Shown: positions 1 to 64,000, numbered from the stretch's first letter. The stretch is 64,000 bases of DNA from Candidatus Gastranaerophilales bacterium (GCA_944324165.1 CALUVG010000006.1:1-64000), one strand, 5' to 3'. A program made the numbers and translations. The notes: generated by a model from the sequence alone, not told the origin.

Positions 1-58
1 TATCTATTCGTTCTTCTGCCAGCTTTCCTGCCATCCAAATTCCTCGTTTTTCATTCAT
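1..58 (-). CDS. Possible 5' end of a truncated gene
   Basis: A minus-strand reading frame opens with ATG at 58 and stays open to the window edge, giving about 19 residues that begin MNEKRGIWMAGKLAEER. No strong Shine-Dalgarno is visible, and the fragment is too short to identify. An AT-rich stretch just upstream could hold its promoter. It is listed only because the divergent neighbour at 207 leaves room for a gene start here. Confidence 0.3.
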   Translation of the reverse strand, partial: MNEKRGIWMAGKLAEERID

Positions 59-206
59 ACTTACATTATTACATATCATCTGAAATTTTTCAAGTGTGCT
101 ACAAGCATCTTTATAAAGATATAAAGATTATGTAAGGAAATCCCATGTCTGATTAATTTTAATTTATAATAATAACATAGTTGAGAATAAATGAATGGAG
201 ATAATT

Positions 207-491
207 ATGGAATCAGTAAATGACATTCTTTCAAAATTAGAAAACGCAGACAGTTCTACAAAAAATGAGTTGGAAAATGAATTAGTTAACATCGGTACTT
301 CTGTTTTACCTGAACTTGTAAACAAATTACAGGTCGTAAGAGGTGTAAAACGCGGTGTGGTTGCAATGACTTTAATCCGTATCGGTGATGCTTCTGTTAA
401 ATATCTTAAAAAAGCTGCTGAAGTTAACAAAGATTTCGAATGGGTTGCTGAATACCTTATCCGTGAAATTAAAGGCTCCGTTGCGGCATAA
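207..491 (+). CDS. Small HEAT-repeat-like protein
   Basis: This is a 94-residue soluble protein. Its paired amphipathic helices and the pattern LVNIGTSVLPELVNKL...VKRGVVAMTLIRIGDASV resemble a single HEAT/armadillo unit, a type of scaffold that usually mediates protein-protein contacts. An in-frame ATG lies at 195, but the ATG at 207 has GGAG six bases upstream, so 207 is preferred. The gene is monocistronic and is followed by a strong terminator. The partner is unknown. The HEAT assignment rests on the helix pattern only. Confidence 0.75.
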   Translation: MESVNDILSKLENADSSTKNELENELVNIGTSVLPELVNKLQVVRGVKRGVVAMTLIRIGDASVKYLKKAAEVNKDFEWVAEYLIREIKGSVAA

Positions 492-520
492 TTGAAACTA
501 TTTTAAAATAAATTTACAAA

Positions 521-546
521 AAGCCGGTTAAAATCCGGCTTTTTTG
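521..546 (+). terminator. Rho-independent terminator
   Basis: A perfect 7-bp stem, AAGCCGG/CCGGCTT, with a 7-nt loop is followed by a T run. It sits right after the HEAT-like gene and only about 16 bases before the next start codon. Confidence 0.85.
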
Positions 547-561
547 TGTAATAATTATTTT

Positions 562-2064
562 ATGGGGAAAAAAAATATTATATTTTATTTAACTATATTT
601 ATGCTTATTGCAGCATTTACCTTGACTGCACCATATCTTGATTTTGATTTATGGGCAAGGTTAATTGCAGGCATGGGGGTTGTTGATGGCGGGCATGTCC
701 TGACACAGGATTTTTTATCTTACACTCCTGTACATACCTGGTACGACCACGAATGGGGATCAGGGGTTGTTTTTTATCTTGTTCTAAAATATTTTGGAGC
801 AAATGGATTGATGCTGTTGCAGGATATTTTGCTGTTTTTAATATTTTTTGTAGCATTCAAAGTTGTTAAACTAAAAACTAAGTCTGACCCTTACAATATA
901 ATTTTCTTTGCATTTTTTATTCTTGCAGCCTTAGATACTTTAAACCACCCTATACGTTGCCACATGTTTAGTTTCTTACTGTTTACAGTATTTATATATA
1001 TACTTGAAAAAGTAAGAATAAGCGGAAATAAAAAACTTTTAATATTGCTCCCTTTCCTTACTATTTTATGGAATAATTTGCATGGTGGTGTTGTTGCCGG
1101 ACTTGGATTAATCGGCATGTATATGTTTGGCGAAATTCTAAATCGCAAACCATATATGGAATACCTTATAACACTTGTATTTTCAACTATATCACTGGTG
1201 ATTAATCCGTGGGGAATTGATTATATTAAATTTCTTCTGCACGCAACAACAATGGAGCGTCCAACTATTGGTGAATGGCAGGGATTATTCTCTCAGCTCC
1301 ATAAAAAATACCAGATGACATTCAAAACATTTTTACTGGGAACAATTTTAATTGAATTATATAATTTTTCCAAAAACTTAAAAAAGACAAAAATTACAGA
1401 GCTTTACCGCAAGGCTGATAAAGTAAAATGGATTGTGTTGTTTACTACAGCATTTATGGCTATTAAGCATATCAAAATGCTGCCTTTCTGCGCGATAGCG
1501 GTTGCCTGTTATTGTTATGATGATATTGTACCTGCTTTTCAGAAAGTCAATCAAAAATTTATCTATATATTGCTTATATTTGTTTCTTTGTTCACTATTA
1601 CAACAAAAGTATTTGAAGCTCCAATTAATTTTTCAATATATCCGGTTACTGAGATTGAATTCGTTAAAATAAATAATTTAAAAGGGAATATACTCGTCGA
1701 TTTTGGTCTCGGCAGTTATACATCATATAAGCTGTATCCGCAATGCAAAATTTTTATGGACGGGCGTTATGAAGAAGTTTATCCTGATAATCTTGTCGTT
1801 TTAAATGATAAGTTCTACGCATCTAAGGCTGGCTGGGATGATATATTGAAAGAATTTCCGCCTGACATTATCCTCATTCAGAGCAATCTGCCGGTATACA
1901 AACTTATGCAAAAACGCAATGATTGGAAATTGATTTTTAATGGTAATGCATTTGGTGTTTTTATTAAGGCAGATAAGTATACAGGCAACTATAAACTGCC
2001 TTCTCTGGAAAGGGAATATTACAAAAATACTTTATTTGATACTAATATAAAATTTATCAGGTAA
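562..2064 (+). CDS. Polytopic membrane protein, GT-C glycosyltransferase-like
   Basis: This is a protein of about 500 residues with roughly ten hydrophobic segments. The first external loop carries the pattern DFDLWARL...HVLTQDFLSYTP...WYDHEWGSGVVFYLV. That Asp/Trp/His-Glu-Trp layout is seen in GT-C-fold lipid-linked sugar transferases and related uncharacterised membrane proteins. The C-terminal 130 residues form a soluble domain with the segment ILVDFGLGSYTSYKLYPQCK. An upstream TTG at 544 lies inside the terminator, so the ATG at 562 is chosen although no clear Shine-Dalgarno precedes it. The patatin gene starts 4 bases downstream, so the two are probably co-transcribed. The enzymatic role is inference. 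Confidence 0.75.
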   Translation: MGKKNIIFYLTIFMLIAAFTLTAPYLDFDLWARLIAGMGVVDGGHVLTQDFLSYTPVHTWYDHEWGSGVVFYLVLKYFGANGLMLLQDILLFLIFFVAFKVVKLKTKSDPYNIIFFAFFILAALDTLNHPIRCHMFSFLLFTVFIYILEKVRISGNKKLLILLPFLTILWNNLHGGVVAGLGLIGMYMFGEILNRKPYMEYLITLVFSTISLVINPWGIDYIKFLLHATTMERPTIGEWQGLFSQLHKKYQMTFKTFLLGTILIELYNFSKNLKKTKITELYRKADKVKWIVLFTTAFMAIKHIKMLPFCAIAVACYCYDDIVPAFQKVNQKFIYILLIFVSLFTITTKVFEAPINFSIYPVTEIEFVKINNLKGNILVDFGLGSYTSYKLYPQCKIFMDGRYEEVYPDNLVVLNDKFYASKAGWDDILKEFPPDIILIQSNLPVYKLMQKRNDWKLIFNGNAFGVFIKADKYTGNYKLPSLEREYYKNTLFDTNIKFIR

Positions 2065-2068
2065 CATT

Positions 2069-3289
2069 ATGGAACTTAAAAGTAAAATAGAATATGCATG
2101 CTTATTTGGCGGCGGCGCAATGCGCGGTACAGCTCATGTGGGCGTCCTCAAGGCTTTAGAAGAATTAAATATTTCAATTAACACAATAGCCGGCTCTTCT
2201 GTCGGGGCAATTGTAGCGGCTCTGCTTGCTGTGGGATACACATCCGCTGAACTTAGAGATGTCTTTTTAAAGGTAAATTTTGAATTATTCAGAGATATTC
2301 ATTTTGGGTTTGGAGAAAAATTTGCAATTAGCAAAGGTGAGGTATTTCTGGAATGGATAAGAGAACTTATAGAGAAAAAATATTATGGTGAAAATTACTC
2401 AAAAGGTGAAAATAAACCTGTAACCTTTAAGGATTTGAAGAAAAATTTGGTTATAATAACAACTGACTTGTCCCACTTTAAATGCAAAGAATTTTCGCAA
2501 GTAAAGACGCCGGACTTTGAAGTTGCCTATGCCGTCAGAATATCTTCCAGTATGCCTGGTTTGATGAAACCCCTGGAATACAATAATGTACTGCTTGTAG
2601 ATGGTGATTTGCAAAAATCATGGCCAATGTGGCGACTCACTGATACTCTTAATAACCAAAGTGGGCGAATTCTTGAAGTGAGGCTTGAAGGCGACTGCAG
2701 CGGCAATGATATGAATGCAATAAACTACGCCAATACTGTGTATAGCTGTATTACATCAATTGCTACCGATTATGTACTGGACAGATACTCAGGCAACGAC
2801 AAATATGATTTCATTATAATAAATACCGGAGATATGATTATTCTTGACTTCAATCAGGCAAAAGAAAAACGTGAATACCTTATGGAGCTGGGATATAAAC
2901 AGACTATAAAATATTTTAGAGAGTATTTGCCAAAGAAAAAAGACCATCTCTTTGAAATATATGACCGCATTTATTCCATGTTTAACTCTTTTAATAAGGC
3001 ATTATGCGGCAGCAACGTGATAAAAGCAAAAACTATTTTAGGTGAAATATTTATATATTTTGCGGATCATGCCCAATTTATGGATGCAGGTGATTTAAAT
3101 GCGATCTATAGATTAAAAGATGATTTTCTGGCAAATATTAAATATCCGGCACTGTTCGGACGTACATCACTGAAAAATTCCAAGGAAATTCTTTCCGAAA
3201 CTGAAACTATTATTGAAATGATTAAGGAGAAACTGATTGATTTAAAAAATTATCAAATATTATTAAAGAATAATAATATTGACAATTAA
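2069..3289 (+). CDS. Patatin-like phospholipase
   Basis: This is a 406-residue member of the patatin family of Ser-Asp dyad lipid acyl hydrolases. The oxyanion loop FGGGAMRGTAHVG is at residues 13-25, the nucleophile elbow GSSVG has Ser44, and the catalytic Asp is about residue 178 in VDGD. The usual motif is DG[GA]; here a second Asp replaces the Gly/Ala. There is no signal peptide, so it probably acts from the cytoplasm on membrane lipids. The C-terminal 180 residues are helical and unassigned. It follows the membrane protein gene by 4 bases, which suggests a lipid or cell-envelope unit. Confidence 0.9.
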   Translation: MELKSKIEYACLFGGGAMRGTAHVGVLKALEELNISINTIAGSSVGAIVAALLAVGYTSAELRDVFLKVNFELFRDIHFGFGEKFAISKGEVFLEWIRELIEKKYYGENYSKGENKPVTFKDLKKNLVIITTDLSHFKCKEFSQVKTPDFEVAYAVRISSSMPGLMKPLEYNNVLLVDGDLQKSWPMWRLTDTLNNQSGRILEVRLEGDCSGNDMNAINYANTVYSCITSIATDYVLDRYSGNDKYDFIIINTGDMIILDFNQAKEKREYLMELGYKQTIKYFREYLPKKKDHLFEIYDRIYSMFNSFNKALCGSNVIKAKTILGEIFIYFADHAQFMDAGDLNAIYRLKDDFLANIKYPALFGRTSLKNSKEILSETETIIEMIKEKLIDLKNYQILLKNNNIDN

Positions 3290-3307
3290 GATTGTTTTTA
3301 CTACAAT
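3279..3307 (+). promoter_or_regulatory. Sigma-70-type promoter of tRNA-Leu
   Basis: A TTGACA -35 element and a TACAAT -10 element are separated by exactly 17 bases. The site overlaps the last codons of the patatin gene and points at the tRNA 38 bases downstream. Confidence 0.8.
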
Positions 3308-3344
3308 AAATATCGTAGCCAATTTGAAAAACAAATATTCAAAA

Positions 3345-3431
3345 GCCCTGGTGGCGGAATCGGTAGACGCGTTGGACTTAAAATCCAATTGGGTTAATCA
3401 CTCAGTGCCAGTTCAAGTCTGGCCCAGGGCA
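3345..3431 (+). tRNA. tRNA-Leu(UAA)
   Basis: This is a complete 87-nt class II tRNA. The acceptor stem is GCCCTGG/CCAGGGC, the anticodon stem is TTGGA/TCCAA, and the loop CTTAAAA gives anticodon UAA. It has a long variable arm and a T stem GCCAG/CTGGC with loop TTCAAGT. The discriminator base is A and CCA is not encoded. The gene stands alone with its own consensus promoter and terminator. Confidence 0.97.
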
Positions 3432-3441
3432 GTATTCTTAC

Positions 3442-3468
3442 AGAGACTTATTATTTAAGTCTCTTTTT
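3442..3468 (+). terminator. Terminator after tRNA-Leu
   Basis: An 8-bp stem, AGAGACTT/AAGTCTCT, with a short AT loop is followed by five T residues. It lies 11 bases after the tRNA. Confidence 0.8.
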
Positions 3469-3482
3469 CATATCTAAACACG

Positions 3483-4499
3483 TTAATCAAAGAATTGTTT
3501 AATCTCATCCCAGCAAAATTGTTTTGATCGCGCAAAATCGCTTAATGCAGCAGATGATTCTTCCTTCAGACTCTGAAACTTTTCATCAAAATCAGAAAAA
3601 TCTTCCAGTGATAATAAAGGTATAGATGCATCATTTGCGAGTTGTTCAACTTTTATATCATAATTTATGCCTAAGGATTTAACACCGGCTTTTATACCTA
3701 TAATCAAAGCATGAAATCGCATTGCAATAAGATATTCGAGAGAAGAAAGCTGCTCTGCAATGCTCAGTAGGGAATTATTTGTAACAACTTCAGTTTTAAT
3801 ATCTTTAGATATATTATTAAGTTTTATTCTAAAACTATTGCAAATATCCAAATCTAAGGCATCCTGCAAGGAAAAAATCTTAATTTTTTTGTCCGAAAAA
3901 TTTTTGACAACCAGATGCGCAAGAACGTTTAAAAACTCATCGCTTACTGTTTTAAATTCGCGTAACTGAACACCAACTTCATATGCATTATTAACATGGT
4001 TTACATCAATTGAATAAACCGGATCTGATACAAGTTTTGCTTTAATTTTGTATTTTTTTAAAAGATTATAGCTATTTTCGTCCCGTACTGTTATGAAACT
4101 ACAAAAACGAATTATATTCATAACAATAAATCTTGCAAAACTGTTGTTGATTGGTCCTATTCCTTGAGCAAATATTATAACTTTTTTTCTAAAAAAAAGT
4201 GCAATAAATATGATTAAAGAATAATAAATAAGACTTTTTAAACTGGTTACATCCTGCAGAAGGCTGCCGCCGCCGGATATGATAATGTCACATTTAATAA
4301 TTGTTTCTATGACCTGTGGTAAATTAAAACTGCAAACTGCCTTAACATCATGTACAGATGAAGACCAGTCAGGATTTGAAGAAAAAACTGTAATGTCAGT
4401 ATTCCATTGTTTTAATTTGGAGAGAAGAACAGACAAAATTTCTTCATCACCAAAATTATTAAATCCGTAATAACCTGATATTACGACTTTTTTAGTCAC
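3483..4499 (-). CDS. csaB: Polysaccharide pyruvyl transferase, CsaB family
   Basis: CsaB transfers pyruvate from phosphoenolpyruvate to a cell-wall polysaccharide, making the ketal that SLH domains bind. The N-terminus ISGYYGFNNFGDEEIL and the C-terminal block MRFHALIIGIKAG...LGINYDIKV are family hallmarks. The length of about 338 residues is typical. The frame is open up to 4538, but GTG at 4499 has GGAGGA just upstream and overlaps the stop of the preceding kinase gene as GTGACTAA, which fixes this start by translational coupling. An SLH-domain protein encoded at 30508-31788 is a plausible beneficiary. The placement with two ketodeoxy-sugar genes is unusual. Confidence 0.9.
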   Translation of the reverse strand: MTKKVVISGYYGFNNFGDEEILSVLLSKLKQWNTDITVFSSNPDWSSSVHDVKAVCSFNLPQVIETIIKCDIIISGGGSLLQDVTSLKSLIYYSLIIFIALFFRKKVIIFAQGIGPINNSFARFIVMNIIRFCSFITVRDENSYNLLKKYKIKAKLVSDPVYSIDVNHVNNAYEVGVQLREFKTVSDEFLNVLAHLVVKNFSDKKIKIFSLQDALDLDICNSFRIKLNNISKDIKTEVVTNNSLLSIAEQLSSLEYLIAMRFHALIIGIKAGVKSLGINYDIKVEQLANDASIPLLSLEDFSDFDEKFQSLKEESSAALSDFARSKQFCWDEIKQFFD

Positions 4500-5439
4500 A
4501 TCTTCCTCCATTATAGAGTCTGAAAATTTCATCAGCATACGGAATTGATTTTATAGCCCCCATTTTACCTGCCTGCAGACCTGCTACTATTGAACCAATT
4601 TTAGTTGCCTCAAGAGGGGAATAACCGTGCACCATTGCGTGCAGAAAACCGCCGTTGAATGCGTCGCCTGAGCAGGTAGTATCAACAACGGATTTTGCAA
4701 AAAACTCAGTAAATTTAACATTACCATTGAAACCTGTATAATATCCTTTTTTCTCGCTGGATTTTATCACAACAGTACTTACACCAATATCCCAGAGTTT
4801 TTTGATTATATTTTCCGCAGAATCAAGCTCCAATATATTAACAGTATCATATTTGGCACTCAAAAATACAATATCAATATCTTCTATAACACTATTGAAA
4901 TATTCTCTGGCGTCGTCAGCTGATGCATATAATGCTGAATAATTAGGATCATAAGCCGTAAGAATTCCATTATTCTTTGCAATTTTAAAAGCTTTGCCAA
5001 CCGCTTCACGCGCAGACATTGAAAGGGTTTGCGTAACACCTGATGCATAAACTAATTTTGCAGATTTTATATAGTCTTCAGAAATGTCATCAATAGATAG
5101 TTTGGAAGGGGCTGTTTTTTTTCTGTAATAGGCAAATTCTTTTTCATTGGCAGCAGGACGCGCGATAAAATATACACCATTTTGCTCCTCAGCAAGTTTA
5201 ACCTGAGAAATATCAAGTCCTTCAGCATTCCAGCTGTCGAGAAGAAAATCTCTAAAGGCATCATCTCCGACTTTTGTTATGAATCCTACATGGGACCCCG
5301 CTCTAAGTGCAGCAATTGCAGTAGCAAGGGCATCTCCACCATAATATTTATACATACATTCGGCACAGCTTAATTTTAAATCAGTTGAAAATTCAACTAA
5401 ACTTTCACCAATAGTAATAATATCAAGTTTTTGTTCCAT
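4492..5439 (-). CDS. kdgK: PfkB-family sugar kinase, probable 2-keto-3-deoxygluconate kinase
   Basis: This is a 315-residue ribokinase/PfkB-fold kinase. The N-terminal signature is YYGGDALATAIAALRAG, followed by ITKVGDDAFRDFL. The C-terminal anion-hole motif TTCSGDAFNGG is near residue 259 and contains the catalytic Asp. Substrate cannot be read from the motifs alone; KDG is inferred because a KDPG-aldolase gene ends 3 bases upstream. Together they would phosphorylate KDG and split KDPG to pyruvate and glyceraldehyde-3-phosphate. The start ATG at 5439 has AAAGGGA upstream. The canonical GG-xP-xN start of the family is altered to GGDALA. Confidence 0.85.
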   Translation of the reverse strand: MEQKLDIITIGESLVEFSTDLKLSCAECMYKYYGGDALATAIAALRAGSHVGFITKVGDDAFRDFLLDSWNAEGLDISQVKLAEEQNGVYFIARPAANEKEFAYYRKKTAPSKLSIDDISEDYIKSAKLVYASGVTQTLSMSAREAVGKAFKIAKNNGILTAYDPNYSALYASADDAREYFNSVIEDIDIVFLSAKYDTVNILELDSAENIIKKLWDIGVSTVVIKSSEKKGYYTGFNGNVKFTEFFAKSVVDTTCSGDAFNGGFLHAMVHGYSPLEATKIGSIVAGLQAGKMGAIKSIPYADEIFRLYNGGRCD

Positions 5440-5442
5440 ACT

Positions 5443-6051
5443 TTATCCCTTTAATTCCGAAACTATTTTGCGTGCTCTTGATGTAATTTCTGACAGTGAG
5501 TATCCCTCGTAAAAATCTCTTCCAACCCCCACGGAATGAGCACCTGCTTTTATGTAATCAGCGACCTCTGATAATTTTACATTGCCGGTAGGCATGACTT
5601 TCAAAAAAGGCATAGGTCTTAATAAATCCTCAATATACAAAGCCCCGCCCATGGCTGTAATAGGGTAAATTTTAACAAGCGGTATACGTGCTTTCCAGGC
5701 ACTATATGCTTCATTTGCCGTAGAAGTTCCGGCAATATAGGGAACCAATCTGTCTTTTGATATTTTAACGATATTCATTTGGAATATTGGTGAAGACAGT
5801 ATTTCCGCACCATACTCAATCGCCGTTTTCGCCTGAAGTGCCGTAATAATTCCACCGGCACAAACGCTTGCATGCTGAGAAATTTCTTTAATAACACCAA
5901 ACATATCCGTATTTTCAATGTTAATTTCAAGAATTTTTATTCCTCCATCTATTAAAGCCATTGCTTTATCACGGATACTTTTAGAATCTTTGCCTCTCAA
6001 TATAGGCATTATTTTTTCTTCTGATAATATTTCTATTAAGTTTTTGTTCAT
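5443..6051 (-). CDS. eda: KDPG aldolase
   Basis: This is a 202-residue class I aldolase of the KDPG/KHG family, a (beta/alpha)8 barrel that forms a Schiff base with pyruvate. The segment IMPILRG is at residues 14-20, the catalytic Glu is about residue 42 in LEINIEN, and the Schiff-base Lys is about residue 127 in PLVKIYPITAMGG. A phosphate-binding GVGRDFYEG lies near the end. It is the first gene of a three-gene minus-strand operon. The start has AAGGAC upstream, and an extended -10 element lies 23-28 bases before the ATG. Confidence 0.9.
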   Translation of the reverse strand: MNKNLIEILSEEKIMPILRGKDSKSIRDKAMALIDGGIKILEINIENTDMFGVIKEISQHASVCAGGIITALQAKTAIEYGAEILSSPIFQMNIVKISKDRLVPYIAGTSTANEAYSAWKARIPLVKIYPITAMGGALYIEDLLRPMPFLKVMPTGNVKLSEVADYIKAGAHSVGVGRDFYEGYSLSEITSRARKIVSELKG

Positions 6052-6073
6052 AATTTGTCCTTTTACCTGAGTT

Positions 6074-6079
6074 ATTATA
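6074..6079 (-). promoter_or_regulatory. Extended -10 promoter of the eda-kdgK-csaB operon
   Basis: On the minus strand the sequence TGATATAAT (TGnTATAAT) precedes the aldolase start. No good -35 is seen, as is common for extended -10 promoters. Confidence 0.45.
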
Positions 6080-6112
6080 TCATAAAATAAAGATTAGAGG
6101 AATAATTTAAAA

Positions 6113-8074
6113 ATGGCGAATTTCAAAGCTAGATTAAAATCTAAAAGTTTCTTTGTATACTCAACATTAATACATATATTTTTATCTGTAATAATCATAA
6201 TAACTTCATATTTATTTTTTGTACCAAATGTTTACAATTTTATGGTAAGCAATTTTTCGGCGCGGAATCTCGGTGATAAAGACATTGTATTAATTGTTAT
6301 AGACGACAAATCCGTTGATAAGCAGAGGTGGCCGTGGAAACGAGAGTTATATGCAAAGATTTTTGACTACCTGCATGATTATGCACATACTGAAATCATA
6401 GGGTTTGACTCTATACCTTCTGCTCCGGATTACGAAAATCCCGAATCTGATAAAAGATTTTTTGAATCCATTAAACGTATTGACAATTTTGTTGTTGGAT
6501 TTTCTCCGTCTACTGCAGAATATGAAAAAACTCTAGCCGGATATGATAATAAATTTCGCGATAAATTCGCAATAAAAGTTAATGATAATAGAAGTTATAT
6601 ACCTGTTTCAAAATACAAAAGTATATCATATTACCCTGAAGCTTATTTTAATTCCGTGAAATATGCAGGATCTGTAAATAATACACAAAATATAAACGGG
6701 TATCTGGTACAGGCAGACCAGACTGTCACTGTTAATAATGCCGTATACCCTTCACTGGCTTTGCGCATGTATATGTTTCTTAACAAAGCCGATACTCTTA
6801 CACTCACTGATGATAATATTCTGGTAAATGCGACTAATTTAGATATTCCTGCTTTTTCCAGCGCGAACGGAATGCAGACACATATCCATTTTTATAAACG
6901 ATTTAATAATTCGGAATATTCACATCCAAAATATTCTGCAATTGATATTATAGACTCGTACGATGCGCTAAAGTCCGGTAAAACTCCAATTATTGATCCG
7001 GCAGAATTCAATAATAAAATAGTTCTTGTTGGGGCTAATGCAAGAGCGTCTGCACTTGGACTTGAAGATACTGTTCCTACTCCTATGCTGCAAAAGCATC
7101 CGGGAGTTGATATTCAGGCTACAATTCTTGATAACATTATAAATGATGAATTTATAACACTTCCGCCGTTTAGCTGGGAAATAACTATTATTATACTGCT
7201 TTCTATTTTAACATTTGTGCTCATAAGCAGACTTTCGTTCTTTAAATCTCTCAGCGTGCTTATAGCAATAGGTATTGCTTATTTCATATTTTGTATTTTC
7301 GGCTATATAAATGACATGGCATTTGATGTTATAACACCACTTCTTGTTCAGCTTATAACAATGATTTTTGCCTATTCATTCAGGTTTATTCTTGAAGGTA
7401 AAAATAAAGAAAAAATTAAACAGGCTATGGGTAAGTATTTATCTCAGGATATTATGCAGAATGTAGTTAAAAATATTGATGATATAAGACTTGGCGGGAA
7501 AAAAGCTAATGTAACTGTTCTGTTTGCGGATATCAGAGGATTCACCAGTATGAGCGAAAAAATGACTGCAGAAGAAGTTTCAATGATATTAAATGAATAC
7601 TTTAGTGAAATCGAACCTATTATCACAAAATACAACGGTGTAATAAATAAATTCATAGGTGATGCAGTAATGGCAATATTCGGTGAACCGATACAAGATA
7701 TAAATCACCCTACTAATGCTGTAAAATGTGCATATGACATGCTTAAAAAAGTTGATTGGCTTCAAGATAAATGGTTGAATGAAGGCAAACCGAAAATTGA
7801 AATAGGCATTGGTATTAATACCGGAGAAGCTTTTGTAGGTAACATCGGGTCAGAAAAACGTCTTGAGTATACTGTAATCGGCGATATGGTTAATCTGGCA
7901 AGCCGAATAGAAAGTTATAACAAAGTTTACAAAACTAATTTTTTGATAAGCTCCTCCACTTACGCACAGGTCAGTTCTATTGTGGATGTAATTAAAATAA
8001 GCGAAGTTACAATACGTGGAAAATCAAAAAAAATGGATATATATGAGGTCTTGAGAGTCAGCAGCAATGATTGA
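6113..8074 (+). CDS. CHASE2-domain class III adenylate/guanylate cyclase
   Basis: This 653-residue membrane receptor cyclase has a transmembrane helix at about 16-40, an extracytoplasmic CHASE2 sensor at about 50-345, then two or three transmembrane helices to about 430 and a class III cyclase domain at about 455-640. The metal-binding Asp residues lie in VLFADIRGFTSMSE (about 472) and NKFIGDAVMAIFGEP (about 516). The segment LEYTVIGDMVNLASRIE carries the transition-state region. The substrate-selecting Lys in NKFIGD favours ATP over GTP, but this is not decisive. Its stop overlaps the recG start by 8 bases. Confidence 0.92.
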   Translation: MANFKARLKSKSFFVYSTLIHIFLSVIIIITSYLFFVPNVYNFMVSNFSARNLGDKDIVLIVIDDKSVDKQRWPWKRELYAKIFDYLHDYAHTEIIGFDSIPSAPDYENPESDKRFFESIKRIDNFVVGFSPSTAEYEKTLAGYDNKFRDKFAIKVNDNRSYIPVSKYKSISYYPEAYFNSVKYAGSVNNTQNINGYLVQADQTVTVNNAVYPSLALRMYMFLNKADTLTLTDDNILVNATNLDIPAFSSANGMQTHIHFYKRFNNSEYSHPKYSAIDIIDSYDALKSGKTPIIDPAEFNNKIVLVGANARASALGLEDTVPTPMLQKHPGVDIQATILDNIINDEFITLPPFSWEITIIILLSILTFVLISRLSFFKSLSVLIAIGIAYFIFCIFGYINDMAFDVITPLLVQLITMIFAYSFRFILEGKNKEKIKQAMGKYLSQDIMQNVVKNIDDIRLGGKKANVTVLFADIRGFTSMSEKMTAEEVSMILNEYFSEIEPIITKYNGVINKFIGDAVMAIFGEPIQDINHPTNAVKCAYDMLKKVDWLQDKWLNEGKPKIEIGIGINTGEAFVGNIGSEKRLEYTVIGDMVNLASRIESYNKVYKTNFLISSSTYAQVSSIVDVIKISEVTIRGKSKKMDIYEVLRVSSND

Positions 8075-10448
8075 TAACCTTGAACAGCTTAAACGCGCTA
8101 TTGATGTGGAAATAAAACACAAATATATTGATATTCATGGCAAAAGCCAGGCTTTTTCGTCTTTCATAAAAAAAGAGGCTGAACGATATTATAAACTTTC
8201 ACATAAAAATCCTAAGTGGTCAGTAATTATTGAAATTTTTGAACATTATCCTTTTGAAAACGTTACCGGACGCAGACTTGCCATTGACAGGCTTATTAAA
8301 GTTATAAAGTCTGAAGTAGATACAGCAAAAGAGACATCCTCCAAGGATAATACAATAAAGAAACCGGCAGACAAGCTAGATGTAATGTATATAAAAGGAG
8401 TAGGACCCAAAATAGCGTACAAACTCAATAAACTAGGTATTTACACGGCTCAGGATTTAATAACATATTTTCCTAAAAAACATGTGGATTATTCTTCAAG
8501 AACACTTATCCGTAATCTTAAAGAGGGCGAAAACACAACTGTTTTCGGATACATAAGATCTGTAAGCGCATTTAACTCGAAAAATAATTTATCCGTTGTT
8601 AAAGTCAAAGTATTTGATGAGAGCGGCACACTTGAATTAAGTTTTTTCCAGGCAAAATCAAATCGCTATGCACTGGAACGCACAAAGGCACAATTCCCGC
8701 AAGGTGCAGGCATTATGCTTTCCGGTACAGTCAAAATGAATAATTACAGTCATCAACTTACATTCGACAAACCTACTTATTCAATTATGACCGGAGAATT
8801 TCTGGAAAATAGCGCATCTAATCTTAATGTTGCCAGAATTGTACCTGTTTACGGTCTTTGTGAAGATTTAAGTATAAAAGTCCTCAGAAGAGCTATTTAT
8901 AATGCCATTCAGCTTTATAAAGGTGAAATTATAAACATCTTGCCGGAAGAAATCAGAAAAAAATACAATGTTTTAGATAAAAATATTGCTGTTGAACAAA
9001 TACATTTTCCGGAGAGTATGGAAATGTTAGAACAGGCACGTTTCTCCTTAATTTTTGAGGAGTTATTTCTGATACAGTTGAAAATGGTCAGACTTAGAGA
9101 AGAAACTGCAAAAAATCATTCTTCATTGGCTTTAGAAGTACATAAAAATGGTCTGGTTGAAAAATTTATAAAAAGTCTGCCTTTTGAATTAACAGGCGGG
9201 CAAAAAAAGGCTATAAACGAAATCTTAAATGATTTACACTCTGACAAACCTATGGGAAGACTTTTGCAGGGGGATGTAGGAAGCGGTAAAACGGTTGTCG
9301 CTACAGTTATGCTGCTTGCCGGAGTAGAAAACGGATATCAGGGCGCACTTATGGCTCCAACTGAAATTCTTGCTCAACAGCACTACAATAATTTACAGCA
9401 ATGGCTGACTCCGCTTGGACTTAGTGTCGGATTATTTTTGGGAAGTCAGGGGAAAAAAGTTAGAGAAAAATTTCGTACGGATCTGCTTAATGGTCAAATG
9501 AATATTGCGGTCGGAACGCACGCGCTTATTCAAGAAGGAGTAGAATTTAATAATCTTGGCGCGATTGTTGTCGATGAACAGCATAGATTCGGAGTCAAGC
9601 AGCGCAATGTTCTCAAGAAAAAATCCCTAAATCCCCAAATGCTTACAATGACTGCAACTCCTATACCGCGTACACTTGCTTTGACGCTGCATGGAGATTT
9701 AGACCTCACAATTATTGACGAGCTGCCCAAAGGACGATTACCGATAAAAACATCTCTTGTAACCTCTCATAAAAGCGTATATCAACTTATAAAAAAAGAA
9801 GTGGACGCCGGTCGTCAGGCATATGTCGTTTATCCGCTAATAGAAGAAAGCGAAACTTTGTCAGCCAAAGCCGCAACAATTGAGGCGGAAAAATTACAAA
9901 AAGAAATTTTTCCGCAGTTTAGAATAGGACTTCTTCACGGAAAACTAAAAAATGATGAAAAAGAACAAATTATGTCGGATTTTAAAAATCATAAATACGA
10001 TATACTTGTATCGACAACCGTTGTAGAAGTAGGTGTTGATGTACCTAATGCAACAGTCATGCTTATTGAAAACGCAGAACGTTTCGGGCTTTCACAACTT
10101 CACCAATTGCGAGGACGTGTTGGACGTAACGATTTACAATCGTATTGTATTCTGCATACGTCCTCAAAGTCTCAGGAAACAAGGACCAGATTAAATATTA
10201 TGACTGAAACCAATGACGGATTTGTAATTGCTGAAAAAGATCTGCAATTGCGAGGTCCCGGTGAATTTTTAGGCACCCGGCAAAGCGGTCTGCCGGATTT
10301 AATTATCTCGGATATTGTAAGAGATGCAAAAATTCTTGAGCTTGCCAGAAATGAAGCTATACAATTTGTAAAAACTCATGATATATCGCAATACCCTCTT
10401 CTGGAAAAAGTAACTAATCTGCAAATGTACAGTAGTCTTGACATTTAA
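8067..10448 (+). CDS. recG: ATP-dependent DNA helicase RecG
   Basis: This 793-residue branch-migration helicase remodels stalled forks and Holliday junctions. An N-terminal extension of about 100 residues precedes a helix-hairpin-helix-like VMYIKGVGPKIAYKLNKLG and the OB-fold wedge domain. Walker A GDVGSGKT is at about 402-409, the DEQH box is in VVDEQHRFGVKQR at about 501, and motif III is MTATPIPRTLA. The C-terminal helicase half contains STTVVEVGVDVPNA and HQLRGRVGR. The start overlaps the cyclase stop (ATGATTGA), so the two are translationally coupled. Confidence 0.97.
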   Translation: MIDNLEQLKRAIDVEIKHKYIDIHGKSQAFSSFIKKEAERYYKLSHKNPKWSVIIEIFEHYPFENVTGRRLAIDRLIKVIKSEVDTAKETSSKDNTIKKPADKLDVMYIKGVGPKIAYKLNKLGIYTAQDLITYFPKKHVDYSSRTLIRNLKEGENTTVFGYIRSVSAFNSKNNLSVVKVKVFDESGTLELSFFQAKSNRYALERTKAQFPQGAGIMLSGTVKMNNYSHQLTFDKPTYSIMTGEFLENSASNLNVARIVPVYGLCEDLSIKVLRRAIYNAIQLYKGEIINILPEEIRKKYNVLDKNIAVEQIHFPESMEMLEQARFSLIFEELFLIQLKMVRLREETAKNHSSLALEVHKNGLVEKFIKSLPFELTGGQKKAINEILNDLHSDKPMGRLLQGDVGSGKTVVATVMLLAGVENGYQGALMAPTEILAQQHYNNLQQWLTPLGLSVGLFLGSQGKKVREKFRTDLLNGQMNIAVGTHALIQEGVEFNNLGAIVVDEQHRFGVKQRNVLKKKSLNPQMLTMTATPIPRTLALTLHGDLDLTIIDELPKGRLPIKTSLVTSHKSVYQLIKKEVDAGRQAYVVYPLIEESETLSAKAATIEAEKLQKEIFPQFRIGLLHGKLKNDEKEQIMSDFKNHKYDILVSTTVVEVGVDVPNATVMLIENAERFGLSQLHQLRGRVGRNDLQSYCILHTSSKSQETRTRLNIMTETNDGFVIAEKDLQLRGPGEFLGTRQSGLPDLIISDIVRDAKILELARNEAIQFVKTHDISQYPLLEKVTNLQMYSSLDI

Positions 10449-10491
10449 ATCTTTTGTAAACAAATGTAAAGCAAATTTTTTGATATATAGC

Positions 10492-10522
10492 AATTATTTA
10501 AATAGTATATACTTTATATATG
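10492..10522 (+). promoter_or_regulatory. Recurrent AATT-N10-TATATACTTTATATAT motif, copy 1
   Basis: AATT is at 10492, then ten bases, then TATATACTTTATATAT from 10506. Upstream bases GCAATTATTTAA are also shared with copies 2 and 3. The ATG used here is 42 bases after the C of TATATAC. The site is read as a promoter or operator of the glycine-rich gene. Confidence 0.7.
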
Positions 10523-10553
10523 TATAGACGTATATAACATGAGGTATAAAATT

Positions 10554-12206
10554 ATGTCACCACATATTCCTGCATTTTTTAGACACAGACCGATCTACGG
10601 CGGTAGAACATTTAACCACACCGATATTATTAACATCAATGTTGGAGGTGGTCACGGCTGTGGAGGTCATGTAAATCATTGCGGCGGTGGTTTCGGAATG
10701 AGTCGTGCCGGAGCTTGGGCTTGGGGAATAGGTTTATTCACAAGCATGCTCGGCGGATTATTTAATAAGGGCTCACAAACTACAGTAATCCAGCAGCCAA
10801 CTATGATGATGCCTGGATATTCAGGATACAATATGGGATTTAACGCCGGTTTATATACACCGGGCGGTTATAATATGGGATTTAACGCCGGATTGTATGG
10901 CGGCGGTATGCAGGCAGGCGGCTACAATAATGGATATAATACAGGATTTAATGCCGGTTTATATAATAACGGCAACAGTAATCTTGGACAGCTTGGAACT
11001 ATGCAGGGATTATATGGACAGCAGCAAGCACAGTTAACATCCAAAAGTAATGAATTAGCCGCTATGGTCAAAGATTTAAATAATGACTACGGATTTGCAT
11101 TCGGGCAAAATGAAGAAGTGCCGCAAATGAGTGCTAATGGACAGCAGTACACCTATAAAGGTAAGACTTTTGATACTGTAACAGATTTAAGAAACTTTAT
11201 TGAGCAGCAAGAAGGATTGATACAGTCTAGACCTGATACAAATCCTGTTGATACAGAACCGGTAATACATCACGAAGACTTAGAAGAAGATGATGAGGTT
11301 GATAGCTCTGAAGCTGATGATGTCGATACAACTCAGGTACCACCGGGTTCGGAAGATACTGAAGAGACCGAAGAGACAACTCATACAAATCCAACAGGTT
11401 CAGGAAATGAAGACATTGAGGATACTTCTGTCAAACCGGGCAACAGCGATCCGGCAGTATCAGACCCCGAAACTGATCCTGCAGAAGACAGCCACTCCAG
11501 ACAGGTAACTATGACTAAAGCGCAGGCTGATAAAATGATGGACGAATTGATGAATGAATTCGGAAAAATTCCTTCCGGTGTAATTCTAAATTCAAATGGA
11601 ACATTTGATTATGGTGAATATAAAAATCTAAAAATGAGTGCGCTAAAATATGCTGTACGGGCACAAGAAAATTATGATAAAGCACCTGAATCTAAAGTAT
11701 CATACAATAATTTTGTCAATAATGATAAAGACAGAATGTACACTGACGGACAAATAAGTATAACTAAGCAACAACTTTCTAATACGGAAACATATGGGGC
11801 TTTCTTGTTGAGAAATAACCAGGATACATCTATAGAATTAGGCAAACGCACTACGAGTGATTTTGAAAAAACATTTGAAAACATGTTTGAAGACAATGTA
11901 AAAAATGCCAAAACACATATTACAGAACAAGAATTCATAAAATACCACAAAGATTATGAAAACAACGCGAGAAACGGATTTATAAAACGTGATAGTGAAA
12001 GACAAAAATATGATACCGTTGATATGACAGGGGCTGATGAGGCTCATTTGAAAAACGTGTTCTATGCAATGTCTAAAGGTACAGGTTCTGTTACCAAACA
12101 ACAATATGTCCAATTTATGACTGACTTGTTCTCACAACATAGCGGTAAATTAACAAGAGCACAATTAGATGACTTCTGTGTCAACTGGTTAAACAAAAAT
12201 AGTTAA
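10554..12206 (+). CDS. Glycine-rich orphan protein with N-terminal repeats and EF-hand-like C-terminus
   Basis: This is a protein of about 550 residues with no function I can recognise. It has an N-terminal INVGGGHGCGG segment, one hydrophobic stretch (AWAWGIGLFTSMLGGLF), three copies of a YNMGFNAGLY-type decapeptide, an acidic Asp/Glu/Thr/Pro linker, and a helical C-terminus. That C-terminus includes TDGQISITKQQLS and SGKLTRAQLDDFC, which resemble degenerate EF-hands lacking a full DxDxDG loop. There is no signal peptide. The ATG at 10554 is chosen because GAGG lies nine bases upstream; the ATG at 10539 overlaps that site. It shares layout and promoter motif with the next two genes. Confidence 0.75.
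   Translation: MSPHIPAFFRHRPIYGGRTFNHTDIININVGGGHGCGGHVNHCGGGFGMSRAGAWAWGIGLFTSMLGGLFNKGSQTTVIQQPTMMMPGYSGYNMGFNAGLYTPGGYNMGFNAGLYGGGMQAGGYNNGYNTGFNAGLYNNGNSNLGQLGTMQGLYGQQQAQLTSKSNELAAMVKDLNNDYGFAFGQNEEVPQMSANGQQYTYKGKTFDTVTDLRNFIEQQEGLIQSRPDTNPVDTEPVIHHEDLEEDDEVDSSEADDVDTTQVPPGSEDTEETEETTHTNPTGSGNEDIEDTSVKPGNSDPAVSDPETDPAEDSHSRQVTMTKAQADKMMDELMNEFGKIPSGVILNSNGTFDYGEYKNLKMSALKYAVRAQENYDKAPESKVSYNNFVNNDKDRMYTDGQISITKQQLSNTETYGAFLLRNNQDTSIELGKRTTSDFEKTFENMFEDNVKNAKTHITEQEFIKYHKDYENNARNGFIKRDSERQKYDTVDMTGADEAHLKNVFYAMSKGTGSVTKQQYVQFMTDLFSQHSGKLTRAQLDDFCVNWLNKNS
10824..10964 (+). repeat. Three in-frame decapeptide repeats
   Basis: Three near-identical units of about 32 bases start at 10824, 10866 and 10932. 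Each encodes Gly-Tyr-Asn-(Met/Thr)-Gly-Phe-Asn-Ala-Gly-Leu-Tyr. Spacing differs between units, so the copies are separated by variable Gly-rich linkers. Confidence 0.85.
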
Positions 12207-12238
12207 ATTGCACACAAAATCTATCACTAAAAAAATAC

Positions 12239-12270
12239 ATATGACTTCCTTTAAAGGAAGTCATATTTTT
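12239..12270 (+). terminator. Terminator after first glycine-rich gene
   Basis: A perfect palindrome with 12-bp arms (ATGACTTCCTTT and its complement) is followed by a T-rich run. It separates the first two glycine-rich genes into independent units. Confidence 0.85.
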
Positions 12271-12305
12271 ATTAACAAAAGTTAACAATTCATCTCCAAA
12301 AAGGC

Positions 12306-12336
12306 AATTATTTAAAGAATATATACTTTATATATA
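12306..12336 (+). promoter_or_regulatory. Recurrent AATT-N10-TATATACTTTATATATA motif, copy 2
   Basis: GGCAATTATTTAA precedes TATATACTTTATATATA, which starts at 12320. The C of TATATAC is 39 bases before the ATG at 12365, the same distance as in copy 3. Confidence 0.75.
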
Positions 12337-12364
12337 TAAGAGTATAAAATAAGAGGAATACATT

Positions 12365-13210
12365 ATGGCTATGTATAACATGGTCGGGTGCAACACCAGC
12401 CGCACAGCGGCGGGCGGGGTTGCGCTAAGAGCCGGACAATTCAGAGGCTACAAACCAGCAGTAAAAATCCAACAAAATACATATATTAACGAAAAAGTTA
12501 TTATAAATACAAAACAAAATAGCTGTTGTGCGCAACCAGCTCTAGGCTATGTTCAACCACAAGTCGGCTGGATGGATGCACTACCAGCATTTATGACGGG
12601 GTTAGCAAGTCTATTGGGAATATTTAAAAAAGATGACTCAACTCCGGTTGAAGATGGTAAAGGAGGTAAAGATCCTGTTACTCCGCCGACAACACCTCAA
12701 CCTGAAGTAGTCCATAAAGAGACTGTTGCAGATGATCCGGAAATTGAACAGGATCCTAAAGATGTTTATGATGCTAAAATCACACCTAAAACTGTAGAAC
12801 AAGAAGGGGCAACACATACAGTAAAACACGGCGAATGCTGGTATGATGTACTTGATGCAAAATATCCGGGTATCTCTGGGGCTGACAGAAAAGCTGCAAT
12901 GCGTGAACTGAAAAAAGCAAATGGAATGACAAACTTTAATTCAGCAGACATGCCAAGAAAAATGTATCTGCCAAATGAAATTAAAGTTGGGGATAATGTA
13001 TATAAATTAAATAATGATAATAGCGTTGTTGGCACTGTAAAAGAATTTACAGAAGGGGGTATGTACAACGCTCAAATACCAACATCGCAATCCACGACGT
13101 ATGATGTTACCGGTACAAAGAACGGTGAAGATGCATACAGTGCCTCATTTGATTCGCGTGATGCTGCAGTGGCAGCAAGAGATAAATGGTTATCTCAGAA
13201 TGAAGAATAG
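12365..13210 (+). CDS. Glycine-rich orphan protein with LysM-like domain
   Basis: This is a 281-residue protein. The N-terminus has a short INEKVIINTK...CC segment like its neighbours, then a hydrophobic patch (MDALPAFMTGLASLLGIF), a Pro/Glu/Asp-rich linker, and a domain at about 148-215 that resembles LysM. That domain starts THTVKHGECWYDVL and ends PRKMYLPNEIKVGD. LysM modules bind peptidoglycan or chitin. The last 60 residues form a further small domain. No signal peptide is visible, so how it would reach the wall is unclear. The promoter motif and layout are shared with the genes on both sides. Confidence 0.75.
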   Translation: MAMYNMVGCNTSRTAAGGVALRAGQFRGYKPAVKIQQNTYINEKVIINTKQNSCCAQPALGYVQPQVGWMDALPAFMTGLASLLGIFKKDDSTPVEDGKGGKDPVTPPTTPQPEVVHKETVADDPEIEQDPKDVYDAKITPKTVEQEGATHTVKHGECWYDVLDAKYPGISGADRKAAMRELKKANGMTNFNSADMPRKMYLPNEIKVGDNVYKLNNDNSVVGTVKEFTEGGMYNAQIPTSQSTTYDVTGTKNGEDAYSASFDSRDAAVAARDKWLSQNEE

Positions 13211-13211
13211 G

Positions 13212-13243
13212 TACCTCCTGAAGTTAAACAGGAGGTATTTTTT
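13212..13243 (+). terminator. Terminator after LysM-like gene
   Basis: A 9-bp stem, TACCTCCTG/CAGGAGGTA, with an 8-nt loop is followed by seven T residues. Confidence 0.88.
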
Positions 13244-13293
13244 TGCCTGTTAAATTGTTAAGTAATATTAAGCCTAAATTGGCTAAAAAAGGC

Positions 13294-13324
13294 AATTATT
13301 TAACTTATATATACTTTATATATA
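13294..13324 (+). promoter_or_regulatory. Recurrent AATT-N10-TATATACTTTATATATA motif, copy 3
   Basis: GGCAATTATTTAA and TATATACTTTATATATA (from 13308) have the same spacing as copies 1 and 2, 39 bases from the C to the ATG at 13353. It is followed by AAGAGAG, as in the minus-strand copy near 33478. Confidence 0.75.
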
Positions 13325-13352
13325 TAAGAGAGTACAACAAAAGGATACTACA

Positions 13353-14087
13353 ATGAGCATGAATATTGTCGGACGAGGCTATACCAGCACGCCTGTCAAA
13401 ACAATTAAACCTCAATCCTACAACGGTGTTAGAAGCACCGGGTTTAAAGGTGTGAATGTCATTGTAGGCGGCGATACCCATATTAATAAAACAACTATCG
13501 TTAATGTGGACAGTGGCGGCGGTTGTTGTGAAGGCAAAAAATCAAGCTGGGCAGACAAGCTTGTCGGCGGGTTGACACTCGCAACAGGATTGGTTGGACT
13601 TGGCGGAATGATAGCAAGTCTATTTGGCGGTAAAGATAACGTTGAAGGAACTGAAGATCAGGGGGCACCAGAAAATCCGGATAACAATTCGACTGAACCG
13701 GCTAAAGATGATACAGGTACGAATAAAACTCTATTCGGCGGTATGTTACAGGGAGTTACTATAACAGCCAAAGCCCCGGAAGGAGTTAAGGTTAAACCGT
13801 TTGAAAGCAATTTACCTGAAGATATTAATCAGGCTGCTTCCGAACTACAATCTATGTATAGTGGTATTGTTAAAGACATCTCCTTAGAAAAACAAAGTGA
13901 CGGAACCTATAAAGTTACATTCACTTTCCCTGATACTCTTAAATATGGAGGAGACACGGCTGCAATAACAGCTAATTCAATAAAAACATCCGACGATCTG
14001 GATAAAGCACTTGATAAAGCAATGACTCAGCTATATACGGGAAATACGAGCAGTAATCCGTTTGCACCTAAGACTGAAACTGAATAA
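13353..14087 (+). CDS. Glycine-rich orphan protein, third of the cluster
   Basis: This is a 244-residue protein with no recognised family. It repeats the layout of the two preceding proteins: an N-terminal VGGDTHINKTTIVNVDSGGGCC segment of which the INxxTxIxN...GGGCC part is shared, a hydrophobic glycine-rich stretch (VGGLTLATGLVGLGGMIASLF), an acidic linker, and an alpha/beta C-terminal domain. That domain is about 110 residues and starts at VTITAKAPEGV. The ATG at 13353 has AAAGGA upstream. The C-terminal modules differ between the three proteins while the front ends match, which suggests a shared anchoring or sorting region with swapped cargo domains. Confidence 0.75.
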   Translation: MSMNIVGRGYTSTPVKTIKPQSYNGVRSTGFKGVNVIVGGDTHINKTTIVNVDSGGGCCEGKKSSWADKLVGGLTLATGLVGLGGMIASLFGGKDNVEGTEDQGAPENPDNNSTEPAKDDTGTNKTLFGGMLQGVTITAKAPEGVKVKPFESNLPEDINQAASELQSMYSGIVKDISLEKQSDGTYKVTFTFPDTLKYGGDTAAITANSIKTSDDLDKALDKAMTQLYTGNTSSNPFAPKTETE

Positions 14088-14114
14088 TTGATTGTTTAGA
14101 AATTTTACAATAAT

Positions 14115-14143
14115 TTGCCAGAATCCATATAAGACGTTATAAT
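14115..14143 (+). promoter_or_regulatory. Sigma-70-type promoter of rpiB
   Basis: TTGCCA and TATAAT are separated by exactly 17 bases. The -10 ends 30 bases before the rpiB start. Confidence 0.7.
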
Positions 14144-14173
14144 TAATTTGTATAGAATTATGAGGTTTGTTAT

Positions 14174-14608
14174 ATGGAAGATTTAAAAGTTGCAGTAGGC
14201 TCAGACCATGGCGGCTTTCGCTACAAAGAACAAATTATTGAATATTTAAAATCCAGAAATATTCCTTATTTTGATGTCGGTACTCATACGCCGGAAGCTT
14301 GTGATTATCCTATTATTGCAAGAAAAGTTGCAGAGCTTGTAATTTCGGGTCAGGCAAACCGCGGTATTCTTGTCTGCGGTACAGGTATAGGAATGTCTAT
14401 TGCTGCAAATAAAGTAAAAGGAATTAGGGCTGCACTGTGCGGTGATACTTATTCCGCAAGAGTATCACGTGCACATAATAATTCTAATATACTTTGCCTG
14501 GGTGAACGCGTTATTGGTGAACATCTGGCTTTGGATATTGTAGATATCTGGCTGAAAACAGGATTTGAAGGCGGTCGCCACAAACGAAGAGTAGATCTTA
14601 TTGAATAA
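14174..14608 (+). CDS. rpiB: Ribose-5-phosphate isomerase B
   Basis: This is a 144-residue RpiB/LacAB-family isomerase that interconverts ribose-5-phosphate and ribulose-5-phosphate in the pentose phosphate pathway. The N-terminal VGSDHGGFRYK, the active-site Cys in VCGTGIGMSIAANK, and HNNSNILCLGER are diagnostic. Length is normal. It opens a run with rsfS, a TPR gene and a Tic20-like gene on the same strand, and has its own consensus promoter. Confidence 0.96.
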   Translation: MEDLKVAVGSDHGGFRYKEQIIEYLKSRNIPYFDVGTHTPEACDYPIIARKVAELVISGQANRGILVCGTGIGMSIAANKVKGIRAALCGDTYSARVSRAHNNSNILCLGERVIGEHLALDIVDIWLKTGFEGGRHKRRVDLIE

Positions 14609-14626
14609 TTGGTAAAAGGATACAAA

Positions 14627-15025
14627 ATGAGTGAAGAAGAATTAAGCTCCAAAAAACTTGCATGCGTTATAGCAGGTTCCTTAGATGATAAACTTGGTAA
14701 AGATATTACGATACTTAATATTAGCAATGTATCATCTTTAGCCGACTATTTTGTGATTGTAACAGGTGATTCAACGCCGCATGTTAAAGCACTTATGGAA
14801 AATACAAAAGAACAAATAAAAAAGCATTTTTCAAGACTGCCTATCAGGATGGAAAATGATACTAAAAATCGCTGGAATTTACTTGATTATGGGGATGTAG
14901 TTGTTCATATTCTGCATCGCGATGAAAGAGAAACATATGCTATAGAAAAATTCTGGAGTAACGCTTTTAGTATACCTGAAAGTGAGTGGCGTGAAATTTC
15001 TAAGGATTATACACAGTATAGCTAA
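14627..15025 (+). CDS. rsfS: Ribosome silencing factor RsfS
   Basis: This is a 132-residue RsfS/Iojap protein. The family binds L14 on the large subunit and blocks subunit joining when nutrients are scarce. Family features are LADYFVIVTGDSTPHVKAL, then RWNLLDYGDVVVHIL and a C-terminal YAIEKFWSNA. The frame extends back to a TTG at 14609, but ATG at 14627 has AAAGGA at good spacing and gives the usual N-terminus. It follows rpiB by 18 bases. Confidence 0.95.
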   Translation: MSEEELSSKKLACVIAGSLDDKLGKDITILNISNVSSLADYFVIVTGDSTPHVKALMENTKEQIKKHFSRLPIRMENDTKNRWNLLDYGDVVVHILHRDERETYAIEKFWSNAFSIPESEWREISKDYTQYS

Positions 15026-15109
15026 TGCTAATGTTACATTTTAGAAATATTTTGCAATACTTTTATTATGGGTTACAATTGTATTAATGGTACAAACAGG
15101 GAAATTTTT

Positions 15110-16177
15110 ATGGAAAAATCAGAAATAGATAAGAAGATAAATGAAACAATACTTGCAATGGCAAAAGACCCGCAAAATCCGGATCTCTACCACCAATTAT
15201 CTGAATTATATATTCAGGAACAGAATTATGATAAAGTCATTTCTGTTTTAGAAAGTCTTTTAACCATACACCCGAATGATGTTCAGGGACTGATTGGCAT
15301 GGGAACAATGTGGTTTTATGAAAAAGATTTTAGAAAATCACTATCATACTACAATCGTGCTGTTGAAATTAACCCTAAAAACTATCTGATATACTATAAC
15401 ATTGGTAATGTATTTGCTGAATGGAAAAATTTTGATAAAGCTTTATTCTACTACAACCGTGCCATTGATCTGAATTCAACAAACCCTGAAATATACAATG
15501 CTATTGCGCTTTTATATCAGGATATAGAAGAATATGTTGAGGCAAAAGCTTATTACGAAAAAGCACTATCACTTGATCCTGATAATATTACGGCACTTGT
15601 TGATATGGGTAATGTTTGTTTTAAATTATTTGACTATGAAACTGCTTTAGAGCTATATAAACGTGTGTTTTTACTAAATCCGGACAATAAGATTGTTGCA
15701 ATATGTATCGGTAATACTTTAACATTAATGCGAGAACGCCAGCAGGCTTATAATTACTTTGAGAAAGCCTTAACAATGGAAGGCGATAATTATCAAGCAT
15801 ATATTTGTTATGCAATCTCACTATCTGAATTTGGTGAATATGATATGGCAGTGGAAATGTATAAACGTGCAATCAATGTTTCTCCCAAAGAAACCAATGC
15901 ACAGATTTTGCTCGCTAATCTATACACTAACTTCAATCATCTGGATCAGGCAATGGAGCTGTATAGACAATGCCTTACTCTTAAGCCTAACAGTGCTGAA
16001 ACATATATGCTTTTAGGTAATGCTCATTATCTTCAGGGAGATATTGAGCAAGCTATTGCCTCTTACAGAGCATCAATAAATATTGAACCTGAAAATGATG
16101 AATTCAAACTAATTTATTATCAAATCATTGACGAGTATATTGATAAAAAACGTAATGGAGAACTTGAAAAGGTATAA
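15110..16177 (+). CDS. TPR-repeat protein
   Basis: This is a cytoplasmic protein of 355 residues made almost entirely of about nine tetratricopeptide repeats with the usual W/Y-G-A-Y-F-A-P pattern, for example YNIGNVFAEWKNFDKALFYY. TPR arrays are protein-docking scaffolds. The ATG at 15110 follows AGGG; an upstream ATG at 15068 would add 14 residues that do not look like TPR. The stop overlaps the next start as TAATG, so the Tic20-like membrane protein is translationally coupled and may be a partner. Confidence 0.9.
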   Translation: MEKSEIDKKINETILAMAKDPQNPDLYHQLSELYIQEQNYDKVISVLESLLTIHPNDVQGLIGMGTMWFYEKDFRKSLSYYNRAVEINPKNYLIYYNIGNVFAEWKNFDKALFYYNRAIDLNSTNPEIYNAIALLYQDIEEYVEAKAYYEKALSLDPDNITALVDMGNVCFKLFDYETALELYKRVFLLNPDNKIVAICIGNTLTLMRERQQAYNYFEKALTMEGDNYQAYICYAISLSEFGEYDMAVEMYKRAINVSPKETNAQILLANLYTNFNHLDQAMELYRQCLTLKPNSAETYMLLGNAHYLQGDIEQAIASYRASINIEPENDEFKLIYYQIIDEYIDKKRNGELEKV

Positions 16178-16584
16178 TGGACAGTAATAAACCATATTTT
16201 ATTGAAAGGATTGTTGCCGCATTAAGTTATCCTACAATGGGACTGATTGGTTTTGTGTGGTTAATTTTAGGACTTTTTACAAATGCAAAATTAAGACCTT
16301 TTATGCAATACCATATATTTCAGTCAATATTTATTTCAATAGCACTTGTGCTTTTAAATATGCTTTTTGCATTTTTAATAAATATAATAAGTGTTGTACC
16401 ATTTATAAATGTGTTAGTTCTTAATATAATGGTATTTTTAAACTCACCGGTATTTATGAATTACTCTATTATACAAATTGTTATTGCACTGGCATTATTG
16501 TATCTGGGAGTTACTGCATTTTTAGGAAAATACACATATATACCTTACGTATCTGAAATTATTGATCAGAATGTAAGACATTAA
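16177..16584 (+). CDS. Tic20-like membrane protein
   Basis: This is a 135-residue protein with four hydrophobic helices. The central signature LRPFMQYHIFQSIFISIAL matches the [RP]-F-[VM]-Q-[FY]-x-x-x-Q-[AS] pattern of Tic20/Ycf60 proteins, which are found in cyanobacteria and as chloroplast import components. The bacterial role is not established. The opening RIVAALSYPTMGL also fits. It overlaps the TPR gene by one base. A DUF4870-like protein is an alternative reading. Confidence 0.7.
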   Translation: MDSNKPYFIERIVAALSYPTMGLIGFVWLILGLFTNAKLRPFMQYHIFQSIFISIALVLLNMLFAFLINIISVVPFINVLVLNIMVFLNSPVFMNYSIIQIVIALALLYLGVTAFLGKYTYIPYVSEIIDQNVRH

Positions 16585-16586
16585 TA

Positions 16587-17852
16587 TCATACTTCGTCTA
16601 ATTTGGTCAACACAACAGCATTTGAAAGCGGGATACCGCCTTTAACCTGCGGCTTATTGACAATCTGACCGTTTATGTACATTACGGTTGACCCTCCGCC
16701 ATCAAGGTTAATTGCTCCAACACAGCCTACGGATTTCATGAAATTCGCAAGCTCCATTAATGTCATTCCGATAGAACTTCCTTCACGTCCGTCAACAGCA
16801 ACAAGAATTAGATTGTTGTCTGCTGTATAACCGATTGCACTGCGCGGATTACGCCCGCCAATTGCTCCCAATTTTTGTGCAGTCATATCTACAAAAACTT
16901 CACCATTTTTTACTAAATACGGACCGCCGCTGATTATGTGACGGACATTTTTCCACTCCGGAGTTGTAGAAATATCAACTTTAACCTTTTTTACTCCCCA
17001 TAGTTTTTGTAATTGAGACTTAGGACCCACAATAACATAACCGTCATCCGGAATATTCATAGAATTGGCAGAAGCTGCAATTATCTGACCGGAATTATCA
17101 ATCGCAATTTGAGTACCGTATTTAGGAGAGGCAGGAGAAGTCTTTCCCCAGACTGTTGTATATGCAATTACATGTGTTGAAAGCATTCGCGGTTGATTAA
17201 TATTATCAATTTTAATATTCAATGAACGCGTTTTAACAGATGCATTTAACTGCACACGTGCAACATCAAACCCGTCATCAAATATACCAAGTGCGACTCT
17301 ATCATAAATAGGTCCTGTGTACATAGTTTCATCAATCATCAAAGTCCCGAGAGGAACACCGCTCTGCGGTTTAAAATATGTACCGTTTAAAGCAACTATT
17401 GCGTTTGTATTTTTTGCTATGCTTGAAATTGTTTTTCTGCTCTTTAAAGTTTGAGAAGATGATAAGGCGGGTCTTAAAACCAGATTGTCTGCAAGCTTGC
17501 TGTCCATTTCTACTAGATTAATTCTTACCGGTTTACCCGCATAGTATTTTGTAAGTTTAATATGCTTTACCCCGCCGGTAACATCCGTAATAATAGCTTT
17601 AGGATATTTTTGCCTTACAGATTCATCAAACTGTTTTTTTCGCACTTCGGGTGATATTTCACTGAATATCTTTTCTTTAACCTGACCGGTATCAAGATTT
17701 AGGGGCTGCACAGATTTTTTGGCGATATAAATATCGCTTGCATGGATAGAAAGCCCTTGAAAACAAATAAGTGTTGTAATAATAGAAATACCTGCGAAAA
17801 TACCGACTAAACTGCTATTCTCATTTTGCTGCACAGAAAACATAGTATCCAT
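16587..17852 (-). CDS. Phosphodiester glycosidase (NAGPA) family protein
   Basis: This is a 421-residue protein with an N-terminal membrane anchor or signal at about 12-33 and a C-terminal NAGPA domain at about 195-421. The domain contains NGTYFKPQSGVPLGTLMID, then ISGGPYLVKNGE, RNPRSAIGYT, DGREGSSIGMTL and the conserved NLDGGGSTVM. Family members cleave sugar-phosphodiester bonds and occur beside exopolysaccharide genes. It probably acts on the outer face of the membrane. It is alone on its strand and is preceded by a structured leader with a strong promoter. Confidence 0.88.
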   Translation of the reverse strand: MDTMFSVQQNENSSLVGIFAGISIITTLICFQGLSIHASDIYIAKKSVQPLNLDTGQVKEKIFSEISPEVRKKQFDESVRQKYPKAIITDVTGGVKHIKLTKYYAGKPVRINLVEMDSKLADNLVLRPALSSSQTLKSRKTISSIAKNTNAIVALNGTYFKPQSGVPLGTLMIDETMYTGPIYDRVALGIFDDGFDVARVQLNASVKTRSLNIKIDNINQPRMLSTHVIAYTTVWGKTSPASPKYGTQIAIDNSGQIIAASANSMNIPDDGYVIVGPKSQLQKLWGVKKVKVDISTTPEWKNVRHIISGGPYLVKNGEVFVDMTAQKLGAIGGRNPRSAIGYTADNNLILVAVDGREGSSIGMTLMELANFMKSVGCVGAINLDGGGSTVMYINGQIVNKPQVKGGIPLSNAVVLTKLDEV

Positions 17853-18057
17853 AATGTCACCTATAGATTAAAAAAGTAACCGGATACCTTTTTGTTTTAA
17901 GAGTGGTGTGGGGAATAACACTCGTCAAGGGGTGTACACCAAAACTGATATTCACTTTTTCGGGCGTTTAGGAGAAGTTGCTATCTGTTTGGAGTTTGAA
18001 TTTTACTAATAAACCACAGCCGTATTATCCAAATCCATTCAGGGTATACGCCCCTCT
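17853..18057 (-). ncRNA. Structured 5' leader or small RNA upstream of the NAGPA gene
   Basis: The 405-base gap between 17852 and 18258 is not empty. From a strong minus-strand promoter, about 205 nt run to the NAGPA start. Segments 18043-18055 and 17928-17940 can pair over about 13 positions with one mismatch or wobble each way, closing a large structured domain. A second hairpin, GAGTG/CACTC, lies at 17901-17923. I could not match it to a riboswitch class, 6S RNA, tmRNA, SRP RNA or RNase P from memory. A leader riboswitch or an independent RNA are both possible. Confidence 0.5.
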
Positions 18058-18063
18058 ACTACA

Positions 18064-18092
18064 ATTATAGCACAAAATGCAAAATCCCGCAA
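18064..18092 (-). promoter_or_regulatory. Strong promoter for the NAGPA leader
   Basis: On the minus strand TTGCGG and TATAAT are 17 bases apart, and the -10 is extended (TGCTATAAT). Predicted transcription start is near 18057, about 205 bases before the coding start. Confidence 0.75.
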
Positions 18093-18145
18093 CCCCATAT
18101 CGGGAAAGGGATACAAAACTAAATAGAGGCATTTTTACACTTTTT

Positions 18146-18170
18146 TTTTTTGAGTTTATAGCTCAAAAAA
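18146..18170. terminator. Possible AT-rich bidirectional terminator
   Basis: A T run merges into a stem of T6-GAG/CTC-A6 around a 7-base loop. Only three GC pairs are present, so strength is doubtful. No gene obviously needs it, apart from insulating the two divergent units. Confidence 0.3.
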
Positions 18171-18257
18171 TGTAAATAATTATTAAAGCACACGCAAATA
18201 TTCATATGTTTGAGTTTTCAAGCAAGATAGCAAAATACAATTAAGGAGTTAAATTTA

Positions 18258-18743
18258 ATGGATAGAATCAATTCTTGTGGCAGCCGTATAAACTTTACAG
18301 CCAAATTAGATGTCAGCCAGATGACAACAAATGTAAAACGCTGGAAAAACATTGCGCAGATCTTTGAAACCAAAACAGCAGACGCACCGCATGACACAAT
18401 TATACTTATGAAGGATGAACAAGGAGCAGTCGATATCTGCCATATGCTGAAAGACAGCGGCATTAGTTACTGTAAACTGGCTAAGGAAAAAATCAGCAGC
18501 CTCTTAAAAAATCCTGATGAAAAGGTTGCTGATTCTATGGCAAAGCTACTCGATATATACAAACACACAAATAAAAACATTGATTTTGCTCGCGACCTAT
18601 TGAAAAAAATGGAGAAAAACGACAGAAGTCTTGACTCAGAATTTGCCGGAGAATTCTGGAAATTAATATTTAATAAATGCACAAGAGATGTACAAAAATC
18701 TATTAACAAAGATCCTGCATTAAGATTATTTAAAAAAGATTAG
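18258..18743 (+). CDS. Orphan protein with N-terminal INFTAKL motif
   Basis: This is a 161-residue, largely helical, soluble protein of unknown function. A short N-terminal tail (MDRINSCGSRINFTAKL) precedes a charged helical body. The tail resembles those of the proteins starting at 22238 and 47441. The start has AAGGAG eight bases upstream, so the gene is convincing even without homologues. It stands alone between divergent and convergent neighbours. No domain or signal peptide is seen. Confidence 0.75.
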   Translation: MDRINSCGSRINFTAKLDVSQMTTNVKRWKNIAQIFETKTADAPHDTIILMKDEQGAVDICHMLKDSGISYCKLAKEKISSLLKNPDEKVADSMAKLLDIYKHTNKNIDFARDLLKKMEKNDRSLDSEFAGEFWKLIFNKCTRDVQKSINKDPALRLFKKD

Positions 18744-18767
18744 TATTTTTAGTCCATATTGCATGAA

Positions 18768-19490
18768 TTAAAATTTGAGCGGATAGTCATCAGGAATTTT
18801 CCAGCCGTTCATCTGGATCAACTTTGTACAGTAAGCATTATAAGTTTCTCCACAACCATAACCGTCTCCTGCATGTAACAGTCCCTCTTTTGTTCCGTCC
18901 CAATTCCAAACATATGGCGAAAATTTTAAGCCTTTATAATAAACCTCCTCATTATCTCCGGTTCTTTTTATACTAAATAGAAACGAATTAACTCCTCGTT
19001 TTAGCTCTTTACCCGGTTCATAATCTATGAACAGTGAAAAATCATGAAGTTGGTTTGGATGAATAGCTAAAACTGACCCATCCGATAAATAAATAAGCAG
19101 ATAATGATATACTTCATCACCTACATTAACATAGACATCAGTTTCTAGTTTATCAAATTTCAGGTAATTTTTTAAATATTTATTAAACCATGCATATAGT
19201 TTTTCATCACTGTTGTAGACGCCATGAATTCCCATATCCCAGTTTTCCACAGGACCGTTGTCTATTTCAGACATTTGTATTGCCTGACACATCATTGAAT
19301 AAAATCTTGCAAGTCTGGTTTCAACGACCTTCTTTTTGTAAGATTGGACAAGATTTGGTATTGTCAAAGCTGCCACCACACCGATTATTGCCAGAGTTAT
19401 TAGTACTTCAGCAAGTGTAAATGCTGCTTTAGCGGTCTTACGAGTAGTGGGGCAAGCTGGCTTTGTAAAAGTTGTGAAGAATTTTTTCAT
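18768..19490 (-). CDS. Type IV pilin-like protein (prepilin-type N-terminus)
   Basis: This is a 240-residue protein with a prepilin leader ending KAA, then F-T-L-A-E with Glu at +5, and the hydrophobic helix VLITLAIIGVVAALTIPNL. Such proteins are cleaved and N-methylated by PilD and assembled as pilins, pseudopilins or competence subunits. The body contains RFYSMMCQAIQMSEIDNG and a Cys-bearing C-terminus ending NGWKIPDDYPLKF. The protein encoded at 35486-36163 is a clear paralogue. It is divergent from an XRE regulator gene with repeats in the shared 108-base gap. Confidence 0.92.
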   Translation of the reverse strand: MKKFFTTFTKPACPTTRKTAKAAFTLAEVLITLAIIGVVAALTIPNLVQSYKKKVVETRLARFYSMMCQAIQMSEIDNGPVENWDMGIHGVYNSDEKLYAWFNKYLKNYLKFDKLETDVYVNVGDEVYHYLLIYLSDGSVLAIHPNQLHDFSLFIDYEPGKELKRGVNSFLFSIKRTGDNEEVYYKGLKFSPYVWNWDGTKEGLLHAGDGYGCGETYNAYCTKLIQMNGWKIPDDYPLKF

Positions 19491-19520
19491 ATCATACTCC
19501 TTGTAGTTTTATTAAATAAC

Positions 19521-19581
19521 AATATGACTTATTGTATATATAATATTACATGTCATATTAATTGTCAATCATGTCAGATTA
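19521..19581. promoter_or_regulatory. Operator-like repeats between pilin and XRE genes
   Basis: AATATGAC at 19521 and GTCATATT at 19552 form a perfect 8-bp inverted repeat. CATGTCATATTA at 19549 and CATGTCAGATTA at 19570 form a direct repeat with a 21-base period, or two helical turns. Both overlap the likely promoters of the divergent genes, so binding by the XRE protein is a reasonable guess. Confidence 0.55.
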
Positions 19582-19598
19582 CACTTTATAATAAATAA

Positions 19599-19802
19599 AT
19601 GATTGAATTTAAATTAGACGACTTAATATGGCGGCACAGAACAACCGCAGAAGATATATTTCAAAAAACAGGCATAGGAAAATCAACCATTTCTACAATC
19701 AGAAACGGGAAAAATATAAACATTAGTATTCACACACTTGACAAACTATGCAAATACTTTCATTGCAAAGTCGGCGATATAATGGAATATGTTGAAGATT
19801 GA
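19599..19802 (+). CDS. XRE-family DNA-binding protein
   Basis: This is a 67-residue, single-domain Cro/C1-type helix-turn-helix protein, with FQKTGIGKSTISTIRNGKN as the HTH and IHTLDKLCKYFHCKVGDIMEY closing the domain. It belongs to the short HTH_26-like group. TATAAT at 19587-19592 ends only six bases before the ATG and no Shine-Dalgarno is present, so the mRNA is probably leaderless. It is divergent from a pilin-like gene and likely regulates it or itself. Confidence 0.9.
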   Translation: MIEFKLDDLIWRHRTTAEDIFQKTGIGKSTISTIRNGKNINISIHTLDKLCKYFHCKVGDIMEYVED

Positions 19803-19827
19803 AACTGCCTTAAATTATAGAGTTAGC

Positions 19828-22116
19828 CTAATCAACATCTACAGGTTCACGCTGAATTTTCTCAATAGCCTCACGCGCGGTAAAGACAAGTGCCTCAGGA
19901 ACATTTGAAATGGTCGTAAACTGTCTCAAAACATCGACTACACGCTTAAATGAGCGTACAATATCACCTTCACCCATATCAATATCTTCAATTACGGTTT
20001 CCCATTCTGCCCCTTCGACCCATAATTCAATCATTGAGGCAAAATATGGATTTATATACATTGGAGCATCAACCTGATAGCGGCTCTGTACCTTTTCAAG
20101 TTTACGTCTTATATTTCTAATCAAATTCAATGTCTTACGAATAGGTTCAGAGAATGGTCTATAAGGAATATCTATTCTCAAATCCTCTGTTGTGATAGCA
20201 CAAATGACACCTGCAAGCTGTGACGGTGTAAGATTTTCCAGCACTCCTGAAAATATAATTTCTGAAATAAATAATTCGTTTTCCGAACGTATCTGGGCTG
20301 TTGTAACTCCTTTTGCAGTCGGATAATCATCCACAATATACCCCATATCAATAAGCACAGAACGATGTGCAAGAAATTTATTCCAGAAAATATCGCGCTG
20401 ACGTTCAATTTCTTTTGCTAGCTTGTTTTGTTTTATTTTCACACGTTCAATAACTTCAATATTCTTTGCATGTTTTTTGTAAAGCTTACAGTTGTCACAG
20501 GCACACTCATGCATTTTTGCAAGCATTTCTTTGGTCTCTTTGCCGAATTTGATTACTTCATCGGAAAGCGGTCTATGCTTTGATTTTTCTTGCTTTAGTA
20601 TTTTCTTATAAGTCTGCCTGTTCTGAACATAAATATTACGCAATTTGTTATACTCAAAGAATTTTTCATCACATAATTTATAAGGACAGACAAATTCACG
20701 AGACTTTATTTCTGCATTATATGCATCTTCAAGCTTTAATAATGGCTGTAAACGTGACCCTGAAGAAAAATAGCCAAAACTCTTTAATATCAATTCTTTA
20801 GCCTCATCCAAACTAAAACGCTGCAAAAGATTCAATACCATAGAATAACTTGGAGAAAATCGGCTTTCAAGCGGATTAGCAGGACTCAAGACAAGTTCTG
20901 CGACCTCCTCAGGGGATTGGAATTGAGTACCAACAACTGTAACATATCCAACCTCATCCATTCCGCGGCGACCGGCACGCCCTGACATTTGTAAAAATTC
21001 GCTCGCGGTTAGCATTCTGTGCCCGCTGTCTGTGCGTTTGCTCGTTGAACTTATTACAGTTGAGCGCGCAGGCATGTTTATGCCGGCGGCAAGTGTTTCT
21101 GTTGCAAAAACGACTTTTATAAGTCCTTTCTGAAAAAGCTTTTCAACAAGATTTTTCCATGCAGGTAATAGACCGGCATGATGAGATGCAACTCCGCAGA
21201 GCAAATATTCAATATGTTTATTCCCGTATAAATGCGGATTTTCTGCAATATACTCATCAACAAACTGTCTGATTTGCGCCTGTTCCGCACATGTTACAAG
21301 GTTTAGTGAAGTTGCACACTTTTCCATCTGTTCATCACATTTTTTACGTGAAAATGTAAAATATATTGCAGGCAGCATATCATTTTCAGCAAGATTTCTT
21401 ACTATATCTTTTACATAGGATCTTTGCTTTTTACGACTTTTATAAGGAACTTTCTTTTCAGGTTTAATTTTTTTATTAAGCTGTCCTGACGGAGTTAAAA
21501 GCGGCAAAAGTTTATCAGGCTGAGAACTGTCGAAATAGAAGAATTTCAAAGGCACAGGACGAAAATCAGTATTAACAAGTTCTGTACGCGAATGCACTGT
21601 ATTAATCCATGCGGTAAGCTCATCAGCATTTGCAACAGTCGCAGAAAGCGCGATTATTTGAACATTAGTAGGACAATAAATTATACTTTCTTCCCAGACA
21701 GTACCGCGCTGTTCATCATTCATATAGTGAACTTCATCCAGCACAACATAACGAACATTTTGAAGGTTATCTGCAACAGCCCCGAAATTTGTGCCATAAA
21801 GCATGTTACGGAATACCTCAGTCGTCATTACAACAATTTGACCGCCTCTGTTTATTGATGTATCACCGGTCAAAAGTCCCACATTTTCAGTCCCATAACG
21901 CTCACAAAAATCATAATATTTCTGGTTAGAAAGTGCTTTTAAAGGAGTAGTGTAAAAAATTCTTGTTCCTTCCTCAAGTGCTTTATGAATTGCATGCTCT
22001 GCAATAACTGTTTTGCCTGCACCTGTAGGGGCGCAAACGACTACACTTTTCCCCTCATTAATCAAATCGCATGCTTGTTTCTGAAAATCATCTAATTCAA
22101 AAGGAAAATTATACAT
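19828..22116 (-). CDS. Ski2-like DEAD/DEAH-box RNA helicase
   Basis: This is a 762-residue superfamily 2 helicase of the Ski2/Mtr4 type also found in cyanobacteria. Walker A APTGAGKT is at 29-36, DEVH is in YVVLDEVHYM at about 127, SAT is in IIALSATVANADE, and the second RecA domain carries LAAGINMPARS and QMSGRAGRRGMD. The C-terminal 180 residues look like a DSHCT helical domain. A CACDNC pair in the middle may bind metal. It probably unwinds RNA in decay or processing. The start has AAGGAG upstream and the gene is monocistronic. Confidence 0.93.
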   Translation of the reverse strand: MYNFPFELDDFQKQACDLINEGKSVVVCAPTGAGKTVIAEHAIHKALEEGTRIFYTTPLKALSNQKYYDFCERYGTENVGLLTGDTSINRGGQIVVMTTEVFRNMLYGTNFGAVADNLQNVRYVVLDEVHYMNDEQRGTVWEESIIYCPTNVQIIALSATVANADELTAWINTVHSRTELVNTDFRPVPLKFFYFDSSQPDKLLPLLTPSGQLNKKIKPEKKVPYKSRKKQRSYVKDIVRNLAENDMLPAIYFTFSRKKCDEQMEKCATSLNLVTCAEQAQIRQFVDEYIAENPHLYGNKHIEYLLCGVASHHAGLLPAWKNLVEKLFQKGLIKVVFATETLAAGINMPARSTVISSTSKRTDSGHRMLTASEFLQMSGRAGRRGMDEVGYVTVVGTQFQSPEEVAELVLSPANPLESRFSPSYSMVLNLLQRFSLDEAKELILKSFGYFSSGSRLQPLLKLEDAYNAEIKSREFVCPYKLCDEKFFEYNKLRNIYVQNRQTYKKILKQEKSKHRPLSDEVIKFGKETKEMLAKMHECACDNCKLYKKHAKNIEVIERVKIKQNKLAKEIERQRDIFWNKFLAHRSVLIDMGYIVDDYPTAKGVTTAQIRSENELFISEIIFSGVLENLTPSQLAGVICAITTEDLRIDIPYRPFSEPIRKTLNLIRNIRRKLEKVQSRYQVDAPMYINPYFASMIELWVEGAEWETVIEDIDMGEGDIVRSFKRVVDVLRQFTTISNVPEALVFTAREAIEKIQREPVDVD

Positions 22117-22237
22117 TCCAACTCCTTAGCTATGTCCACTTATATTATGCCCTAAAAAAGTGATTTTGTAAAATTTTGTTGCATATTGTAGCAAAAAATA
22201 ATATTACAGGCTTTAATACCCAATAAAGGAGAATACT

Positions 22238-22621
22238 ATGCAGATTAACAATCAAACGCCTAATCAAAATTTTGGAATGGCAATTCATTCTAACTTAAAT
22301 GTCAATAATGTGTTAAAAGCAAGAATTAAAAGTGCGGCAGCATTGGAAAAATTGAATAAAATAGCAGAGCGTCAGGCACAAAACGATAAAGTGGATATTA
22401 CATTGTTTTTAAATCCGGACGGAAGAAGTCTCTCAGCAAATGTATATGATGCAAGTGGTAAAGCAGGTACATTTTTCAAATCCTACAGTGAAAATCCGCT
22501 TATCAGTTTATTTAAAAGTCCGGTTGGATTTATTAATAAACTATCTAACGTAGCAGATAAACAGGCAGATAAGATTAGAAAAACTGATTTGAATTATGAT
22601 GATGTTTTTCAAAAAATGTAA
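22238..22621 (+). CDS. Orphan protein with N-terminal QNFGMAI motif
   Basis: This is a 127-residue soluble protein of unknown function. It opens MQINNQTPNQNFGMAIHSN, a tail type shared with the protein at 47441 (MQINTPITFCSN), then a helical segment and a predicted beta segment (KVDITLFLNPDGRSLSANVYD). AAAGGAG lies upstream. A terminator and a repeat block follow. No signal peptide or known domain is seen. Confidence 0.75.
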   Translation: MQINNQTPNQNFGMAIHSNLNVNNVLKARIKSAAALEKLNKIAERQAQNDKVDITLFLNPDGRSLSANVYDASGKAGTFFKSYSENPLISLFKSPVGFINKLSNVADKQADKIRKTDLNYDDVFQKM

Positions 22622-22690
22622 CCTAAAGAGCGAATGTTTAACAGGTAGTGAACAGTTAACAGTGAATCAGTGAACTGTTGTTACAAAATC

Positions 22691-22725
22691 AGGCAACGTG
22701 AAATATCCACATTGCCTAATTTTTG
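22691..22725 (+). terminator. Terminator after the 22238 gene
   Basis: AGGCAA-C-GTG pairs with CAC-A-TTGCCT across a 7-base loop, followed by AATTTTT. Confidence 0.6.
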
Positions 22726-22729
22726 TATT

Positions 22730-23124
22730 GGACTTAACGTCTTAGCGTCTTATAGTCTTAACGTCTTTGTAGTTGCACTTCTTTAGCAGTCTCTAATATA
22801 TAAGAGTAGGCTACGCCTACCCCCCTCCTAGAAATCAAAGATTTCGGTCCTCCCTCGAGGGGAGGACATGAAATATTACAGCCAATGTTGCATTTCACGT
22901 TGCCTGATTTATGTAACGGACTTAACGTCTTAGCGTCTTATAGTCTTAACGTCTTTGTAGTTGCACTTCTTTAGCAGTCTCTAATATATAAGAGTAGGCT
23001 ACGCCTACCCCCCTCCTAGAAATCAAAGATTTCGGTCCTCCCTCGAGGGGAGGACATGAAATATTACAGCCAATGTTGCATTTCACGTTGCCTGATTTAT
23101 GTAACGGACTTAACGTCTTAGCGT
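22730..23124. repeat. Perfect 188-bp tandem duplication plus partial third copy
   Basis: Copies run 22730-22917 and 22918-23105 and appear identical base for base; a third copy starts at 23106 and breaks off after about 19 bases. Each unit has TTAACGTCTTAGCGTCTTATAGTC-like internal repeats, a GTAGGC/GCCTAC hairpin and a TCCTCCC/GGGGAGGA-type hairpin with loop TCGA. It is unlike the AT-rich coding neighbours and has no open frame of note. It is a non-coding repeat in a 737-base gap between 22621 and 23359. Confidence 0.95.
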
Positions 23125-23168
23125 CCTAACGTCTTATAGCCTTTATTAACCCCTTAGTGCCCTGTCTT

Positions 23169-23280
23169 GGATTTGCTCTACGCTCACGGACTCTCGCCTA
23201 TTGTGCTTACGCACAAGCCGGCTCGTTCCGTTCGCTATCCGGATTTGCTCACTTCGTTCGCTCCATCCGTCCGCAAATCC
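23169..23280. repeat. GC-rich block with GGATTTGC direct and inverted repeats
   Basis: GGATTTGCTC occurs at 23169 and 23241, and its complement GCAAATCC at 23273, so the last two can form an 8-bp stem. TTGTGC/GCACAA at 23201-23216 forms a tight hairpin. The block is far more GC-rich than its surroundings and has no reading frame of note. It may be a dispersed intergenic repeat. Confidence 0.6.
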
Positions 23281-23358
23281 GCTAGTGCCTTAGTAACTTA
23301 GTGCATTTTCTACATTTTTATTGTCGGCTTTATCAAACCGACATAGAATAAACTCTAC

Positions 23359-23679
23359 TTAGTCGCTCAGACCTAAATCTCTCAAAAGCTTTTTATTATC
23401 AGCAAGATGCGCAAGTTTATCATCTTCAAACGGATCAATCATACCATTTTCTATAAGTCCGTTAACTATATCATTATGCGATGTATTCTCCGGATCTGAT
23501 AGCACAAGTTCTGTAAAATGCTTAATATCGCACTTGCGTTCATACATGCTTAACGCTTTTTTAGTCAGATTATCAAGAAAATCATTCCTACCAAAGGAAT
23601 ACTCAAGCGGATTTGTTGTTCCATCCGCAAATTTTTTTTCTTTTTTATTAAATTTTTGTGCTAATTTTTCAAATATCAT
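23359..23679 (-). CDS. Small orphan helical protein
   Basis: This is a 106-residue charged soluble protein with no recognised family. It starts MIFEKLAQKFNKKEKKF and ends KKLLRDLGLSD. The frame is open to an ATG at 23706, but the ATG at 23679 has GAGGAT at suitable spacing. It is divergent from serS. The Lys/Glu/Asp-rich composition and lack of membrane segments suggest a cytoplasmic protein. Confidence 0.6.
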   Translation of the reverse strand: MIFEKLAQKFNKKEKKFADGTTNPLEYSFGRNDFLDNLTKKALSMYERKCDIKHFTELVLSDPENTSHNDIVNGLIENGMIDPFEDDKLAHLADNKKLLRDLGLSD

Positions 23680-23822
23680 ACACATATCCTCGATTTTATT
23701 ATACATGATTTTCGAAATATGGCTATCAATCCATAGATTTATCTTTTCGGGTATTATAGACTTGATTATAACTTATATTTGGAATAAAATAAAGCCATTA
23801 AATGAAGAAAAGAGGTTTTATT

Positions 23823-25088
23823 ATGCTTGATATTAAATTAATTAGAGAAAATCCTGAAAAAATCAACGAACTGCTTAAACGACGCAACCCTGATTTATCA
23901 ATAGATGAAGTCATTGAAATTGATGTCGAACGCAGAAAGGTTCAAACTCAGGCTGATGAATTAAGGGCAAAAAGAAAAGCTGAATCACAAAAAATAGGCG
24001 AGCTTAAGAAAAAAGGTGAAAATACTGATGCTATTCAAGAAGATGTGCGCAAACTGGGTGATGAAATAAAAGCATTAGAAGAAAAAGAAACCGAATTGGA
24101 TGCAAAACAAAAGAATTTACTGCTGCATATTCCTAATATTCCTGATGAAACAACACCAATCGGCGCATCTGAAGATGATAATGTTGAAGTTTATAAATGG
24201 GGCGAGCCGCGCAAATTTGATTTTGAATTTAAACCGCACTGGGACATTTGTGAGGCTAAAAATCTGGTGGATTTTGAACGCGGGGTTAAGTTATCCCAAA
24301 GCCGCTTTACCCTTTACCGCGGCAAAGGCGCAAAACTTGAACGTGCAATTATAAATTTCTTTTTAGATGTTCATACAGGTGAACAGGGATATGAAGAAAT
24401 TTTGCCGCCATTTATGGCAAATGCCGCAACAATGACCGGCACAGGTCAATTACCAAAGTTTGCAGAAGACATGTACAAATGCGTTGATGAGGATTTGTAT
24501 TTAATTCCAACTGCAGAAGTTCCTGTAACTAACATTTATGCCGGTGAAATTCTTTCAGAAGACCAGCTGCCTATGTATATGACGGCTTACACTCCTTGTT
24601 TCCGTCGTGAGGCAGGATCTGCAGGAAAGGACACCAGAGGATTAATACGTGTTCACCAGTTCAATAAGGTTGAATTGGTAAAACTATGTACACCGCAAAC
24701 AAGTAAGGATGAGCATGAAAAATTGACCGAAGATGCTGAAAAAATGCTGCAAATGCTGGAACTGCCGTACCGTCGTGAAGCTCTATGTACAGCTGACATA
24801 GGATTTTCGGCAAATAAATGCTGGGATTTAGAAGTTTGGATGCCTTCTTATGGCACTTACAAAGAAATTTCAAGCTGTTCAAATTACGGCGATTATCAAG
24901 CGAGACGCGCTAATATTCGCTATCGTGATAAAGAAACCGGTAAAACTCAGTTTGTTCATACAATTAACGGATCAGGTCTTGCGGTTGGTCGTACATTCGC
25001 TGCAATTATTGAAAATTATCAACAGGAAGACGGATCAGTTATTATTCCTGAAGTTCTTAGAAAATACACAGGATTTGATAAAATATAA
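23823..25088 (+). CDS. serS: Seryl-tRNA synthetase
   Basis: This is a 421-residue class II synthetase that charges tRNA-Ser. The N-terminal antiparallel coiled-coil arm spans about 25-105. Motif 2 is [22 protein letters not shown] and motif 3 is [26 protein letters not shown] precedes motif 2. Start 23823 has AGAGG seven bases upstream; an ATG at 23802 lacks one. No T-box is visible upstream. A strong terminator follows. Confidence 0.98.
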
Positions 25089-25120
25089 CTATGTAGCAGA
25101 ATTTATCAATATAACAAAAA

Positions 25121-25149
25121 AACAGGCAATGTACATTGCCTGTTTTTTT
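25121..25149. terminator. Bidirectional terminator between serS and icd
   Basis: A perfect 10-bp stem, AACAGGCAAT/ATTGCCTGTT, with a GTAC loop is flanked by A and T runs, so it could serve both convergent genes. Confidence 0.88.
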
Positions 25150-25206
25150 AATAATATCTTATGTTTTAGGTGTTGCCCCAAAAGATTTACTTGATTTTGA
25201 AGATAA

Positions 25207-26199
25207 TTAAAGTATGTTTATTATACTTTTACTGAACTCTGTAGTTGTAGCATTTCCGCCTAAATCAGGAGTGCAAATTCCGCTTTCTAATGTTTTATAT
25301 AAGGCTTTTTCAATTTTTTCTGCATAAAAATCTTCTCCAATATATTTAAGCATTTCAATAGCTGATAATAGAAGTGCTGTTGGATTAGCTTTGTTTTGTC
25401 CTTTTATATCCGGAGCTGATCCATGCACAGGTTCAAAAACAGCATAGTCTAAACCAATATTTGCCCCCTGTGCAACTCCTAAACCGCCAATTAATCCGGC
25501 ACATAAATCAGAAACAATATCGCCATATAGATTTGGTAATACAAGAACGTCAAATTGAGAAGGATTTTGCACTAGCTGCATACATAAATTATCCACAAGA
25601 ATTTCTCTTTGCTTAATCTGCGGATAATCTTTTGCAACATTTCTATATGTATCTAAAAATAGACCGTCAGACAGTTTCATAATATTAGCCTTGGTAACAC
25701 AGCATACTTCTTTGCGTCCGTTCTTAACGGCATAATCAAATGCAAAGCGGCAAATTCTATTAGAAGCCTTTCTGGTAATAATTTTTATGCTTTCTGCCTT
25801 ATCTGCATCAACCTGACGTTCAACTCCTGCGTATAAATCTTCTGTATTTTCACGAACAACAATTATATCCACATTATCAAAACGCGTCTTAACATTGGGT
25901 AAATTTTTGCAAGGTCTTAAATTTGCATACAAATCCAGATCTTTTCTAAGCTGCACATTAACAGAGCGAAATCCTTTGCCTATAGGTGTTGTCACGGGTG
26001 CCTTCAAAGCCACTTTGTTTCTTTTTATTGAATCTAAAACTCTTTGCGGCAATGGCGTTCCCTCAGTCTCAATAACATCTGCGCCGGCAGTTTGTATATC
26101 CCAATCAATATCTAAACCGCTAGCTTTAATAATATCCACAACCGCATTTGATATTTCCGGTCCAATTCCATCTCCGTTTATTAATGTTATTTTATGCAT
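25207..26199 (-). CDS. icd: NAD-dependent isocitrate dehydrogenase
   Basis: This is a 330-residue beta-decarboxylating dehydrogenase. INGDGIGPEI opens the protein. VTTPIGKGFRSVNVQLRKDLDLYANLRP carries the substrate Ser and Arg residues, LPNLYGDIVSDLCAGLIGG the metal Asp residues, and EPVHGSAPDIKGQNKANP the cofactor loop. The GFRSVNVQLRK stretch fits NAD-type isocitrate dehydrogenase rather than isopropylmalate dehydrogenase. It would make 2-oxoglutarate for glutamate synthesis. GAGG lies before the start. Confidence 0.9.
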   Translation of the reverse strand: MHKITLINGDGIGPEISNAVVDIIKASGLDIDWDIQTAGADVIETEGTPLPQRVLDSIKRNKVALKAPVTTPIGKGFRSVNVQLRKDLDLYANLRPCKNLPNVKTRFDNVDIIVVRENTEDLYAGVERQVDADKAESIKIITRKASNRICRFAFDYAVKNGRKEVCCVTKANIMKLSDGLFLDTYRNVAKDYPQIKQREILVDNLCMQLVQNPSQFDVLVLPNLYGDIVSDLCAGLIGGLGVAQGANIGLDYAVFEPVHGSAPDIKGQNKANPTALLLSAIEMLKYIGEDFYAEKIEKALYKTLESGICTPDLGGNATTTEFSKSIINIL

Positions 26200-26290
26200 G
26201 CAGCTACCTCACTTTCTATGTTTGCATTATACTGCGCTATTAATTAAAAGTAAATTATTAAGAAATATTAACGATATTCGTGCATTACGC

Positions 26291-26321
26291 AATTTATAAT
26301 TCTAAAAAAACTTTATATAAG
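26291..26321 (+). promoter_or_regulatory. Degenerate copy of the AATT/ACTTTATATA motif
   Basis: GCAATT at 26289 is followed, at the same 15-base offset as in the strict copies, by ACTTTATATAAG. The TATAT half is replaced by an A run. It sits 48 bases before the glycine-zipper gene. Confidence 0.4.
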
Positions 26322-26368
26322 TAAGGTTAGTTATAATAATTTGTGTGTAAAGTTAAGGTAGGTACTCA

Positions 26369-27184
26369 ATGGTAGCAATAGCAAGAGTAGCAAGCAGTAT
26401 TGGTCGTCTTATTTTTGATACGAAGTTTCAAAAAGTTATGACAAACTCCATCAAAGCATCAGGACGCCTTGCTAAAATGCAGGGAAAATCACGATTTGCA
26501 AAATTTGGCAAACAAATCGGTGATGCATTCGTCAGGGCAGAAAAGAAAACAGGTAAAACACCTTTCTTTCAAGATATGAAAAAACTTATCACAACTTATC
26601 CTGCGGATTTAAAAACAGCCTGGAATAGTGCCCCAGGACTTGGCGGTAAAGCAAAAGCCATCTGGAATGCAACAAAATCAAGAGGTCCGCTACTTGGTTA
26701 TGGGTTGCTTGCAGGGTTTGAGGTCCCGAATATTTTGAAAGCGACATCAGAAGATGGAGTAGCAACCGGTGCAGTTGAAGCCGGTAAATCAACAGCAAGA
26801 CTTGCCGGCGGAGCATTAGGGGCATCTATTGCCGGTGCTTTTATTCCTTTTATTGGTCCAATTTTAGGATGGATAGGCGGCGATTATCTGGCTGGTAAAG
26901 TTGTAGGCAAATCTTACACAGAAAAACAGCTTGCACAAGCTGAAAAGACTAAAGAACTTATTGAACAGTCAAAACAAGAAGAACTGGCACAAATGCAGCA
27001 GATGTTTTCCGGATATCCGTCTTCAAATTCTAATGTAGATTTTTCCACAATGCCTTATTATTATGGCATGAATGGTTTGAACGGGTTAGATAACAATTTT
27101 CCTATGCCGACACTTACGAATGAACAGCTAATGCAGTTAGGCAACGCATTATATGGAACGAATAAATTAGATCTTCAAGTATAA
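26369..27184 (+). CDS. Glycine-zipper orphan protein A
   Basis: This is a 271-residue protein without recognised function. Basic N-terminal helices precede a hydrophobic Gly/Ala-rich region at about 110-180 (LAGGALGASIAGAFIPFIG then PILGWIGGDYLAGK). This is a glycine-zipper pattern typical of membrane-inserting or pore-forming segments. A charged coiled-coil helix and a Tyr/Asn/Gly-rich tail follow. It is a paralogue of the next gene, sharing the order E-x-P-N/T-I-x-K, zipper, then Gln/Glu helix. There is no signal peptide. Confidence 0.75.
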   Translation: MVAIARVASSIGRLIFDTKFQKVMTNSIKASGRLAKMQGKSRFAKFGKQIGDAFVRAEKKTGKTPFFQDMKKLITTYPADLKTAWNSAPGLGGKAKAIWNATKSRGPLLGYGLLAGFEVPNILKATSEDGVATGAVEAGKSTARLAGGALGASIAGAFIPFIGPILGWIGGDYLAGKVVGKSYTEKQLAQAEKTKELIEQSKQEELAQMQQMFSGYPSSNSNVDFSTMPYYYGMNGLNGLDNNFPMPTLTNEQLMQLGNALYGTNKLDLQV

Positions 27185-27199
27185 TATTTGTAATATTTC

Positions 27200-27246
27200 T
27201 TAATACACGCATTTTAAAAAGCAATTAATGCGTGTATTAATTTTTA
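27200..27246 (+). terminator. Terminator between the two glycine-zipper genes
   Basis: A perfect 14-bp stem, TTAATACACGCATT and its complement, with a 13-base loop is followed by five T residues. The two paralogues are therefore probably separate transcripts. Confidence 0.8.
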
Positions 27247-27286
27247 TTATAAATATGGGGAAATAAATTAAGGGGATGTAAGGATT

Positions 27287-28645
27287 ATGACAGATCCGAT
27301 TAGTTACAACAAAAATGATGTGTATACGCTCGCTTATTACAACAATGGCGTAACACCCGGAGGTTATTCAGCAAAAGATGCACTAATAACAACCGGAGCA
27401 GTTGCAGGCGGTTATAGTTTATGGCAGGGCGGCAAATGGGCTTTGCAGAATAGGAAAGATCTTAAAGGCGGTATGCAAAACGTAAAACAGGGCTTTCAGG
27501 ACGCTAAGCAACTTAAAGGAGCAAACCTAAAAGAAAGTTACTTAAACAACTATAGGACTGCATACATAAGTGATATTGAAAAACAATATCAAGCCGCAAA
27601 AACTCTGTCAGCAGCAGAGCAAGCAAAACTATCACCTTCAAAGTTAGCGGCTTATAACAGAAATCAGGCAATTAGTGCTGAATTTGATAAAGTTCGACAA
27701 TTAATAAAAGATTCAAAAGGGCTGACAGGACAAGCATTACTTACCAAACAAAATGAAATAAATCAGGCACTTGCAGAAGCAAAACTTGCTGTAGCGAAAG
27801 GCAAAGCTACTCCGGGAAGTGCAATGGCTGCAACAGGTAAGGTTGGTAAAGCCGCACAATGGCTTAAAGGAAAAACCGGTATAACTAAAGCAGAACTGGC
27901 TCTTAAAACTTCAGCAGCGAACGGCAATAAAGCCGCAAAACTACTTACGAAAGCTCCGAAAGGTACACCGGCAACTACTTTAATTGCTCTGGCACTGGAA
28001 GCTCCAACAGTAATCAAAACTTATAAACAACTTGGGGCTGGCAAAGGTACTAAACAACTTCTAAAATCAACAGCAATAGCCGGAGCAGGCGTTGCAGGAT
28101 ATGCACTCGGCAGTATGGCACTTGGTGCTGCAGTCGGATCAGTCGTTCCTATAGCAGGAACTGCAGTCGGCGCAGTTGTTGGATTAGTCGGCGGTTTACT
28201 CGGGGCATGGGGAGCTGATACTCTTGCCAGAAAACTTTTACCTTCAGAACTGGAGTTAGCAGCACAAAAAGAAGCCGATGAGGCAATGCAGGATCCTGAA
28301 AAAATGCAGGAATTGCTCAGAAAAACTGAAGAAACTGCTGCAAATGAAACCAATCAGGCTGTATTGGATAAATTACAACAAGCATATGATAATACCACTG
28401 CTGCACTTGCCGAAACCGGTAGTGAAACAACAGCAAGCACTCCTGGCAAAAGCGCAGAGCAAACACCAAATACATCTGCCATCAACAAACTAAAAGAAAC
28501 TCTGCTTAATCTGACTAATTATTATAAAAATAGCTGGAACTTTAACAATCCGCAAGATTTATACAATTCTCTGAAACCATATGAAAAACCGGTATATTAC
28601 TCTCCTTATCAAATAGGAAGTAATCCTTACGGAATGGTAGCTTAA
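27287..28645 (+). CDS. Glycine-zipper orphan protein B
   Basis: This is a 452-residue, Ala/Lys-rich protein. The N-terminus has a short Gly-rich segment (ITTGAVAGGYSLWQGGKWAL). A long helical Lys/Gln/Ala region follows, then a hydrophobic glycine zipper at about 265-310 (GAGVAGYALGSMALGAAVG, then VGLVGGLLGAWGADTLA), a charged helix and a Tyr/Asn/Pro-rich tail. It resembles its upstream neighbour in the zipper and what follows. Function is unknown; a membrane-associated structural or secreted pore-like role is only a guess. Confidence 0.75.
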   Translation: MTDPISYNKNDVYTLAYYNNGVTPGGYSAKDALITTGAVAGGYSLWQGGKWALQNRKDLKGGMQNVKQGFQDAKQLKGANLKESYLNNYRTAYISDIEKQYQAAKTLSAAEQAKLSPSKLAAYNRNQAISAEFDKVRQLIKDSKGLTGQALLTKQNEINQALAEAKLAVAKGKATPGSAMAATGKVGKAAQWLKGKTGITKAELALKTSAANGNKAAKLLTKAPKGTPATTLIALALEAPTVIKTYKQLGAGKGTKQLLKSTAIAGAGVAGYALGSMALGAAVGSVVPIAGTAVGAVVGLVGGLLGAWGADTLARKLLPSELELAAQKEADEAMQDPEKMQELLRKTEETAANETNQAVLDKLQQAYDNTTAALAETGSETTASTPGKSAEQTPNTSAINKLKETLLNLTNYYKNSWNFNNPQDLYNSLKPYEKPVYYSPYQIGSNPYGMVA

Positions 28646-28680
28646 AATCCGTACATTCTCCTTGATATATTATTATAATA

Positions 28681-28711
28681 AAAGACCGTCATAATTGACG
28701 GTCTTTCCTTT
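28681..28711. terminator. Terminator after glycine-zipper gene B
   Basis: A perfect 10-bp stem, AAAGACCGTC/GACGGTCTTT, surrounds a short AT loop. It is symmetric enough to serve also the small minus-strand gene that ends at 28726. Confidence 0.8.
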
Positions 28712-28725
28712 GTTAATTTAAAAAA

Positions 28726-28902
28726 TTAAAACATAGACGTTGCATTAAAATCTCGTTCAGCCTTCGCACTTGTACATTCTAAAATATTGCATAGAAATCT
28801 TTCTATCGCATTTTCCATAGTGCTTATTTCTCGTCTTAATGCCTGGTAGCTCTCTTCTTTTACCTTTCGTAATGAGCTTTCAAAAATTTCATCATGGTAC
28901 AT
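28726..28902 (-). CDS. 58-residue orphan protein
   Basis: This is a short open frame on the minus strand from ATG at 28902 to TAA at 28726. It encodes MYHDEIFESSLRKVKEES and a helical, charged remainder with two Cys and a final ATSMF. CAGGAG lies eight bases upstream, a good ribosome binding site, and a terminator lies just beyond the stop. These two signals, not homology, support it. It fills the gap between 28645 and the kinase gene. Confidence 0.55.
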   Translation of the reverse strand: MYHDEIFESSLRKVKEESYQALRREISTMENAIERFLCNILECTSAKAERDFNATSMF

Positions 28903-28942
28903 AACTTACTCCTGTTTATCTACAAATATTTATACGGTCGCC

Positions 28943-28971
28943 TTTAAACTAAACTTTAAAAATGATATAAT
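28943..28971 (+). promoter_or_regulatory. Promoter of the uridine-kinase-like gene
   Basis: TTTAAA and TATAAT are 17 bases apart, with TG one base before the -10 (extended -10). The -10 ends 84 bases before the ATG. Confidence 0.5.
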
Positions 28972-29055
28972 ATTGTTACAATTGTTTATTATTTGAGATA
29001 TTTAAAGTATTTTACTGTAATATTAAAGAATAAAGTTTTTAAGGAATTAAAGTAT

Positions 29056-29886
29056 ATGATGGATCTATTGACAGGGTATGAATATTATTCAAGTCGGCGT
29101 GATATGGAGGTTATCTCAAGAATAGTTGACTCGTTAAAACAAATTCTTGAAGAGGATAGTCAGGAGGTGCAGCCTCTGTTTTTAAAAATTTCTGATAATC
29201 TTATTATGAATATTGCCAGAATGGTTGTTCAGGAAAAGAAAAAAACTTTTTTGATAGGAATAACAGGTGAAAGTGCCTCCGGTAAAACTGTTTTTGTTGA
29301 CAATACAACAAAAGCCTGTGTAAAAAATAAAAATGAAGGCATTTATACTGTTATTAGATGTGATGATTACTATAAGGATACCTCTGAAGAATTAAAAAAA
29401 GCCGGCAGTTATGAAGAATTATTTAAGACAGGATTTAGTTTTGATACTCCTGAGGCAATAGATTTAGAGCTTATGAAAAAGCATCTCATGGAATTAAAAC
29501 AGGGAAAAGAAGTGGTGTCTCCGCGTTATGACTTTGTTACATGTGAATCTAAATCTGATGGAGATCCTAAAAAACCGGCAAAAGTTATACTGACAGAAGG
29601 GCTATATGTTTTAAACGAAGGTATCAGAGATATTATGGATGTAAAAGTTTATGTTTTTACACCTCTTGAAGTCCTGAAAGACCGCTGGTATAAACGTGCC
29701 GCACTCCGCGGCAAGACAGGTGCTGCTGCAGATTTACAGTTTCAGGATGTAAATAGAACAGCACAGCAATACATTAGACCGGCGTATCAAATTTCTGATG
29801 CTGTAATCAACGGACTAGTCAGTCAGGAATATATTCAACAAATCACGGATAAAATATTCAACACCCTTAAAAATATTGAATATTAA
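29056..29886 (+). CDS. Uridine kinase / phosphoribulokinase family protein
   Basis: This is a 276-residue P-loop kinase of the Udk/PRK fold. Walker A is GITGESASGKT at about 68-78. The family motif IRCDDYYKD follows and FDTPEAIDLELMKKHL matches the substrate-binding helix of uridine kinases. VILTEGLYVL is the Walker B region, then a lid with DRWYKRAALRGKTG. About 65 N-terminal helical residues are extra compared with Udk. The nucleoside substrate is not proven. The ATG at 29056 has AAGGA upstream; a TTG at 28993 is also in frame. Confidence 0.85.
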   Translation: MMDLLTGYEYYSSRRDMEVISRIVDSLKQILEEDSQEVQPLFLKISDNLIMNIARMVVQEKKKTFLIGITGESASGKTVFVDNTTKACVKNKNEGIYTVIRCDDYYKDTSEELKKAGSYEELFKTGFSFDTPEAIDLELMKKHLMELKQGKEVVSPRYDFVTCESKSDGDPKKPAKVILTEGLYVLNEGIRDIMDVKVYVFTPLEVLKDRWYKRAALRGKTGAAADLQFQDVNRTAQQYIRPAYQISDAVINGLVSQEYIQQITDKIFNTLKNIEY

Positions 29887-29964
29887 AAATTAATTTACGC
29901 AACAAGCCGGCATTGCTCATTGAACAAACGCCGACTTGTGATAATAATCCATTACCGACTAATA

Positions 29965-30309
29965 TTATCTTTGTAAACGATCACATGGACACGGCTCACT
30001 GATAAATGCGCGTCTGCATGTAGGGCAAGGATTTACTGGAGCACAATCATTGCAGGCTGTTCGTTTTACCTTACACGGGTCGCAAGGATCAGCCTTTTTG
30101 CAAGGATTGCAATTCTTAAATCCTGTAAATGGATTAAGACTAAATGAAGTTTTGTTTTCGCCAATTCCAAAGTATGGCAGCGGATTTAAATAAGATAGTG
30201 CCGGCATTGGATTTAAACTGCTAATACCATTGTATTCCCAGGCTTTAGCATCCTGATTTGGTAATAGCAAAGCTCCGAATAAAGCCAAAATTAAAAATGT
30301 TTTTTTCAT
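29965..30309 (-). CDS. Secreted Cys-rich small protein
   Basis: This is a 114-residue protein with a clear signal peptide (MKKTFLILALFGALLLPN, cleavage after DAKA). The mature part has an Asn/Pro/Leu-rich half and then ten cysteines in about 45 residues, mostly as CxxC or PC pairs (NPCKKADPCDPCK, ACNDCAPVNPCPTC). This could bind metal or form disulfides outside the cytoplasm. I do not recognise a family. It is monocistronic. Confidence 0.75.
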   Translation of the reverse strand: MKKTFLILALFGALLLPNQDAKAWEYNGISSLNPMPALSYLNPLPYFGIGENKTSFSLNPFTGFKNCNPCKKADPCDPCKVKRTACNDCAPVNPCPTCRRAFISEPCPCDRLQR

Positions 30310-30460
30310 ATCTTTCTCCCGTTTTTAGTGACCATACTTATTAGTCACATAGTCATTTTAAACTTTTTCTTTAAAAAAACGAGAGACAAAAGTATAGGTA
30401 ATATTAAACTAAACTATTGACCTATTTTAGTTATATTTTAGATCGTATAAACATTAAAAA

Positions 30461-30486
30461 AGAGCCGGTATAAATACCGACTCTCC
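30461..30486 (-). terminator. Terminator of the SLH gene
   Basis: Read on the minus strand, AGAG-T-CGGTAT pairs with ATACCG-G-CTCT around TT, followed by six T residues. Confidence 0.85.
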
Positions 30487-30507
30487 TTAATGAAATGTTT
30501 TACCAGA

Positions 30508-31788
30508 TTAATTTTTGTTAATACTAGCGTCTTCACAAAGAATAACGACTATTTCTTCACCCTGTTTAGCATGATATTCAAGACCAGGAGTTACCAAACC
30601 GGTAACAAGTCCGATAGCAGCACCTACAGGAGTACCGATAGCAATACCTGTACCAATTTTTTGCGGAGATGGTATAAATGCAATACCTGTACCAACACCA
30701 CCACCGATAACACCACCGGTTACTGTGCATAATGTCAATTTACCTGCAGTCATCCAAGGACCTTCTTTTAATGAAAAGTCTTTAGTTGCCGGTTTGGCAC
30801 AGAAAGGAACTACATCACCGTTAGGAAGAACAATCTTACTTAGCTGCAAGTAAACTCTAGCATTTTTGTTAAACCATTTTGGATCTTTAATTTCTGTAAC
30901 CTGTGCATAGAATTTTGTATTAGCAGGAATTACTAAAGTTCCTTCTTCTGTACAAATGTCTTCAGGAGCAACAAAATAAACTACATCCCCTGCTTTGTGG
31001 TCTTCTGAATAGAATTTTTCATCAAAAGCAATCTTCAATGCGTTACCTTCTAAAATTACATTTCTGTAACTTGTAACTTTAACTTCATCATTTTGTGCTT
31101 TTCTTGATTGTTTCAAATGTTCAACTGCCAACAATTTTTCAGGTCCGACATATTTTTCTTCAACAACGTTAAGTCTAGCTTTAAGTTTTGATAAAAGAAC
31201 AGCTGCTTCTGCTCTTGTAAGCTCATCTGAAGGACGAAGTTCGTTAGCATCCGGATAATTTACATAAATACCGTAAGCTAAAGTTTTTGCATATACGTAT
31301 CTAGCCCAGCCAGGTACATTGTATGCATCTTTGTACTGATTCAGAATTGAATAATCCGCATTACTTTCTTTGGTAATGTGGCTGATAACAGATTGAGCTT
31401 CTGAGCGGAGCATTTCCTGTTTAGGTTTAAATGTTCCGTTAGGATATCCATAAACTAACCCTAACTGATCAGAACGCAAAATGTTGTCATAATAAACATC
31501 AGATGAATTGATGTCTTTGTACTTGTTAGCAACTTTAACATCTAAATTTTCATTGCCCAAAACAATTAATAAAGCGCTTACAAAATCTGCTCTGCGTATA
31601 GTACCATCCGGATTAAATTTGTCACCATCAAGAGTCATAATGTTGTTTGATACAACATCAACAATCTCATTTTTAGCCCAATAATTCTGGCTAATATCAG
31701 AAATTGTAACTTCTTTGGCAAATGACGGAAGTGCCGCACCTATTGCAAGCATACCGCATGCCATCATACCAGCTAAAATTTTTCTCAT
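30508..31788 (-). CDS. SLH-domain surface protein with C-terminal glycine zipper
   Basis: This is a 426-residue exported protein. The signal peptide covers about 1-24 (ending PSFA). Three SLH repeats follow at about 28-205; the second is marked by GLVYGYPNGTFKPKQEMLRSEA and the third ends with LRPSDELTRAEAAVLLSKL. SLH domains bind pyruvylated wall polysaccharide, the product of CsaB, whose gene is at 3483. The rest is a beta-rich domain and a Gly-zipper helix pair (GGVIGGGVGTGIAF, GTPVGAAIGLVTGLV). It may tether the outer membrane to peptidoglycan, as SLH porins do, although no porin barrel is evident. Confidence 0.9.
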   Translation of the reverse strand: MRKILAGMMACGMLAIGAALPSFAKEVTISDISQNYWAKNEIVDVVSNNIMTLDGDKFNPDGTIRRADFVSALLIVLGNENLDVKVANKYKDINSSDVYYDNILRSDQLGLVYGYPNGTFKPKQEMLRSEAQSVISHITKESNADYSILNQYKDAYNVPGWARYVYAKTLAYGIYVNYPDANELRPSDELTRAEAAVLLSKLKARLNVVEEKYVGPEKLLAVEHLKQSRKAQNDEVKVTSYRNVILEGNALKIAFDEKFYSEDHKAGDVVYFVAPEDICTEEGTLVIPANTKFYAQVTEIKDPKWFNKNARVYLQLSKIVLPNGDVVPFCAKPATKDFSLKEGPWMTAGKLTLCTVTGGVIGGGVGTGIAFIPSPQKIGTGIAIGTPVGAAIGLVTGLVTPGLEYHAKQGEEIVVILCEDASINKN

Positions 31789-31829
31789 TTCTTCTTCCTC
31801 ATATTTACTAGTAAAACTATTTCGTGTAT

Positions 31830-31858
31830 ACTATAGCATGTAAATTGAAATTTGTAAA
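31830..31858 (-). promoter_or_regulatory. Promoter of the SLH gene
   Basis: On the minus strand TTTACA and TATAGT are 17 bases apart with TG one base before the -10. A 12-bp palindrome TTTACTAGTAAA at 31804-31815 lies in the leader. Confidence 0.65.
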
Positions 31859-31911
31859 CACTCCCCAAAATTAATTACTCTATATTTGTATATATAGTAG
31901 AAAGGATGAAA

Positions 31912-33351
31912 ATGGATAATTATACAATGACAAAGATTGTTGCTACCCTTGGACCGGCAAGTAGCAGCAAAGAAATGATTAAGAAGTTATTTGAAGCCGG
32001 TGTAACCATGTTCAGATTGAATTCTTCTCATGGTGATAAAGAAATGCATCTCAAAAATTTAAATTACATTAGAGAAGTAGAAAAAGAAGCAAAAACACTT
32101 ATACCTGTTTTGATTGACCTGCAGGGACCAAAAATCAGAGTAGGTGAACTTGCTGAATCTATTGAAATTAAAAAGGACGAAATTCTTAAATTCCGCCATG
32201 GTAAAACAATGGAAAATGATATTATCCCTGTTGACTATGAAGGGTTTGCTAAAGATGTAAAAGTCGGCGAAAAATTCTTGATTGATGACGGCAAACTGCA
32301 ATTTGAAGTTACAGAGATAGACGGTGACATTATCAGCGCAAAAGTTCTTACAGAAGGGCTGTTAAAACAGAGAAAAGGTATTAATATTCCCGGCTCAACC
32401 GGCAGTATTAATGTTTTAACAGAAAGAGACTTAACATTTGTTGACTTTGCTGTAGAAAATAAAATTGACTATATCGGACTTTCTTTTGTAAGAGAGGCTA
32501 ACGATGTTATTCAGCTAAGAAACATTTTGAAATCAAAAGGCAGCGATATTAGAATTATTTCAAAAATTGAAAAGCCGCAGGCTGTAAATAATATTGACCA
32601 TATTATTGAAGTTTCTGACGGTATAATGGTCGCAAGAGGCGATTTAGGTATTGAAATATCAACTGAACAGGTGCCGATTGTTCAAAAAAATATCATTAGA
32701 AAAGCAAATCAAAAACGTAAAGTTGTAATCGTTGCAACACAGATGCTTGAAAGCATGATTGAAAATCCTATTCCAACCCGTGCAGAAACATCAGACGTTG
32801 CAAATGCCATTCTTGACGGTACTGACGCGATTATGCTGTCAGGAGAAACTGCAGCAGGGCTGTATCCTGTAGAAGCAGTTGAAATGATGCACAAAATAGC
32901 TTACACAACTGAACACAGTACTTTCTGCAGAAAAAATAAATTCCCGAGAAAAATGGTTGAGGAAGAAAAAAATTCTCAAGCACTTGCAATCGGTATGTCT
33001 ATTGCAGATATGGCTAAGAAAATGAATGTAAAAGCTGTTGTTGCGCTGACAGGAAGCGGTTTCACGCCAATATTCCTTTCTGAAGCAAGATTGAGTGTAC
33101 CAATTCTTGCCTGCTGTCCGAATGAGCATATCCTGAGAATTATTAAACTATACAGAAGTGTTCAGCCGATTAGCTTTAATTTTGCGGAAATTAAAATTGA
33201 CCGCCCGACATTACAAAAACTGGATGAATTTTTGGTGCATGAAACCCGTTTAAATACTAATGATATGGTTATTGTAACAGGTTCTGTACCTAATCTTATG
33301 GTTGGCGGTACAAACTTTATTAAAATTCATCAAATCGGGACTGCTAAATAA
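31912..33351 (+). CDS. pyk: Pyruvate kinase
   Basis: This is a 479-residue glycolytic enzyme converting phosphoenolpyruvate and ADP to pyruvate and ATP. TKIVATLGPASSSKEMI opens it, ISKIEKPQAV carries the catalytic Lys-Glu pair, and MVARGDLGIEI and ATQMLESMIENPIPTRAE are signature blocks. A regulatory C-terminal domain is present. The ATG at 31912 is preferred to 31906 because AAAGG would abut the latter. A strong terminator follows. Confidence 0.97.
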   Translation: MDNYTMTKIVATLGPASSSKEMIKKLFEAGVTMFRLNSSHGDKEMHLKNLNYIREVEKEAKTLIPVLIDLQGPKIRVGELAESIEIKKDEILKFRHGKTMENDIIPVDYEGFAKDVKVGEKFLIDDGKLQFEVTEIDGDIISAKVLTEGLLKQRKGINIPGSTGSINVLTERDLTFVDFAVENKIDYIGLSFVREANDVIQLRNILKSKGSDIRIISKIEKPQAVNNIDHIIEVSDGIMVARGDLGIEISTEQVPIVQKNIIRKANQKRKVVIVATQMLESMIENPIPTRAETSDVANAILDGTDAIMLSGETAAGLYPVEAVEMMHKIAYTTEHSTFCRKNKFPRKMVEEEKNSQALAIGMSIADMAKKMNVKAVVALTGSGFTPIFLSEARLSVPILACCPNEHILRIIKLYRSVQPISFNFAEIKIDRPTLQKLDEFLVHETRLNTNDMVIVTGSVPNLMVGGTNFIKIHQIGTAK

Positions 33352-33370
33352 AATATCGACAACTGAATAT

Positions 33371-33470
33371 AAAAAAATGCCCCTTAGGAATAAGGGGCTT
33401 TTAAATACTTTTTTAGGAAGGTAGGAATAGGAATTTTCTCTCTCTATTAAACGGATCTAAATTTTATTCT
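33371..33470 (-). ncRNA. Candidate small RNA antisense to the pyk trailer
   Basis: A minus-strand copy of the recurrent AATT/TATATAC motif points into a roughly 100-nt region with no open frame. That region ends at the pyk hairpin, which on this strand is followed by seven T residues and so is a good terminator. The predicted RNA holds two purine blocks, AGAGAGAGAAT and AGAGAGAGAAA. No expression evidence exists, and the start near 33470 is a guess. Confidence 0.45.
33379..33402. terminator. Bidirectional terminator after pyk
   Basis: A perfect 8-bp stem, GCCCCTTA/TAAGGGGC, with loop GGAA has TTTT on the plus side and seven T residues on the minus side. Confidence 0.88.
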
Positions 33471-33477
33471 CTCTCTG

Positions 33478-33508
33478 TATATATAAAGTATATACTTTTT
33501 GTCCAATT
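33478..33508 (-). promoter_or_regulatory. Recurrent AATT-N10-TATATACTTTATATATA motif, copy 4
   Basis: On the minus strand AATT at 33508, ten bases, TATATAC at 33494 and TTTATATATA to 33478 match the other copies exactly. As the core GTATATATAAAGTATATAC is itself a palindrome here, a role for the plus-strand gene at 33671 cannot be excluded. Confidence 0.65.
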
Positions 33509-33609
33509 TCACACTTTTGACTTTTTGTTACAAAACTTAACATAAATATTAGTCTATCGGACAATATCAGCGCATTTTTAAATTAGTCCAAAAAATTTCA
33601 ATCTAACTA

Positions 33610-33638
33610 TTGATTTTTATTCAATAATGAGTTATTAT
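33610..33638 (+). promoter_or_regulatory. Promoter TTGATT-17-TATTAT
   Basis: TTGATT and TATTAT are separated by 17 bases, 33 bases before the ATG at 33671. The promoter at 44576 has the same two hexamers and spacing. Confidence 0.6.
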
Positions 33639-33670
33639 ATTTTCGTAGGTTAGACATGTAGGAGTTAGGA

Positions 33671-33949
33671 ATGTTAGTTTCTTCCATCGCACGTTTTAAT
33701 GCTGTCAATCAAATGAATAATTCAGCGTTTGGCATGATGCAGGCATCTAATAATTTGTTAAATGCCGCAAATAATAAAAACAACGCTTTTGGCGGCGAAC
33801 ACGATTTAGCTATGCTCAATAAAATGGATAAAAAATTATCAATGGATTTACTCACTAATCAACTGACATATAAATTAGCATACTTACAGGAAAAAATGTC
33901 TAAAAAACATGAAAATAACGAAAAACATTCATTTTCTGCATTGGCTTAA
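33671..33949 (+). CDS. Small Asn/Met-rich orphan protein
   Basis: This is a 92-residue protein starting MLVSSIARFNAVNQMNNSAFGMMQ, with two Asn-rich AFG segments and a charged helical C-terminal half. No family is recognised. GGAGTTAGGA precedes the ATG and a strong terminator follows, so the gene is well delimited. The N-terminal AFGMMQ recalls the NFGMAI tail of the protein at 22238. Confidence 0.75.
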   Translation: MLVSSIARFNAVNQMNNSAFGMMQASNNLLNAANNKNNAFGGEHDLAMLNKMDKKLSMDLLTNQLTYKLAYLQEKMSKKHENNEKHSFSALA

Positions 33950-33972
33950 TATAAAACAGAACAAAAGGTAGG

Positions 33973-34001
33973 AAAGTCCGGTAAATCAGCCGGACTTTTT
34001 T
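33973..34001. terminator. Terminator between the 33671 gene and the MFS gene
   Basis: A 9-bp stem, AAAGTCCGG/CCGGACTTT, with an 8-base loop is followed by T residues. Confidence 0.85.
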
Positions 34002-34021
34002 AGTATATAAGATTTTTATAA

Positions 34022-35173
34022 TTATAATTTACGGATTATAGGGGAACAAACAGCAGGTATACAGGCAACAACAAGTAGTACAGTCGTAATTCCCTGTGCC
34101 TGTGCCCAAAAACCAGCCATTGACATAAATATTGCAACAACCCCCCAGGAAAAGCCATTAATTATGCCTGCAATAATACTTTTATATTCAGGTATAACAT
34201 TCTGCGCCGTAACCATAATAATAGGGGTAGCCATCATAGTGCACAATCCCATTAAAGCAAATACAAACATAGATAAAACAGGATGAGAGGCGTGAATAAG
34301 CATAAATATACCCATTAATGGCAATGTGGAAATCATTGAAAAATACAATACAAATTTATATCCGAATTTATTTTCTACCCTTCCGCTGATAAAAGAGCCG
34401 ACAGCTCCGGCTGCTATGAACAGAAACAGTGAAATACCAATATAAGAAGGTGTATGACCTAAATTTTTCCACAAAAAAGGCAGCAAAATAGAACAAGAAG
34501 TTGTGATTAAAGTTTTAAGTATAGAAATTACGGTTAAAAGTCTCAGCCTTGAATTTACTATAATGTCTTTAAAAGCAACACTAAACTGAATACGCACCCG
34601 TTTAACAGCAGAATCCACTATTTTCGGCATCATAAAAAACATCAAATAAGCCCAGCTTAACCCCAGCAATGATAAAAATGGTATTTTAGAAAGTCCTAAA
34701 TACTGTGTAATAAATGCAGAAACAATAGGACCGCAGGAAAATCCCAGAGATCCCATAGCAATAAAAACGCCAACTTTTGTCGAAACATTCTCATTACCGG
34801 CAAATTTAGTTATCAGACCAAGTGCCTGAGGATGAAAAATACTAGACCCGATACTGCCTAAAATTATGCACAGCATTAAAATTTTAATATTCGGCGCAAT
34901 AGGCGCGAATGGTATAAAAATAGAGGACATAACAAGTCCCCAGAAGATAAAAGCGCGTCTTTGAATGTTATCTGCCAAAAAGCCGAAAATAGGCTGTAAA
35001 ATATTTGCAGTAATATTTGAAATACTCAAAACGACGGTTGCAATTGCCATTGAAATACCTAATTTAGCTGAGATAAACGGCATAATCGGGTTAAGCATGC
35101 CTGTTGAAATATCGTTTATAAAATGCGCTCCTGAAAGCCATATTCTGGGGGATTTTTCTTTTGTAATCATCAT
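34022..35173 (-). CDS. MFS transporter, fosmidomycin-resistance (Fsr)-like
   Basis: This is a 383-residue, twelve-helix major facilitator. The opening HFINDISTGMLNPIMPFI, and the loop GSIGSSIFHPQALGLI in helix 4, resemble Fsr-type exporters. FGFLADNIQRR is the MFS A-motif region between helices 2 and 3. Substrate cannot be inferred; Fsr relatives are widespread chromosomal transporters and need not confer resistance. It ends the block before the XRE gene, with which it shares strand and a 24-base gap. Confidence 0.85.
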   Translation of the reverse strand: MMITKEKSPRIWLSGAHFINDISTGMLNPIMPFISAKLGISMAIATVVLSISNITANILQPIFGFLADNIQRRAFIFWGLVMSSIFIPFAPIAPNIKILMLCIILGSIGSSIFHPQALGLITKFAGNENVSTKVGVFIAMGSLGFSCGPIVSAFITQYLGLSKIPFLSLLGLSWAYLMFFMMPKIVDSAVKRVRIQFSVAFKDIIVNSRLRLLTVISILKTLITTSCSILLPFLWKNLGHTPSYIGISLFLFIAAGAVGSFISGRVENKFGYKFVLYFSMISTLPLMGIFMLIHASHPVLSMFVFALMGLCTMMATPIIMVTAQNVIPEYKSIIAGIINGFSWGVVAIFMSMAGFWAQAQGITTVLLVVACIPAVCSPIIRKL

Positions 35174-35197
35174 AGCTAAATTATGTAGAAAACATAC

Positions 35198-35416
35198 TTA
35201 AAAATCAATCAAATCTTTGACTTGAACATTAAGACACTCAGCAACATCAATAAGAAGTCCAAGACTAATACAGCGTTTAGCAGTTTCAATTTTGGCAAGA
35301 TGTTCACGGGAAATATTTAGCATTTCAGCAAATTTATTCTGAGAATAGCCTGATTCTCTGCGTTTTGCAAAAATTTTTCTGCCCAATTGTAACAATTTTG
35401 TAGTCTTATTGTCCAT
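35198..35416 (-). CDS. XRE-family transcriptional regulator
   Basis: This is a 72-residue Cro/C1-type HTH protein; ESGYSQNKFAEMLNISREHLAKIETAKR is the DNA-binding unit and SLGLLIDVAECLNVQVKDLIDF closes it. It is divergent from a pilin-like gene across 69 bases that hold a palindrome. No clear Shine-Dalgarno is seen and the candidate -10 (TATTAT on the minus strand) is only 17 bases from the ATG, so the leader is very short. The MFS gene lies 24 bases downstream and may be co-transcribed. Confidence 0.9.
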   Translation of the reverse strand: MDNKTTKLLQLGRKIFAKRRESGYSQNKFAEMLNISREHLAKIETAKRCISLGLLIDVAECLNVQVKDLIDF

Positions 35417-35430
35417 ATTTTTTATTTTCC

Positions 35431-35448
35431 ACTATAATAATTTATAGT
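35431..35448. promoter_or_regulatory. Palindrome between XRE and pilin genes
   Basis: ACTATAA and TTATAGT form a perfect inverted repeat around TAAT. It overlaps likely -10 elements for both divergent genes. TAGTCTTATTG occurs at 35401 and again at 35452, flanking it. Confidence 0.55.
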
Positions 35449-35485
35449 ATGTAGTCTTATTGAGAACAAAAAGGAGAAAATTTTT

Positions 35486-36163
35486 ATGTCTTCTGATAAA
35501 AGAGCTTTTACACTAGCGGAGGTTTTAATTACACTTGCAATAGTTGGAATAATCGCAGCAATAACAATTCCTACTATTGTCAATAAGTATAAAACAACAG
35601 TTGCATCAACCAGACTCAAAAAATTTTACAGTATGATGAGTCAGGCAATACAACTTTCTGAAATTGACAATGGAGAGATTACGACATGGACGAAATCCGA
35701 AGGCGACATAAAAAATGAGGATGAAGAATACGATTATGCTGCGAACTCCAAGGAATGCTATAACTTTTTTGTTAAATATATTGCTCCATATATAAAATAC
35801 ACAGATATAAAAAAGACTCCAGAAAAAGAGAGTCCAGTATCAGAAATGACAGTAAAACTGGCGGATGGGAGCACTATTGAAACTCATAATGGTCAGTGTT
35901 TCGACCTTACATATGATATAAATGGTGAAAAATTACCCAATAAAGATGCACAAGATAAATACACATTTCTTATATGCCCGATTAAACAGTATGCAATTAA
36001 TAATTTAGGCGGCAAACACTTTGGAGCTATGTATCATAATTCACATGCCGCTACCAATAGAGACATGGCTTTAACACTATGCACACAATACCCTCGCTAC
36101 TGCGGTGCGCTTTTACAATTTGACAACTGGGAATTTAAGAATGACTATCCTTATAAATTATAG
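35486..36163 (+). CDS. Type IV pilin-like protein
   Basis: This is a 225-residue protein with a very short leader (MSSDKRA), then F-T-L-A-E with Glu at +5 and the helix VLITLAIVGIIAAITIPTIV. KKFYSMMSQAIQLSEIDNG and the ending DNWEFKNDYPYKL make it a clear paralogue of the protein at 18768. Several Cys are spread through the C-terminal half. AAGGAG precedes the start. The 3' end overlaps the convergent lgt gene by 29 bases. Confidence 0.92.
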   Translation: MSSDKRAFTLAEVLITLAIVGIIAAITIPTIVNKYKTTVASTRLKKFYSMMSQAIQLSEIDNGEITTWTKSEGDIKNEDEEYDYAANSKECYNFFVKYIAPYIKYTDIKKTPEKESPVSEMTVKLADGSTIETHNGQCFDLTYDINGEKLPNKDAQDKYTFLICPIKQYAINNLGGKHFGAMYHNSHAATNRDMALTLCTQYPRYCGALLQFDNWEFKNDYPYKL

Positions 36164-36923
36164 CCCCAATGTAAAAGAAGGCAAAAATTATAATTAATAC
36201 AGATGCCCACTGCGCCACAGGAAAGCCTAAAATATTCAGCACACTGTCAACTCGCAAATATTCAACGCCAATACGTACAAATGAATAAAGTATCAGATAT
36301 ATCCCAAAAGTAAGCCCTTTAAAGTGCGTGAGTTTTTTAAAAAAGAATAAAAGTATGCCAAAAATTAATAAATCCAGAATACTTTCATATAAAAAAGCAG
36401 GGTGGAAATATTCATATTTAATCATTGAAAGTGGTCTATGTGCTTCCGGAATATAGAGTTTCCAGGGCAAATCCGTCGGCATACCAAATGCCTCAGAGTT
36501 AAAAAAGTTTCCCCATCGTCCTATTGCCTGCGCAATAGCCGTGCCGCATGCCATTACATCTAACAATCTCAAAAAATCCATTTTATAGTATTTAAAACAA
36601 GCATACAATCCCAGAATTCCGCCTAAAATCATGCCATGTATAGATAAGCCGCCCTGACGAATATCTAAAATTTCAAGCGGATGAATTGCATAATATGAAT
36701 AGTTTACCAGACAATAATAAAGGCGTGCCCCCAAAATTCCTGAAATAATAAGTACAGGAGCCATATCTAATATTTTTTCCGCAGATTCATTATCAAAAAA
36801 TTTTGCATAAAGCTTATATGCTGTAAGGAAACCGACAAAAGCAGCAACAGCAAGTATAATACCATAAAAATATACTTGCATTCCAAACAACGAAAACGCA
36901 ACCTCGCCCGGAGATTGAAACAC
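36135..36923 (-). CDS. lgt: Prolipoprotein diacylglyceryl transferase
   Basis: This is a 262-residue inner-membrane enzyme with seven helices that transfers diacylglyceryl to the lipobox Cys of prolipoproteins. GRWGNFFNSEAFG is the Lgt signature, and YYAIHPLEILDIRQGGLSIHGMI carries the conserved His and Arg region. It starts with GTG, overlapping the stop of the upstream TPR gene as TAGTG, so it is coupled to what may be one of its own substrates. Confidence 0.95.
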   Translation of the reverse strand: MFQSPGEVAFSLFGMQVYFYGIILAVAAFVGFLTAYKLYAKFFDNESAEKILDMAPVLIISGILGARLYYCLVNYSYYAIHPLEILDIRQGGLSIHGMILGGILGLYACFKYYKMDFLRLLDVMACGTAIAQAIGRWGNFFNSEAFGMPTDLPWKLYIPEAHRPLSMIKYEYFHPAFLYESILDLLIFGILLFFFKKLTHFKGLTFGIYLILYSFVRIGVEYLRVDSVLNILGFPVAQWASVLIIIFAFFYIGAIIYKDSHS

Positions 36924-37519
36924 TATTCACTCTCCTTAGTTGATGTAAGTTCTGCTATTTTTTGATTAAGCTCTTTAACCTTTGTATTAACCTCATCTGC
37001 ATCCGATGCATTTGGAGCTTTTTCAAGATAAGCTTGATAATGCTTTACGGAACTATTTAACAATTCCATCATATAATTATATGCGGTATCAGTAAGTTTT
37101 GGTTCAGACGGAGTTTCTTCATCAGAATTTGAGCCGTCATTTCTGACAATATTACCGTTTTCATCTATTGTAACTATAGAGTGAAACAAATCACCTGCAA
37201 GATTTTCTTCGCAAACAGCCAGTGAGTAATATGTGTCCGCAAAATCCGGTTTAAGCTTGATTGCATCATTATAAACTTTTATAGCATTAGCATAATCCTC
37301 AGCTTTAGTATAGGCTACAGCAAGATTATAATGAGTTTCAAATACCGATGAATCCAAATCAATACTTGATTTTAAACGCTCAATAGCACCCTGATAATCT
37401 CCTGCGTCCATAAAAGACTGTGCTTTATTATTAAGTTCTTGAACAGCAAGGTTATTAATACAAGCAGTTGTTATAACGGATATAAATAACACACTAACCA
37501 GTAAAAGTGCTTTTTTCAT
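36923..37519 (-). CDS. TPR-containing probable lipoprotein
   Basis: This is a 198-residue protein with an export signal (MKKALLLVSVLFISVITTAC) whose Cys20 fits a weak lipobox. At least two TPR units follow (FMDAGDYQGAIERLKSSI, YTKAEDYANAIKVYNDAI), then an acidic linker and a helical tail ending in coiled coil. It lies directly upstream of, and overlaps, lgt, the enzyme that would modify it. Function beyond scaffolding is unknown. Confidence 0.8.
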   Translation of the reverse strand: MKKALLLVSVLFISVITTACINNLAVQELNNKAQSFMDAGDYQGAIERLKSSIDLDSSVFETHYNLAVAYTKAEDYANAIKVYNDAIKLKPDFADTYYSLAVCEENLAGDLFHSIVTIDENGNIVRNDGSNSDEETPSEPKLTDTAYNYMMELLNSSVKHYQAYLEKAPNASDADEVNTKVKELNQKIAELTSTKESE

Positions 37520-37632
37520 GTTATCATCACCCTCATGTTGTAAATTTGTAACTATTATTATAAACTAAGGTAAAAAATTTGGCAAATTTTATAAATTTAA
37601 GTTACAATTAAAACACAAAAAGGAGAAGATCC

Positions 37633-37908
37633 ATGTCAGATGATAAAGTGGTTAAATTAGGAGCGGCAAAACACAAAGATACAAAAGAAAAGCATTCGCA
37701 TGGTGAAGAAAATCATGATGATCTTGTTTATTGCAGTTTTTGTCACAGACCCAATACTCAGGTATTGAAAATGGTAAAAGGTCCGGGAGTAAATATTTGT
37801 TCGGAATGCGCAATGATCGCAGTTCAGTATCTTATATTAAATGACAGAATGCCATCTGCTGAAGCACAGCAAATACTGGACGCTTTTTGGGGTAAGGCAA
37901 GAAGATGA
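37633..37908 (+). CDS. Stand-alone ClpX-type zinc-binding domain protein
   Basis: This is a 91-residue protein. A charged His-rich N-terminus precedes a four-Cys zinc finger (Cys34, Cys37, Cys56, Cys59) with the ClpX N-domain layout: YCSFCHRP...MVKGPGVNICSECAMIAVQ. In ClpX this domain dimerises and binds substrates and adaptors; here the AAA+ ATPase is absent. It leads an eight-gene operon, and its stop overlaps the next start by 4 bases (ATGA). It may act as a Clp adaptor or regulator. Confidence 0.85.
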   Translation: MSDDKVVKLGAAKHKDTKEKHSHGEENHDDLVYCSFCHRPNTQVLKMVKGPGVNICSECAMIAVQYLILNDRMPSAEAQQILDAFWGKARR

Positions 37909-39506
37909 TAAATGATAGCAGTGTCAAACAACTTAATCCTTTTGAAATTAAAGCTGAAATAACCCGTGTTATTTCCAAGCTTTATGATGTAAAAGATTTT
38001 GACAACTATGCTATACACTACCGTACATTAGATTTACAAAATGATAAAAATATAATTACTAAATTATTATTTAAGGAATTGCCGAATATAAAACCGGAAA
38101 AAGAAGGGATTGTTAAGTTCCTTCTGGTAAGGTATGCTGAACATGGTGTTTTGATTAATCATCTCTGGTCAATTATAAAAAATAACATGACAAGCAATGA
38201 TTTAAAAATATTTGCACTTGATTTTTTGCGAGAACTTGATACTGATTGGTCTTACGAGGAATGTGAGGAATACGTAAATACAGATGAACTGGTTGATAAG
38301 GATACGCAAAGGCTTCTGGATAAGGCTATTATTAATCCTGAAGTTCAAATTGACTTTTTAGACTTTATTCAGGCTCTGTCACAGGAAGATAAAATTACTC
38401 TTCTCCAGTCATTACATAATGATTATTCAGGTGATGAACTTGCTAATATTCTTATCCCTGTATTTCTTTCACAGCCGGATAGTGAAACAGGTAAAGAGGC
38501 ACTGCGTTTACTTGGAGAATCTTGTTCACAGTTGGCATTTCATGCACTAAATTCTTCTCTTGAATTTGTAAGCGAAGAAATTCGTCCTCTGGTCAAGAAA
38601 AACCTTTCAATACTTAAGCTTGCCGGTATCAGGGAAGATAATTCGTTTGAATTTTATAAAAATTTATTAAGCAGCTCAAAACCATACAGGCTCAATATAA
38701 CATATCCTGACGGACAGGGAAATCAGGCAATGATTTTCTCCAGAATTAATGAAAATTACAAAGTTCAATTCGTTGCAATAGTTATAAACGATTATTTCGG
38801 CATAAAAGACTGCTTTGGATTTAATGAACTTTCAAAATTTGAATGTGATACGATAATTGACAGATTTTACAGAGATGAAAAGTCGCTTGAAATTTCTCCG
38901 GGAAATTTCCGCACAATTTTATTCAATGCTGAATTAATTTCACAAAAATCTAAAAACTGGCTTCTTCCATATGAATATGTCTGCTGGAAAAATCTAATGT
39001 CAGATATTAAATTTGAACATAAACCAATAAAAGATATTCTCGACAATATGCTGGCAAAAAGAGAAATTTCTGCGGATGAATTTAATTCCGTTTTAAATAG
39101 TGATTTTTCCGTACACTGGTTTATGGACGCTCATTACAGCGATGAATTTGAAAGTTTTATTGCAGAATTAAATGAAAACTTGAAAATAAATGACAACGTT
39201 GATTTTGATAAAGTTGTAGATAAAAATATAGATAAAGTATTCTATCCAGAAGAAAAAACTGTCTGGGGAAACAGAATTCATAATTGTGCATATCTAAAAC
39301 TCATTAACGGCGAACCTAATGTTGCGGAAATTCTATACAATATCTATTATGACAACAACCTTAAATTAACATTTTTTAAATTCATACTAAGAAAAAGTAT
39401 TTATGAGTATTATTTTGGATTGCAATATAACAACGAGACCGGAATATTTGATTCTGACCGTATAAACAATATTGTTGCGGCAATAGAAAGCAAATGGGTA
39501 AAATAA
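37905..39506 (+). CDS. Large HEAT-like orphan protein
   Basis: This is a 533-residue soluble protein. The first 250 residues form helical repeats of HEAT character (for example GKEALRLLGESCSQLAFHAL). The remainder mixes strands and helices, with ITYPDGQGNQAMIF and an NDYFGIKDCFGF stretch, and ends in a helical domain. I do not recognise the family. It overlaps both neighbours (ATGA upstream, TAATG with ruvX downstream), so it is tightly co-expressed. Confidence 0.8.
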   Translation: MINDSSVKQLNPFEIKAEITRVISKLYDVKDFDNYAIHYRTLDLQNDKNIITKLLFKELPNIKPEKEGIVKFLLVRYAEHGVLINHLWSIIKNNMTSNDLKIFALDFLRELDTDWSYEECEEYVNTDELVDKDTQRLLDKAIINPEVQIDFLDFIQALSQEDKITLLQSLHNDYSGDELANILIPVFLSQPDSETGKEALRLLGESCSQLAFHALNSSLEFVSEEIRPLVKKNLSILKLAGIREDNSFEFYKNLLSSSKPYRLNITYPDGQGNQAMIFSRINENYKVQFVAIVINDYFGIKDCFGFNELSKFECDTIIDRFYRDEKSLEISPGNFRTILFNAELISQKSKNWLLPYEYVCWKNLMSDIKFEHKPIKDILDNMLAKREISADEFNSVLNSDFSVHWFMDAHYSDEFESFIAELNENLKINDNVDFDKVVDKNIDKVFYPEEKTVWGNRIHNCAYLKLINGEPNVAEILYNIYYDNNLKLTFFKFILRKSIYEYYFGLQYNNETGIFDSDRINNIVAAIESKWVK

Positions 39507-39907
39507 TGTATAAGGTAATGTGTTTGGATATAGGGACGAAAAGAATAGGAATTGCTCTAAGCGATTATCTTCTGATGCTTGCAACAGGACATTCCTGTAT
39601 TGCCAGAACCCCTGAAAACAAAGCCATTGACACTATACAAAAAATTGCGGAAGAAAACAATGTAAAAAAGATTGTTGTCGGCATTCCATACAATATGGAT
39701 GGCACTCAAGGCTTTCAAGCAGAAGACTGTAAAAATTTTGCGTCAAAAATTCAAGGTTATGATATAATCTATGAAGATGAAAGACTGACATCAGATCAGG
39801 CAGAAGAAAATCTTAGAAATAAAAAAATAGATTTTCGAAAGAATAAAGGACTTATTGATATAGAAAGTGCGTGTATTATACTCGAGCAATACCTCGCAAG
39901 AAATTAA
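39506..39907 (+). CDS. ruvX: RuvX/YqgF Holliday-junction resolvase-like protein
   Basis: This is a 133-residue RNase H-fold protein implicated in pre-16S rRNA 5' processing and formerly called a putative resolvase. CLDIGTKRIGIALSD carries the first catalytic Asp, IVVGIPYNMDGTQG and YEDERLTSDQAEENL the next conserved blocks, and DIESACIILEQYL the last. The start at 39506 overlaps the upstream stop as TAATG. The pairing with a DUF1292 gene downstream matches the order known from Firmicutes. Confidence 0.94.
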   Translation: MYKVMCLDIGTKRIGIALSDYLLMLATGHSCIARTPENKAIDTIQKIAEENNVKKIVVGIPYNMDGTQGFQAEDCKNFASKIQGYDIIYEDERLTSDQAEENLRNKKIDFRKNKGLIDIESACIILEQYLARN

Positions 39908-39920
39908 TGAAAGGGAAAAA

Positions 39921-40193
39921 ATGATGGAAAACTTTGAAGACAACCAACTAATTGAAACTATTGACGAAGAAGGTAATGTTATCAAATTTGAGCTATTTGA
40001 TATAGTCGAAGTTGAAGGACGTGAATATGCACTGCTTTTACCAACTGACGCAGAAGAAGGCGAAGATGACGAAATAGTTCTTATGAGATTATTGAAAGAC
40101 GGCGAAGATTATCTGTTTGAAACAATTGATAATGATGAAGAATTTGAAAAAGTTGCTCAATATGTTGAAAGTTTAGAAGACGAGGAAGAATAA
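39921..40193 (+). CDS. DUF1292 family protein
   Basis: This is a 90-residue, strongly acidic protein of the DUF1292 (YrzB-like) family. Features are IETIDEEGNVIKFELFDIVEVEGREYALLLP and YLFETIDNDEEFEKVAQYVE. The function of the family is unknown. ATG 39921 has AAAGGG upstream. It often follows ruvX in other bacteria, as here. Confidence 0.9.
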   Translation: MMENFEDNQLIETIDEEGNVIKFELFDIVEVEGREYALLLPTDAEEGEDDEIVLMRLLKDGEDYLFETIDNDEEFEKVAQYVESLEDEEE

Positions 40194-40194
40194 T

Positions 40195-41541
40195 TTGTTT
40201 GAGAAATTTACGGAAAAGGCAACAAATGTTGTAATAGAATCACAAAAAGTAGCAAAAGCTTTGAAAGCTCCATGCATTATGCCGGAACATCTTCTGCTGG
40301 CTTTAGCCAGAGAAGCTAAAGGTATTTCATTGAAAATATTTAAATCCTATAATATTACACCGGATGATATTGAACGTGAAATTAAAAAATCCATTCCGGT
40401 AAGCAGTCAGACAAATCTTACTTTTAGTGATGACTATAAGGAACTCTTGAAAAATACACTGGATCTTGCAAACAAATCAGGAAATCCGACAATACTGTAT
40501 GAACATTTGTTTTTAGCCGTGATTAATGACAAAAAATCACATTCTGTAAAAATACTTGAAAATCTCGGGTTTGATATTTATAAATCACGAACATTACTTG
40601 AAAAATTAGTGCAAAAGAAAACAAAAAAACTTTACCATCCGGAAATTGATGATAATAAAGAACAAGAAGATAAGTCGCCTGCTGCTGACAGCCTATTTGA
40701 CAGCGAAGAGGCTGCAAAAGTTTTCCACCGCGCAGTAGCCAAATTATCAACTTCGAATTTTGAAATTCTTGGTACTGAACAAATAATTTCATCAATTCTG
40801 GAAGATAAAGAATCCGAACTGGCACAAATACTTGCAAAATTTGGAGTAACTGAAAAAAAATTTGATGAGAAACTGACCAATACTCAGTCTCGCCAGTCAG
40901 AATATGAAGAACGCCAGATTATTTTTACACCAAATGCTTTTAGAACAATGAATCTTGCACTGCAGACTGCAAAAGAACTCGGGTCATCTGTTGTTTTACC
41001 GGAACATATTGTATTAGGACTTTTAAAAACAAAACGCGGTGTTGCTTATGATATTTTTAAAGAATTAGGGGTATCAGATGATGATCTGGCTCACAGCATT
41101 ATCAAACCAATTGAAAAGCAAATGCCCGAAACCTTAACGATACTGCGACTTGCTAAAGAAGAAGCACGCCGGTTGGGACGCAATATTGTGGGCACAGAAA
41201 TGTTTCTGTTGGGAATAATAGGTGAGGCTACAGGTGTTGGGGCAGAAGTCTTAAAAGAATTAGAAATAACAATAAAAGATGCACGTAATGTTGTCGAAAA
41301 TCTTATTGGATTTGGTAATGAATACTTTGATAAGGAAATAGTATTTACAAAACGCGCTAAACGTGTTCTTGAGGCAGCCTGGGAGCTTGCCAAAAAGGAA
41401 AACAAATCCAAAATTGAATCCTCACACATGCTCCTTGCGCTTACTACTGAACCAACCTGTTTGGCAATGAAGGCTTTGGAGCAGCTTGGTGTTGACGCTG
41501 TCGAAATAAAAGAAGGCGTTAAAAAATTACAAAATCGCTAA
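40195..41541 (+). CDS. Clp_N-repeat protein lacking AAA+ domains
   Basis: This is a 448-residue protein built from six Clp_N half-repeats, that is three full ClpC/ClpA N-domains. They lie at about 1-70, 78-140, 168-230, 243-305, 309-370 and 382-445. Each has a helix-rich pattern ending in E-H-[LI]-[LV]-[LF]-[AG]-[LI], as in MPEHLLLALAREAKG and LPEHIVLGLLKTKRG. No Walker motif is present. Clp_N domains bind adaptors and phospho-Arg substrates, so an adaptor, decoy or sequestering role is likely. It starts with TTG, with GAGGAAG six bases upstream inside the preceding gene. Confidence 0.9.
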   Translation: MFEKFTEKATNVVIESQKVAKALKAPCIMPEHLLLALAREAKGISLKIFKSYNITPDDIEREIKKSIPVSSQTNLTFSDDYKELLKNTLDLANKSGNPTILYEHLFLAVINDKKSHSVKILENLGFDIYKSRTLLEKLVQKKTKKLYHPEIDDNKEQEDKSPAADSLFDSEEAAKVFHRAVAKLSTSNFEILGTEQIISSILEDKESELAQILAKFGVTEKKFDEKLTNTQSRQSEYEERQIIFTPNAFRTMNLALQTAKELGSSVVLPEHIVLGLLKTKRGVAYDIFKELGVSDDDLAHSIIKPIEKQMPETLTILRLAKEEARRLGRNIVGTEMFLLGIIGEATGVGAEVLKELEITIKDARNVVENLIGFGNEYFDKEIVFTKRAKRVLEAAWELAKKENKSKIESSHMLLALTTEPTCLAMKALEQLGVDAVEIKEGVKKLQNR

Positions 41542-41546
41542 TTAAT

Positions 41547-42848
41547 ATGGGAAAAATTACGGAAATAATTGAACTTTTTCTAAAAACTCGCAATTTATTT
41601 GATAAAAATATTATTGTAGCATTTTCCGGCGGATATGATTCAATGTGTCTTCTGGATATTGTGAAAAAGCTTGGCTGTAATGTTATTGCAGCCCATCTCA
41701 ACCATAACTGGCGTGGAGTGGAAAGTCTTAACGACGAAAATTTGTGCCGGCAATTCTGTGAAAAAAATGATATAGAATTTTATACAGAAATACTCGGGGA
41801 TGAAATAGCAAAAACTGAAACTGCCGCAAGAGAGGCGCGATATGAATTTTTAAAAAGGGCAGCTATCAAATATAACAGTAACTGTGTCCTTACGGCTCAC
41901 AATGCGGATGATAACGCCGAAACTGTATTATACAGGATTATTAAAGGTACAGGAACATTCGGACTGTCCGGAATTCAAAAACAGCGTGATATTTTTTATC
42001 GTCCTATGCTGGGAATATATAGAAAAGATATTGAGCAATACTGTAATGAAAACAATCTTTCACCTTGTTATGATAGTTCAAACGACAACGAAAAATATAA
42101 GCGCAATTTAATCCGTCATAAAATTCTTCCCCTGCTGGAAACTATTAATAAAGATGTTAAATCAGCAATTAACTCGCTTTCGCAAATAGCTACAGAAGAC
42201 AATCAAATTATAGAGGAAATGCTCCCGCAAATAAAAGGGGCAAACCCGCGTCTATTACTATTTATGCATTCCGAAGGTGTAATAAAAAGAGCAATTCATA
42301 AATTTCTTAAAAAACTTGATATTGAATATGACAGGGAAAAAATCGAAAACATTCTTGAATTTATTAAGCAGAATGCGGAATCAAAATCAGGAAAAACACT
42401 ATCTCTGACAACGGATTTATGGCTGTATGTTAACTCCCAAATGATGTGTACAATTCGCAGTCAAAGAAATCCGATCATAGAAATTTGTATTCCGGAATGC
42501 GGCGAATATAAAATTGATGACCGTACTTTCATCATTGAAAAATGTACTGAGATACCGGAAAAATTTCCAGATGATTCTGAATATACCGCATATGTAAATT
42601 TAGATAAATTCAAATTTCCACTTGTGTTCAGAAGCAGATGTGACGGAGATATCATCCGCCCGCTGGGATCCGGTACACAAAAACTAAAAAAATATTTAAA
42701 CAGCAAAAAAGTTCCTAAGCACGAAAAATCCGAGCTGCTTTTTCTTTGCAATGAAAATGAAGTTATCTGGGCAGCCGGACTAGGTATAAGTGAAAGAGCT
42801 AAGGTTAAAATACGTCCGACTCATAAGTTAAAATTAATAAAAAAATAA
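41547..42848 (+). CDS. tilS: tRNA(Ile)-lysidine synthetase
   Basis: This is a 433-residue PP-loop ATPase that converts C34 of the AUA-reading tRNA-Ile to lysidine. The PP-loop is SGGYDS at about 28-33, followed by IAAHLNHNWRG and the TAHNADDNAETVL block. A TilS C-terminal domain is present (FRSRCDGDIIRPLGSGTQKLKKYL). It sits 5 bases after the Clp_N gene and is followed by hpt, the tilS-hpt order common in bacteria. Confidence 0.96.
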   Translation: MGKITEIIELFLKTRNLFDKNIIVAFSGGYDSMCLLDIVKKLGCNVIAAHLNHNWRGVESLNDENLCRQFCEKNDIEFYTEILGDEIAKTETAAREARYEFLKRAAIKYNSNCVLTAHNADDNAETVLYRIIKGTGTFGLSGIQKQRDIFYRPMLGIYRKDIEQYCNENNLSPCYDSSNDNEKYKRNLIRHKILPLLETINKDVKSAINSLSQIATEDNQIIEEMLPQIKGANPRLLLFMHSEGVIKRAIHKFLKKLDIEYDREKIENILEFIKQNAESKSGKTLSLTTDLWLYVNSQMMCTIRSQRNPIIEICIPECGEYKIDDRTFIIEKCTEIPEKFPDDSEYTAYVNLDKFKFPLVFRSRCDGDIIRPLGSGTQKLKKYLNSKKVPKHEKSELLFLCNENEVIWAAGLGISERAKVKIRPTHKLKLIKK

Positions 42849-42860
42849 AGGCAGGTTACT

Positions 42861-43397
42861 ATGGATATTAAAGCAGAAGATTTAAAAATTTTATTCAGTG
42901 AAGATCAAATACAAACAAAAATAAAAGAAATTGCTGCCGAACTTAATACTCTATATGGCAGTGAAGAAGTATATGCAATTTGTGTTTTAAAGGGGGCTGT
43001 GTTTTTTGCAATAGATCTGGTTAAACATTTAAATATGCCTTTAAAAATGGAATTTATAAGACTATCAAGTTACGGAAGCGGATTTGCATCATCAGGAAAA
43101 GTAAATGCCGTTGATATATCATTGCCGGACTTAAACGGAAAAAATGTATTGATTATAGAAGATATTATAGATACAGGATTAACTGCAAAATTTCTTATGG
43201 ATTTTATGCACTGCAACTTTAAGACAAAATCAACAAAATTCTGTTCCCTTCTTGATAAAAAAATAACAAGAAAAACTGATATTGAACCTGATTATTACGG
43301 GTTTGAAATTGATAATAAATTTGTAGTAGGCTACGGACTTGATTATGAAGGGTATTACAGAAATCTTAAATACATAGGCTATGTTGAGGAAAAATAA
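42861..43397 (+). CDS. hpt: Hypoxanthine phosphoribosyltransferase
   Basis: This is a 178-residue type I phosphoribosyltransferase salvaging hypoxanthine and guanine. The PRPP loop is VLIIEDIIDTGLTAKFL. VLKGAVFFAIDL, EFIRLSSYGSG and FVVGYGLDYEGYYRNL are HPRT blocks. It lies 12 bases after tilS and its stop directly abuts the TTG start of the kinase gene. Confidence 0.95.
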   Translation: MDIKAEDLKILFSEDQIQTKIKEIAAELNTLYGSEEVYAICVLKGAVFFAIDLVKHLNMPLKMEFIRLSSYGSGFASSGKVNAVDISLPDLNGKNVLIIEDIIDTGLTAKFLMDFMHCNFKTKSTKFCSLLDKKITRKTDIEPDYYGFEIDNKFVVGYGLDYEGYYRNLKYIGYVEEK

Positions 43398-44567
43398 TTG
43401 TTTAGGAATGCAATAGCACACATTTCAGATTTTTATAATTTAAATAAACACGAAGAATTGTTTAATGTTTTGCAGAAAATAATTCCTTTTAAATCGGGTT
43501 ATATTTTCTTTATTAACCCTGATGAAATTCGTATTGACTGTTCATATAACTCAAAAATAAAGGAAAAAGAATTTTCTATAGACAAAACTCTGGGAGAAGA
43601 ATTATTTCAGGGAATTTTTAGCAGCAAGTTTAAGGACTTTGTAAAAAAGCTGAATATAACGCACGAATACATTGCGGAACCTCTGAAAATTAAAAATACT
43701 ATTTTCGGAATACTTTTGATAGAAGGCGAAAATTTTTCAGAAAATGATAAACTTGTATTTAAATCATGCGCCGCAACAATCGCAAATATTACCAAGGACA
43801 AGGAAATTAATAAAATTATTGCAATGCAAATAAAAGCTCTGCAAGAAAATATTCAGGAAATAAATTCCGAAAATAAAAAAATTAAACAAACTGACGAAAT
43901 TCGAAACAATTTTTTAACGCACGTAAGCCACGAAATCAGAACTCCACTAACATCTATACTGGGTTATTCTGAAATGCTAATAAAAGAACTTGCGGGAAAA
44001 CTCAATGAAAAACAAAAAGAATTCATAAGCGATATACAAATTTCAGGTGTGTACCTTCTTGGAATAATAAACGAAATTCTTGACCTGTCGAAAATAGAGG
44101 CACATTCAATGAAATTACACAGAACTGAATTTGACCTAACAATTGCTATAAATGAGGCTTGTAATATAGTATCTCCGCTTGCAGCCCAAAAAGAAATAGA
44201 TATTGAAACGGAACTTGAGCCTGTTATCATAAATGCAGACTTTCAAAAAATACAGCAAATTATTTTTAATCTTTTAAGCAATGCAATAAAATATACTCCG
44301 ACGGGCGGCAATATTTTTATTAAGGTTGCTAAACAGGATAACTCAGTTGTTATATCTGTAAAAGATAATGGCATAGGAATTTCAAAAGAAAATCACAGCA
44401 AAATATTTGAAAAATTTGAGCAGGCTGCAGTAATAAATAAAGAAATGTCGACAGGTCTGGGATTAGCAATAACAAAAGAATTTGTAAAATTACACAAAGG
44501 AAAAATTAAACTCATCAGTGAACCGAATAAGGGGGCAGAATTCATTATAATTATACCTGTCAAATAG
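43398..44567 (+). CDS. Soluble sensor histidine kinase with GAF-like input
   Basis: This is a 389-residue kinase without membrane helices. About 150 N-terminal residues look like a GAF/PAS-type sensor, then a short coiled coil, the H-box HVSHEIRTPLTSILGYSEML and a HATPase_c domain. The latter has N-box NLLSNAIKYTPTGG, G1 DNGIGI, and TGLGLAI. It has no response regulator next to it, so it is an orphan. It starts with TTG immediately after the hpt stop, which suggests translational coupling at the end of the operon. Confidence 0.92.
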   Translation: MFRNAIAHISDFYNLNKHEELFNVLQKIIPFKSGYIFFINPDEIRIDCSYNSKIKEKEFSIDKTLGEELFQGIFSSKFKDFVKKLNITHEYIAEPLKIKNTIFGILLIEGENFSENDKLVFKSCAATIANITKDKEINKIIAMQIKALQENIQEINSENKKIKQTDEIRNNFLTHVSHEIRTPLTSILGYSEMLIKELAGKLNEKQKEFISDIQISGVYLLGIINEILDLSKIEAHSMKLHRTEFDLTIAINEACNIVSPLAAQKEIDIETELEPVIINADFQKIQQIIFNLLSNAIKYTPTGGNIFIKVAKQDNSVVISVKDNGIGISKENHSKIFEKFEQAAVINKEMSTGLGLAITKEFVKLHKGKIKLISEPNKGAEFIIIIPVK

Positions 44568-44575
44568 ATAAGGGG

Positions 44576-44604
44576 TTGATTTTTTTTAAAAAATATGTTA
44601 TTAT
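44576..44604 (+). promoter_or_regulatory. Promoter TTGATT-17-TATTAT
   Basis: TTGATT and TATTAT are separated by 17 bases, 32 bases before the 44637 gene, and match the promoter at 33610. TATAAT overlaps 3 bases downstream as an alternative -10. Confidence 0.6.
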
Positions 44605-44636
44605 AATAATGTATATATTTTCAGAGGAGTTATGTT

Positions 44637-45368
44637 ATGGCATCCATAAAAGACGCAGTGGAAGAATCTTTTAGTGATAATCACGCGATTATCAAATATT
44701 TTTTATTTGCAATACCGCTATATATCACCTATTATTTGTATGAAAAAGGCTATACAGGATTCTTTTTCTGGATAATGGCAATATTTACATTCCTCATGAT
44801 GCTTGGAATTCTGGTTGTTTGCACTACAAATGTACGAAATAATAAAAATCAGATTCTGCCCGGTCTAAATATTTTTCATATAATAAAAGAAGCACTGCAC
44901 TCTCTTATGGCAATAGGACCTGCAATAGTTATTAATACAGGTGTTGCGGCTTTTATAACTTCAAAATTTACACTTCCTTCACCCGGGGTTGATTTAACTC
45001 TAAAAATTTTAATATGGTGTGTATTTATGTCAGTTGTCTTTACTGCATATTTACTGTTTGTAAAGGATAAAAAGATTAAGGATGCATATAATTTAAAGGC
45101 AATATCAGACTTTGGCGCAGATATAATGGTTGCTGTAATATTCATGATACCGCTTGTTGCAATTGCAGATGCTATATTTGTAGGCTCAATAACTTATGTT
45201 TTCTGGTTATTTTTCGGAGTACCTAATCCTGTACTTACATTTATATGGGCAATGTTTGTTATTCAAAATCTTTCGGTAATCGGGAATTACATGGCTCAAA
45301 TTGCAATGGAAAACATTGAAATACGTGTAGAAATGGAAAAATATGACCGCGGTGATATTACTACTTAA
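44637..45368 (+). CDS. Six-helix membrane protein of unknown function
   Basis: This is a 243-residue integral membrane protein with about six hydrophobic helices, starting at [17 protein letters not shown] and ending with a short charged cytoplasmic tail. It resembles DUF4013-type proteins only in layout. GAGGAG precedes the ATG. The 3' end overlaps the convergent uvrB gene by 8 bases. Nothing in the context points to a role. Confidence 0.8.
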
Positions 45369-47346
45369 CCATTTCACGTAATTTTTTAAGTTTGTCACGA
45401 ATTTCTGCTGCACGCTCAAAATCGAGAATTTTTGCAGCTTTATGCATATCTTTTTCCAATTTATCAATAAGTTTAGGCAAGTCTTTTTTCTCAACCCCTA
45501 AATCAACCATTTCTTCTGCTACAATGTCTTCTAAATCACGGTAACTTGCAACAAGAGATAGCAGATTATTTTCAATTGGTTTCTTAATTGTTTGAGGAAC
45601 TATGCCGTACTTTTTATTGTGTGCAAGCTGAATTTCTCGGCGTCTTTCAGTTTCACTTATGGCTTTTTCCATAGATTCGGTAATTCTATCGGCATACATT
45701 ATAACTTCGCCGCAAGCGTTACGTGCAGCACGTCCAATTGTTTGAATTAAACTTGTTTCAGAACGCAAAAATCCTTCTTTATCTGCATCCATAATTGCAA
45801 CAAGAGAGACTTCTGGTATATCAAGCCCTTCACGTAAAAGATTAACCCCGATAAGTACGTCGAATTCTCCGAGACGCAAATCTCTAAGTATTTCAACGCG
45901 TTCAATTGACTGAATTTCACTATGCAAATATCTCACGCGAATACCTTCCTGAATAAAGAAATCGGTCAAATCTTCAGCCATCTTTTTAGTCAATGTAGTA
46001 ATCAATACACGTTCGTTCTTCTCTGCACGTTTTTTAATTTCGTTTTTCAGATCATTAATCTGAGTATCAATAGGACGTATAGAGATTTTCGGATCAACAA
46101 GCCCTGTTGGTCTGATAATCTGTTCTACAAGCTGTGTTGAGGTCTTGCGCTCAAATTCAGCCGGCGTTGCAGATATATAAATTTTTTGTCCTACGCGCTG
46201 GAAAAACTCTTCACTTGTTAGAGGGCGATTATCTTTTGCACAAGGCAGTCTAAAACCATATTCAATTAACGTATCTTTGCGCGCAGCATCACCTCTGTAC
46301 ATTCCTTTTAACTGAGGCAGTGTAACATGTGATTCGTCGATTACGGTTAAAAAATCACCTCTAAAATAATCCAGCAATGTCGCCGGCGGCGTGCCTGGAG
46401 CACGACGTTCAATAATTCTTGAATAATTCTCAATTCCTGAGCAATACCCCATTTCCTTAATCATTTCAATGTCATATTTGACACGTTGTTCAAGTCTCTG
46501 TGCCTCTACAAGTTTGTTTTCACTATTTAATACAGCAAGTCTGTCCTGAAGCTCTTTTCTTATCATCGCAATTGTATCATCAACATTTTCATCATAAGAA
46601 AGGTAGTGAACTGCAGGATAAATTACTACACTTTCTGGCATCTCCAAAATTTCCCCGGAGACATTATCAATTCTAACAATTTTTTCTATCTCATCACCAA
46701 AGAAATATATTCGTGTAACAACCTTTTCATAAGCTGGCATGATTTCTACAATATCTCCGCGTGCTCTGAATGTTGAACGTTCCAAAACTAAATCATTTCT
46801 GGTATATTGAACACTCACCAGATGTTTTAATAAATCATCTCTATCAACTGCATCACCGACTTTTAACTCTACAGATCCTCTAAAATAGTTCTCCGGTAAC
46901 CCTAACCCGTATATGCAACTTACAGATGCAACAATAATTACATCATTGCGTTCATAAAGACTTCTCGTTGTATTATGTCTAAGTCTATCTATTTCATCAT
47001 TAATTGAGGCTGATTTTTCTATATAAGTATCAGTTCGGGGAATATACGCCTCAGGCTGATAATAATCATAATAACTAATAAAGTATTCGACAGCATTTTC
47101 AGGAAATAATTCTTTAAATTCGTTATACAATTGAGCAGCTAACGTTTTGTTATGAGCAATAATAAGTGTAGGCTTTTGTATACGCTCAATAACATTAGCT
47201 ATTGTAAAAGTTTTGCCGGAGCCTGTAATACCGAGTAAGGTTTGTGCATCATCACCGTTTTGCACTCCTTTAACCAGTTCTTCTATGGCTTTTGGCTGAT
47301 CTCCTGCAGGGGAATATTTCGAATGTATTTTAAACCGTCTTTCCAT
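45361..47346 (-). CDS. uvrB: Excinuclease ABC subunit B
   Basis: This is a 661-residue damage-verification helicase of nucleotide excision repair. Walker A GITGSGKT is at about 39-46 and the beta-hairpin region carries [12 protein letters not shown]. Other blocks are [28 protein letters not shown] and QTIGRAARN, with a C-terminal UVR helix pair ([15 protein letters not shown]) for UvrC or UvrA contact. Length is normal. It is monocistronic. Confidence 0.98.
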
Positions 47347-47440
47347 AGCTATATTTTATATCAATATACAAAATTTTACAAAACAAATAGCAACTTTTAT
47401 ATTTTTGAACGTTATAATAATACTACATGTAGAGGTATTC

Positions 47441-48490
47441 ATGCAAATAAATACACCAATAACTTTTTGTTCTAACCACGACACTAAAGTTAAAAAACAA
47501 GCAGCAAAACAATATAAAGATCCCCTAAATAGTCCGCTAATTACTGCTGCCTCATATTCAAACGAGGTAGGAGCAGCAATAAGTGAGGTTGCTCCGCGTC
47601 TTGGTACTGCGCTATGGATACCTGCGTTAATGTATTTAGGGGCTGATATATATGACAAATACAAAAATGATGTGACAGAATTTAATCCAAGTGCACGACG
47701 TGCATTCGAAAGGACTTTATATCAGGGAATTTTTGGTTTTGTATGCATGCCATTGCTAATCTTTATGGCTCAAAATGCCGTATCGCCACTGGGAAAATTA
47801 ACAAAGGACGGCATTTCTACAAATGCTAAAGACGCAGTTTTTAAACATACAAAAGAACTGATAACACAATGTGAGGGCGATAAATTTAATGATAAAGACA
47901 AATTCAAACAGGCTCTTGAACTCTCCTTAAAAAATAAAATTCAGGTACATAAACAAGAAAAAGCTTCTCTAAACATATTCAAAAGAATTTATCACTATAG
48001 TACTCCAAAAGCAGCACTTACAAACTCCAATCAGGATAAAATTCTGTCATTTGCTGCAAAAAATGCCGATAAAATGTATGAAATTAAGGAGGCTTTGCTC
48101 TCTAACGATAATAGTAAAGTGCCTCCAATTGTAAGAAAAACATATGAAAAATCAGGAAACCACATGAGTGAAATTTTTGGCAATAATAATTATGCACTGA
48201 AAAAAGCTCTTAAAGAGTACCAGAACATGAATATATTCCAGAATAAAATTCTAAAAACTATCGGCGGCTTTATGCCAATAATTTTTTTAGGCAAGCCGTT
48301 AGGAAAATTCATAGAAAAAATAGTTGTAGATAAATATATTGATTTGGGATTAGACGAAATTAGCAAGGGCTTTGTTCAAAACACAAGATTAAAACATTTA
48401 TTCAACGAAATGGATAAAGAAAATACTGAGCATGCAAAAGCGAAAACACAGGAGATAGCAGAAGTTAAACAGGAACCTCTTTCAGAGTGA
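47441..48490 (+). CDS. Orphan membrane-associated protein with N-terminal ITFCSN tail
   Basis: This 349-residue protein begins MQINTPITFCSNHDTKVKK. Two hydrophobic segments lie early (LGTALWIPALMYLGADI, GIFGFVCMPLLIFMAQ), followed by a long helical region and a possible third hydrophobic stretch (IGGFMPIIFLGKPLG). The ATG at 47441 has GAGG upstream; the frame extends back to 47405. Function is unknown. The N-terminal tail resembles those at 18258 and 22238. Its 3' end overlaps the convergent CpaF-like gene. Confidence 0.75.
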   Translation: MQINTPITFCSNHDTKVKKQAAKQYKDPLNSPLITAASYSNEVGAAISEVAPRLGTALWIPALMYLGADIYDKYKNDVTEFNPSARRAFERTLYQGIFGFVCMPLLIFMAQNAVSPLGKLTKDGISTNAKDAVFKHTKELITQCEGDKFNDKDKFKQALELSLKNKIQVHKQEKASLNIFKRIYHYSTPKAALTNSNQDKILSFAAKNADKMYEIKEALLSNDNSKVPPIVRKTYEKSGNHMSEIFGNNNYALKKALKEYQNMNIFQNKILKTIGGFMPIIFLGKPLGKFIEKIVVDKYIDLGLDEISKGFVQNTRLKHLFNEMDKENTEHAKAKTQEIAEVKQEPLSE

Positions 48491-49439
48491 TTATTGCAGT
48501 TTTTGCAGGAGCTATCAAATATATAGAATTTTTATCCAGAATATAATTAAAACTATGTAAAATGCGTGATTTTGCTATTTTTTCATTACAATGTCCATAT
48601 GTCATTATCATATTAAGGACATTATATAAGGCATTACTGGCATTTGCAGCAGGCAAGGTATAAATTTTCGCATTTAATTCCTCTGTCAACGCGAGAAGTA
48701 CAGACATTTGTTTTTTGTCAAATAAATCAGCAGCTATGTATTCCGGCTCCATAGCTAAGCCCGTTTGAAACACACTATTTAAGTCACTATCAGATATCCC
48801 GGGAGTATTAAATGTTATCACATTTTCTGAACTTTTAATTTTGTCTTCATTTTGAAATAAAACACATCTCTGTTCTTTAAGTATAAAACTTGTAATCGTA
48901 TTTAGTATATCAAAACTGTTGTTACCTGTTATTAATATATTCTTGCGTGCGGATATAATTTTTTTCAAAAATTCTAAATTTTTTTGAGAAATAATTTTTT
49001 GTGATACAAGTTCATCAGGAGTATAGCCCTTTATTTTTTCTATAGTAAGGCACGGAATTGCAGAAACTGGCGGCAAGACTCCTGAGATTATCAGATTATT
49101 TTCAATATACTTAAAAACTGACGACTTTGCTTTTATATAATCCTTTGGGAACTCAGGTAAAGATAGCTGTTCAGACAACATATTATCTCTGTAAATTTTA
49201 ACTGCATTTCCTGTGACTGTGAGTTTAGAAACCGATGCATCCGAAAAATAAATTAATAATGAAGAGTTTTCTGCGCGGCTTTCTACCTGCGATGAATACA
49301 CAGTCTCAGACGAAATATCAACTGAATTATCGACAAAATCAGATTCAACATCTTTTGTTAAATCCTTATTTGTTTCCGGCAGTTCTTCTACAATATTTAA
49401 AATAGTCTTATCATTTTTAAATCTACTGCTGAATCCCAT
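48465..49439 (-). CDS. Degenerate CpaF/TadA-like secretion ATPase
   Basis: This is a protein of about 324 residues whose C-terminal two thirds resemble the CpaF/TadA ATPase fold: KNLEFLKKIISARKNILITGNNSFDILNTI, where family members have a G-x-x-x-x-GK[ST] loop. The Lys and Thr/Ser of Walker A are missing, so ATP hydrolysis is unlikely. The first 110 residues are low-complexity acidic. The ATG at 49439 has GAGG upstream, 13 bases after the CpaE-like gene. It may be a regulatory or structural remnant rather than a pilus motor. Confidence 0.65.
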   Translation of the reverse strand: MGFSSRFKNDKTILNIVEELPETNKDLTKDVESDFVDNSVDISSETVYSSQVESRAENSSLLIYFSDASVSKLTVTGNAVKIYRDNMLSEQLSLPEFPKDYIKAKSSVFKYIENNLIISGVLPPVSAIPCLTIEKIKGYTPDELVSQKIISQKNLEFLKKIISARKNILITGNNSFDILNTITSFILKEQRCVLFQNEDKIKSSENVITFNTPGISDSDLNSVFQTGLAMEPEYIAADLFDKKQMSVLLALTEELNAKIYTLPAANASNALYNVLNMIMTYGHCNEKIAKSRILHSFNYILDKNSIYLIAPAKTAIITLKEVPV

Positions 49440-49452
49440 TATTTCCTCACTT

Positions 49453-50583
49453 TTACTTCTTTCTGTATACAAAATCGGCAGTCTTCAATGCCAAACTGCG
49501 GTATGCTTTTGCGACATTTGACTCATTATTTATCTCAGAAACCGGTACGCCTTTATTGATTGCTGACATCATTGTAAAATAATTATTTGGTATCTTTTCA
49601 AAAACGCTCTGCGCAAGCAATTTTTCAATATCTTCAAGACCAATTTCATCGTTTTCCATATAACGGTTAACTACCACCTGAATTGCATCCCTATCGCTGA
49701 CTTCAGAATTAAAAAGCTCAATACAACGCTGTGTATTTCTGAGTGCAGGTAAATTAGCAACTGTAACAAGCAATATGATATCTGAATTTTTTATAGCGAC
49801 CATCGTTTTATTATCAAATCCTGCTGATGTATCAATTACAACGTATGAAAAAGCCCCTTTTAATGATGATATTAATGACTCGATCTGTTTTGAAGAAATA
49901 TTGTCAGCTCCTTTGAAAAAAGGCGGATCTGCAAGTATATGCAGACTTGTATTTTTATATTTTTCAAGAGTGTTTAGTAAAAATTCTTTATTAATTTTAT
50001 CAGGATTATTAACCATATAAGTCAAATCAAAAGATGGTTTCAAATCCCAAAAAGTTGTAACATCACCCAGTTGAAAGTTCAAATCAACAAGTGCAACATC
50101 TTCTTTGGATATCTTTGCCAGTTCAAGCGCAAGATTTGATGCTATAGAAGTCTTTCCTATGCCGCCTTTATTGGAAAATATTGTTATAATCCGGCATTTT
50201 GACTTTTCCTTATGATTATTCAGCAGATCATCACTGACCCTATCAAGTAAAGACATAACTTCATCTTTTATAAATGGAACAGACAAAAGTCCGGAAGCCC
50301 CTGCACGCATAGCCTTAATCATTTCTCCGGTAGATGGAGACTGAGTAAAAGCTATTATTCGTAAATCTTGATATTTGTTTCTTAAAAAAGAAATAAAGTG
50401 ATAATCCTGCTCCATATAATCCATATCTACAAACAGGAGAGCTTTGGATAACTCATTAACAGCATCATAAATTTTATCAGAATCAAAAGATTCAGCAAGG
50501 AGCCTGAACTCTTTATGTTCTTCCAGATACATCTTCAAAATACGCTGTTCTGAATTGGACAAAATTATTGTTGAAATCACCAT
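49453..50583 (-). CDS. CpaE-like receiver-MinD/ParA ATPase
   Basis: This is a 376-residue protein with an N-terminal response-regulator-like domain at about 1-118 (with LLFVDMDYMEQDYHFISFL and MRAGASGLLSVPF) and a C-terminal MinD/ParA-type ATPase. The deviant Walker A KGGIGKTS lies at about 136-144, followed by VALVDLNFQLGDVTTFW and VVIDTSAG. CpaE/TadZ proteins localise Tad pilus assembly at the pole. It lies immediately upstream of the degenerate CpaF-like gene. No other tad genes are in the window. Confidence 0.88.
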   Translation of the reverse strand: MVISTIILSNSEQRILKMYLEEHKEFRLLAESFDSDKIYDAVNELSKALLFVDMDYMEQDYHFISFLRNKYQDLRIIAFTQSPSTGEMIKAMRAGASGLLSVPFIKDEVMSLLDRVSDDLLNNHKEKSKCRIITIFSNKGGIGKTSIASNLALELAKISKEDVALVDLNFQLGDVTTFWDLKPSFDLTYMVNNPDKINKEFLLNTLEKYKNTSLHILADPPFFKGADNISSKQIESLISSLKGAFSYVVIDTSAGFDNKTMVAIKNSDIILLVTVANLPALRNTQRCIELFNSEVSDRDAIQVVVNRYMENDEIGLEDIEKLLAQSVFEKIPNNYFTMMSAINKGVPVSEINNESNVAKAYRSLALKTADFVYRKK

Positions 50584-50588
50584 ACCAC

Positions 50589-50777
50589 CTATAACATATT
50601 CTTTAAAAAGAAACTCTGTACAAATGCGATTTTGTTACCTGCTTGGTCTCGCAGGTGGGTGAACGCCTTGGAAAATCCGTTTCCCGCTGGCGATTTTTCA
50701 ATCGGCGGGTATACTTCAATACCGTAAGAGTCAATTCTCCCTTTTATAATAAATGTAGGAACAAAATTAACATCCAT
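50589..50777 (-). CDS. Doubtful 62-residue reading frame
   Basis: This open frame fills most of the 245-base gap upstream of the CpaE-like gene; it encodes MDVNFVPTFIIKGRIDSYG and ends QSFFLKNML, six bases before that gene. No Shine-Dalgarno is visible and no family is recognised. It is kept because it is on the operon strand and fits the gap; it may equally be non-coding. Confidence 0.3.
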   Translation of the reverse strand: MDVNFVPTFIIKGRIDSYGIEVYPPIEKSPAGNGFSKAFTHLRDQAGNKIAFVQSFFLKNML

Positions 50778-50828
50778 ACAGAGCACTAATATAATAACAT
50801 ATTTTCAGCGAAAAAACAAGTTAGCCGA

Positions 50829-51308
50829 CTATCTTAAATTGTTAATATTAGATTGTGCAAGAGCAGATTCACATGCCTGTTCTGATATTACACCGTTATG
50901 CACTAATCCTTCGCAGGCTCTATCAAATGCTTTATTGACATGATGTTCAACAAGGGAACATATATCTTCGTAAGGCAAGTGTTGCAACAATGCCTGCATT
51001 GCAATTTCATATATAGTAAATCCAACCTTTTGTAAAATACTTTCATGATAGCGAGCCGGAATATCAGAACGAAGTAAATCAATATATTTGTGGAAAGTCC
51101 ATTCTGAAAGTATTTGTGTCATTACCTGAGCATCAATAGGTGACTTAATATTTTTATCCTTTGAAAGTGCTTCACCGGTAATCAAAGTAAATTTGTAAAC
51201 CGTATCGAGAAAAATTGTCTTATGATTTTCTTCAATGTCTACCGGCAAATTTTTAGCTGCTTCATTTCTAAAATCAATTGCAAGTTTTTTGTAATCAAAT
51301 TTTTTCAT
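50829..51308 (-). CDS. Helical orphan protein
   Basis: This is a 159-residue soluble, all-helical protein with no recognised domain. It begins MKKFDYKKLAIDFRNEAAKN and contains YIDLLRSDIPARYHESILQKV and two Cys near the C-terminal third. AAAGGGG precedes the start. It lies between the large 708-residue orphan gene and the CpaE-like gene on the same strand and may be co-transcribed with the latter. Confidence 0.7.
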   Translation of the reverse strand: MKKFDYKKLAIDFRNEAAKNLPVDIEENHKTIFLDTVYKFTLITGEALSKDKNIKSPIDAQVMTQILSEWTFHKYIDLLRSDIPARYHESILQKVGFTIYEIAMQALLQHLPYEDICSLVEHHVNKAFDRACEGLVHNGVISEQACESALAQSNINNLR

Positions 51309-51361
51309 GCTTTACCCCTTTATGAGGTGATTATAGCATATTTATTTGAGCGGGGCAAGTA

Positions 51362-53488
51362 TTAGCCCATTGCAAGCGTATCTCTTGCCAGCTTTTCTGC
51401 CAAATCCGCATTTTTCAAGGCAGCATCTGCTTTATCTGTATTTGGCTGTGCAAGTGCTACAGGAGCTGATGAAGGCACATAAGTTCTTACCGGTTCAGAT
51501 GACACATTTGCAGGCTGTGGCTGTGATTGTTGTGGTTGTTGAGGCTGAATTCCATGCTGAGCCGTTTGCGGCTGTGCAGTATTAACTGTTGGCTGCTGAT
51601 ATTGCGGAATTACGGGCTGAGGTGCATACTGAGGCTGAGCCTCATATAAGGCTTGTTGAGCCTGTCTATCCAGATATTCATTTATTAGATTAGTCGGACT
51701 TGTGTGAGTAACTGGCTGTCCGGTCTGTTGATTTTGTCTTTGAGTTTCTAATTGTGCCAGCAGATCTTTCATTTCTTCTTGCTGTTTTTGTTCCGGCGTC
51801 AATTCATCTTCATTATCCAATACAGAATGTGTCGGACGACCAAATATGGCATGGGCAATTTTTGTCGCAGCAGTTGCAAGTGGTGGCATTATAAGCCCCA
51901 TTACAAGGAGTATTCTCATCGGATAGCCTGCTGCATTTTTCATATAATACTTAGGATTTACAAAGAAGTCTTTTAATTTTCCAAGTATACCCGGTTTAAT
52001 AGCTTTTTTATGATAACCTCTTGTTGTTTCCAAACCGACAGTGGCTATTTCAGCAAGTTTACCGAAGAATTTAGAAAATATATTCTTACGTCCGCCTCTG
52101 AGCATTCCTTTAATTCTTTCTAACTCATTTATATAGTCGCCTTTTTTCGTTAACTGACCGGTTGCAACTTTGTGATTGAACTGTTTTACTTCTGCACGAT
52201 AATTTGCCAGATCAGATTTTGACATGCCGGCATACTGAAGACCACCTAATTTATGCAAAATCTGAATACCAAATGGAGCGCACAAGAAGTATGCAAAGTC
52301 ATTGGTAAATCTTTCTGTAAATGTTTTAAATTTTTCGCCTTTTGGGGCTTTAAAAGTATTAACCAGCATATCACCAAAGATAACCGCCTGCATTAATACA
52401 GCTAATTTACCTCCTGCAAACCTGTTTGTTGTACCTTCGAGAAACAGTCCGAAAGCTTTAGGCAGTGCGCGTCCGAGTTTTGTTGCATGTTTAGGATTTT
52501 TTGCCCCTAATGTCACCAGATATTTATTATAAAGTTCAGTTAATCCTACCTTACGCCCCAGGAAATGATTTTTTATACCGCCTAATAAACCGTCGCCTCT
52601 CATACGGCTGATGAACATATGTCCATTATTTTTAGAGGCTTTCTCAAGTGCCTTCAAAACTTTGTCGGCATTGCCAAGAAAATCTTTAGAAACAGCTTTA
52701 TATTCAGCCGGTGTAAAGCCCAGTTTTGATATTTTAGCATTTTTTATCAGTATATCAACACGTTTAGGACTCAATACTTTTCCATTTTGTATATATCGGT
52801 TAATATCAGCCTGAGGAATACCAAGCAACTTCATTTCTGCTTCTTTTAAAACAGCATAAGAATTTGCCCCCGGAGCCTTCATCGCTTTTTTAAGATTTTT
52901 GATAAATTGCTTATCTGCCCCGTATTGTTCTAATTCAAACGGTGTTTTAGCCGGCTTAATAAACGAATTGAATATTTGTTCAGTATCCTGAGATAAAAAG
53001 CCTAAGAGTCCTTTATATTGAGATATAACCATTTTATTTGTCGGCTCTGACGGTGTATTTTTTATTGCACGCAGCATTGCACTGTTTGCAACAATTTTAT
53101 CATTTATAAATTTTCCTGTAGATTTATAAGCCTTACCAACCCATTGACCGAAACTTGATTTTGCAAGTTTGCTATTTGAAACCTTTTCGGTAAGCCAATC
53201 CCCGAAACGTCCGAGTTTGCCAAAGGCTGTTTTTTCATACTCTTTATTAGTTCTTTTATTAAACACATCCATTCCGCGGGATAACCCATACCATGTTGCC
53301 AGTGTTGCCGCCGGCAAAAGAGCACTGTTTTCTTCACTCTGTTTTACACGGTTAGACAAATAACTGTTATCTACTCCCTTCTTTATGGCTTCAGCTCCCT
53401 GACCTGCTTCCATAGGCACGCCATTTGTCGACATAGTTTGCATGCCACATGGTATTTGATTATTCATCTGTATTTCATTATCGAGCAT
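51362..53488 (-). CDS. Large orphan protein with Gln/Pro-rich C-terminus
   Basis: This is a 708-residue protein. A short polar N-terminus is followed by basic helical regions, three hydrophobic segments (LAVLMQAVIFGDMLVN, FAYFLCAPFGIQIL, ILLVMGLIMPPLATAATKIA) and a Gln/Pro-rich tail of about 100 residues. The basic helical front half and the hydrophobic segment before a charged stretch recall the glycine-zipper proteins at 26369 and 27287. GGGGAAAA precedes the start. There is no signal peptide and no known domain. It is likely lineage-specific. Confidence 0.75.
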   Translation of the reverse strand: MLDNEIQMNNQIPCGMQTMSTNGVPMEAGQGAEAIKKGVDNSYLSNRVKQSEENSALLPAATLATWYGLSRGMDVFNKRTNKEYEKTAFGKLGRFGDWLTEKVSNSKLAKSSFGQWVGKAYKSTGKFINDKIVANSAMLRAIKNTPSEPTNKMVISQYKGLLGFLSQDTEQIFNSFIKPAKTPFELEQYGADKQFIKNLKKAMKAPGANSYAVLKEAEMKLLGIPQADINRYIQNGKVLSPKRVDILIKNAKISKLGFTPAEYKAVSKDFLGNADKVLKALEKASKNNGHMFISRMRGDGLLGGIKNHFLGRKVGLTELYNKYLVTLGAKNPKHATKLGRALPKAFGLFLEGTTNRFAGGKLAVLMQAVIFGDMLVNTFKAPKGEKFKTFTERFTNDFAYFLCAPFGIQILHKLGGLQYAGMSKSDLANYRAEVKQFNHKVATGQLTKKGDYINELERIKGMLRGGRKNIFSKFFGKLAEIATVGLETTRGYHKKAIKPGILGKLKDFFVNPKYYMKNAAGYPMRILLVMGLIMPPLATAATKIAHAIFGRPTHSVLDNEDELTPEQKQQEEMKDLLAQLETQRQNQQTGQPVTHTSPTNLINEYLDRQAQQALYEAQPQYAPQPVIPQYQQPTVNTAQPQTAQHGIQPQQPQQSQPQPANVSSEPVRTYVPSSAPVALAQPNTDKADAALKNADLAEKLARDTLAMG

Positions 53489-53604
53489 AAATCTACTATT
53501 TTCCCCTATACATTATTATAAAAACAATTTTCCGGAAAAAATTGCGCATAATCTCGTTTTTATCCATATATGTAACGAAATGTAACAAGTTAGGTGTTTT
53601 GTGA

Positions 53605-53635
53605 AATTCGCACTTGAATATATACTTTATATATA
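53605..53635 (+). promoter_or_regulatory. Recurrent AATT-N10-TATATACTTTATATATA motif, copy 5
   Basis: GTGAAATT, ten bases, then TATATACTTTATATATA starting at 53619. The GTGAAATT half is shared with copy 4. The C of TATATAC is 44 bases before the 53669 start codon. Confidence 0.75.
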
Positions 53636-53668
53636 CATAAGAAACAAACACGAGAAGAGAGGCTTGAT

Positions 53669-53839
53669 ATGGCAGTTAAAGATTTGAAGAAAATTGATGA
53701 TAAATTGAAAGATCTTTATAGTAATCAAATCACAACAGCAGCCCCACCGGCACAGGCATATGAAGACAGGTCTGAAGTATTATTTGCACAGATGAACTTC
53801 ATAGCAATGGCAAACCGGCAAGCCCTGCATCTGATATAA
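53669..53839 (+). CDS. 56-residue orphan protein under the recurrent motif
   Basis: This is a short frame, ATG at 53669 to TAA at 53837-53839, encoding MAVKDLKKIDDKLKDLYSNQ, a Pro/Ala linker and a C-terminal helix with MNFIAMANRQALHLI. AGAGG lies at the right distance, the recurrent promoter motif lies upstream, and a strong terminator follows about 50 bases after. These three signals make it a likely gene despite its size. No family is recognised. Confidence 0.7.
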   Translation: MAVKDLKKIDDKLKDLYSNQITTAAPPAQAYEDRSEVLFAQMNFIAMANRQALHLI

Positions 53840-53888
53840 AATTTTATTTTTCATAAACTCCAATTAATTTTTCCCCTACAAATTTTGT

Positions 53889-53920
53889 ACCTGATTTCCC
53901 CACCGAAATCAGGTTTTTCT
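53889..53920. terminator. Terminator between the 56-residue gene and rseP
   Basis: A perfect 10-bp stem, ACCTGATTTC/GAAATCAGGT, with loop CCCACC is followed by T residues. Confidence 0.85.
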
Positions 53921-53938
53921 TTTCGGACAAAGTCCGGA

Positions 53939-55306
53939 TTACAACTGTTTCATAATAAGAGCATAAATATCATTAAACACAACAATTACCATAAGAGCTA
54001 TCAGAAACAAAAATCCTGCAGTACCTATTTTATTAACAGTTTCTTCATCCAGAGGATGTCCTTTTATCTTTTCAATAATCAGAAATAAGACATGTCCGCC
54101 ATCAAGTGCCGGTATCGGTAAAAAGTTAACAATAGCCAAATCAAGTGATATTATGGCAGTTAATAACAGACCGTAAAATATTCCGCTATTATTGATAATA
54201 TCACCGCCGACTTTAGTTATCGCAACAATACCATGCAAATCTTTTAGAGGTATTTTGCCTGATAGAATTTGCCATAATCCGTATAATAGCATATATGTTT
54301 GTTCATATAAATATTTACAGCTTGCTATCACAGCATCCTTAGGTGATTTTGTAGGCACAACAACTTCACGTATTTCAAGTTCCACACCTATTACACCATC
54401 TTTGTCTGGATAAATAGGATTAAGAGTAACTTCATTATTATCACGCAACACTTTTATGTTTACAGGTCGCAGCCCGTCTGAATAAGCATATGCAATATCT
54501 GCAAGCGTTACATTGCCGTCAGATGTATATATGCGTTTACCTATAAGTTCAGGACTGATTTTTTTCTGTATATCAGAAAGCTCTGTTTGATTGTCAACAT
54601 ATTTTTCAAGTCCGCCTGTCATCTTTTCGGTTAGAAAAATAGGACTTTCATTAACTTTTTCAGGTAAGCGCACTACAGTTCCCTGTGGGATTATTTCATC
54701 ACGCTTAAAAGCAACATTTAATTTTGATAACGCTTCAAGAGTTTTTTCAGCAAGAACTTTATCTACTTTACCATCATAGGCTTTGCTGTTTCTTGCAAAC
54801 ATTGTTAAGGTTGCAGCATTATCTGCTTTTGTTCCGTTTACAGATAAAATTTTATCGCCCTTTTCAAGTCCTGACTGCCAGACGGACTGATTTTTCTCTG
54901 CAACGATATTTTTAACAAAAATATCGTATTTACCCGAAGGCATATGCCCCCACAAGAATGCCGTTAACAAAACAAGAACAAAGGCACAAACTACATTTGC
55001 AAAAACGCCTGCAGATACAACAATCAAGCGTTGATATATAGGGCGGTTTAAAAATCTGTCAGGAGAGTCTTCAGGCAAAGGATTTTCTTTGTCATCGTCA
55101 GGAAAAGCAACATAACCGCCTAACAAAAAGGCATGAACAAGAATTTTTGTATCACCGCACTGCTTTTCCCATAGAGTCGGTCCTATCGGAAGTCCAAAAC
55201 CGAATTTATCAACTTTCATACCAAACATTCTTGCTGCAAGGTAATGCCCTGCCTCATGGACTAAAATCAGTATACTTAGCAATATAAGCATTATAATTAT
55301 TGACAT
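53939..55306 (-). CDS. rseP: RseP/S2P-family intramembrane zinc protease
   Basis: This is a 455-residue M50 site-2 protease that cleaves membrane-bound anti-sigma factors or signal peptides. HEAGH is at about 17-21 and the second zinc ligand is in NFLPIPALDGGH near residue 400. Four membrane helices flank one or two PDZ-type domains (SGLEKGDKILSVNG). Its upstream gap holds a long inverted repeat. No sigma/anti-sigma pair is adjacent. Confidence 0.93.
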   Translation of the reverse strand: MSIIIMLILLSILILVHEAGHYLAARMFGMKVDKFGFGLPIGPTLWEKQCGDTKILVHAFLLGGYVAFPDDDKENPLPEDSPDRFLNRPIYQRLIVVSAGVFANVVCAFVLVLLTAFLWGHMPSGKYDIFVKNIVAEKNQSVWQSGLEKGDKILSVNGTKADNAATLTMFARNSKAYDGKVDKVLAEKTLEALSKLNVAFKRDEIIPQGTVVRLPEKVNESPIFLTEKMTGGLEKYVDNQTELSDIQKKISPELIGKRIYTSDGNVTLADIAYAYSDGLRPVNIKVLRDNNEVTLNPIYPDKDGVIGVELEIREVVVPTKSPKDAVIASCKYLYEQTYMLLYGLWQILSGKIPLKDLHGIVAITKVGGDIINNSGIFYGLLLTAIISLDLAIVNFLPIPALDGGHVLFLIIEKIKGHPLDEETVNKIGTAGFLFLIALMVIVVFNDIYALIMKQL

Positions 55307-55323
55307 AAACTCTCCCTAATCAA

Positions 55324-55351
55324 TTGTGTTTATATAATTAGTATAACACAA
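55324..55351. promoter_or_regulatory. Inverted repeat in the rseP promoter region
   Basis: TTGTGTT at 55324 and AACACAA at 55345 form a perfect 7-bp inverted repeat spaced by 14 bases, with a further TATA/TATA symmetry inside. It lies 18-45 bases upstream of rseP and may be an operator. Confidence 0.45.
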
Positions 55352-55369
55352 AAAGAGAAATTTAATCCA

Positions 55370-56296
55370 CTATTTATCACTGCAAGACTGCTTACCTTCC
55401 CAGGATAAGTCGTCACAATGTAAATAATCCATATTACTGTTTTTTATAATCCAGGCAGTACAGCCATAACCACTGTTAGCTGGATACACCGGATCATTAT
55501 TACAGGAATTATCAAATGAATGGGAGTTCTGCTCATTATTATCACTTGCCAGATCTCCCATAGGCGTAATTCTATCCGGATTAGCGATAAAATAAAATAT
55601 ATCCTTACCGGTTGAATTAGGCGGATTTTTTATACCGTTAACATCTATTGCAAAATCCGCGCACCAATCATTTTTATCCTTACAGCCTTCATAAATCCAG
55701 CCGCCCAATAATGTCATGCCGTCATTCAATGTAAAAAACGAGTAGTTCGATAAATCAAGATTTCTTGCATCACCTTGCAAATCATATAATTTATCCGGCT
55801 TATAGCAGTTGTTTTGGGATGACAAACACTTTTCCGTTATATTTAAGTGTTTTCCCAATAGCTCCCAGAATAATTGTGTATTTTTGGCTGAATCACCTAT
55901 CCACACATTATTACCTTCATCGTCAGCTTCAAATTCATTTCCGCCGTTAAATCCCCAGCTGTTAAATTCACCTTCAGAAGCCAGCGCCATTTTATATGCA
56001 GAATTCAGAACAGAATAAGCTTTTTTAACTCTGGTGACAGTTTCCCGCTCCTGATATTTTTGTACAAGTGACGGAATTGTCATTGCAGCAACAACACCTA
56101 TAATTGCAAGTGTGATTAGGACTTCAGCGAGAGTGAAGGCGGTCTTGCGGAAAAACACTAAGGATTTACATGAGGCTGGTTCTGTAGTTTCGTGAATGGC
56201 TTTACCCTCTCCCTTTGAGAGAAGGAAATATCTATTATGTTCGTTATTTAGAATAGTCACTCTACTTACCTTACTGGCTTCTAAAAATTTTTCCAT
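55370..56296 (-). CDS. Type IV pilin-like protein with long leader
   Basis: This is a 308-residue protein with the prepilin segment F-T-L-A-E followed by VLITLAIIGVVAAMTIPSLV and a Cys-rich body (several CxxxxC pairs, ending GKQSCSDK). The leader before the cleavage point is about 53 residues, far longer than the usual 5-30; GGAGA precedes the ATG at 56296 and no closer ATG exists, though a GTG lies seven codons before the cleavage site. Body sequence differs from the other two pilins. It is divergent from an AbrB-like gene. Confidence 0.85.
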   Translation of the reverse strand: MEKFLEASKVSRVTILNNEHNRYFLLSKGEGKAIHETTEPASCKSLVFFRKTAFTLAEVLITLAIIGVVAAMTIPSLVQKYQERETVTRVKKAYSVLNSAYKMALASEGEFNSWGFNGGNEFEADDEGNNVWIGDSAKNTQLFWELLGKHLNITEKCLSSQNNCYKPDKLYDLQGDARNLDLSNYSFFTLNDGMTLLGGWIYEGCKDKNDWCADFAIDVNGIKNPPNSTGKDIFYFIANPDRITPMGDLASDNNEQNSHSFDNSCNNDPVYPANSGYGCTAWIIKNSNMDYLHCDDLSWEGKQSCSDK

Positions 56297-56403
56297 ATTC
56301 TATCTCCTAACCATACGTATATTATATGTAACTCAAATGTAATCTACAAATAAGTTTATCGTTAGTTTATAAATTTGTCAAGGGGAAAATATATGAGGAG
56401 CTT

Positions 56404-56721
56404 ATGCAGAGAAAATTAGTATCTAGCGGCACAGGATGGAAATTATACATGCCTAAAGATGTCCTTAAACTTTTAGGGTTTAATCCGCAAGAAACATCTG
56501 TACTCCTGAGAATGGATAAAAATGTCCTTAAAATATCAAAAATAGACCCTGACAATATTAATCAGGATCTATTAATAAAAAAGTTTAATAAAAGCGGTAA
56601 TGGCTATGGAATATACATATCAAATTCAATAATTCAATTTTTGGAACTCAATCCGGAAACTGATGAAGTAAAATACACAATTGAAAATGATGTGCTAAAC
56701 ATTACCAAAGCTGAGTCATAA
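56404..56721 (+). CDS. Tandem AbrB/SpoVT-like DNA-binding protein
   Basis: This is a 105-residue protein made of two similar halves: SGTGWKLYMPKDVLKLLGFN...NVLKISKI and SGNGYGIYISNSIIQFLELN...DVLNITKA. Each resembles a swapped-hairpin AbrB/SpoVT DNA-binding unit. It would bind DNA as an internal pseudo-dimer. GAGGAG lies three bases before the ATG, which is tight. It is divergent from the third pilin gene, so regulating that gene is a natural guess. Its last codons overlap speE. Confidence 0.75.
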   Translation: MQRKLVSSGTGWKLYMPKDVLKLLGFNPQETSVLLRMDKNVLKISKIDPDNINQDLLIKKFNKSGNGYGIYISNSIIQFLELNPETDEVKYTIENDVLNITKAES

Positions 56722-57567
56722 CAATTCTTTCAGATAATTTGGCAGTGCAAAGCGTGCCATATGATAATCTTTGTTATAAATTTTACAAGTTTTTGTTATT
56801 TCTTCACAACGCTTTTCATCAATGTATGAAAGCGGTTCAACTGTTTCTGAGCAATAAGCCCAAGCCCAGTATCCACCAGGATATGTCGGGATATTTGATG
56901 TATAAGTTGAACAAATTGGAAAAACTTTCTTCAATAAATTATACATTTTTTTGATTTCTTCTTTATTTACAACCGGAGATTCAGACTGCGCCGCAACAAT
57001 ACCGCCTTTTTTTAAGGAATTTTTCACATTAGTATAGAATTCTTCTGTAAATAATCCTTCTCCCGGTCCCATCGGGTCCGTAGAATCTATAAGAACAATA
57101 TCATATTCATTCTTTTTATCTTTAATAAATTCTATTGCATCTTCTACACGAATTTCAACACGAGGATCATCAAGCTTTCCTGCAATTGTCGGTAAGAATT
57201 CTTTGCATGCATCAATTACCATGCCGTCAATTTCACAAAGAACTACTTTTTTAACCGTATTATGTTTTAAAACTTCCCTTACAGTACCGCCGTCACCACC
57301 GCCGATTACAAGCACAGACTCCGGACATTTATGGTTCATCATTGGAATATGAGCTATCATTTCATGATAATAAAATTCATCGCCTTCGGTTGTCATCATT
57401 AAATCATCTAGAGTTAGAACTCTGCCCAGTTTGCTGCCAGTTTCAAAGATTTCGACTTTTTGAAAGTCGGAGTGCTTTGAAAAAAGAACTTTACCGGCTT
57501 TTATTACAACCCCGAATCCATCAGGATTAATTTCATTATAAAATCCGTTTTGAATACCATTTGTCAT
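56716..57567 (-). CDS. speE: Spermidine synthase
   Basis: This is a 283-residue aminopropyltransferase making spermidine from putrescine and decarboxylated SAM. VLVIGGGDGGTVREVLKH binds the nucleoside, IVLIDSTDPMGPGEGLF carries the catalytic Asp, and YPGGYWAWAYCS closes the active site. The start ATG at 57567 has AAGGAG eleven bases upstream; an ATG at 57573 lies two codons earlier. It follows the HIT gene by about 20 bases. Confidence 0.95.
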   Translation of the reverse strand: MTNGIQNGFYNEINPDGFGVVIKAGKVLFSKHSDFQKVEIFETGSKLGRVLTLDDLMMTTEGDEFYYHEMIAHIPMMNHKCPESVLVIGGGDGGTVREVLKHNTVKKVVLCEIDGMVIDACKEFLPTIAGKLDDPRVEIRVEDAIEFIKDKKNEYDIVLIDSTDPMGPGEGLFTEEFYTNVKNSLKKGGIVAAQSESPVVNKEEIKKMYNLLKKVFPICSTYTSNIPTYPGGYWAWAYCSETVEPLSYIDEKRCEEITKTCKIYNKDYHMARFALPNYLKELL

Positions 57568-57587
57568 TAGCAATTCTCCTTATATAG

Positions 57588-57902
57588 CTATTTATTACCC
57601 ATAACATGTAAATGAAGGTGGAATACTTCCTGTCCTGCCTCTTTACCTGTGTTAATCAAAGTTTTATATGCCTTTAAGCCTGTTATCTTTGCAACTTGTT
57701 TAACCGCACAAAGCAATTCACCCATAAGCTCCTTGTCTTCAAGCTCATTCAGTGATGCCACATGAATTTTAGGAACAACCAAAACATGAACAGGTGCTTT
57801 TGGATTTATGTCATTAAAAGCAACGACATTTTCACTTTCGTAAACAAATTCAGTACCAAAATCACCATTGATAATCTTACAAAAAATACAATCTTCTGTC
57901 AT
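57588..57902 (-). CDS. HIT (histidine triad) family protein
   Basis: This is a 104-residue Hint-type protein with CIFCKIINGDFGTEFVYE at the N-terminus and the triad HLHLHV near the end. It is a purine nucleotide phosphoramidase by family. The two Cys at the N-terminus may bind zinc. It is the first gene of a pair with speE. GAGG lies upstream of the ATG. Confidence 0.94.
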   Translation of the reverse strand: MTEDCIFCKIINGDFGTEFVYESENVVAFNDINPKAPVHVLVVPKIHVASLNELEDKELMGELLCAVKQVAKITGLKAYKTLINTGKEAGQEVFHLHLHVMGNK

Positions 57903-57979
57903 AATTCACCTCGCTCAAGGCATTGTAATATAATGAAAAATAAAAAACAAGTATAGGTTAAGAATTTATGCGTTGTAGT

Positions 57980-58007
57980 TTGCGTATTAACATTTTCTGT
58001 TTATAAT
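57980..58007 (+). promoter_or_regulatory. Promoter of mnmG
   Basis: TTGCGT and TATAAT are 16 bases apart; the -10 ends nine bases before the ATG at 58017, so the mRNA would have a leader of only a few bases. Confidence 0.6.
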
Positions 58008-58016
58008 AAAGGTATA

Positions 58017-59900
58017 ATGGATTATGTAAATAATAAATATGATTGTATTGTAGTTGGAGCAGGTCACGCCGGATGTGAGGCTGCTATTTCCTGTGCAAGA
58101 CTTGGCGCAAGTGTTTTGCTTTGTTCTTTGAATTTGGATAATATCGCTCTTATGCCGTGTAATCCTGCAATTGGAGGTCCTGCCAAATCAACACTTGTGA
58201 GAGAGATTGACGCACTGGGTGGTGTAATGGGCGAGGCTGCTGATGCGACTTATATACAAATGAAAACTCTCAACTCTTCTAAAGGTCCTGCTGTACGAGC
58301 ACTACGCGCACAATCCGACAAACGCCAGTACATGGATTATATGCGTAATCTTATAGAAAAAATTAACAATATTCACCTCAGACAGGCATGTATTACGGAT
58401 TTACTGGTGAAGGACGGGGCTGTTTGCGGAGTAGTTGACGAATTTGGAATTGAATATTCTGCTCCTGTTGCAATTTTAACGACAGGCACATCACTTTCAG
58501 GTAAAATATTTGTGGGGCTTAAATCTTATGATGCAGGACGTCTCGGGGAAAAAGCCGCAATAGGACTTTCTGATTCATTGAGAAGCCACGGAATTACTCT
58601 AAAAAAATTAAAAACAGGAACGCCGCCCAGAGTAGATAAAAGAACTATTGATTATTCTAAAATGACAATTCAGCCCGGAGATGATGAATTAAACTTTTAT
58701 TCATTCAAACCGGATAGACCGATACGAAAACAATACCCGTGTTATTTAACAAGAACAAATGAGCTGACGCATGAAATCATTCGGACAAATCTTGACAAAT
58801 CCCCAATGTTTCAGGGGCTTATCCATGGGGTAGGACCGCGCTATTGCCCGTCAATTGAGGATAAAGTTGTAAGATTTAGCGAAAATCCTTCTCACCATAT
58901 TTTTATTGAACCTGAAGGATTAGGCACATATGAAATGTATATTCAGGGCTTTTCAAGCAGTCTGCCGGCAGATGTTCAGGTTAAAATGCTTAGAACACTG
59001 CCGGGATTAGAAAATGCCCATGTTATAAAACCTGCATATGCAGTTGAATATGACTATGTACCTGCTGTGCAAACAACGCATTCCCTGATGTCAAAAACAA
59101 TAAAAGGACTTTTCTTCGCGGGGCAAATTAACGGTACAAGCGGATATGAGGAAGCTGCAGCACAAGGGCTGATAGCCGGTATTAATGCAATGAATTACCT
59201 GAATAAATCCGAAATGCTTGAATTGTCAAGAAGTTCATCATACATAGGCACGCTCATAGACGATCTGGTTACAAAAGATATTCAGGATCCGTACAGAATG
59301 CTTACTTCCCGCTCAGAATACCGCTTGTTGCTGCGTCAGGATAATGCGGACTTTAGACTAACTCCAACAGGACATAAGGTCGGATTGATTGATGATACTC
59401 AATATAAAGTATTTACCGATAAACAGGAAGAGATTGAAAAAGAAATGGCTCGCTGCCGCGAGGCTAAAATTTCTGCAACCGATGAAGTCAACTCAATACT
59501 TGCACAATACGGTGAAAATATTGAACGTGGTATGAAAATTGCTGAACTATTAAAACGTCCGAATCTAAATTATAGAGTGATAAAAGAAATTGATGAAACA
59601 ACGCGGGAATTAAATATTCCAAAAGATGTATACGAGCAGGTTGAAATACTAATAAAATATGAAGGATATCTTAAGCGTCAGGAATTTCAGGTAGAACAGT
59701 CAGGCAAACTTGAAAAATATAAACTTCCTGATGATATTGACTATTCAAAAATAGATCATATATCATCTGAAACTAAAGATAAGTTATCAAAAATACGTCC
59801 CAAAACACTTGCCCAAGCCTCACGCATAGGCGGCGTCAAACCGGCAGATATATCTATATTAATGGTACTTTTAGAGCGTCACGATATTGCACGCAAATAG
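58017..59900 (+). CDS. mnmG: tRNA uridine-5-carboxymethylaminomethyl modification enzyme MnmG
   Basis: This is a 627-residue FAD-dependent partner of MnmE that modifies U34 of several tRNAs. IVVGAGHAGCEAAISCARLG is the FAD-binding motif, PCNPAIGGPAKSTLVREIDALGG the family hallmark, and KTGTPPRVD, AGQINGTSGYEEAAAQG and SEYRLLLRQDNAD are further blocks. The C-terminal helical domain is complete. MnmE is not in the window. AAAGG lies near the start but may lie upstream of the predicted transcript start. Confidence 0.98.
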   Translation: MDYVNNKYDCIVVGAGHAGCEAAISCARLGASVLLCSLNLDNIALMPCNPAIGGPAKSTLVREIDALGGVMGEAADATYIQMKTLNSSKGPAVRALRAQSDKRQYMDYMRNLIEKINNIHLRQACITDLLVKDGAVCGVVDEFGIEYSAPVAILTTGTSLSGKIFVGLKSYDAGRLGEKAAIGLSDSLRSHGITLKKLKTGTPPRVDKRTIDYSKMTIQPGDDELNFYSFKPDRPIRKQYPCYLTRTNELTHEIIRTNLDKSPMFQGLIHGVGPRYCPSIEDKVVRFSENPSHHIFIEPEGLGTYEMYIQGFSSSLPADVQVKMLRTLPGLENAHVIKPAYAVEYDYVPAVQTTHSLMSKTIKGLFFAGQINGTSGYEEAAAQGLIAGINAMNYLNKSEMLELSRSSSYIGTLIDDLVTKDIQDPYRMLTSRSEYRLLLRQDNADFRLTPTGHKVGLIDDTQYKVFTDKQEEIEKEMARCREAKISATDEVNSILAQYGENIERGMKIAELLKRPNLNYRVIKEIDETTRELNIPKDVYEQVEILIKYEGYLKRQEFQVEQSGKLEKYKLPDDIDYSKIDHISSETKDKLSKIRPKTLAQASRIGGVKPADISILMVLLERHDIARK

Positions 59901-59911
59901 TTTTTTGCATA

Positions 59912-60283
59912 TCACATATTAATAATTTCAGGTACGAATAATAAAAGCCCTATGGTTACTGCTATAGCTGTGATAAACATTACAGCTCCGGCAGAAATAT
60001 CCTTTGCCATACCGACCAGTTTAGAATAACGGTTATGAAAAACGGCATCCAGAGAAAATTCTATTGCAGAATTTAGCATTTCTGCAGTTATTACCATTCC
60101 TATAGTTAAAAGAAGTATACACAATTTTTCCGCACTAAACTCTAAGTATGCTCCTGCCAGCAGTACTAAAATTCCGGCACAAAAATGTATCCTGATATTT
60201 ACTTCAGAACGCAATGCCAATCTTAAACCTTTTCTTGCGTTTCTAAATGTATTTCTTAATCCCTGTTGTTTAAACCTGCTCAT
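59912..60283 (-). CDS. dgkA: Undecaprenol/diacylglycerol kinase
   Basis: This is a 123-residue integral membrane lipid kinase with three hydrophobic helices. NTFRNARKGLRLALRSEVNIRIH and AEMLNSAIEFSLDAV, with the catalytic Glu, are DgkA features. In Gram-positives and cyanobacteria-like lineages the substrate is usually undecaprenol. It is last in the pgpH-ybeY-dgkA operon, 9 bases after ybeY. Confidence 0.93.
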   Translation of the reverse strand: MSRFKQQGLRNTFRNARKGLRLALRSEVNIRIHFCAGILVLLAGAYLEFSAEKLCILLLTIGMVITAEMLNSAIEFSLDAVFHNRYSKLVGMAKDISAGAVMFITAIAVTIGLLLFVPEIINM

Positions 60284-60292
60284 TTTATCCCT

Positions 60293-60799
60293 TTATTTTA
60301 TTGCATCTAACGCTTCCTTTTGAAGTCCGACAACAAAATTATAATCCTCTTCTGTTTGGTGGTCAAATCCCAATAAGTGCAAAATTCCATGACTGATTAA
60401 AAAAGCAAGTTCGTCTTCTTTTGTGCAGTGTTTTTTTTCAGCCTCCTCAATGACCTTGTCGAGTGCAATAATTACTTCACCAAGATTAATTTCTCCATCA
60501 AATATAAACTTTTCTTCACCATCAGCAAAGATAGCAAAAGTTATTATATCCGCCGGATAATCTTTGTTACGGTATTCTCTGTTTATCTCGTGTGTTTTTG
60601 TACTGTCACAATAAAGAAAATCAAAAGAAATAGTATCAAATTCCTGATTATACAGACAGGATGCATTATAAACATCAGTTTTTGAAAGATAATATTTCAA
60701 AATTTTTTTTGCTTTATTTATGAATTTACGTTCATCTACATCCCATCCTGCATAGATGTTTTCACTAAATATATTTAATTTTATCTTTTTACTTTGCAT
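60293..60799 (-). CDS. ybeY: Endoribonuclease YbeY
   Basis: This is a 168-residue zinc endoribonuclease in 16S rRNA maturation. The zinc site is HGILHLLGFDHQTEED (H-x3-H-x5-H), and INREYRNKDYPADIITFA and DGEINLGEVIIAL are family blocks. It overlaps the pgpH stop by 11 bases. The usual neighbours pgpH and dgkA are both present. Confidence 0.96.
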   Translation of the reverse strand: MQSKKIKLNIFSENIYAGWDVDERKFINKAKKILKYYLSKTDVYNASCLYNQEFDTISFDFLYCDSTKTHEINREYRNKDYPADIITFAIFADGEEKFIFDGEINLGEVIIALDKVIEEAEKKHCTKEDELAFLISHGILHLLGFDHQTEEDYNFVVGLQKEALDAIK

Positions 60800-63011
60800 C
60801 GCTATTGCTGTCTTTATTTGTATTTTCTTTGTTTTCCTGGGCAGTATTACCTTCCAGTGATTTAATTTTATTTTCTAAATCTTCATCTAACACTTTACCC
60901 ATGTTTATTTTACCTTTATTAAATTCTTCCGCAATATTTTCCTGATATTTAATTCTGTTGTGCTGCATACCGCGAAGAATTCTTGAGAATGTCGCAGCTA
61001 TCGTTTTTATATCACGTAGGGTAAGCGGACTGTCTGCAAGCTGAGTATCATTCAGACGTTCAATAATAATTTTGTCAATAATCGCCTCAATTTCTTCAGG
61101 AGTTGGATTTTTTAGCGAGCGTACTGCAGATTCTACTGCATCAGCTATCATTAATATAGCTGTTTCTTTCATATTTGGTTTAGGACCTGTGTATCGGAAT
61201 TGTTCTTCTTTAACATTTTCAATCCCTTCCTCTTTTACCGCTTGATTGTAGAAGTAGCTGGCAAGTCCTTCACCATGATGCTGAAGTATAAAATTGTAAA
61301 TGATAGGTGGTAAACCGTATTCTTTGGCAATTTCCACCCCGTCTTTCGGGTGTGCGGTAATAACCATTTTACTAAGTCTCGGATTTAATTTTGTATGAGG
61401 ATTTTCTATTCCAAAATATGATTGGTTTTCAACAAAGAACAGTGGACGTTTCAGCTTACCGATATCGTGATAGAATGCACCGACTCTCGCTAAAATAGGA
61501 TTTGCGCCAATAGCTTCTGCTGCGGCTTCGCAAAGATTAGCAACCATTAAACTATGATGGTATGTTCCCGGTGCTTCAAATTGAAGACGTTTTAAAAGCG
61601 GCTGATTGTGGTCAGCAAGTTCAGCCAGACCGTAAGGAGTTATAATTTTAGATGCACTTTCAAATAGCGGCAAAGTTCCCAGTGCAATAATTGCACTCAA
61701 AACGCCATTAATCAGTACAAATCCAATATTTGTCAGCACAAGCATATTATTTACATCAATAAGACATTTTTCTAAAATATATATGCTGAATACGATAATA
61801 ACGCCGGCAAGTGATATTTCAAATCCTGTTTTTATTAAATCAATTCTTTTGGAAAATCTGATTTTGGAAATTGCAATAGTTGCGACCAAGCTTAATAATA
61901 TAAATGCAGTTAAGAATTGTATATTATATTGATGCCCTATGGTTAAAACTGCCAAAAGAATTGTAGAGGCAACAAAAGCTACTCTTGAGTTTGTAAATAT
62001 CGCCAGAATAAATATAAAAGCCGGTATTGGCAAAATATATGGTGAAAAGCCCACCGGCATTACTGTCGATATTAATGCAAGAATTATTGCCAGCACACCG
62101 GATATAGTTAAGTAATTCGGCTCTAAAAACTGTTTTTCAAAATACTTCATGTAAGACAAGAATAACAGAGTACCAATGAAAACAAGAACATACATTGCGG
62201 CTATTCCCTGCCCGTTAAGTTCGTAAACATTATAACCGGCTTTTCTTAAGGCATCTCTTTTGAGACGTGTTACAGGCTCACCTTCAAATACAATTTTATC
62301 TCCTTTTTGAAATGTAATTATATATGGTTTTACCGAATTTTGTGCATTACGACGTGCATTTTCTGTTGCAACTTCATCTTCCACAAGATTAGGAACAATT
62401 ATTTGTTCAAGCAATGCGCGTATTACAGAAATCTGGCGTTTTGATACATTTGATACAAGGTTATTTATAATAATTTTATCAATCGCGCCATTTTCATAAT
62501 CTTTTTCGGTAATACCTTTTCGAAGTATATTAGTCAATGTAAGAGATGCTTTTTCAAATATTTCATTGAGACTTGTATCATCCGCATGTAAAAGGACATT
62601 GATTACAAAATCTCTTTTGTATGTATCAGGAATATCAAAAAGAATTCCTAATTCTTCTCTTTTTACACTGTCAGATACATCTTTCTTTCTTATCTGCATA
62701 ATTGATGTTTTAAGTGTCTGCAGGTTGTTTTCTATAAATCCGTCTTCAGCCGGCACAAGAATAGGATCAACTTTTTGCATAACATCTTTTCTATGCTGTT
62801 CAGTTCGTTTTACATCTTCAACCGACAGAGTTTTCTGTGCAATTATATCGCGTTTACTAATTCCGTTCTCAATAATATCCTGAAAAAAGAAATTTTGAGA
62901 GGCTATTATACCGGTCAAAATTGCGGTAAAAAATATAAATGCACTTATTGATCTGACTTTTGAAGAGTTAAAAAAATTTTTGAGAGTATTTTTTAAATTT
63001 GAAATTTTCAT
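60789..63011 (-). CDS. pgpH: PgpH-type 7TM-HD cyclic-di-AMP phosphodiesterase
   Basis: This is a 740-residue protein with an N-terminal helix, an extracytoplasmic 7TMR-HDED domain, seven membrane helices at about 265-450 and a cytoplasmic HD domain. The latter has GTYHHSLMVANLCEAAAEAIG and GAFYHDIGKLKRPLFFVENQ. It also contains the HHGEG-type block. PgpH hydrolyses c-di-AMP in Gram-positives. A cytoplasmic acidic/Asn-rich tail ends it. It is coupled to ybeY by an 11-base overlap. Confidence 0.93.
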   Translation of the reverse strand: MKISNLKNTLKNFFNSSKVRSISAFIFFTAILTGIIASQNFFFQDIIENGISKRDIIAQKTLSVEDVKRTEQHRKDVMQKVDPILVPAEDGFIENNLQTLKTSIMQIRKKDVSDSVKREELGILFDIPDTYKRDFVINVLLHADDTSLNEIFEKASLTLTNILRKGITEKDYENGAIDKIIINNLVSNVSKRQISVIRALLEQIIVPNLVEDEVATENARRNAQNSVKPYIITFQKGDKIVFEGEPVTRLKRDALRKAGYNVYELNGQGIAAMYVLVFIGTLLFLSYMKYFEKQFLEPNYLTISGVLAIILALISTVMPVGFSPYILPIPAFIFILAIFTNSRVAFVASTILLAVLTIGHQYNIQFLTAFILLSLVATIAISKIRFSKRIDLIKTGFEISLAGVIIVFSIYILEKCLIDVNNMLVLTNIGFVLINGVLSAIIALGTLPLFESASKIITPYGLAELADHNQPLLKRLQFEAPGTYHHSLMVANLCEAAAEAIGANPILARVGAFYHDIGKLKRPLFFVENQSYFGIENPHTKLNPRLSKMVITAHPKDGVEIAKEYGLPPIIYNFILQHHGEGLASYFYNQAVKEEGIENVKEEQFRYTGPKPNMKETAILMIADAVESAVRSLKNPTPEEIEAIIDKIIIERLNDTQLADSPLTLRDIKTIAATFSRILRGMQHNRIKYQENIAEEFNKGKINMGKVLDEDLENKIKSLEGNTAQENKENTNKDSNSDAK

Positions 63012-63031
63012 TAATATATCCTTATTTTTTA

Positions 63032-63991
63032 TTATTTTATATCTTCCTGAATATTTTTCAAGTCCAGTCGTTTAATCCTTTTTTGCACATCCTCAATGAG
63101 TTTACGGTTAATAGATATTAGTTCGGATAAAACGGCAATAAGCCCCACCTGTATACCGGCTAATATTAAAATAGAAGCCAGAATGAGGGATTGGATATGT
63201 CCTGTGCCGGAACCTGAAAAATAAAAATATAAAAATCTTATACCAATAATCAGACCTAGTGCCAGGCTTGCGGCGGCAAGTATTATGAAAAATCTGAAAG
63301 GTCTGTAAACAATAAACATTCTAAGCATTGTAAATATAGAACGTCTGATATAATCAAACATGCTTCTTACAAGTCTTGATTTTCTTATTTCCGGATTTAC
63401 TTCAATAGGAACACATACGAGCTGCAATCCTTTTGCCTTAGCCTGAATAATTGTTTCAAGAGTGTATGTGTAATTATCAAAAACATTTAATTGTAAAGCT
63501 GCATTTCTTGAAAAGGCTCTAAACCCGCTGGGAGCATCTTCCACGGAGGTTGAACTTACAAATCTCATAACGCCGGAACCAAGTTTTTGTAAAAGTTTTT
63601 TCATTAAAGAAAAATCTCTTATTTTTTCTACCGGTCTTGTGCCTATTACAATATCAGCATGCTTTTTTATAATAGGCTGAATTAATGCAGGTATAAAATC
63701 AGAGTTATATTGATTGTCTGCATCAGTATTAACAATAATATCCGCCCCTATTTCAAGTGATTTTTCAAGTCCTGCGATAAAAGCTTTTGCAAGACCTTTA
63801 TTAGGCGAAAGACTTACAATATGTTTTACACCGTGTAATTTTGCAATTTCTACTGTTCTATCAGTGGAGCCATCATCTATAATTACTATTTCTATTTCAT
63901 CTATACCATCAATATGTTCAGGTAAGCCTTTTAAAACTACAGGTAATGCCTCTTCTTCATTATAACAAGGTATTTGTATAACAAGTTTCAT
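63032..63991 (-). CDS. GT2 family glycosyltransferase (DPM1/GtrB-like)
   Basis: This is a 319-residue membrane-linked transferase. IPCYNEEEALPVVL and IIDDGSTDRTVEIA are the GT-A nucleotide-sugar site, IVNTDADNQYNSDFI carries the metal DxD, and GFRAFSRNAALQL is the conserved late block. Two C-terminal membrane helices (about 232-255 and 268-295) and a short coiled-coil tail follow. It probably transfers a sugar to polyprenyl phosphate. The start is 9 bases from the window end. It lies 20 bases before pgpH on the same strand. Confidence 0.9.
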   Translation of the reverse strand: MKLVIQIPCYNEEEALPVVLKGLPEHIDGIDEIEIVIIDDGSTDRTVEIAKLHGVKHIVSLSPNKGLAKAFIAGLEKSLEIGADIIVNTDADNQYNSDFIPALIQPIIKKHADIVIGTRPVEKIRDFSLMKKLLQKLGSGVMRFVSSTSVEDAPSGFRAFSRNAALQLNVFDNYTYTLETIIQAKAKGLQLVCVPIEVNPEIRKSRLVRSMFDYIRRSIFTMLRMFIVYRPFRFFIILAAASLALGLIIGIRFLYFYFSGSGTGHIQSLILASILILAGIQVGLIAVLSELISINRKLIEDVQKRIKRLDLKNIQEDIK

Positions 63992-64000
63992 AAATAACCA

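Follow-up and report, generated by a model that had tools for sequence, protein, structure and literature searches.

A protein family with a common front end, exchangeable tails and a shared promoter-like leader in Gastranaerophilales, possibly served by a non-flagellar type III apparatus

MIX-type type VI effectors have a common N-terminal marker and variable C-termini. HLR1, the site bound by RpaB in cyanobacteria, has the consensus (G/T)TTACAWWNN(G/T)TTACAWW (PMC11633204), and its placement upstream of the start goes with activation (PMC11633204, PMC6331805). Partial flagellar gene sets have been read as flagella loss in earlier genome papers (PMC3787301, PMC4040986). Here we set beside these systems a locus from Candidatus Gastranaerophilales bacterium (GCA_944324165.1 CALUVG010000006.1:1-64000; this 64,000-nt stretch is the window), a member of an uncultured gut order whose contact with its host is little known. 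Three neighbouring genes (A, B and C) in the slot between recG and rpiB encode modular proteins that share a front end but differ in their tails, each gene preceded by a copy of a conserved leader:

8067-10448, plus strand: recG, left flank of the slot (NCBIfam RecG, E 2.4e-267)
10450-10533, plus strand: leader of gene A, conserved in six species (leader model 46.5 bits, E 6.6e-12 in its own genome); direct repeat TGTAAA-N4-TGTAAA at 10455-10470, then GCAATT and TATATACTTTATATATGTA
10554-12206, plus strand: gene A; front end about 10554-10778, hydrophobic Gly-rich stretch 10707-10763
about 11481-12203, plus strand: tail of gene A, putatively degenerate EF-hand-like
12239-12266, plus strand: terminator-like hairpin 3' of A
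12264-12348, plus strand: leader of gene B (leader model 49.2 bits, E 9.0e-13 in its own genome); direct repeat 12270-12285
12365-13210, plus strand: gene B; front end about 12365-12634, hydrophobic stretch 12569-12625, predicted LysM-like domain about 12803-13006
13209-13240, plus strand: terminator-like hairpin 3' of B
13251-13336, plus strand: leader of gene C (leader model 54.8 bits, E 1.6e-14 in its own genome); direct repeat 13256-13271
13353-14087, plus strand: gene C; front end about 13353-13637, hydrophobic stretch 13560-13616, tail about 13725-14072
14174-14608, plus strand: rpiB, right flank of the slot (NCBIfam rpiB, E 1.6e-57)

A sequence-only reading had proposed three orphan proteins, each gene with its own promoter motif and the first two followed by terminators. 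All three ORFs are present in the window, leaders precede all three genes in six species, and the two hairpins listed above lie where terminators had been placed; the same hairpin scan found none 3' of C. For gene A we prefer the start at 10554 over the longest-ORF start at 10539, because it aligns with the first Met in four of the five orthologues (MVHIPPYF vs. MSPHIPAFF) and because GAGG stands just 5' of it. All six species searched of the genus have A, B and C in this order with these tails, and the recG-rpiB slot holds one to three front-end genes in most genera examined; in a few genera (L087, L092, L192 and L193) front-end genes or divergent relatives are located outside it. All genomes are metagenome-assembled, and the searches sample the family and the class. 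A mobile or phage element was rejected on the fixed recG and rpiB flanks, the conserved order within the genus and the lack of any significant PHROG match; a polymorphic toxin system is unsupported, no toxin domain or immunity-like gene having been seen. Rfam found nothing but a tRNA in the 64-kb window.

The sequence-only reading would have fallen had the N-terminal regions lacked significant similarity. In Smith-Waterman comparisons of residues 1-110, B-C was equalled by none of 2000 shuffles and A-C by seven of 2000, while the A-B pair was not significant. A profile built from other genera only ranked B, A and C as the top three among 235 window ORFs (E 2.6e-8, 2.8e-7 and 2.1e-6; fourth ORF 0.42), scoring 22-29 bits for the three proteins vs. 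a maximum of 13.5 in 600 shuffles, so the N-termini are significantly similar. The front end thus recognized is about 80-110 residues long; its polar strands carry (I/F)N-x5-N, and it also contains a patch rich in Cys, Gly and His and a hydrophobic helix rich in Gly. The originally described I-N-x6-N motif is present, but its spacing is corrected to (I/F)-N-x5-N, and the proposed GGG/CC segment is in fact the Cys/Gly/His-rich patch and not one motif. The proposed Gly-rich hydrophobic stretch does exist and is borderline as a membrane segment, with Kyte-Doolittle values of 1.2-1.8 over 19 residues (0.7-2.1 in relatives). An acidic linker, probably disordered, joins the front end to exchangeable envelope-type tails. 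The front end was found in 41 of 146 family genomes and 51 of 194 class genomes, and all 51 of the latter belong to one Gastranaerophilales family, to which front-end proteins are restricted as far as we searched.

The same front end does occur on other cargo: homologues keep it while their tails differ. Among 43 proteins, the first 105 residues formed one single-linkage cluster and the remainders nine (a lenient linkage rule, applied with the low-complexity filter on; one of the 43 was too short to have a tail). The pattern is module exchange, not shared composition, as expected for the modular family with exchangeable C-termini that had been suggested. Tail clusters included a LysM-like type (n = 11, from the own genus and several others), a CRDASGKT-type domain (n = 11) and smaller ones; among the 43 proteins, no tail from another genus fell into a cluster with those of A or C. 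Pfam, NCBIfam and PHROGs gave no significant match to A, B or C, and PDB sequence searches with A and B nothing meaningful. For the B tail, Pfam LysM was found for two of 16 alignment members (best E 0.0095) and not for B itself, and a B-tail profile against the PDB ranked LytE, a LysM endopeptidase, at the top (E 0.0055), followed by a LysM structure (E 0.11). The model of B has the order strand 148-152, helix 159-166, helix 172-185, strand 199-203 (domain pLDDT about 65-81), and several LysM chains aligned to residues 146-222 with Z of 2.2-3.3, low for a small domain, the best being 4uz2 (1.9 A over 47 residues). These profile and model alignments lend some support to the earlier assignment of the B tail as LysM-like. 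The EF-hand-like assignment of the A tail is plausible in a degenerate form, but the match of residues 445-550 to a clear EF-hand protein is weak (E 7.5e-4). The A-tail model shows helix-short strand-helix units at low confidence, canonical calcium ligands are absent from the loops by eye, and the Foldseek list was rich in EF-hand proteins, none significant; on this weak evidence it is probably a degenerate EF-hand module. Since both models are poor (pLDDT 55 for B, 47 for the A tail) and Foldseek gave neither a match at E<=0.001, we make no fold claim past LysM-like and EF-like.

The leader consists of the direct repeat TGTWAM-N4-TGTWAM, then GCAATT, then TATATACTTTATATATATAAGAG. It is present 5' of 32 of the 34 front-end genes in other genera, with fixed spacing to the gene, and similar leaders precede A, B and C in all six species of the genus (weaker 5' of B in one, G005). 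An alignment of 28 sequences has 23 invariant columns, and in the 30 leaders measured the repeat ends 37-39 nt 5' of TACTTT. Against the cyanobacterial HLR1 consensus (PMC11633204), scored here for a non-photosynthetic host, the repeats of 28 leaders matched a mean of 14.6 of 16 consensus letters, vs. 11.1 for Markov shuffles (sd 0.18, max 11.75). If TATACT is taken as the -10 element, the repeat would lie about 50-65 nt 5' of the start, on the activating side for HLR1. A sigma-70 consensus scan gave no more matches than shuffles; thus the leader is not seen as an ordinary TTGACA/TATAAT promoter.

A sequence-only model built from 28 leaders of other genera found C, B and A as the three best sites in the own genome, which was searched by models plus a few stretches. 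That the leader is unique to these genes was ruled out by the relaxed model, with 26 sites at E<0.01, and these show what we predict to be a regulon of about 25 transcription units sharing one promoter. The leader is much better conserved than the proteins it precedes, and gene number (one to three) and tail type vary within one syntenic slot, as might be seen if the leader were mainly a recombination site for cassette exchange between recG and rpiB rather than a promoter. We consider that highly improbable: outside the slot, some 20 unrelated single genes and units lacking an ORF also have the leader in front of them, a distribution that a promoter would show, and the six species of the genus agree in gene order.

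At most leader sites an ORF begins a few tens of bases downstream. The regulon proteins are mostly of no known family; they include an SLT transglycosylase (domain match), one possible beta-barrel (below its cut-off) and, by eye only, one HEXXH protein, one that resembles NlpC/CHAP and a few that combine Cys/Gly patches with hydrophobic stretches. Four strong leader copies are without a notable ORF and have hairpins with T-runs or C/U-rich stretches such as CTACCTACTAC downstream. We take these ORF-less units as candidate small RNAs, whose C/U-rich stretches could pair with ribosome-binding sites. Within the window, further regulon units are:

26251-27184, plus strand: unit in which a 271-aa protein (26369-27184), having a hydrophobic region rich in Gly, stands behind a weaker leader (26251-26329)
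33365-33548, minus strand: unit without ORF; leader 33468-33548, then about 100 nt with a GC hairpin and T-run, a candidate small RNA
53566-53839, plus strand: unit with leader (53566-53645) and a 56-aa ORF (53669-53839)

Another genus has a 57-aa look-alike of the 56-aa ORF behind the same leader, and in another genus a Pfam-confirmed LysM protein without signal peptide stands behind it. Nine other genomes of the family have 7-33 leader sites, three further families of the order have 6-14, and two genomes from other orders have 0 and 1. A histidine kinase in the window (43398-44567) was rejected as the regulator's partner: the ORF that follows it encodes a membrane protein and no response regulator.

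The A, B and C family had been noted to lack a classical signal peptide, and this extends to the regulon. As judged by the best 10-residue hydropathy window in the first 32 residues, a simple measure involving no trained predictor, Sec-like N-termini are absent from all 24 regulon proteins scored (-0.13 to 1.67) and present in all six hand-picked Sec-type controls (2.11-3.18). Each front-end protein has one hydrophobic stretch, in the same relative place ahead of the acidic linker, and this helix is just as compatible with a Sec/YidC signal anchor. In such an arrangement the Gly-rich helix (residues about 57-88) would be a non-cleaved Sec/SRP/YidC anchor with the N-terminus kept inside and the acidic linker and tail in the periplasm, where a LysM-like domain would fit well, on peptidoglycan; the type III apparatus described below would be unrelated. 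We regard this as a serious alternative that is on balance doubtful: the hydropathy of the stretch is borderline (1.2-1.8 for A, B and C, 0.7-2.1 in relatives), and other regulon products, the SLT protein among them, likewise lack a Sec-like N-terminus, so they would need a second route. The lack of signal peptides would also suit cytoplasmic or inner-face proteins, with tails acting inside (stress, division and storage are examples) and a front end that serves as a membrane-associated oligomerisation segment, and the regulator type does resemble that of a stress regulon in photosynthetic relatives; but the LysM-like and transglycosylase domains of the regulon act on peptidoglycan, and we judge an internal role unlikely.

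A candidate export route is encoded in the same genome. FlhA/SctV is present in all 39 relatives, and flagellin (Flagellin_N) in 21 of them; the 18 without it include all six genomes of the genus, and the own genome likewise lacks it. The own flhA closes an operon fliE-fliF-X-fliH-flhA, and four other genera keep these five genes in unchanged order. The operon's members match Pfam (FHIPEP E 3.9e-220, YscJ_FliF E 4.8e-31, FliH E 5.1e-25), but of the NCBIfam equivalog cut-offs it reaches that for fliE alone, making the set neither typically flagellar nor a typical injectisome. In a tree of 25 FlhA sequences two clades have 100/100 support: clade 1 holds copies from genomes with flagellin, and clade 2 is found in all genomes, also beside clade 1. 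FlhA2, the own copy, belongs to clade 2, a separate deep clade, and is 88-91% identical between the own genus and three other non-flagellate genera, indicating strong constraint. An FlhA-like half protein is encoded on contig C21. We read this set, known here from its five core genes, as a putative maintained non-flagellar export apparatus. By the leader model its operon carries no leader copy, and many family genomes that have the apparatus FlhA yielded no front end in our searches. From co-occurrence and the lack of other signals, the regulon is probably the clientele of the apparatus. The case for the earlier proposal of a surface or secreted system with a common sorting region would likewise be built on cargo type, the regulon and this candidate apparatus.

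The explanation we find most credible, while stopping a little short of calling it probable, is that the A/B/C family forms part of a regulon of modular proteins exported by this non-flagellar type III apparatus, with the front end as targeting or anchoring module. An OmpR-family regulator of RpaB/WalR type would switch the regulon on at a promoter composed of the HLR1-like direct repeat, GCAATT and TATATACTTTATATATA; the products, having no Sec signals, would leave the cytoplasm via the fliE-fliF-X-fliH-flhA2 apparatus, to which the front end would direct them before embedding in a membrane, and the tails would be displayed in or beyond the cell wall. In its widest form the proposal is more tentative, and taken whole somewhat less than probable: non-photosynthetic gut relatives of cyanobacteria may keep a dedicated non-flagellar type III system served by an HLR1/RpaB-type regulon of about 25 units, small RNAs included, with the recG-rpiB slot as its variable, cargo-swapping part, through which modules that bind peptidoglycan, among others, would be presented beyond the inner membrane.

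Such a promoter acts as a label, listing a likely export- or envelope-related gene set from sequence alone, and it may show what the site of a cyanobacterial stress regulator controls in relatives without photosynthesis. The apparatus suggests that partial flagellar sets may be a maintained export machine and not decay. Should the front end be a signal for export or display, its small size makes it a module open to testing by fusion.

Compared with the RpaB/HLR1 regulon, the leader shares the direct repeat with its 10-bp period, the fit to HLR1 (on the opposite strand) and a predicted upstream activating position; it differs in its non-photosynthetic host, its envelope-type targets without signal peptides, the additional GCAATT and TATATACTTTATATATA, and a regulator that is here a candidate. 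Type III and flagellar export systems are resembled in the FliE, FliF, FliH and FlhA homologues, encoded in one operon in genomes without flagellin, whereas fliE alone reaches its NCBIfam equivalog cut-off and FlhA2 forms a deep clade. The likeness to MIX-type effectors is one of architecture, a single N-terminal module on many unrelated tails; the hydrophobic helix, fixed chromosomal slot and common promoter set our proteins apart. B and its relatives share with LysM a predicted beta-alpha-alpha-beta order and a YxVxxGExWYxI...LP motif, but B falls below Pfam detection and one relative has an insertion past the second helix.

Copies of the leader, the shared promoter-like element, also occurred without an ORF, both at further loci (L109, L110, L117, L169, L170 and L172) and once in the window:

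33365-33548, minus strand, leader copy without an ORF

Such copies had a short downstream stretch with C/U-rich motifs (CTACCTACTAC, CCTACCTTCC), usually together with a hairpin and T-run downstream; the window unit had no match in Rfam. We consider these ORF-less units to be candidate small RNAs, co-regulated, that could pair with ribosome-binding sites.

The LysM-like domain was also found in other proteins lacking signal peptides (loci L014, L017, L020 and L025), some with EF-hands or Gly-rich hydrophobic stretches, and at L017 with a weak J-domain match at the C-terminal end. In the window itself, the following proteins were noted:

35486-36163, plus strand, pilin-like protein, N-terminus FTLAEVLITL
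40195-41541, plus strand, protein of 448 aa, several matches to Clp_N-type repeats, ATPase part absent
55370-56296, minus strand, pilin-like protein, N-terminus FTLAEVLITL

Related loci were likewise rich in pilin-like genes of the FTLAEVLITL type.

A 159-aa window protein (50829-51308, minus strand) shares 38% identity with the N-terminal half of protein X, the unnamed 339-aa protein encoded between FliF and FliH in the genome's own type III operon. Separately, in a 491-aa protein (L160:18015-19490, on contig G000:C21) an unrelated N-terminus precedes the C-terminal cytoplasmic half of FlhA, the sole part of FlhA present; this protein has a copy in nearly all relatives searched.
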